DNA from: a virus
IMG/VR virus record: IMGVR_UViG_3300032299_000988
Coordinates: 1 to 20,621 of that record
DNA: 20,621 nucleotides
Reading direction: 5' to 3' (one strand)
The position numbers and the translations under genes are program-made. Below the pieces are notes generated by a model. It saw only the letters and a list, made by a program, of their open reading frames with translations, was not told the origin of the DNA and did not search any database. Shown piece after piece: positions 1 to 20,621 of the stretch. Numbering within the stretch: position 1 is the stretch's first letter; every line of letters starts with the position of its first letter.

Positions 1-1
1 G

Positions 2-382
2 AGCGACAATCCGAATGCCACTCTGCGAAGCCACGACCTGCACGACTTTTTCAATGTCTTCGCGATCCACGATCAACTCGATACAGACTGGACATTTACG
101 CAGGGATCGACGCTGGACATACCTATCATCGAGCCGACCGACCTGCTCTTTATCGACACCCTGCACACCTACGCGCAGGTCAAGGGCGAGCTGCAAAAGC
201 ACGGCAACCAAGCAAGCAAATACATTGTTTTCCACGACACTGTTGCATTCGGTGCTGTTGGCGAAGACAACGGTAGGGGCATCAACGAAGCGATCCACAA
301 ATGGCTTGGAAATAACTCTCAGTGGAAAGTTGCGGAGCACTACGAGAACTGCAACGGATTGACAATCCTATCAAGGAGATGA
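2..382 (+). CDS. Class I SAM-dependent methyltransferase-like protein (C-terminal part only)
   Basis: The reading frame is open from the left edge to TGA at 380-382, giving the last 126 residues; the start lies outside the window. Visible motifs are DLLFIDTLHTYAQVKGEL (residues 47-64 of the fragment) and YIVFHDT (about 74-80). These match the late part of Methyltransf_24/CmcI-type methyltransferases, where an acidic-x-x-H-x-Y stretch is followed by a strand ending in HD. The SAM-binding glycine motif would be upstream and is not seen. The family methylates sugars or small molecules in the cytoplasm; the substrate here is unknown. It overlaps the next gene, a glycosyltransferase, by 4 bases, so the pair may modify a glycan. 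Confidence is good for the fold, low for the substrate. Confidence 0.7.
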   Translation, partial: SDNPNATLRSHDLHDFFNVFAIHDQLDTDWTFTQGSTLDIPIIEPTDLLFIDTLHTYAQVKGELQKHGNQASKYIVFHDTVAFGAVGEDNGRGINEAIHKWLGNNSQWKVAEHYENCNGLTILSRR

Positions 383-1074
383 GTAAGACACATTCAGTGT
401 GGATCGGGACGAAGCTCGGCTTGATGGAAAAGTTGACCCTGCAACTCTTGCTTGACGCAGGTCACGAGCCAGTGCTCTGGGTGCAGGCGAAACTAGCCGG
501 TATACCACAAGGCGTAACCGTTGAAGCACTCCCCAAGGACACTCTCGCACCAGTCGGCTTCGCGGGCGATCCGTTGCACCACTTGCCTAATGGTGGCATC
601 GGATCGCTCGCACATTGGAGTGACTATTTCGCATTCAAGACCCTGCACGAGCACGGAGGAATTTGGGTGCAGATGGATGCAGCCGTTACCAAGCCAATCG
701 TTGCCGAGGACTACACTTTCACACCGTGGCTTTCGATGGTCTCTCCGGTGGTTATGTCGCTACCGAAGGGCAGCGAATACTCTGCCAGCATGAAGCAAAT
801 CATCGAGCGCATGCTTGTTGATGGGATGGCAGGGCGCAACTGGCACGAAGCAATGGTGGCGATGTTCCGGCAGTTGGTTTTCCAAGGATTGCCGATCAAC
901 ACTTTTGAAAATTACTTCGACTGCGGAGGCGTCCCAGAATCGCCTTACACGCACCCGGCAACGCAGAGCTTCGACATCATCCACTGGAGCAACGCAACGC
1001 ACAACACGAGCAAGGAGAAGCCTGCGAAGGGCAGCGAATACGAGCGGCTGTGCAAGGCTACCGGCCTGATATGA
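379..1074 (+). CDS. Small glycosyltransferase, DXD-type (Gly_transf_sug-like)
   Basis: 231 residues. The N-terminus HSVWIGTKLGLMEKLTLQLL followed by GHEPVLWVQ resembles the opening of capsular-polysaccharide or mannosyl-type GT-A transferases. Residues 81-108 carry the family core: SDYFAFKTLHEHGG, then IWVQMDAAVTKP. The usual D-x-D that holds the metal and sugar nucleotide reads Q-M-D (Q98, D100), so the first Asp is missing. The ATG at 379 overlaps the previous TGA; AAGGAG (373-378) touches the start with no spacing, which suggests translational coupling. An upstream in-frame ATG at 322 would put 19 extra residues inside the methyltransferase gene and is less likely. Probable role is transfer of a sugar to a phage or host glycan; donor and acceptor are unknown. 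Confidence 0.7.
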   Translation: MSKTHSVWIGTKLGLMEKLTLQLLLDAGHEPVLWVQAKLAGIPQGVTVEALPKDTLAPVGFAGDPLHHLPNGGIGSLAHWSDYFAFKTLHEHGGIWVQMDAAVTKPIVAEDYTFTPWLSMVSPVVMSLPKGSEYSASMKQIIERMLVDGMAGRNWHEAMVAMFRQLVFQGLPINTFENYFDCGGVPESPYTHPATQSFDIIHWSNATHNTSKEKPAKGSEYERLCKATGLI

Positions 1075-1382
1075 GCACGCTTGCCGACTATATGCGATCT
1101 GATCTCTCTGCGATTGTCGGAGAGCTACCGATCACGGTCTCGCACGAAGGCAAGACATTCCAAGCCGCGCGCACCGCGTTCCGGCGTGAGAACAACCTTG
1201 GTGACGGTGGATTCATGAGCACGGTCTCAATGTCGATCACGACCGCATACGACACCACCACGCAACTGATCCAACTCGGAGACATTCTCACTATTGACGG
1301 AGCAAAATTTCGCGTGCTGTCGGCAGAACTTTCGCAGGATGCCGCATCGGTCGATTTCTCACTCGAAGACATAAACAAATGA
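1071..1382 (+). CDS. Probable head-tail connector (stopper-like) protein
   Basis: 103 residues, starting at ATG 1071 in a 4-base overlap with the glycosyltransferase stop. An in-frame ATG at 1050 lies inside that gene and is ignored. No catalytic motif is visible. The C-terminal half, GDILTIDGAKFRVLSAEL then a short beta-rich stretch ending SLEDINK, resembles the small beta-barrel head closure/stopper proteins of siphophages (SPP1 gp16 type). Length of about 100 residues and position directly before the tail terminator-like gene fit. The call rests on position and size more than on sequence; it could be another neck protein. Confidence 0.45.
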   Translation: MSTLADYMRSDLSAIVGELPITVSHEGKTFQAARTAFRRENNLGDGGFMSTVSMSITTAYDTTTQLIQLGDILTIDGAKFRVLSAELSQDAASVDFSLEDINK

Positions 1383-1864
1383 GCCTGTTCTTTCCGCCTA
1401 TCCTCTCGCTTCCAGCACCGCAAAAGCCTCCAGCAACCACCACCCAGACGCTGGAGAAGGCGCTCACCGACGCATTCATTCAGGCTTTGCAGCACGAGCT
1501 GGGCAACTCGGTCTCGATCACCGCAGCGGAGAACTTCAGCGCGATGACGCTGCCAGCCGTGTTAGTAAAAGCCACCCGGCAGCGGGAGAGCATCACAAAC
1601 TCCGCTATCTTCCAGTTCGAGGTGGCCGTCGCCCTTCTCGTGCAGGCCGACGACTCCACGGCACAGGATTTGGAGAGTTACTTTGCACAAGTGCTGTGCG
1701 TCACGCACAACATTGAAACTCTGATCCCCAGGATCAACGCGATCCGCCCACAGAGATGTTTTGTCTTTGGCATCCTTCGGGACGGTGGCGTGTCGCAGTC
1801 TACGAGCGAGCGGCATTTCGAGCGATCCGTTTCGCTTACCGTGCACGCCGGGTTAATGGGATGA
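1379..1864 (+). CDS. Probable tail terminator / tail completion protein
   Basis: 161 residues, starting at ATG 1379 in the junction ACAAATGA (1375-1382). After a Pro/Thr-rich N-terminus (1-25) there is an amphipathic helix (LEKALTDAFIQALQHELG), then alternating beta strands such as FQFEVAVALLVQADD, and a final strand pair. A helix followed by a sheet with a QAD-type segment is typical of tail terminators, which cap the tail tube and join it to the head. Position between the stopper-like gene and the tail tube gene supports this. No enzymatic motif is seen. Confidence 0.5.
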   Translation: MSLFFPPILSLPAPQKPPATTTQTLEKALTDAFIQALQHELGNSVSITAAENFSAMTLPAVLVKATRQRESITNSAIFQFEVAVALLVQADDSTAQDLESYFAQVLCVTHNIETLIPRINAIRPQRCFVFGILRDGGVSQSTSERHFERSVSLTVHAGLMG

Positions 1865-1873
1865 GTTGACATC

Positions 1874-1892
1874 GCGGCCAAGGCATGGCCGC
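1874..1892 (+). promoter_or_regulatory. RNA hairpin covering the tail tube start codon
   Basis: GCGGCCA (1874-1880) and TGGCCGC (1886-1892) form a perfect 7-bp stem around a 5-base loop AGGCA. The ATG of the next gene (1885-1887) has its A in the loop and its TG in the stem. No strong Shine-Dalgarno sequence lies upstream. Folding could hold back initiation until an upstream ribosome opens the stem. The pairing is read directly from the sequence; the regulatory role is inferred. Confidence 0.5.
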
Positions 1893-2256
1893 TTCCGTTA
1901 TCACATCATCCTCCGCCTCGAGCGTTATCTTCGGCGCAACCGCCGAAACTGGCATCATCCTCTCCTCCTTTTCTCGTTCAGTGCAGTCCCAAAAGGCTGA
2001 ACTCATGGACGAAGATGGCGACATCGTTGCCGTCTCGCACTACGGGCGCACTGCCACGATCTCTCTGACAGGTGCGATCAACGGGTCTTCCGGAGTAGCC
2101 ACAGCCACCATCGGTGGTCTTCTCACTCTTGCGAATGCAACAACCGAGTTCGGTGTGACCGGCGGTAAGATCGTTGTGGATTCAGTTTCTTCCGAGCAAG
2201 GCAGCGATGCTTTCAAAACGCTCTCCATCGAAGCCACTCAATATCCCTCGCTCTAA
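1885..2256 (+). CDS. Probable major tail tube protein
   Basis: 123 residues, rich in Ala, Ser, Thr and Gly, with alternating short strands (HYGRTATISLTGAING, GGKIVVDSVSSEQG). This looks like the single beta-sandwich of small tail tube proteins and shows no enzyme motif. The start is forced: the frame is closed by TGA at 1867-1869 and ATG 1885 is the only start before the conserved part. It sits at the usual place, after the tail terminator-like gene and before the frameshifted chaperone. A 9-bp terminator-like hairpin follows the stop, which is common after highly expressed tail tube or capsid genes. At 123 residues it is short for the family, so another small tail protein remains possible. 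Confidence 0.55.
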   Translation: MAASVITSSSASSVIFGATAETGIILSSFSRSVQSQKAELMDEDGDIVAVSHYGRTATISLTGAINGSSGVATATIGGLLTLANATTEFGVTGGKIVVDSVSSEQGSDAFKTLSIEATQYPSL

Positions 2257-2267
2257 GCCGGGTGCCG

Positions 2268-2311
2268 CTGGCAGGACGGCTCATTCCTGCCAGACAGATT
2301 TTACAAATATT
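2268..2311 (+). terminator. Terminator-like hairpin after the tail tube gene
   Basis: CTGGCAGGA (2268-2276) pairs perfectly with TCCTGCCAG (2285-2293) around an 8-base loop. An AT-rich stretch with a short TTTT run follows. The T-run is weak, so this may be a partial terminator or an mRNA 3' stabiliser that lets the tail tube message accumulate above the downstream genes. The hairpin also argues that the next gene starts at 2313 and not at the in-frame ATG 2262. Confidence 0.55.
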
Positions 2312-2312
2312 T

Positions 2313-2723
2313 ATGATTGAGAACTACAACGACAAGGAGTCGTATTTTTACACCGCGAATATCAAAGTCGCGACCGCTCTCGCAACGATGGGGTTTGCGA
2401 TGAAGCAGCCAGAACCAGTCACTCGAATGGTTCGCCCGGACGGAAAAGAATCCACCGTTTTTTGGTTTGACGAATTGTCTACGACAGGCGCCAAGGCTCG
2501 GGATGTCGTGCTGGGAATGACCAAGGAGGCCGACGCACTTGATGCCTCCGACCCAGAGAACCCAATCAATTACATCCGCGCTACATTGCTCAACCGCGAC
2601 ACGCTTGTCGATCTCGTCCACAGCACGCCAAGACGCATCATCATTGAGCGAAACGGCAAGCGCATCGCGATCCGCGAAGACGCAACGGATGCCGACAAAA
2701 AGAATCTTGCTACAAAATTATGA
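2313..2723 (+). CDS. Phage tail-region protein of unknown function
   Basis: 136 residues from ATG 2313. The in-frame ATG at 2262 would encode 17 further residues from the hairpin region and is unlikely. The protein has mixed helix and strand, with a charged C-terminus (TPRRIIIERNGKRIAI, then EDATDADKK). I see no signal peptide, membrane segment or catalytic motif. It sits between the tail tube gene and the frameshifted chaperone and overlaps the latter by 4 bases, so a role in tail assembly is likely from position only. Confidence 0.5.
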   Translation: MIENYNDKESYFYTANIKVATALATMGFAMKQPEPVTRMVRPDGKESTVFWFDELSTTGAKARDVVLGMTKEADALDASDPENPINYIRATLLNRDTLVDLVHSTPRRIIIERNGKRIAIREDATDADKKNLATKL

Positions 2724-3106
2724 AAAAAAATAGAGACCTCGAAAAAGATGACGACATCCTCCGCGAAGAGGGAATGACAGAGGGGCCGATGAAATTTGGC
2801 GACCTCGAACTGCGACCTATCACGGCACTAAGCGTGAGTTGGATGCAGCGCAACCAAGTTTTTGCAGACGACAAAGACTTGATCTGGAAGTCGGCAGCGT
2901 TTGCATTTCTGCACTCTGCACCACGCGCCGACATTCAGAAAAGCGTGAACGACAGAGAAGACTTTCTAAACGCCGTGGATGCTTGGATGGATAAAAATGT
3001 CGTCCATCACAGCGAAATGAATGCAATTGCATCCATCATGGCCAAAGCATTTGAACGCTACGCCGCCGCGTCAAGCGAGACATCCGGGAACGGCTCAAAA
3101 AACTAA
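2720..3106 (+). CDS. Tail assembly chaperone, short form (lambda gpG-like)
   Basis: 128 residues. The N-terminus is very charged (KKNRDLEKDDDILREEG), followed by MKFGDLELRPITALS and a helical body with conserved-looking Trp residues (SVSWMQRNQVF, AVDAWMDKNV). It precedes the tape measure by two genes and ends in a -1 slippery heptamer followed at once by TAA. In siphophages this arrangement marks the tail assembly chaperones, which coat the tape measure while the tail tube polymerises and are absent from the mature virion. A minority of ribosomes would shift and make the 206-residue long form. No sequence identity to lambda gpG is claimed; the call rests on architecture. Confidence 0.75.
   Translation: MKKNRDLEKDDDILREEGMTEGPMKFGDLELRPITALSVSWMQRNQVFADDKDLIWKSAAFAFLHSAPRADIQKSVNDREDFLNAVDAWMDKNVVHHSEMNAIASIMAKAFERYAAASSETSGNGSKN
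3097..3103 (+). promoter_or_regulatory. Programmed -1 ribosomal frameshift site, A AAA AAC
   Basis: In the zero frame the codons read TCA AAA AAC TAA, so 3097-3103 is the canonical X XXY YYZ heptamer A AAA AAC with the stop codon directly after it (3104-3106). Slipping back one base continues as CTA AGC GGC and opens 78 further codons to TAA 3337-3339. Possible stimulatory pairings downstream are CCGGT (3113-3117) with ACCGG (3137-3141), or GCCCC (3110-3114) with GGGGC (3161-3165). These are mutually exclusive and unproven. Confidence 0.85.
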
Positions 3107-3339
3107 GCGGCCCCGGTTGGCTCGCAGGCTATGTTTACCGGCTTGCAAAGACGACTGGCTGGGGCTTTCGCGAATGTATGGAAGAGGTGCCGTTTGCGGC
3201 AGGATTGCAGATTTTGTTTTGCGATTCGCTCGCGACCGGACGCAAACCGAGATGGACGCGCAACCGCACCACAGCGTCGGTTGACGCTCTCGCCTCAATA
3301 GACGCGGCACTCGATGCCGCACTTAAAGGCTATGCCTAA
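3103..3339 (+). CDS. Frameshifted extension of the tail chaperone (lambda gpT-like part)
   Basis: This segment has no start codon near its beginning and is reached by -1 frameshifting from the upstream gene, giving a fusion of 127 + 1 + 78 = 206 residues. The encoded stretch looks like real protein: SGPGWLAGYVYRLAKTTGW, FRECMEEVPFAAGLQILFC, then a basic patch and an Ala-rich helix ending LKGYA. The competing frame (3021-3284) encodes an Arg/Pro/His-rich shadow. The long form would link the chaperone to the tail tube or tape measure, as gpGT does in lambda. It overlaps the start of the next gene by 8 bases. Confidence 0.8.
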   Translation, partial: LSGPGWLAGYVYRLAKTTGWGFRECMEEVPFAAGLQILFCDSLATGRKPRWTRNRTTASVDALASIDAALDAALKGYA

Positions 3340-4129
3340 ATTCAAATTTACAGCGACAAAATTAGAAAACATTTTAGACGATTACGCAAAGATTCGGGAG
3401 CAAACAATCCCTGACGCAGTCGTCGCAAATGCGCGCCTTCTCTGCGTCGAGCTGGCACGCCGCACCCAGCCGTTTGGAGATGATGACAAAGCAAAATTGG
3501 CTGGGGAAGGCCGCACAGAAAAAGACATCGGCAAAATTATCAAGACCGAAGAACAGCTCACCGCGATGGCAACGCGAGTGAACGCCGAGAAAATACGCGG
3601 AAGGTTGCTGTCCTTAGTCTCAGGCGGCAGGTTTGATGTCGTCGAGAAAATATTTTCCAATATCGGATTCCTCAAGACTTGGGGCGGCATGGAGATCATC
3701 TCTGGCGGGGCGATCAAGAGCACCCACCAATCTGCTCGCAATAGCACTACAGGACGCACTAAATCTCGCGGCACAAAGCTCACAATTGCAAAGCAGGGAG
3801 AACTTGATTCCTACATTGCCGGAGTCATCAAGCGCGTCGGCCTAACCAAGGCAGGATGGGCCGAGTGCGCGAAACAACTCCCGCAGGTAGTGCAGGGATC
3901 GATGACTCGCGGCATCCCCAGATGGGTCACGCGCAACTCAGGCAGCGGATCTGTGCAAGACAACTCGCGCAACGCCAGCAACCCATCTGTGCAGCTTACA
4001 AACTCCACACCTTGGGCATCCCAAGTCATCCCCGAGAACGAGATCGCATCGGCCAAGGCAGTCGTCATCACAAAAATGATCCAGCAAATGAAACGCATTT
4101 TGAAATACAGAGAAAAGGAGATCGCTTAA
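3332..4129 (+). CDS. Structural/neck-like protein upstream of the tape measure
   Basis: 265 residues from ATG 3332, with AAAGG at 3325-3329 just upstream. The in-frame ATG at 3314 would lie deeper inside the frameshifted gene. The N-terminal part (AVVANARLLCVELARRTQPFG, residues 30-50) resembles HK97 gp10-type structural proteins. The second half has a basic linker (SARNSTTGRTKSRGTKLT), a helix (RVGLTKAGWAECAKQLP) and a segment RGIPRWVTRNSGSGS. The C-terminus is a helix that is mostly Lys/Met/Ile. No catalytic site is seen. Position between the chaperone and the tape measure fits a minor tail or tail-completion role. The family assignment is tentative. Confidence 0.5.
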   Translation: MPKFKFTATKLENILDDYAKIREQTIPDAVVANARLLCVELARRTQPFGDDDKAKLAGEGRTEKDIGKIIKTEEQLTAMATRVNAEKIRGRLLSLVSGGRFDVVEKIFSNIGFLKTWGGMEIISGGAIKSTHQSARNSTTGRTKSRGTKLTIAKQGELDSYIAGVIKRVGLTKAGWAECAKQLPQVVQGSMTRGIPRWVTRNSGSGSVQDNSRNASNPSVQLTNSTPWASQVIPENEIASAKAVVITKMIQQMKRILKYREKEIA

Positions 4130-4130
4130 T

Positions 4131-6734
4131 ATGGCTGACGTATCCGTAGAATTTGGAGCCAAAGACACAGGGCTGGAAGCAACGCTCAAAACGGTGCAGG
4201 CCGAGATGTCGCGGCTCGAAACGGAGATCAAAAGCGGGGAGTTGTCGTTTAACCAACTCAGAACCGCGATGAGCGACTTGGCGAAGGCTGATAAGGTGTC
4301 GCAGCAGTTGCAGAGTATCGGCGCCTCGGCAGCTGGAGCATCGCCACAGGTGGACAAGCTGGGAAAAGACGGCAAGGAGATGGGCGACGATGTTAAAAAA
4401 GGCAGCGACAAGGGAGGCATGAGCCTGGGTGAGCTTGCGAAGGCCAGCGGAGTTGCAGGAGCAGCATTTGCTGCGGGAATGGCTGTGTTTAATACGGCGA
4501 TGGCAGGGGTGCAGGCGGTCGCAGCCAGCTTCGGCAACGCTCTGAATTTAGGCGGACAGCTTGCCGACCTCTCCGCGCAGACCGGAGTTGCAGCCGGAGA
4601 GCTTTTAGTGCTGCAACGCGCATTCGACAACACGGGCGCAGGGGCGGAAAAGGTTAGTCCGGCAATAGCCAAGATGTCCTCATCGATTGTAGACGCTACA
4701 AGCGGCACCGGAGCAGCGGCAAAGGCATTCGATCAACTTGGTCTCTCGGCTTCGGAACTCATCAACCTTCCCGCAGAGCAACAATTCCAGAAAATCGGCA
4801 ATGCGTTGGCTGGCGTTGCAAACGAGACGCAACGAAGCGCACTCGCGAGCGATGTTTTTGGTGGCAAATTGGGCAAAGACTTGCTGCCGCTCATGACAAA
4901 TTTCAGCGGTGAGACGCTCACCGCAACGCAACAACTCGGGGCAATGGTCGGCGTGATGAACGACAGTTCAAATGCGTTCGACGCGATTGGTGACGGAATC
5001 AAGGTCGCCCAGGGTAAACTCACCGAGTTTGCCGCCGGGCTAATGAGCGTGATGGCTCCGGCTATCGAGGCAGTGGTCACTGCGCTGACACGGATTGACG
5101 CAGCACAGATCGGCAAGGATTTAGGATCGGCATTCGTGGGCGCAGGAGAGGCCATGAAGGGGTTTCAGAGCGCAGTTGATGCTTTCCAAGCAGGAAACAT
5201 CAGCCTTGCTCTCAAGTCAATTTTCGAGAGCGTAAAATTGCAGGCGATGGAGACGGGAAATTCGATCGTCAATATATTCAGTGCGGCATTTCAAACAGCA
5301 GGAGACGTTCTTGGTGAGATTTTTAGTGCGCAGGGGGCAACATTTATGCTTCTCAGGTCGTCTTTTGATTTTGTTGCAGGATATGCAAAAGATAAAATTG
5401 CTGGGGCGATGTCAGAAATGTTTGCAAGTATGGGGCCAGCATTTGCTGGTATATCTGCCAGCTTAAAGCAGCATAGCGAGGCAGGGGCTTTAGCAGCAGA
5501 ACTTGCATTGCAGCGCATACCTATTGCTGCCGAATTATCAGGCGAGCAAATTTCAACTGCATTAGGTGGCGCAACAGAAAAGTTCCAATCCAACCTCGCT
5601 GCCGCGAATGGAGAATTTTTCAACACGGCAGAGCAGGCTAAAATAGTTGCAGTGGTTGCAGAAGAGATCAACGCGGCAACAGGCAAACATCCCGCACTTA
5701 TCAAAGACGCAGCGCAAGAGATGCGCGATTTGATCGAAGCGCAAGCTGCATCCACACAAGCCGAAACGGCAAAATTGGAAGCCGCCGCCGACATCGCTGA
5801 GGCAAAAATGAACGAAGTGCAGCGTCAGATTGAACTCAATGATGCAATTGCCACCGGCAACACGGCAGAGCAAGCGCGGTTGGAGGCGATTATTGAAGCA
5901 GAAAAAGGCACTGAGAGAATTAAAACACTTACAGAAGAATACGCGAAGGTAATGCCTGTAGACGAGGCAGCCAGACTTGCCAACGAGATATATAGGTCGG
6001 AAGCAAATATGTTGGCGGCTAAAAAAGCCACTACCGATACAAAAACCGAAGTAGGAACATTGGGGGAAATGCTTGACAAAATCGCAGGGAAAGATGTTTC
6101 CGCTCCCGTCCGAAATTTAGCAAAAGAAACCAAGGACGCACAGACAGACTTAAGGGGCATATCTCAAATTCTTAATGTGGATATTGCGGGCAGAGGAACG
6201 GTCGATACCATGAAAATGCTCGGTCTCGATCCAATGTCAATTGAAGGTTCCGCAGAACGACTCGACGCAATTAAAGGAGCAATCGACATTTTGAAAGGCG
6301 CAGACCCTGCCGATCTCACTCCAAAAGTTGATAAAGTCGGAGTGCAAGACAACATCGACGCGATCCAGACCTACATCCAAAACAAACTTGGCGGCACAAC
6401 CACAGCAAACATTGAAGCTACTGCGGACAAGAATGCTGCCGACAACGCAGCCGGGGCGATCACAAACGCCGTCGGATCGATCAACTCCCAAATCACCACC
6501 CAAACCGACGACAATAACATCGCATCGACCAGAGCCACCATCGAGCAGGGAGTGGCCGGCATCCCGCTCACATTTACCGTTGACCCGGAGCAGATCAAAA
6601 AGAGCATTGGCACAATCGATGTCAGTGGCGGGGCTGGCGGTGGGATAATGGGAGAGATCAAAGGGTTGGTCGATACAATCAAGGGGTTTGTTGAAAAAAT
6701 AGAAGGCAAACTCCCAATGACCGCACTCGCATAA
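4131..6734 (+). CDS. Tail tape measure protein
   Basis: 867 residues, the largest gene of the window. Residues 10-65 form a heptad-like coiled coil (KDTGLEATLKTVQAEMSRL). Residues 105-140 are an Ala/Gly-rich hydrophobic stretch (GVAGAAFAAGMAVFNTAMAG). Long Ala/Glu-rich helices follow (about 480-680), and the C-terminus ends with GLVDTIKGFVEKIEGK. This low-complexity helical make-up, the size and the position after the frameshifted chaperone are diagnostic. The protein sets tail length and is thought to enter the host envelope during DNA delivery. By the usual 0.15 nm per residue the tail would be near 130 nm. No lysozyme or peptidase domain is visible. Bases 5230-5560 look AT-richer than the rest, a possible mosaic patch. 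Confidence 0.88.
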   Translation: MADVSVEFGAKDTGLEATLKTVQAEMSRLETEIKSGELSFNQLRTAMSDLAKADKVSQQLQSIGASAAGASPQVDKLGKDGKEMGDDVKKGSDKGGMSLGELAKASGVAGAAFAAGMAVFNTAMAGVQAVAASFGNALNLGGQLADLSAQTGVAAGELLVLQRAFDNTGAGAEKVSPAIAKMSSSIVDATSGTGAAAKAFDQLGLSASELINLPAEQQFQKIGNALAGVANETQRSALASDVFGGKLGKDLLPLMTNFSGETLTATQQLGAMVGVMNDSSNAFDAIGDGIKVAQGKLTEFAAGLMSVMAPAIEAVVTALTRIDAAQIGKDLGSAFVGAGEAMKGFQSAVDAFQAGNISLALKSIFESVKLQAMETGNSIVNIFSAAFQTAGDVLGEIFSAQGATFMLLRSSFDFVAGYAKDKIAGAMSEMFASMGPAFAGISASLKQHSEAGALAAELALQRIPIAAELSGEQISTALGGATEKFQSNLAAANGEFFNTAEQAKIVAVVAEEINAATGKHPALIKDAAQEMRDLIEAQAASTQAETAKLEAAADIAEAKMNEVQRQIELNDAIATGNTAEQARLEAIIEAEKGTERIKTLTEEYAKVMPVDEAARLANEIYRSEANMLAAKKATTDTKTEVGTLGEMLDKIAGKDVSAPVRNLAKETKDAQTDLRGISQILNVDIAGRGTVDTMKMLGLDPMSIEGSAERLDAIKGAIDILKGADPADLTPKVDKVGVQDNIDAIQTYIQNKLGGTTTANIEATADKNAADNAAGAITNAVGSINSQITTQTDDNNIASTRATIEQGVAGIPLTFTVDPEQIKKSIGTIDVSGGAGGGIMGEIKGLVDTIKGFVEKIEGKLPMTALA

Positions 6735-6739
6735 AAATT

Positions 6740-7837
6740 ATGGCTTATACTTATCACGGAACCCAGGGATGGGTAAAACAACCCAACCGCATTGTTAAGA
6801 CGTTCGACAGCGGACTTTGCTTAATCCAACAGGACTACATTCGCCGGAAGGACAAGGTCGAGTATTTTACCTTTAAAGAAGGTGACGCATTAAGCGTTGA
6901 AGACTCTCAACCGTGCATTGACGGGGCTTTTATTTTTCCAGAACCAGACTATTCGGATATGGGAAACGGTTACATAAAATGCACCGTGACGGCATACGGA
7001 CGAGTTAATAATACGGGATCTGTTACTACGCGGAAAGAAGTAGTTGCCTTGCTTGCAAATGTTTTTGAAATGAAAATGGGGCTAAATTATACTAACAATA
7101 TTGATTATGTTTGCCAAACAGGAGATATGCTAGGCGACGTCAATGTTAGTGCACAACCAATCGGTTTATATGGGGGGGACCCTGATGCTGGTTTGATTGA
7201 CATACCAATTCTAAAAATTGTTCTTGGAGAAAACGAATCACCCAGCACAGTAATCCCACTTAATTTAATTAACATTTTTGTCGCTCAAACAGGCGAGAAT
7301 ATTACAAATAAATTATTTTTTCCAGAAGTCAGGGGATTTAATGAAGGCAACTCAATTCCTTATTTTGGCGATGATTTTACGGGAAGAAAATTATCCGCAA
7401 AATTTAGAATAGATCGAGTTGAAACGACCGATTATGGCCGATTTAAAGAATACACGCTATCATGGATTATCACTGGCGCTCCTACGGTTAGCTTGGGAAC
7501 ATTTATTCGCAAGGGCACTTGGTCTCCGTTTGGTTTTCCCGAAACAACAATCACGGCATTTAGTATTTTATCAACAGGATTTACATTTACTGGCGGAGCA
7601 GGTTATGCTGTAAATCAATCAGGATGCGTCTTGCAACAGCTCGCAGTAAACAAAACTGACGTGATTATAAAACAAGGGGCATCAACAATCACAAGCTTCT
7701 CGGTTGCTGATGCAGTTACAAGAAACAGAGCTGTTACTGGGCTGACAGCAAACACGACCTACGCAATCAGCGTTACGTGCGCTAACAATTATTACCAAGC
7801 AACTGAATCATTGCAGGTAACTACAATTTCTGCATGA
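6740..7837 (+). CDS. Tail tip/minor tail protein with FN3-like C-terminus
   Basis: 365 residues directly after the tape measure, where distal tail and baseplate-type proteins are encoded. The first 270 residues are beta-rich without a motif I can name (WVKQPNRIVKTFDSGLCLIQ near the start). The last 90 residues look like a fibronectin type III module: ITAFSILSTGFTFTGG and then the typical AVTGLTANTTYAISVT. FN3 modules are frequent surface-binding modules in siphophage tails. The gene is clearly AT-richer than the tape measure and uses many TTA, AAT and ATT codons, suggesting exchange. The ATG at 6740 has no Shine-Dalgarno sequence, only an A-rich leader. Confidence 0.6.
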   Translation: MAYTYHGTQGWVKQPNRIVKTFDSGLCLIQQDYIRRKDKVEYFTFKEGDALSVEDSQPCIDGAFIFPEPDYSDMGNGYIKCTVTAYGRVNNTGSVTTRKEVVALLANVFEMKMGLNYTNNIDYVCQTGDMLGDVNVSAQPIGLYGGDPDAGLIDIPILKIVLGENESPSTVIPLNLINIFVAQTGENITNKLFFPEVRGFNEGNSIPYFGDDFTGRKLSAKFRIDRVETTDYGRFKEYTLSWIITGAPTVSLGTFIRKGTWSPFGFPETTITAFSILSTGFTFTGGAGYAVNQSGCVLQQLAVNKTDVIIKQGASTITSFSVADAVTRNRAVTGLTANTTYAISVTCANNYYQATESLQVTTISA

Positions 7838-7844
7838 TACCATC

Positions 7845-8120
7845 ATGAGACCTTTCGCCGCTGATTTTGAAGCACTCGCTAAACAAGGTGGTGACCCTGC
7901 AAGTGGAGGGTATCCCTATACAATTAAATCGAGCGACCTGATGAAGAATTTTGTGTTGGCGGCACTGGATGCAGACGACACGCTTGTTGAGACCATTACA
8001 GGTCAAGGAGGACACCCTCAGCGCAAGCTTAAAATCCCAGCTGTTCCCAGCTCCGGAACCCACGTCCTCGGAGCCGTTGGCGGAACGATACAATGGATCG
8101 CCACGGAGGAGTGCGCTTAA
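7845..8120 (+). CDS. Small phage protein of unknown function in the tail module
   Basis: 91 residues from ATG 7845. Visible segments are RPFAADFEALAKQGGDP, DLMKNFVLAALDADD and a C-terminal strand pair GTHVLGAVGGTIQWIATEE. I do not recognise a family. There is no membrane segment or signal peptide. Its stop codon directly abuts the next ATG, and the last codons contain GGAGGA (8105-8110), which serves that gene. Location among tail adhesin genes suggests a small virion or assembly protein. Confidence 0.55.
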   Translation: MRPFAADFEALAKQGGDPASGGYPYTIKSSDLMKNFVLAALDADDTLVETITGQGGHPQRKLKIPAVPSSGTHVLGAVGGTIQWIATEECA

Positions 8121-8609
8121 ATGGCAACTATAAAGCTACAGCCCAGCGGCAAGGTGGTGCTGAAGGACGGCAAGGTGAGTTGCGGGTGTTGTTGTGGGTG
8201 TCGTGCAATCTCAATACCAGCATCGCTGCGCCCATCAATCGAAAATACAAGCTCATTAAGTGTATGGGGGTATCCTCAAGGAGGATTTACACGCTATTCA
8301 TCAACTTTTTGGAACTCACAAGCCGCAATCCTTCCGCCAAGTAGGAACCCTTTTGGATTATCTTGGAATATCACTTATGAGGATGGGTGTTTAATATCAT
8401 TAGTATTGTCTTACACTTATACTTTACAGCAATCCAGCGTAGCTTATTTTGGAGAAAAAAAAGATTCTTGCATACCAGCGGGATTTGGTGCGGTTGAATC
8501 AACTTTTTTAATTAACGGAACTGAACAATTCCCGTATTTTTATTTAACTGGAACAAGATTTGGTGTCGTTTTTGTTGCTCCTCCTTCAATAGATTTAACA
8601 ATTTTATGA
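8121..8609 (+). CDS. Cysteine-cluster tail-region protein
   Basis: 162 residues, with a good ribosome site (GGAGGA 8105-8110, 10 bases before ATG 8121). The N-terminus LQPSGKVVLKDGKVS leads into CGCCCGC (residues 21-27), five cysteines in seven residues, suited to binding metal or forming disulfides. The remainder is a beta-rich, aromatic domain (SVWGYPQGGFTRYSSTFW). I recall a similar GKVVLKDGKVSC start from other environmental phage tail regions, but this is memory, not a search. The first 90 bases or so are GC-rich and the rest is visibly AT-rich, as if a conserved anchor had been joined to a variable distal domain. Likely a tail appendage or tip component. Confidence 0.55.
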   Translation: MATIKLQPSGKVVLKDGKVSCGCCCGCRAISIPASLRPSIENTSSLSVWGYPQGGFTRYSSTFWNSQAAILPPSRNPFGLSWNITYEDGCLISLVLSYTYTLQQSSVAYFGEKKDSCIPAGFGAVESTFLINGTEQFPYFYLTGTRFGVVFVAPPSIDLTIL

Positions 8610-8857
8610 TATATAAAAAGATTCAAGATAATATTGAAATGCTTAATAGTTTTAGCGAATCTGCTTATAATTTTGCTTGTGCTGCTTTTATGCTAACCCC
8701 CCCTGAAATCCTTGCCTCTCGTGAAGCAACCTGTCAATCTTGTCCTGAATGGAATGATAAAGCTTTAAATGGAACCGGAAGATGCAGTAAGTGCAGATGC
8801 TCAACATGGGCAAAGCTCCGCATGGCAACCGAAAAATGTCCTCTCGGAAAATGGTAA
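8606..8857 (+). CDS. Small cysteine-rich, probably zinc-binding protein
   Basis: 83 residues, start ATG 8606 overlapping the previous stop by 4 bases. Cysteines lie at 43, 46, 60, 63, 65 and 78, in the pattern CQSC, CSKCRC, KCPLGKW. Two C-x-x-C pairs plus a C-terminal C-P-x-x-x-W resemble small zinc-ribbon proteins found near tail fibre genes of several phages. The N-terminal 35 residues form a helix. Composition is AT-rich, like the end of the previous gene, so the two may have moved together. Function is unknown; a structural metal site is the main inference. Confidence 0.6.
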   Translation: MIYKKIQDNIEMLNSFSESAYNFACAAFMLTPPEILASREATCQSCPEWNDKALNGTGRCSKCRCSTWAKLRMATEKCPLGKW

Positions 8858-8881
8858 TGATTTGACAAAACCACCAACACA

Positions 8882-10507
8882 ATGGCACGCGATTTATTTA
8901 TTGACCTGACGAATAACCGGCTCGCAGCGAGCGAGACCAACCTTGCACCCGCCGCACCGCCTGTTTTTACGAAGGGCGACAACGGCACTTTCAACCTCTA
9001 CTTCCTGCAAGCGACCGGAATCATCAACGCACCCTTTACGGTCGTCGATCGCTCCACAACCAGCGTTAAACTCGGCATCGGCTCTCGCAGCGGCCTCCCA
9101 GAGACCGGCGACTACACGCTCACGTTCGGCGGAGACACGACATCAGCGATCCCCGCCGCTGCTACAGCCGGACAGATCGCGACCGCCTTAAACGCGCTCT
9201 CAGCGATCTCAAGCGCAGGAGGCGTGACCGTCACCGGCGCACTCGACGATCACTTCACGATCCGATTTGCAACCGCCGGAACTCGCGGCTCGTTCACGGC
9301 TAATGTTTCGCAGGTCATCCCCGACACCGTAGCCGTCATCGACGAGAGGCTCGCTGGGAGCGCAACGGCCAAAGAGGTCGCAGAGATTCAGCTACGCCTC
9401 ACACCAGCGGTCTTTCAATCTACCTGGACAAACCTCTCGACCACCGTCACCGCTACGATTGCAACGACCGTTACAGGCAGCGGATTGCAAAACGAAATCC
9501 AACGGCTCACATTCTCGCAAAAACCCTTCGCAGGCACGTTCCGCCTGACTTTTCCAAGCATAGCCTTGACCAGCAACACCACAGTCACGGCAGGCACTTT
9601 CATCACGACCGTCACGCACGGACTTGCGCTTAATCAACCGATCACAATCACCGGATTCGATACAACAATCACCGGATTCACTCGCGGCCAGACGCTTTTC
9701 ATCAACTCAATCCCTTCTGTCACCTCGTTTCTTGTTGCGACTACAGCAGGCGGCACGACGATCACTACTGCATCGGCCACAGCAGCAACGACTGCCGGTT
9801 CGATTGCAACATTCCTCCGCCAGAGCGACCCGCTGCCAGCCTCTGCCGTAGCGGCTGATATTGCAACCGCGCTGCAAGCTTTTGACAGCATCGGCGCGGG
9901 TGGGGTCTCTGTGGCCGGTATTGATGGAGAGTTTGCCGACATCACATTCAGCGGAAATAAAGGGTTCTGCGATCAGCCCACAATCACGATCCAGAGCGGA
10001 CTGACGGCCAAGCCCGGCAAGACTGCGGACGTGAACTTTTCGACCTTTGCTCTGCGTGATCTTGTAGGTAGCAGCAACGCGGTCGACCTCGATCTGGAGA
10101 TCGAACTCACGGACAGCGGCACACGCCAAACCGTAATTCTAAGCGGATGCGCAGTGTCGGAGGAGTTGATCGACGCAAATGCGTTTTCTCCGGTGCCTCA
10201 ATTCTCGCTGCCGATTAACTCCGTGGCAACCACAGCCTACACGCTTGCTTTATCGGACGCCTACGGCCTCATAAACGCAACGACAGGCATGACGATCACC
10301 GTCCCACCGAACTCGACAGCGGCATTTGCAACCGGATCACAGGTGTTACTCTACCGCTCCGCAGTTAGCGGCGTGGCAATTACGGCAGGTGCAGGTGTTA
10401 CGATCAATGCAGCGGGTGCAGCCAGCAACCTCTCGAGCCAGCACAGCGTTGCATCGCTCATGAAACTGGGCACGGACAACTGGGTATTGGCTGGCGACAT
10501 TTTTTAA
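8882..10507 (+). CDS. Tail fibre / adhesin with duplicated beta domain
   Basis: 541 residues, Thr/Ala/Ser-rich. Residues 76-138 (YTLTFGGDTTSAI, QIATALNALSAI, GGVTVTG, FTIRFA) are repeated at about 218-373 (TFRLTF, DIATALQAFDSI, GGVSVAG, ADITFSG). The second copy contains an insertion of about 85 residues (227-313). The C-terminal 100 residues (YTLALSDAYGLI, ITVPPNST, GAGVTINAAG, LGTDNWVLAGD) match a domain often found at the tips of phage fibres. Domain make-up and position argue for host recognition or a tail appendage. GC-rich compared with the genes just upstream. The ATG at 8882 has no clear Shine-Dalgarno sequence. Confidence 0.72.
   Translation: MARDLFIDLTNNRLAASETNLAPAAPPVFTKGDNGTFNLYFLQATGIINAPFTVVDRSTTSVKLGIGSRSGLPETGDYTLTFGGDTTSAIPAAATAGQIATALNALSAISSAGGVTVTGALDDHFTIRFATAGTRGSFTANVSQVIPDTVAVIDERLAGSATAKEVAEIQLRLTPAVFQSTWTNLSTTVTATIATTVTGSGLQNEIQRLTFSQKPFAGTFRLTFPSIALTSNTTVTAGTFITTVTHGLALNQPITITGFDTTITGFTRGQTLFINSIPSVTSFLVATTAGGTTITTASATAATTAGSIATFLRQSDPLPASAVAADIATALQAFDSIGAGGVSVAGIDGEFADITFSGNKGFCDQPTITIQSGLTAKPGKTADVNFSTFALRDLVGSSNAVDLDLEIELTDSGTRQTVILSGCAVSEELIDANAFSPVPQFSLPINSVATTAYTLALSDAYGLINATTGMTITVPPNSTAAFATGSQVLLYRSAVSGVAITAGAGVTINAAGAASNLSSQHSVASLMKLGTDNWVLAGDIF
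9644..9679 (+). repeat. 15-bp direct repeat inside the fibre gene
   Basis: ACAATCACCGGATTC occurs at 9644-9658 and 9665-9679, a period of 21 bases or 7 codons, encoding TITGFDT and TITGFTR. It lies in the insertion of the second fibre domain and is a probable short duplication. Confidence 0.8.
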
Positions 10508-10508
10508 A

Positions 10509-11291
10509 ATGATTCTGAGCTTCCCATTTATTGCAGCTTCGTTCGATGCCGACGCTCGAGCATTTATCAACACCAGCGGCGCAACGGCGCGTGCGGAAAT
10601 TAACCATTTCGTCAAGGGCATTAAAAAACTCGGGCTCTACAGCAGCATGGTCTGTTGGCCGCTCCGAAGCTCGCAGAACGCAGGGACAGGCTCGACGGCA
10701 TACTCGCTGGGCGGGCTTGGAACATACAACGGCACGCTCGTAAACGGGCCTACTTGGGGGGCGGATGGGGTGAATTTTGATGGAACGTCAACCTACATCC
10801 AAAATGCTTCGCTCTCTGATAATTCACAAGGAACGCTGGCAGCGTTTGCCTTTACAAATAACCCAATTTTAGCAGGTGATGGACGACGCTTAATAAATTT
10901 TAATTTAGGCATTGAACTTGGAGCAACAAATTCCAGCCCGAACATTGGTATTGAGGCTTATTATACAACTACGCCGTTCGATGGCGTAGGGCGAAATGTT
11001 AATCCTTCAACTTCAATTTCAGGGGTGAGATTTGGAGCATTTGGAGTATTTTCTAACAATCAATCAATTGCACGATACATCAACGATGGGTCAAAACTTT
11101 TAAATTCAAGCGTTGCTACAAATTACACAAGCAGACAAAACGTGACCATCGGGGGGCGCGCTAATCAGCTTTTCTGGGACGGCAGCATATCGTTTGCAAC
11201 GTATTCGACTACGAGATTCACTGACACCCAAGTCTCGGTTTTTTACGCCCTCTATAAATCCACCCTCGGCCAAGGACTCGGACTGCCATGA
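10509..11291 (+). CDS. Lectin-like (concanavalin/LamG-type) tail protein
   Basis: 260 residues. The N-terminus has DADARAFINTSG and then a helix (INHFVKGIKKLGLYSSM). From residue 49 the pattern CWPLRSSQNAGTGSTAYSLG, NGTLVNGPTWGADGVNFDGT is typical of LamG/concanavalin A-like jelly-roll domains in phage surface proteins. Strands continue to the C-terminus (NVTIGGRANQLFWDGSIS). Likely binds host glycans or decorates the tail tip. Bases about 10800-11130 are AT-richer than both ends of the gene, consistent with exchange of the central part. It overlaps the first lysis gene by 4 bases. Confidence 0.65.
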   Translation: MILSFPFIAASFDADARAFINTSGATARAEINHFVKGIKKLGLYSSMVCWPLRSSQNAGTGSTAYSLGGLGTYNGTLVNGPTWGADGVNFDGTSTYIQNASLSDNSQGTLAAFAFTNNPILAGDGRRLINFNLGIELGATNSSPNIGIEAYYTTTPFDGVGRNVNPSTSISGVRFGAFGVFSNNQSIARYINDGSKLLNSSVATNYTSRQNVTIGGRANQLFWDGSISFATYSTTRFTDTQVSVFYALYKSTLGQGLGLP

Positions 11292-11479
11292 TCGACAACA
11301 CCGCTTTTGTTGGGACTTTTGGAACGCTTGTTGCCGCGTCATCCCTCGTCCTAAATCAGGTGCAGGAAATTGATATTTATCTCAAATTCGGCATCTCATG
11401 CGTGGGTCTTTTGACGGCAGTCCTCACCGCAATTTACGTTGGTCTCAAACTCTGGCACAAAACCTACACGAAAGAATGA
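11288..11479 (+). CDS. Holin-like small membrane protein
   Basis: 63 residues with two likely transmembrane segments: about 7-23 (FVGTFGTLVAASSLVL) and 31-53 (LKFGISCVGLLTAVLTAIYV). A short charged C-terminus follows (KLWHKTYTKE). Size, two helices and position three genes before an endolysin fit a class II-type holin, which opens the inner membrane at the time of lysis. It is joined to both neighbours by ATGA overlaps. A second candidate holin lies two genes downstream, so which one makes the lesion is open. Confidence 0.6.
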   Translation: MIDNTAFVGTFGTLVAASSLVLNQVQEIDIYLKFGISCVGLLTAVLTAIYVGLKLWHKTYTKE

Positions 11480-11679
11480 AATCAATCCTACTCGCTCTCG
11501 CCGCAGTTGCACTCCCGGGCTGCATCACGATCCCAATCCCGCCAGTAGGCTCGCACGTCGGCGCCCTCGGCTCCGTGCGAGTCAGTATCGTCTACGAATC
11601 CAACAACACCACAACGCAGAAAACTCCGAGCATGCAATACGCTTTCGAGTCGTTTTCCAAAACCCTAACTGACAAATGA
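11476..11679 (+). CDS. Small lipoprotein in the lysis cassette (o-spanin-like?)
   Basis: 67 residues from ATG 11476. MKSILLALAAVALPGC is a signal peptide of the lipoprotein type with the modified Cys at position 16; the residue before Gly is Pro, which is unusual in lipoboxes. Residue +2 is Ile, not Asp, so outer membrane sorting is expected in a Gram-negative host. The mature part begins ITIPIPPVGS and has no transmembrane helix. Location between holin-like genes and next to the endolysin recalls Rz1-type outer-membrane spanins. No matching inner-membrane spanin with a coiled coil is visible, so the spanin call is tentative. Confidence 0.6.
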   Translation: MKSILLALAAVALPGCITIPIPPVGSHVGALGSVRVSIVYESNNTTTQKTPSMQYAFESFSKTLTDK

Positions 11680-11852
11680 AATACCTCATCCTTGCACTTA
11701 ACAAACTGAATGAATCAAGCACCTGGCGCGGTCTCATCTTGGTAGCCACCGCCCTCGGAGTGCAGCTCGAACCCGAACTCCAGAACCACATCGTGGCCGG
11801 GGGTCTGGCAATCGTGGGAGCGATAAACATTATCCGCAAAGAGCCAAAATGA
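11676..11852 (+). CDS. Second holin-like small membrane protein
   Basis: 58 residues, ATG 11676 to TGA 11850-11852, overlapping the lipoprotein gene and the endolysin gene by 4 bases each. The sequence runs MKYLILALNKLNESSTWRG, then two hydrophobic helices (about 19-31 and 39-53) separated by QLEPELQNH, and a basic end (RKEPK). The N-K-L-x-x-x-S-T-W-R-G start, the Pro/Glu-containing loop and the C-terminal R-K-E resemble small phage holins from Gram-negative hosts. Direct linkage to the endolysin makes this the better holin candidate of the two. The alternative is an antiholin. Confidence 0.6.
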   Translation: MKYLILALNKLNESSTWRGLILVATALGVQLEPELQNHIVAGGLAIVGAINIIRKEPK

Positions 11853-12424
11853 ACCGTGCTCAGATCGAGTCTATGCAGGCTCGCATCGGTGCGAAGCCTG
11901 ACGGTTGGTGGGGGCCGGAGAGCATTCGCGCGCTCAACCGGCATCTCAAGGCTATGCAGCCCGGAACATCGCCAAAGCCCAGCACGGCGGCCTGCACCTC
12001 ATTCTACGGCGACCCGGGCAGCGTGCCGCTGGTGCGGATAAAGCCACCGTTTCAGATGTTTTTATATGACACGCCAAAGCCAATCGACGGCATTGCGATC
12101 CACGCAAAATGTCACGAGAGTTTGCAGTCTATTTTAGAGACCCTGTTCGACTACTACCCGACACCAGCAAACCGCGCAGAGGTAGGCATTGACAGGTTCT
12201 TTGGATCTTACGCAGTGCGTGCCCAGCGTGGCGGCAGTGAGCCAAGTAAGCACTCGTGGGGAGCGGCGGTTGATCTCGACGCAGACCGCAACGGACTGCA
12301 CACCGCGTGGCCTACACGCTCGCACATGCCTCTACGCGTCATCGAGGTTTTCGCACAGCACGGGTGGATCAATCTTGGGGCGACAATTGGTCGCGACGCC
12401 ATGCACTTTCAGATGACCCAGTGA
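11849..12424 (+). CDS. Endolysin: peptidoglycan-binding domain plus M15-type peptidase
   Basis: 191 residues. Residues 1-36 (MNRAQIESMQARIGAKPDG, then WWGPESIRALNRHL) form a short PG_binding_1-type wall-binding repeat. The catalytic part carries SKHSWGAAVDLDADRN (133-148), the S-x-H-x-x-G-x-A-x-D zinc motif with H135 and D142, and DAMHFQ (183-188) with H186 as third zinc ligand and D183 as likely general base. This is the M15 (VanY/D-Ala-D-Ala carboxypeptidase or L-Ala-D-Glu endopeptidase) fold. It cleaves peptide stems of peptidoglycan. No signal peptide is seen, so holin-dependent release is expected. The binding domain is N-terminal, an order more typical of phages of Gram-negative hosts. 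Confidence 0.85.
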   Translation: MNRAQIESMQARIGAKPDGWWGPESIRALNRHLKAMQPGTSPKPSTAACTSFYGDPGSVPLVRIKPPFQMFLYDTPKPIDGIAIHAKCHESLQSILETLFDYYPTPANRAEVGIDRFFGSYAVRAQRGGSEPSKHSWGAAVDLDADRNGLHTAWPTRSHMPLRVIEVFAQHGWINLGATIGRDAMHFQMTQ

Positions 12425-12434
12425 CCCAGTGACC
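12414..12434 (+). repeat. TGACCCAG tandem repeat at the endolysin stop
   Basis: Two full copies of TGACCCAG (12414-12421, 12422-12429) and a partial third (TGACC, 12430-12434) span the endolysin stop codon TGA (12422-12424) and run up to the ATG at 12435. Loss or gain of one unit would keep the stop but change the gap to the next gene. Confidence 0.75.
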
Positions 12435-12686
12435 ATGAAAAACACAAAAATTAAATTACCGCCAGATCGCGAAACAATCATGCTCCAGGTGCGGCAGTTG
12501 CTGGCCGAACACTTTGACTGTGGGGTTGTCATTGTGTCTTGGGAGGACAGCGGGGAGACCTACCACATGCACATGAAGCACGGCAATGAATACGCCTGTC
12601 GCAGCCTTGCCGGTGATGCCGAGGTCATCCTCTGGCCGATCGAAGATGATGACGAAGACGATGAAGAAGAGGAGGTGGAAGCATGA
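12435..12686 (+). CDS. Small acidic protein of unknown function
   Basis: 83 residues from ATG 12435; a GTG at 12429 is also in frame but lies in the tandem repeat. The N-terminal half is basic (KNTKIKLPPDRETIMLQVRQ), the middle is strand-rich (CGVVIVSWEDSG, YHMHMKHG) and the C-terminus is an acidic run (about 72-82, EDDDEDDEEEE). Acidic tails of this kind occur in DNA-mimic and protein-interaction proteins, but nothing specific is recognised. The last codons contain GGAGGTGG, a ribosome site for the next gene, which it overlaps by 4 bases. Confidence 0.5.
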   Translation: MKNTKIKLPPDRETIMLQVRQLLAEHFDCGVVIVSWEDSGETYHMHMKHGNEYACRSLAGDAEVILWPIEDDDEDDEEEEVEA

Positions 12687-12940
12687 AGGCCACTCTTGAA
12701 TTTACCCTGCCGGAAGAGCGCACCGAGCACATCTGCGCAGTGAAAGGCATGGACGCCATTCTCATCATCGACGACCTTCTCAGCGAAATTCGCTCCTTCC
12801 TTAAACACGGCTCTGGCGAGTTCCGCGAATGGCGCGACGAAGAGGGCGAGACACGCACAGGGTGCGAGCACACGCTTGAAAAAGTCCGCAGCTACATTTG
12901 GGAGCTACGCAAAGACAACGAAATCCCCGACCTACCTTAA
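12683..12940 (+). CDS. Small phage protein of unknown function
   Basis: 85 residues, ATG 12683 in a 4-base overlap, with a good Shine-Dalgarno sequence upstream. It begins MKATLEFTLPEERTEHICAV and continues as a charged helix (DDLLSEIRSFLKHGSG, then TLEKVRSYIWELRKD). A K-A-T-L-x-F-x-L-P-E-E start followed by helices resembles short hypothetical proteins seen in many phage early regions. No catalytic residues stand out. Co-transcribed with the acidic protein and probably with the phosphoesterase. Confidence 0.55.
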   Translation: MKATLEFTLPEERTEHICAVKGMDAILIIDDLLSEIRSFLKHGSGEFREWRDEEGETRTGCEHTLEKVRSYIWELRKDNEIPDLP

Positions 12941-12941
12941 T

Positions 12942-13673
12942 ATGACACCGATCAAAAAGTGGAAAAAATGGATGGCTGTAGGGTGCTCGCACGGAGACCT
13001 GATAGATGAGGAGGCGCGCAAGAGTGTTCTTACATTCAAGGAGCGTTGGAAGCCCGACACAACATTTCATCTTGGAGATTTTTTGGACTTAGCCGCATTC
13101 CGCAGCGGCGCAGTCAACGATCCGAACTCAGCCGACCGAGCCGCCAGCGTGAGCGACGACCTGAGCGCAGGCATTGATTTTCTCCACGAGCTTCGACCCC
13201 AGCATATTTTATACGGAAATCATGAAGTGAGGCTTTACAAACTGGCCTCTTCGCCAAACGCCCTCTCAGCGCACGCCGCAACTTTGACTATCCAAGCGAT
13301 CGAGCAGACTGCCAAAAAGCTCAAGGCGCGGTTGTATCCGTATCACATCCGCAGTTACGCCGAACTCGGTGGGACAAAGTTCCTGCACGGCTACATGTTC
13401 AATGTCCAAGCTATACGAGACCATGCAGAGACCTACGGCAACATGCTGATGGCTCACCTACACCGAGTAGGGAGCGAACGAGCAAGAACTCTGGACGGCG
13501 CGACCGGCTACTGCGTCGGCATGCTGGCGCGATTTGATATGGACTACGCAAGCCAACGCCGAGCTACGCTTGCGTGGTCGCAGGGATTTGCTTACGGCCA
13601 CTACACCGACACATCAATTACCGTGAATTTATGCGAGAGAAAAAAACAAAATCCGTGGCTCTTGCCGCTATAG
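12942..13673 (+). CDS. Calcineurin-like metallophosphoesterase
   Basis: 243 residues from ATG 12942; an ATG at 12876 is in frame but lies in the previous gene. The dimetal motifs appear in order: GCSHGD (14-19), GDFLD (45-49), GNHE (92-95), LHG (148-150) and AHLH (171-174). The first motif normally reads D-x-H; here the Asp is Cys (C15-S16-H17), so one metal ligand is altered. The family hydrolyses phosphomono- or diesters, including nucleotides and nucleic acid ends; the substrate is not evident. Phage copies often sit in DNA metabolism or late regions. The 3' end overlaps the next gene by 43 bases. Confidence 0.75.
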   Translation: MTPIKKWKKWMAVGCSHGDLIDEEARKSVLTFKERWKPDTTFHLGDFLDLAAFRSGAVNDPNSADRAASVSDDLSAGIDFLHELRPQHILYGNHEVRLYKLASSPNALSAHAATLTIQAIEQTAKKLKARLYPYHIRSYAELGGTKFLHGYMFNVQAIRDHAETYGNMLMAHLHRVGSERARTLDGATGYCVGMLARFDMDYASQRRATLAWSQGFAYGHYTDTSITVNLCERKKQNPWLLPL

Positions 13674-13912
13674 AAAACGCTTGGTCTCAGGCGTTCGCCA
13701 GCAACATCGTCGAGGATGCAGATGCACTGCGCCAACAAGGCTGGAAAAGCGTCCGCGACATTTCAAGGGAGACCTGTAGGGTGGAACATACAATCTGCAA
13801 CTCAATGAGGGTTGCGGTTGAATCTGGAAAATTTGAATGCAAAAAAACAAGAATTTTTGATTCCGGCAAAGTTGTTTTGGCGAATTTTTACCGACCGATT
13901 ATCAAGCAGTAA
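13631..13912 (+). CDS. Small winged-helix-like DNA-binding protein (tentative)
   Basis: 93 residues from ATG 13631, overlapping the phosphoesterase by 43 bases in another frame. Residues 36-80 (QGWKSVRDISRETCRVEHTI, then MRVAVESGKFECKKTRI) have the spacing of a winged helix: helix, recognition helix, then a wing with K-K and a final strand ending in Y-R-P. Phages carry many such small regulators. An upstream in-frame ATG at 13574 would deepen the overlap. It is the last gene before the terminator-like region, so it could regulate the intergenic dyad nearby; that is inference. Confidence 0.5.
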   Translation: MREKKTKSVALAAIENAWSQAFASNIVEDADALRQQGWKSVRDISRETCRVEHTICNSMRVAVESGKFECKKTRIFDSGKVVLANFYRPIIKQ

Positions 13913-13939
13913 ACGCCAGCAGAACCGCGCTGGCATTGG
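13913..13939 (+). other. Short hairpin following the last gene of the late block
   Basis: GCCAGC (13915-13920) pairs with GCTGGC (13929-13934) around an 8-base loop. There is no immediate T-run, so it may act as an mRNA end structure together with the following stem. Confidence 0.4.
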
Positions 13940-13989
13940 TTGCGAAGGCATGTAAAGCTTTTTCGCAATATTTATTTTTCTTTTTCTTG
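13940..13989 (+). terminator. Probable rho-independent terminator
   Basis: TTGCGAA (13940-13946) pairs with TTCGCAA (13962-13968), and two G-U pairs extend the stem inward. The right arm is followed by a T-rich tract (13969-13987, mostly T with A and C). It lies about 30 bases after the stop of the winged-helix-like gene and before the early-type genes, where a terminator would separate two transcription units. The stem is only moderately GC-rich. Confidence 0.55.
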
Positions 13990-14033
13990 AAGAATTGTCT
14001 TTGCATTTTTCGCAGATGTTAGAAGGTCTGCAC

Positions 14034-14058
14034 ATCGAACGGGAGGAACCCGAACGAT
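14034..14058. promoter_or_regulatory. Imperfect 25-base dyad, possible operator
   Basis: ATCGAACGGG and CCCGAACGAT flank AGGAA. Eight of ten positions pair, with an internal AA/AA mismatch. It is followed by an A-rich leader (14060-14087) and the first gene of the DNA metabolism block. It could be an operator for a repressor or an RNA hairpin in the leader. I found no convincing -35/-10 pair, but host promoter preferences are unknown. Confidence 0.4.
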
Positions 14059-14087
14059 AGAAACCAAAATAGAAATAGAAAATAAAT

Positions 14088-14234
14088 ATGAAACTCTACC
14101 TCTGCGAGGGCTACGACCCTCTCTTCGGCCCAGTCAGAGACCTCGTTTACGCCGCCTCGATTACCGAGGCTAAGGCTAAATTCTTCAAATTCTTCGGCAT
14201 CCCCTCCCTCCACACCCAAATCCAAAAACTATGA
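14088..14234 (+). CDS. Small hypothetical protein, 48 residues
   Basis: ATG 14088 to TGA 14232-14234. The sequence starts MKLYLCEGYDPLFGPVRDLV and continues AASITEAKAKFFKFFGIP. It looks like real protein (strand, turn, helix) and is coupled to the next gene by ATGA. The leader is A-rich (AATAGAAATAGAAAATAAAT) without a Shine-Dalgarno sequence. As the first gene after the intergenic region it would be the promoter-proximal early gene. No function is recognised. Confidence 0.5.
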   Translation: MKLYLCEGYDPLFGPVRDLVYAASITEAKAKFFKFFGIPSLHTQIQKL

Positions 14235-14371
14235 GCACCATTGAATTTCTAGTCACCTACAGCATTGCTGGCATCGCCATGTTTACCAGCGGATATCTAA
14301 TCGGCCGGAGCAAAGCGCAAAGCGAATCCGAACGCATCCGCCGGTGGTGGTTTAACCGTCAAAACAAATGA
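14231..14371 (+). CDS. Small single-pass membrane protein, 46 residues
   Basis: ATG 14231 to TGA 14369-14371. One hydrophobic helix (about 5-25, EFLVTYSIAGIAMFTSGYLI) is followed by a basic tail (GRSKAQSESERIRRWWFN). By the positive-inside rule the tail would face the cytoplasm. It overlaps both neighbours by 4 bases. Early membrane miniproteins in phages can serve in superinfection exclusion or host takeover, but nothing here proves that. Confidence 0.5.
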   Translation: MSTIEFLVTYSIAGIAMFTSGYLIGRSKAQSESERIRRWWFNRQNK

Positions 14372-14808
14372 TCGCCCTTGACCCAGGCACAACGCACACT
14401 GCGTTCGTGCAGTTCGACCACGGTCTAATAATCGACCACGGCTACCTGCCGAATGCGGAGATCAGACAGATTCTGATCGATCGCGAATATACAAGCGTGG
14501 CCTGCGAAATGATCGCCAGCTACGGAATGGCGGTGGGGGCCAGCACATTCGAGACCTGCGTCTGGATCGGTAGATTCATTGAGGTGGCACGCACGCCGGT
14601 GCGGCTCTGCTACCGCAAGGACATCAAAATGTATCTCTGCGGCTCGATGCGAGCCAAGGATGGAAACATCCGCCAGAGACTCATTGACATTTTCGGGCAC
14701 CAAGGCACGAAGAAACAGCCGGGGAAAACCTACGGCATCAAATCCCACACCTGGGCGGCACTGGCAGTGGCCGTTTACGCTGCCGAAACGAACGAAAAAT
14801 ACAAATGA
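14368..14808 (+). CDS. RuvC-like Holliday junction resolvase/nuclease
   Basis: 146 residues. The N-terminus MIALDPGTTHTAFVQFD contains the RNase H-fold DPG motif (D5), followed by a second strand. ACEMIASYGMAVG (46-58) carries the expected second acid, E47. The C-terminus, KSHTWAALAVAVYAAE (125-140), matches the last helix of RuvC-like phage nucleases; H127 is present, but the usual fourth acid there is not obvious. The family resolves branched DNA during replication or packaging, in the presence of metal. The neighbouring recombination genes fit. Start at ATG 14368 in an ACAAATGA junction. Confidence 0.7.
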   Translation: MIALDPGTTHTAFVQFDHGLIIDHGYLPNAEIRQILIDREYTSVACEMIASYGMAVGASTFETCVWIGRFIEVARTPVRLCYRKDIKMYLCGSMRAKDGNIRQRLIDIFGHQGTKKQPGKTYGIKSHTWAALAVAVYAAETNEKYK

Positions 14809-15077
14809 AAATAGAAAATATAACACTAAGAGATTGTTTCGCATCACAAGCAATTAATGGGTTGATTCAAGTTAAAATTGAATCATCTAAATATGAACTA
14901 ACAGAAGAAAGTAATTTTAATGTTGCAAAAGCATATGATGATAATGGCAACGTCGTTTTTGCCATTCCAGATGTGTGCATTTTGTGTGATGATAAAGAAG
15001 CATATTTTCAACTTGCCTCAGCGGCTTATGCCTTGGCAGATGCAATGATGATTGCAAGAGAAAAAAATAACATATGA
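14805..15077 (+). CDS. AT-rich small protein of unknown function
   Basis: 90 residues from ATG 14805 (ACAAATGA junction). The N-terminus IENITLRDCFASQAINGLI and the C-terminus YALADAMMIAREK resemble short hypothetical proteins of phage early regions that begin T-L-R-D-x-F-A-x-Q-A and end in an A-D-A-M-x-x-A-R helix. The middle is longer and strand-like (NVVFAIPDVCILCDDKE). The gene is much richer in A and T than both the RuvC-like and Sak4-like genes around it, which suggests separate acquisition together with its downstream partner. No enzyme motif is seen. Confidence 0.55.
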   Translation: MKIENITLRDCFASQAINGLIQVKIESSKYELTEESNFNVAKAYDDNGNVVFAIPDVCILCDDKEAYFQLASAAYALADAMMIAREKNNI

Positions 15078-15445
15078 AAATAACAGAAGGTGGATGGGAC
15101 GGGCTTAGAGAATGGAATCCAAGTTACAAAGCAAATCATCGCCCTGCTTGGTTTAAAGATAAAGTGAGATTATTAAATAAACTTAAAACAGGTGTATATA
15201 AGCCATTTGAAGAACTCAACATCTCCAGAGTAGGATCAGGATGGGATCATACTGGCAGCATAAGTATATGGGGAGAGTTCGATCGTGCAGTTTATTCAAT
15301 GCCATACGGAAATCACGATGAGTCAATGCAAAGATTTGCAGATGAACATTACATGGGGTTAGAAATTCAAGATTCATCTCCTTGGAACACAGCAACAAGA
15401 TTATATATATTTAGAAAAAACAACAAAGAAAACCAAAACAAATGA
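15074..15445 (+). CDS. AT-rich hypothetical protein, partner of the preceding gene
   Basis: 123 residues, ATG 15074 in a 4-base overlap. It contains WNPSYKANHRPAWFKDK (14-30), a basic helix, then SRVGSGWDHTGSISIWGEFD and a C-terminal strand pair ending in a Lys/Asn-rich tail. The Trp-, His- and Asp-rich stretches hint at a folded globular domain, but I recognise no family. AT-rich like the previous gene and unlike the following one. It shares its first codons (ATGAAAATAACA) with the next gene, a possible exchange seam. Confidence 0.5.
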   Translation: MKITEGGWDGLREWNPSYKANHRPAWFKDKVRLLNKLKTGVYKPFEELNISRVGSGWDHTGSISIWGEFDRAVYSMPYGNHDESMQRFADEHYMGLEIQDSSPWNTATRLYIFRKNNKENQNK

Positions 15446-16380
15446 AAATAACAACAGGCAAACAAACACGCGCCCAGCGCGTAGTCATCTACGGCGTGGA
15501 GTCGGTCGGAAAGTCGACCTTCGCAGCGCAGTTTCCCAAACCGCTATTCCTCGACATTGAGCAAGGCACAAGCCACCTCGATGTTGACCGGTGCGACATC
15601 AATAGCTGGAAGCAACTCACGGACGCATTGGCCGAGGCTAAAGCAACCGACTACAAGACCATCGTCGTCGACAGCGCGGATTGGGCAGAGCGGCTCTGCG
15701 TCGAAGACCTTCTAGCCACCAGCAAAAAGACCAGCATCGAAGACTTCGGATACGGCAAGGGCTGGGTCATGGTCGCGGAGCGAATTAGCCGCATGCTGAC
15801 CAGCATTGATGCGTTGATTGACGGCGGAAAACATGTGGTGTTGATAGCTCACTCCAGGATCGTTAAATTCGAGGCACCCGATGCGCTCGCACCTTATGAC
15901 CGTTACGAGTTGAAACTGAGCAAGCAATGTTCCCCGCTGCTTAAAGAGTTCGCGGATGAACTTTGGTTCCTGCGGTTTAAGACCAAGGTTAGCACCTCCG
16001 AGACAGGCAAAGGTAAAGGACTTGGCGGCAAGGAGCGCGTCATGCTTACCACACACAGCGCGGCCTACGATGCGAAGACCCGCAGTGGTCTCGCGGAGGA
16101 GCTGCCGTTGGAGTGGGATTCGGTGGCGCATTTATTCGCTACAAACGCAACGCCGAAGGCAAAAGCCAAACCGGCTGTTGTCGTGGTCGGTGCCGAGCAT
16201 GTGCGCGCCTTCGAAATGCTCGAGGCCAACGAGGAAGCGGTCAACGCCTTCCTTGTCTCCAATAAATCGATCCAGCCAGGACAAACTTGGCGAGATGTCT
16301 CTGAGAAACTCCGCGCAAACATCGTGGCTCGCCCGGAGGCGCTGATTGCCAAGGCTACCGAATTGAAGGAGGCAGCATGA
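15442..16380 (+). CDS. Sak4-like phage recombinase ATPase (RecA fold)
   Basis: 312 residues. Walker A is GVESVGKS (18-25), followed by PLFLDIEQGTSHLD. Walker B is TIVVDS (73-78, D77), with a LIAHS segment (134-138) like the sensor strand. A single RecA-type core with this order is typical of the AAA_24/Sak4 group of phage single-strand annealing or recombinase proteins, which act with an SSB. The next genes encode a PD-(D/E)XK nuclease and an SSB-like protein, completing a recombination module. The C-terminal 80 residues are helical and probably regulatory. Start at ATG 15442 in an ACAAATGA junction. Confidence 0.75.
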   Translation: MKITTGKQTRAQRVVIYGVESVGKSTFAAQFPKPLFLDIEQGTSHLDVDRCDINSWKQLTDALAEAKATDYKTIVVDSADWAERLCVEDLLATSKKTSIEDFGYGKGWVMVAERISRMLTSIDALIDGGKHVVLIAHSRIVKFEAPDALAPYDRYELKLSKQCSPLLKEFADELWFLRFKTKVSTSETGKGKGLGGKERVMLTTHSAAYDAKTRSGLAEELPLEWDSVAHLFATNATPKAKAKPAVVVVGAEHVRAFEMLEANEEAVNAFLVSNKSIQPGQTWRDVSEKLRANIVARPEALIAKATELKEAA

Positions 16381-16583
16381 GATTAACCACAGAGGACACG
16401 GAGGACACGGAGGAAATGCTTGCACTGACTCCGCTTGGGTTAATCTCGATTTACTTGGACGAATACGACGCCAAGAAAGTTGCAGACCAGATCGAACTCT
16501 ATTTCCGGCGCAATCACTGCGGAATGGCGATCGATGACAACAAGTTAAGTTTCGTCAAAATAGCGGAGGTGGGCAATGAGTAA
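16377..16583 (+). CDS. Small hypothetical protein with TED-repeat N-terminus
   Basis: 68 residues. AAGGAGG (16366-16372) supports ATG 16377; an alternative start is ATG 16416, preceded by GGAGG (16409-16413). The N-terminus TTEDTEDTEE is encoded by a 9-bp tandem repeat that resembles a dispersed genomic repeat. The rest (LTPLGLISIYLDEYDAKKVA, then QIELYFRRNH) is a plausible helical protein. If the second start is used, the repeat would be untranslated leader. Function unknown. It overlaps the nuclease gene by 8 bases. Confidence 0.55.
   Translation: MRLTTEDTEDTEEMLALTPLGLISIYLDEYDAKKVADQIELYFRRNHCGMAIDDNKLSFVKIAEVGNE
16392..16413. repeat. GAGGACACG tandem repeat (dispersed-repeat-like)
   Basis: Two perfect copies of GAGGACACG (16392-16400, 16401-16409) and a partial GAGG. 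With the preceding TTAACCACA it looks like the ACCACAGAGGACAC-type repeat that is scattered in many Verrucomicrobia, Planctomycetes and related genomes. That resemblance is from memory and would need a search. Confidence 0.6.
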
Positions 16584-17580
16584 AGAACTCACCGCCTCCA
16601 TGGCACCAAAGCTCGCGGAATGTGCCGTATTCGTCGGTGCATCCGGTGCGTCGGCGGCAGCCGAGCGCGGGACGGCTATCGACAAGGCGCTTCGGTTTGC
16701 AATGGATGGCGATGAGTCACATTTGCATCAGTTGCCTATCGCCGACCAAGAATCTGCCGCCTGGGGCATTCGCACGCTCCACAAGCTATCTGGTGGCGAG
16801 CATGTGGAGACACGCGAAGAGTATCTCGCCATGGCAGTGCCGGGACTCTCGAAGCTCGGCACCTCGGATGCTCTTTGCAAGCGCAAGCGCTGGGTGGCAG
16901 ATGTAAAAAGCGGCCAAGTCAGAAATTACCGCCAGCAGCTCGCAGCCTACAGTTTAGCCTGTATGGAGGATCACTTTGCCGAATCGTGGACCGCGCATGT
17001 GATCTACATAGATCAGCGGCTCGTGCGGTCCTACGACTTCACGCGCTCAGAAGCCGAGCAGATTACGCAGGGATGGATCTCCGAGGCTACGAGCGCAGAC
17101 GCCAAGCCTACGCCGAATGAGGCGTGCGGCTGGTGTGCCAATTACAACACTTGCAAGGCCATCGTGCGCCAATCCTCCGAGGCGCTGGCTTTGGTTCACT
17201 CCGAGACATCGATTGAGGAAATCAAAGCCAAGTTGCTCGCCAATCCCATTGAGTTTTCAATCTTTGCCAAGAACTGGAAGAGCGCGGAAAAGGAAATCGC
17301 CAAGCCGCTGCTCAAAATCCTCAAAGAGCGCGTTGACGCTGGCGAGGAGATTCCAGGCTGGAAGGTCACGGAATCCGCCGGCGAGCAGTATGTCGAGACC
17401 CAAGCCATCGCCGAGGTCGCAAAGCATACCTCCATCGAAACGCTCATCCTTGCCATGGGTGGGTCAATGAGCGGTGAAAAATTTCGCCAATTCTGTGCCG
17501 ATTCCGGCGTGGAAGTGAACGAAGCGGCTATCAAGCGGGGAGCCGGAAGCAAAACCCTGCGCCAAACCAAAATCAAATAA
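16576..17580 (+). CDS. PD-(D/E)XK exonuclease, Cas4/RecB-like, with four-Cys site
   Basis: 334 residues; GGAGGTG (16565-16571) supports ATG 16576. The nuclease core is LGTSDAL (94-100, D98), then WVADVKSGQVRNYRQQLAAY (106-125) with D109-x-K111 and the Q-x-x-x-Y helix. Cysteines C16, C184, C187 and C193 (CGWCANYNTC) repeat the one-plus-three layout of iron-sulfur nucleases such as Cas4 and AddB. The family degrades DNA ends to leave single strands. It follows the Sak4-like ATPase and precedes the SSB-like gene. The usual G-T-x-x-H helix reads GTAID, so the His is replaced. No adjacent CRISPR genes are present. Confidence 0.75.
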   Translation: MSKELTASMAPKLAECAVFVGASGASAAAERGTAIDKALRFAMDGDESHLHQLPIADQESAAWGIRTLHKLSGGEHVETREEYLAMAVPGLSKLGTSDALCKRKRWVADVKSGQVRNYRQQLAAYSLACMEDHFAESWTAHVIYIDQRLVRSYDFTRSEAEQITQGWISEATSADAKPTPNEACGWCANYNTCKAIVRQSSEALALVHSETSIEEIKAKLLANPIEFSIFAKNWKSAEKEIAKPLLKILKERVDAGEEIPGWKVTESAGEQYVETQAIAEVAKHTSIETLILAMGGSMSGEKFRQFCADSGVEVNEAAIKRGAGSKTLRQTKIK

Positions 17581-17583
17581 CCT

Positions 17584-18018
17584 ATGCCAACATACAAACA
17601 ACAAGAACCACAAGCCCCACAGATCACGCCCGGAAAACACAAGGTCGAGATCGAGGGAGCTGAACTCAAAGTGTCACCCAAAACCGGCAACGAATACATC
17701 CGAATGAAGTGCCGGGTGAAACTGCCGGACGGAAGCAACGGAGGGACGATCTACGACAACATGGTGTTCGTCGCCAAGGCCGCATGGAAGATCGACCAAG
17801 TCCGCGAGGCGCTGGGCTTTGCCATCGTGCCAGACGAGATCGCCAGCGTGGAACCGGAAGACCTCCTCGGACGCAGCGGGACGGTGATCGTCGAGTTCAA
17901 TGAAGAGACCGGATACCACGAGGTCGCCCGCTGGGTGTCGGAGAAGGAGCTGGCCGAAGCCAAGGCGAAGACTGTAACAATCAACACTAATGCGGACTCC
18001 GACGAGATTCCGTTTTAA
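17584..18018 (+). CDS. DUF669-like, probable single-stranded DNA-binding protein
   Basis: 144 residues. The core ITPGKHKVEIEGAELKVS, NEYIRMKCRV, YDNMVFVAKAAWK resembles DUF669 proteins, OB-fold-like phage proteins found beside Sak4 and exonuclease genes. The C-terminus, DSDEIPF, mimics the acidic tip of bacterial SSB (usually DDDIPF), which recruits partner proteins. It would coat single strands made by the upstream nuclease and stimulate the Sak4-like protein. The gap of 3 bases to the nuclease gene indicates one operon. SSB function is inferred from neighbourhood and tail. Confidence 0.65.
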   Translation: MPTYKQQEPQAPQITPGKHKVEIEGAELKVSPKTGNEYIRMKCRVKLPDGSNGGTIYDNMVFVAKAAWKIDQVREALGFAIVPDEIASVEPEDLLGRSGTVIVEFNEETGYHEVARWVSEKELAEAKAKTVTINTNADSDEIPF

Positions 18019-18036
18019 CTAACCGTAGCTACCGGG

Positions 18037-18058
18037 GCGCGGCGGGATACGCGCAGGA
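18037..18058 (+). promoter_or_regulatory. Short GC hairpin and AGGA ribosome site before the zinc-finger gene
   Basis: GCGCG (18037-18041) pairs with CGCGC (18050-18054) around 8 bases, directly followed by AGGAAAAAAAATGAGTG. The AGGA at 18055-18058 can serve ATG 18065 or, with more usual spacing, GTG 18069. The hairpin is short and its role unproven. Confidence 0.3.
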
Positions 18059-18068
18059 AAAAAAATGA

Positions 18069-18248
18069 GTGAACAACTACGACCCCGAAACAATCTGGAG
18101 CATGTGCCTGTCGAAAAAGGCATACCCGAGCGAGCGCACGGTCGCACTCAAGCTCGCCGAGGTGCGGCTCGCCCGGCGCAACCGCAAGAAGTCGATCAGG
18201 AGATATGCGTGCCCGATCTGCCACAAATTTCACCTGACCAAAAAATAG
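18069..18248 (+). CDS. Small basic zinc-finger protein
   Basis: 59 residues from GTG 18069; the frame is closed by TGA at 18066-18068, and the next in-frame start is ATG 18102. The middle is a basic helix (TVALKLAEVRLARRNRKKS) and the end is YACPICHKFHLTKK, with C48, C51, H52 and H55. A C-P-x-C-x-x-x-H-L-T ending is a frequent small zinc finger in phage early regions. The competing ATG 18065 frame over the same bases encodes an Arg/Pro/Gln-rich stretch and looks like a shadow. A role in nucleic acid binding is likely but unspecified. Confidence 0.65.
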   Translation: MNNYDPETIWSMCLSKKAYPSERTVALKLAEVRLARRNRKKSIRRYACPICHKFHLTKK

Positions 18249-18259
18249 ACAACGAGCTA

Positions 18260-18487
18260 ATGTTTACTCGCGGCCTGCTCTGCGGAATGATTGAGCAGGC
18301 TGTGCTCGACGCTCAGAATGAAACCGTCTACGAGACCAAGAGCCTAAACGAACACAGGGAGATGAACCAGAAGAGCGCCATCGCATTTCTCAACTCGACC
18401 TTTTACAGCCAACTCTGCATGGCCCTTGGGAACGCATCCGGATTCCACATACCATCAAAACGAATCCGCCAGAAAGCAATGTCATGA
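18260..18487 (+). CDS. Small phage protein of unknown function
   Basis: 75 residues from ATG 18260, 11 bases after the zinc-finger stop. Visible are FTRGLLCGMIEQAVLDAQ, then SAIAFLNSTFYSQLCMALG and a basic end. The A-x-A-F-L-N-S segment followed by a hydrophobic helix resembles short early proteins in other phages. The frame stays open back to ATG 18065, so a 140-residue form starting there cannot be excluded. It is linked to the next gene by ATGA. No catalytic motif is seen. Confidence 0.55.
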   Translation: MFTRGLLCGMIEQAVLDAQNETVYETKSLNEHREMNQKSAIAFLNSTFYSQLCMALGNASGFHIPSKRIRQKAMS

Positions 18488-18672
18488 CATCAATAAAACA
18501 ATACCCAGATTGGACTTGCTTGCCGTGTGGCGCTCTGCACGGCAGAAAATCGCCTCAGGTTTCAACATGGCATTACGGAAGGTGCGATGTATGTGGCAAA
18601 AATAACAATGTAACTGAACCCAGAGACTTTGGACACTTTCCAAATTGGTTCACCAAGGCAAAAGCGAAATGA
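18484..18672 (+). CDS. Small zinc-ribbon protein
   Basis: 62 residues, ATG 18484 in a 4-base overlap. Cysteine pairs WTCLPCGALHG (10-20) and RCDVCGKNN (33-41) form a four-Cys zinc ribbon, followed by TEPRDFGHFPNWF. The C-x-x-C-G, C-D-V-C-G and T-E-P-R-D-F-G pattern is familiar from short phage and bacterial proteins encoded in replication regions. Likely binds nucleic acid or a protein partner through the ribbon. Function is not established from sequence. Confidence 0.65.
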   Translation: MTSIKQYPDWTCLPCGALHGRKSPQVSTWHYGRCDVCGKNNNVTEPRDFGHFPNWFTKAKAK

Positions 18673-19079
18673 ACAAACGACCTACACCAGAGACGGATGC
18701 GTTTATTTCTGTTGGATTGGAAAATGCCGACCGAGAATGTGTGCCAGCAGATTTTGCACGAAAACTGGAGCGAGAGCGCGACCAGGCGCTGATGGATCGT
18801 GCCAATGGGGATATGGCCACCATGACGATCAACCACTACGAGCGAATTCTCCGCGAGCAAAACGAGGCGAAGGCCGATGCGGCCAAAATTGCGGACATTT
18901 TGTCCGGATTGGAACTCCGTTCGACTGAAGAGCTAGCGAGGCTGGAGCAAGAGCGCGACGAGGCGAGAGAAGCGTTGCGAGAACTTTGGCAAACTGCTGA
19001 CGCCTACATTCCGCAAATTGATGAAGAACAAACAACAAAATGGCATAACGCGATGTTTGGAAATTCTAAAAATGGATAA
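18669..19079 (+). CDS. Phage coiled-coil protein of unknown function
   Basis: 136 residues from ATG 18669 (4-base overlap); an in-frame ATG at 18645 lies in the previous gene. It starts RPTPETDAFISVGLE, then VPADFARKLERERDQAL and a long charged helix (LARLEQERDEAREALREL). The T-P-x-T-D-A start followed by F-A-R-x-L-E-R-E recurs in short hypothetical phage proteins. The helix should form a coiled coil, so an oligomeric or scaffold-like role is possible. No enzymatic motif. Confidence 0.6.
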   Translation: MNKRPTPETDAFISVGLENADRECVPADFARKLERERDQALMDRANGDMATMTINHYERILREQNEAKADAAKIADILSGLELRSTEELARLEQERDEAREALRELWQTADAYIPQIDEEQTTKWHNAMFGNSKNG

Positions 19080-19106
19080 TCAAATAAGACCCATGAAAAA
19101 GAGACC

Positions 19107-19148
19107 ATGAGAGTCATTGACGCGATCAAGCGCTGGAAGGAATTATGA
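19107..19148 (+). CDS. Possible 13-codon leader ORF
   Basis: ATG 19107 to TGA 19146-19148 encodes MRVIDAIKRWKEL and overlaps the next start by 4 bases, like the other junctions here. Its end contains GGAAGGA (19135-19141), the ribosome site of the next gene. It may be a coupling leader or chance; an overlapping ATG at 19093 gives only four codons. Confidence 0.2.
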   Translation: MRVIDAIKRWKEL

Positions 19149-19594
19149 GTGAATGGATCAAAGTTGAACACCACATCCACGAAAAGGTGGAGGTGGCAAC
19201 GATTGCCGAGTTGACCGGATTGGACCCGGATGCGGTGGTCGGGAAGCTGTGCAAAGTGTGGTCGTGGGCGTCACGGAATTGTCACGGTGACGGCGTGACA
19301 GGAATCGCGTCACTGCGAATTATCCGCGAAATCACGGGCTGCGAGACCTTCGACGAAGCACTCGCAAATTGTGGTTGGATCATAATCAAAGGCGACAAAG
19401 TAAGCTTCTCAAACTTCGATCGGCACAACTCGCAAACAGCTAAAGAGAGGGCGCTTGCAACTCAAAGAAAGTGGAAGCAACGCACCAAAGAAGCTGTCAC
19501 GAAAATGTCACGCTCCAAGCGTGACCAAAACGGGACTAGAAGAGAAGAGAATAGAGTCGGGGTCTTCGACCCCTCTCCGGTGACTTGTCTATGA
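19145..19594 (+). CDS. Phage replication initiator/helicase-loader-like protein
   Basis: 149 residues, ATG 19145 with GGAAGGA upstream. The N-terminal domain (WIKVEHHIHEKVEVATIAEL, VVGKLCKVWSWA, GDGVTGI, then SFSNFDRHNSQTAKERAL) matches the winged-helix start of phage replisome organiser proteins, where a W-x-K-x-E segment, a V-x-G-x-L helix and an F-D-x-H-N-x-x-x-A-K motif recur. The C-terminus is basic (RKWKQRTKEAVTKMSRSK) and probably binds DNA. It overlaps the DnaB-like helicase by 4 bases. The two would cooperate in origin recognition and helicase loading. It is shorter than typical initiators, so the loader domain may be reduced. Confidence 0.6.
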   Translation: MSEWIKVEHHIHEKVEVATIAELTGLDPDAVVGKLCKVWSWASRNCHGDGVTGIASLRIIREITGCETFDEALANCGWIIIKGDKVSFSNFDRHNSQTAKERALATQRKWKQRTKEAVTKMSRSKRDQNGTRREENRVGVFDPSPVTCL

Positions 19595-20621
19595 ACGCAA
19601 TCATGGCAAAAAACCAAAATATCATCCCGATGCCGAAGGCCGTTCCGGTGAACGAATCGAGCGAGCGGTGCGCGATATCGGGGCTGCTCCAGAATTTTGA
19701 CCTGCTGAACGCAATGGCATGGCCAGAAGAGTTATTTTTTAACCAGTCGCACAAGATCATCCTGCAAGCGGTGCGCGAACTCCACGAGGCGGGCGTGAAG
19801 ACGGATTTTTTCGCGGTGCAGGCGAAGTTGGAGCAAAAAGGCGTGCTGGGTGACATAGGCGGCGACTTCGCGCTCATGGAGCTACGCACGACATTTCCCA
19901 CGGGAGATCCGTTATCGGTGTCGTGGCACCACGGGATACTCGTCAAAACGGCACGATACCGCAGGGCGTTGGAGGCTGTGCGCAGGGCTGAAGAGAATTT
20001 TTCTCGGCAGGAGGGAGATATTGCCGCGCTGTCGCTGGAATTGGCCACCGCAGCGGCCCAAGGGGAGACGCAACGCAAGAGCACGAAGGACATCCTTGAG
20101 CAGATCGTGGACGACTTGGAGAACAAGGAACCGGCGGAGGCATTCTCAACCGGGCTGGGATATCTGGACGAAGTGACGGGCGGCGGACCCAAGCGCGGGG
20201 AGCTGGTGACCATCGCGGCCCCGACATCGGGCGGAAAGTCGATCCTGCTGGTGCAGTTGGCGCTGGAGGCGATCAAGGCCAACAAGCGGGTGGTGTTTTT
20301 CTCTCTTGAAATGCCAGCGGCTCAAGTGCTCTCGCGCATCCTATCTGCCATGTGCGGGTTCAACATCCGGGCGCTTAAGTATGCGGGGCATGACATTACA
20401 AACGAGAAGATGGCGAAATTCCAACGCGCCATGGCAACTCTCAAGGCGGCAAAAATACAAGTCGAGAGTGGATATTCCGAACTCGAAACAATCGACGGCG
20501 CACTGCGGGAACTGACCGCCAAGGCAGAATGTGACATCGCCGTAGTCGATTACATCCAGCTCGTGCACCTCCGGTCTCTCAGCTCAAACGAGACACGCGA
20601 GCAGCATGTGAGCGAAATCAC
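19591..20621 (+). CDS. DnaB-like replicative helicase (5' part, runs off the window)
   Basis: 343 residues are visible with no stop, starting at ATG 19591 in a 4-base overlap; ATG 19603 is an alternative. The N-terminal domain (ERCAISGLLQN, 25-35) and the linker FSTGLGYLDEVTGG (185-198) match DnaB. The RecA core has Walker A APTSGGKS (210-217, first Gly replaced by Ala), FFSLEM (236-241) and Walker B IAVVDYIQLV (316-325). It unwinds DNA at the fork as a hexamer, fuelled by ATP. The preceding initiator-like gene probably loads it. Roughly the last 80-100 residues, including the arginine finger region, are beyond the edge. Confidence 0.88.
   Translation, partial: MNAIMAKNQNIIPMPKAVPVNESSERCAISGLLQNFDLLNAMAWPEELFFNQSHKIILQAVRELHEAGVKTDFFAVQAKLEQKGVLGDIGGDFALMELRTTFPTGDPLSVSWHHGILVKTARYRRALEAVRRAEENFSRQEGDIAALSLELATAAAQGETQRKSTKDILEQIVDDLENKEPAEAFSTGLGYLDEVTGGGPKRGELVTIAAPTSGGKSILLVQLALEAIKANKRVVFFSLEMPAAQVLSRILSAMCGFNIRALKYAGHDITNEKMAKFQRAMATLKAAKIQVESGYSELETIDGALRELTAKAECDIAVVDYIQLVHLRSLSSNETREQHVSEI

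Follow-up and report, generated by a model that had tools for sequence, protein, structure and literature searches.

Analysis of a 20,621-nt stretch of viral DNA (the window) and its relatives indicated that a probable tail assembly chaperone gene pair is expressed through a programmed −1 ribosomal frameshift signal giving two products, a reading to which we assign a probability of about 0.93 on comparative sequence evidence. By the same evidence the signal is real and well supported. Its layout, unusual and constant across the relatives, has earlier been reported chiefly from RNA viruses of plants. The mechanism belongs to a known kind of recoding, and the combination of an invariant abutting stop codon and a hairpin is new for tail chaperones.

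The predicted frameshift site in the window

The zero-frame ORF begins at an ATG (position 2720) that overlaps the stop codon of the preceding gene (ATGA) and ends with GGC TCA AAA AAC TAA. As the original prediction had it, A AAA AAC lies at 3097-3103 in the zero-frame X XXY YYZ register, the zero-frame TAA (3104-3106) directly abuts the 3′ end of the heptamer, and the −1 frame is open for 78 codons (3103-3336), closing with TAA at 3337-3339. The predicted fusion is 128 + 78 = 206 residues long and has GNGSKNLSGPGW as its N-C junction peptide. The features of the site are as follows.

2720..3106, + strand: zero-frame ORF, G-like part giving the short product (128 aa), with homologous N parts in relatives
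3097..3103, + strand: slippery heptamer A AAA AAC, exchanged for GGGAAAC or CCCAAAC and never lost across 130 junctions
3104..3106, + strand: zero-frame stop codon TAA abutting the heptamer, with a stop here in 130/130 junctions
3103..3339, + strand: −1 frame ORF, T-like part, 78 codons plus stop, with no ATG, GTG or TTG near its 5′ end
3109..3120, + strand: 5′ arm of the stem, 5 nt past the heptamer and 2 nt past the stop
3155..3166, + strand: 3′ arm of the stem

The string AAAAAACTAA was found once in the window, compared with 0.03 occurrences expected by chance. Strings made of a heptamer of this type plus a stop, counted in any frame, were not rare in this DNA (five on the + strand versus about 1.8 expected), so the evidence from the single sequence was modest and comparison with relatives was needed.

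Conservation of the junction among relatives

A large family emerged when IMG/VR was searched, first with the two halves of the pair separately and then with alignments. For the first set of loci, profiles served to locate the N and C parts among stop-to-stop ORFs, and junctions were then read blind to the heptamer; two loci (L046 and L154) were omitted from this set because they were cut at contig ends. In all, 130 distinct junctions were obtained, comprising 104 IMG/VR loci (window included), 24 more distant loci and 2 Verrucomicrobia MAG contigs, which are mutually related and should not be read as 130 independent events.

A canonical heptamer ended exactly at a stop codon in every one of the 130 distinct junctions. 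GGGAAAC was followed by TAA in 71 junctions, TAG in 8 and TGA in 8; AAAAAAC by TAG in 23 and TAA in 5; and CCCAAAC by TAA in 15. Checking the relatives for loss of the heptamer revealed none, only exchange for other canonical heptamers. A tree of 106 required a minimum of 5 changes of heptamer and 9 of stop type. The C part lay at −1 in 104/104 first-set loci, with in-frame fusion in none (0/104). The presence of heptamer and abutting stop in all 130 junctions argues for the predicted programmed −1 shift joining the two parts, and the use of all three stop types at this one place bears out the earlier suggestion that the stop is a meaningful feature.

The last base of the heptamer (window position 3103) was C in all 130 junctions, with AAC in the A site and never a final G; the heptamer of phage lambda, in contrast, ends in G. 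In E. coli AAAAAAG, not AAAAAAC, is favoured, and A AAA AAC is the weaker shift site of the two (PMC5009743), suggesting that host decoding matters. Both A AAA AAC and G GGA AAC rank near the top for mammalian ribosomes (PMC5009743). The invariant final C may say something about the Asn and Lys tRNAs of the host.

A conserved stem downstream of the stop

The original prediction had judged the downstream pairing weak. That judgement was wrong: a conserved stem of about 12 bp, formed in the window by 3109-3120 and 3155-3166, follows the heptamer after a 5-nt spacer, within the usual range of 5-9 nt (PMC7618472). The stem is visible when about 65-70 nt past the stop are folded and is missed by a 40-nt folding span; too short a span may explain the earlier view. 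Given the conserved stem, the stop need not be the only source of stimulation, the role proposed for it earlier.

Over 94 sequences, 94.7% of the cells of the 12-pair stem were paired, and sliding the partner by 1-3 columns lowered this to 22-63%. On average 11.4 of 12 positions were paired, compared with 8.5 expected from synonymous resampling, in which the proteins were held fixed and codons were drawn from background usage. Mean folding z just past the stop was −3.40 for 18 representatives and −3.29 over 31 representatives, versus +0.17 to −1.25 for eleven other segments of the two genes; the z of the window itself was about −2. Codon choice within the stem was also constrained, with the Pro codon at pair 18-65 being CCC or CCT in all aligned sequences compared with 39% of background Pro codons.

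Compensatory changes were found at C15-G68, replaced by G-C in two loci (L091 and L174), and at G20-C63, replaced by A-U in 16 sequences. Among divergent members, L193 pairs CCCCC with GGGGG, and L185 pairs AUCCUG with CAGGAU in a register moved by one base. The distant relatives L184 and L185 both keep, around position 3001 in these loci, a downstream stem of different sequence one base out of register, and the covariation count assumed a fixed register. The upper part of the hairpin was not conserved in detail. Folding of the whole alignment with RNAalifold gave only 8 pairs in mixed register and was replaced by the count over the named 12-pair stem.

With these elements, most ribosomes would read ...TCA AAA AAC and terminate at TAA, releasing the 128-residue protein. 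The hairpin starting 5 nt past the heptamer would slow ribosomes, and a minority would slip, tRNA-Lys and tRNA-Asn moving back one base in tandem on A AAA AAC so that the AAA and AAC tRNAs re-pair with AAA and AAA at −1; in relatives, the tandem slip would be made by Gly/Asn or Pro/Asn tRNAs. After the slip, CTA would be read in place of TAA and translation would continue to give the 206-residue fusion. We infer that the two products correspond to the G and GT forms of a chaperone recruiting the tail tube protein to the tape measure protein.

Possible role of the abutting stop

Read in the −1 frame, the stop falls across two codons, a Leu codon (CTA or CTG) and, by one base, the codon after it. 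Among CTN codons taken in context from long ORFs of these loci, only 11.6% would produce a stop at this offset, versus 130/130 here; in that background CTA is only 10% of CTN codons, and the overlapping Leu codon here stays CTA or CTG. The second −1 residue varies (Asn, Ala, Ser, Asp or Thr), indicating that the protein does not force the stop. Together, these sequence comparisons indicate that a stop in precisely this position has been selected for. Most likely the abutting stop increases or fixes the rate of shifting, by slowing the ribosome or those queued behind it, and makes the short product end right where slippage occurs. It could add a pause, alter the spacing of the ribosomes queued behind, or only end the short product.

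A similar layout is found in plant RNA viruses. BYDV, RCNMV and GRV share the slippery site, the stop directly after it, the 5-nt spacer and a large stem-loop beside the stop, and in PEMV, as here, the type of stop is interchangeable (PMC4737148). The luteo-, diantho- and umbraviruses differ in that they are plant RNA viruses using eukaryotic ribosomes, with the signal in the polymerase gene and long-distance pairing (PMC4737148). The layout that the phage signal shares with BYDV, RCNMV and GRV is thus an apparent convergence, with no common ancestry suggested. A stop next to the shift site also takes part in the Listeria phage PSA tail shaft gene and in bacterial prfB; these, however, are shifts in the +1 direction, made by one tRNA in the P site while the stop occupies the A site (PMC5009743).

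Alternatively, the shift may be real and the abutting stop without effect on its rate, being kept for a clean end to the short product or for some other reason. We regard this as possible though doubtful, and it is compatible with the rest of the explanation given above. The heptamer and stem already make a complete signal, and a tandem slip during translocation precedes entry of the stop into the A site. Results from BYDV conflict: replacing the stop with a sense codon eliminated shifting in a reporter construct but did not do so in the full-length RNA. In PEMV the same change lowered the shift more than 3-fold, and substitution of other stops was immaterial (PMC4737148). Further against a stop without effect on the rate, the occurrence of a stop in all 130 junctions, with all three codons used, points to selection at the exact place. 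Other tail chaperones, moreover, have their stops at mean distances past the slippery site of 26 nt (SEA-PHAGES set) and 36 nt (Xu et al. set) according to published surveys (PMC10885494), which argues that a clean end is not generally needed; here the stop always abuts. No other tail chaperone with an abutting stop was found in the literature searched, which excluded most subscription papers.

A more novel reading, to which we give somewhat less than even odds, is that the stop is a working, selected part of the signal, that release-factor dynamics help set the G:GT ratio and that this phage family and the plant RNA viruses each arrived at the layout on their own, with the gene that follows possibly coupled to frameshifted ribosomes.

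Alternative origins of the frame break

The trans-frame part is conserved as protein in the relatives, generally without a start of its own. In 85 of the 104 first-set loci, the −1 frame held no ATG, GTG or TTG between 20 codons ahead of the heptamer and 14 codons past it, and in 36 of the 104 a −1 stop lay within 5 codons upstream. Both observations count against the second part being a separate gene translated by coupling or reinitiation at the stop, a possibility that the relatives were checked for and that now seems very improbable. In its favour, the stop and the second ORF overlap, an upstream −1 ATG is present in 4/104 loci and a downstream GTG or TTG in 15/104, and the ATGs checked had no obvious Shine-Dalgarno sequence just before them, so starts are hard to judge. 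A separate gene would nevertheless leave the ever-present canonical heptamer unexplained.

Slippage of RNA polymerase on the run of six consecutive A residues in the window, producing mRNAs with a base lost or gained and so encoding the fusion, is less probable still. In most relatives the heptamer is GGGAAAC or CCCAAAC and a long homopolymer is lacking, but the frame relation and abutting stop are the same, and the conserved RNA stem fits stimulation of a ribosomal shift. Although homopolymer runs are error-prone, a sequencing or assembly error in the window has a negligible probability and is already refuted by the relatives, since the same break recurs across all 130 distinct junctions, which come from numerous different metagenomes and mostly lack the homopolymer. 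A programmed −1 ribosomal frameshift thus remains the preferred reading of the frame break.

Gene neighbourhood and identity of the probable chaperone

The genes flanking the pair in the window are listed below.

1885..2256, + strand: probable major tail protein gene, identified by place only, with a homologue upstream in 93/94 loci with enough sequence
3332..4129, + strand: gene lying after the chaperone pair and before the tape measure gene, with an ATG that overlaps the −1 ORF stop (ATGCCTAA)
4131..6734, + strand: tail tape measure protein gene (PHROG 8462, tail length tape measure, E 1.5e-11)

A tape measure homologue lay downstream in 98/98 loci with enough sequence, giving the gene order major-tail-like gene, N, C and tape measure; the window has one extra gene on each side of the pair. 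This order makes the N/C pair a probable tail assembly chaperone of the lambda G/GT type, as had been proposed for the pair, but neither half matched a known family. Nothing significant was obtained from Pfam and PHROGs with both halves, alone and as 18-member alignments, or from tblastn searches of named phages with both halves and a distant homologue. The AlphaFold model of the N part was mostly helical (mean pLDDT 77.5), and its fold had no match in PDB or BFVD at E <= 0.001; the C-part model (pLDDT 61) was too poor for a fold search. Such chaperone genes share low sequence similarity across phages (PMC5009743).

Compared with the lambda G/GT frameshift and the equivalent shifts of long-tailed phages (Xu, Hendrix and Duda 2004, as given in the review PMC5009743), the system has in common a −1 shift on X XXY YYZ (G GGA AAG in lambda; G GGA AAC, A AAA AAC or C CCA AAC here), a short product with a C-terminally extended fusion, and a place between the major tail protein and tape measure genes. 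It differs in having no sequence match to known chaperone families. It differs also in its strong conserved stem 5 nt downstream, whereas certain sites in tailed phages seem to have no stimulator (PMC5009743).

In the 3332-3339 segment, the start (ATG) of the following gene overlaps the stop that closes the −1 ORF, and several relatives have TGATG at this place; the gene at 3332..4129 could therefore be translationally coupled to frameshifted ribosomes. A clear Shine-Dalgarno sequence was not found before the chaperone ATG in the window (2695-2722) or in the relatives checked (L007-L022), a possible sign that initiation in the host makes little use of SD sequences.

Host hints and other genes of the window

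The phage is of freshwater type. The two MAGs, together with weak similarity to Verrucomicrobia phage P8625 reached through the tape measure protein, hint at Verrucomicrobiota hosts. No homologous chaperone pair was recognised upstream of the P8625 tape measure gene. When flanking host genes were sought on the 56.8-kb MAG contig, the proteins with matches looked phage-like (DnaB, terminase), and this contig is probably a binned phage that gives weak evidence on the host.

Elsewhere in the window are a probable lysis cassette (11288-12424) and replication genes.

11288-11479: holin-like small membrane protein, lysis cassette
ending at 11679: lipoprotein-like ORF, overlapping, lysis cassette
11849-12424: endolysin, lysis cassette (PHROG 17001, E 8e-29)
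19145-19594: replication initiation protein gene (PHROG 2509, E 1.7e-36)

A small ORF at 12429-12686 encodes a strongly acidic C-terminus (EDDDEDDEEEEVEA), and an open-ended ORF from about 19591 to the end of the window (20621) resembles a DnaB-type replicative helicase.

Implications

Tail chaperone frameshifts are common, and the key elements of their signals are mostly known from a few model phages. The family described here, absent from Pfam and PHROGs, amounts to 130 natural versions of one signal, in which heptamers, stop codons and stem sequences have been swapped while the layout stayed fixed. Gene callers will miss or misread a second part that lacks a start codon, a warning for annotation. 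With this family, the role of a stop right behind a −1 shift site becomes directly testable in a bacterial system.
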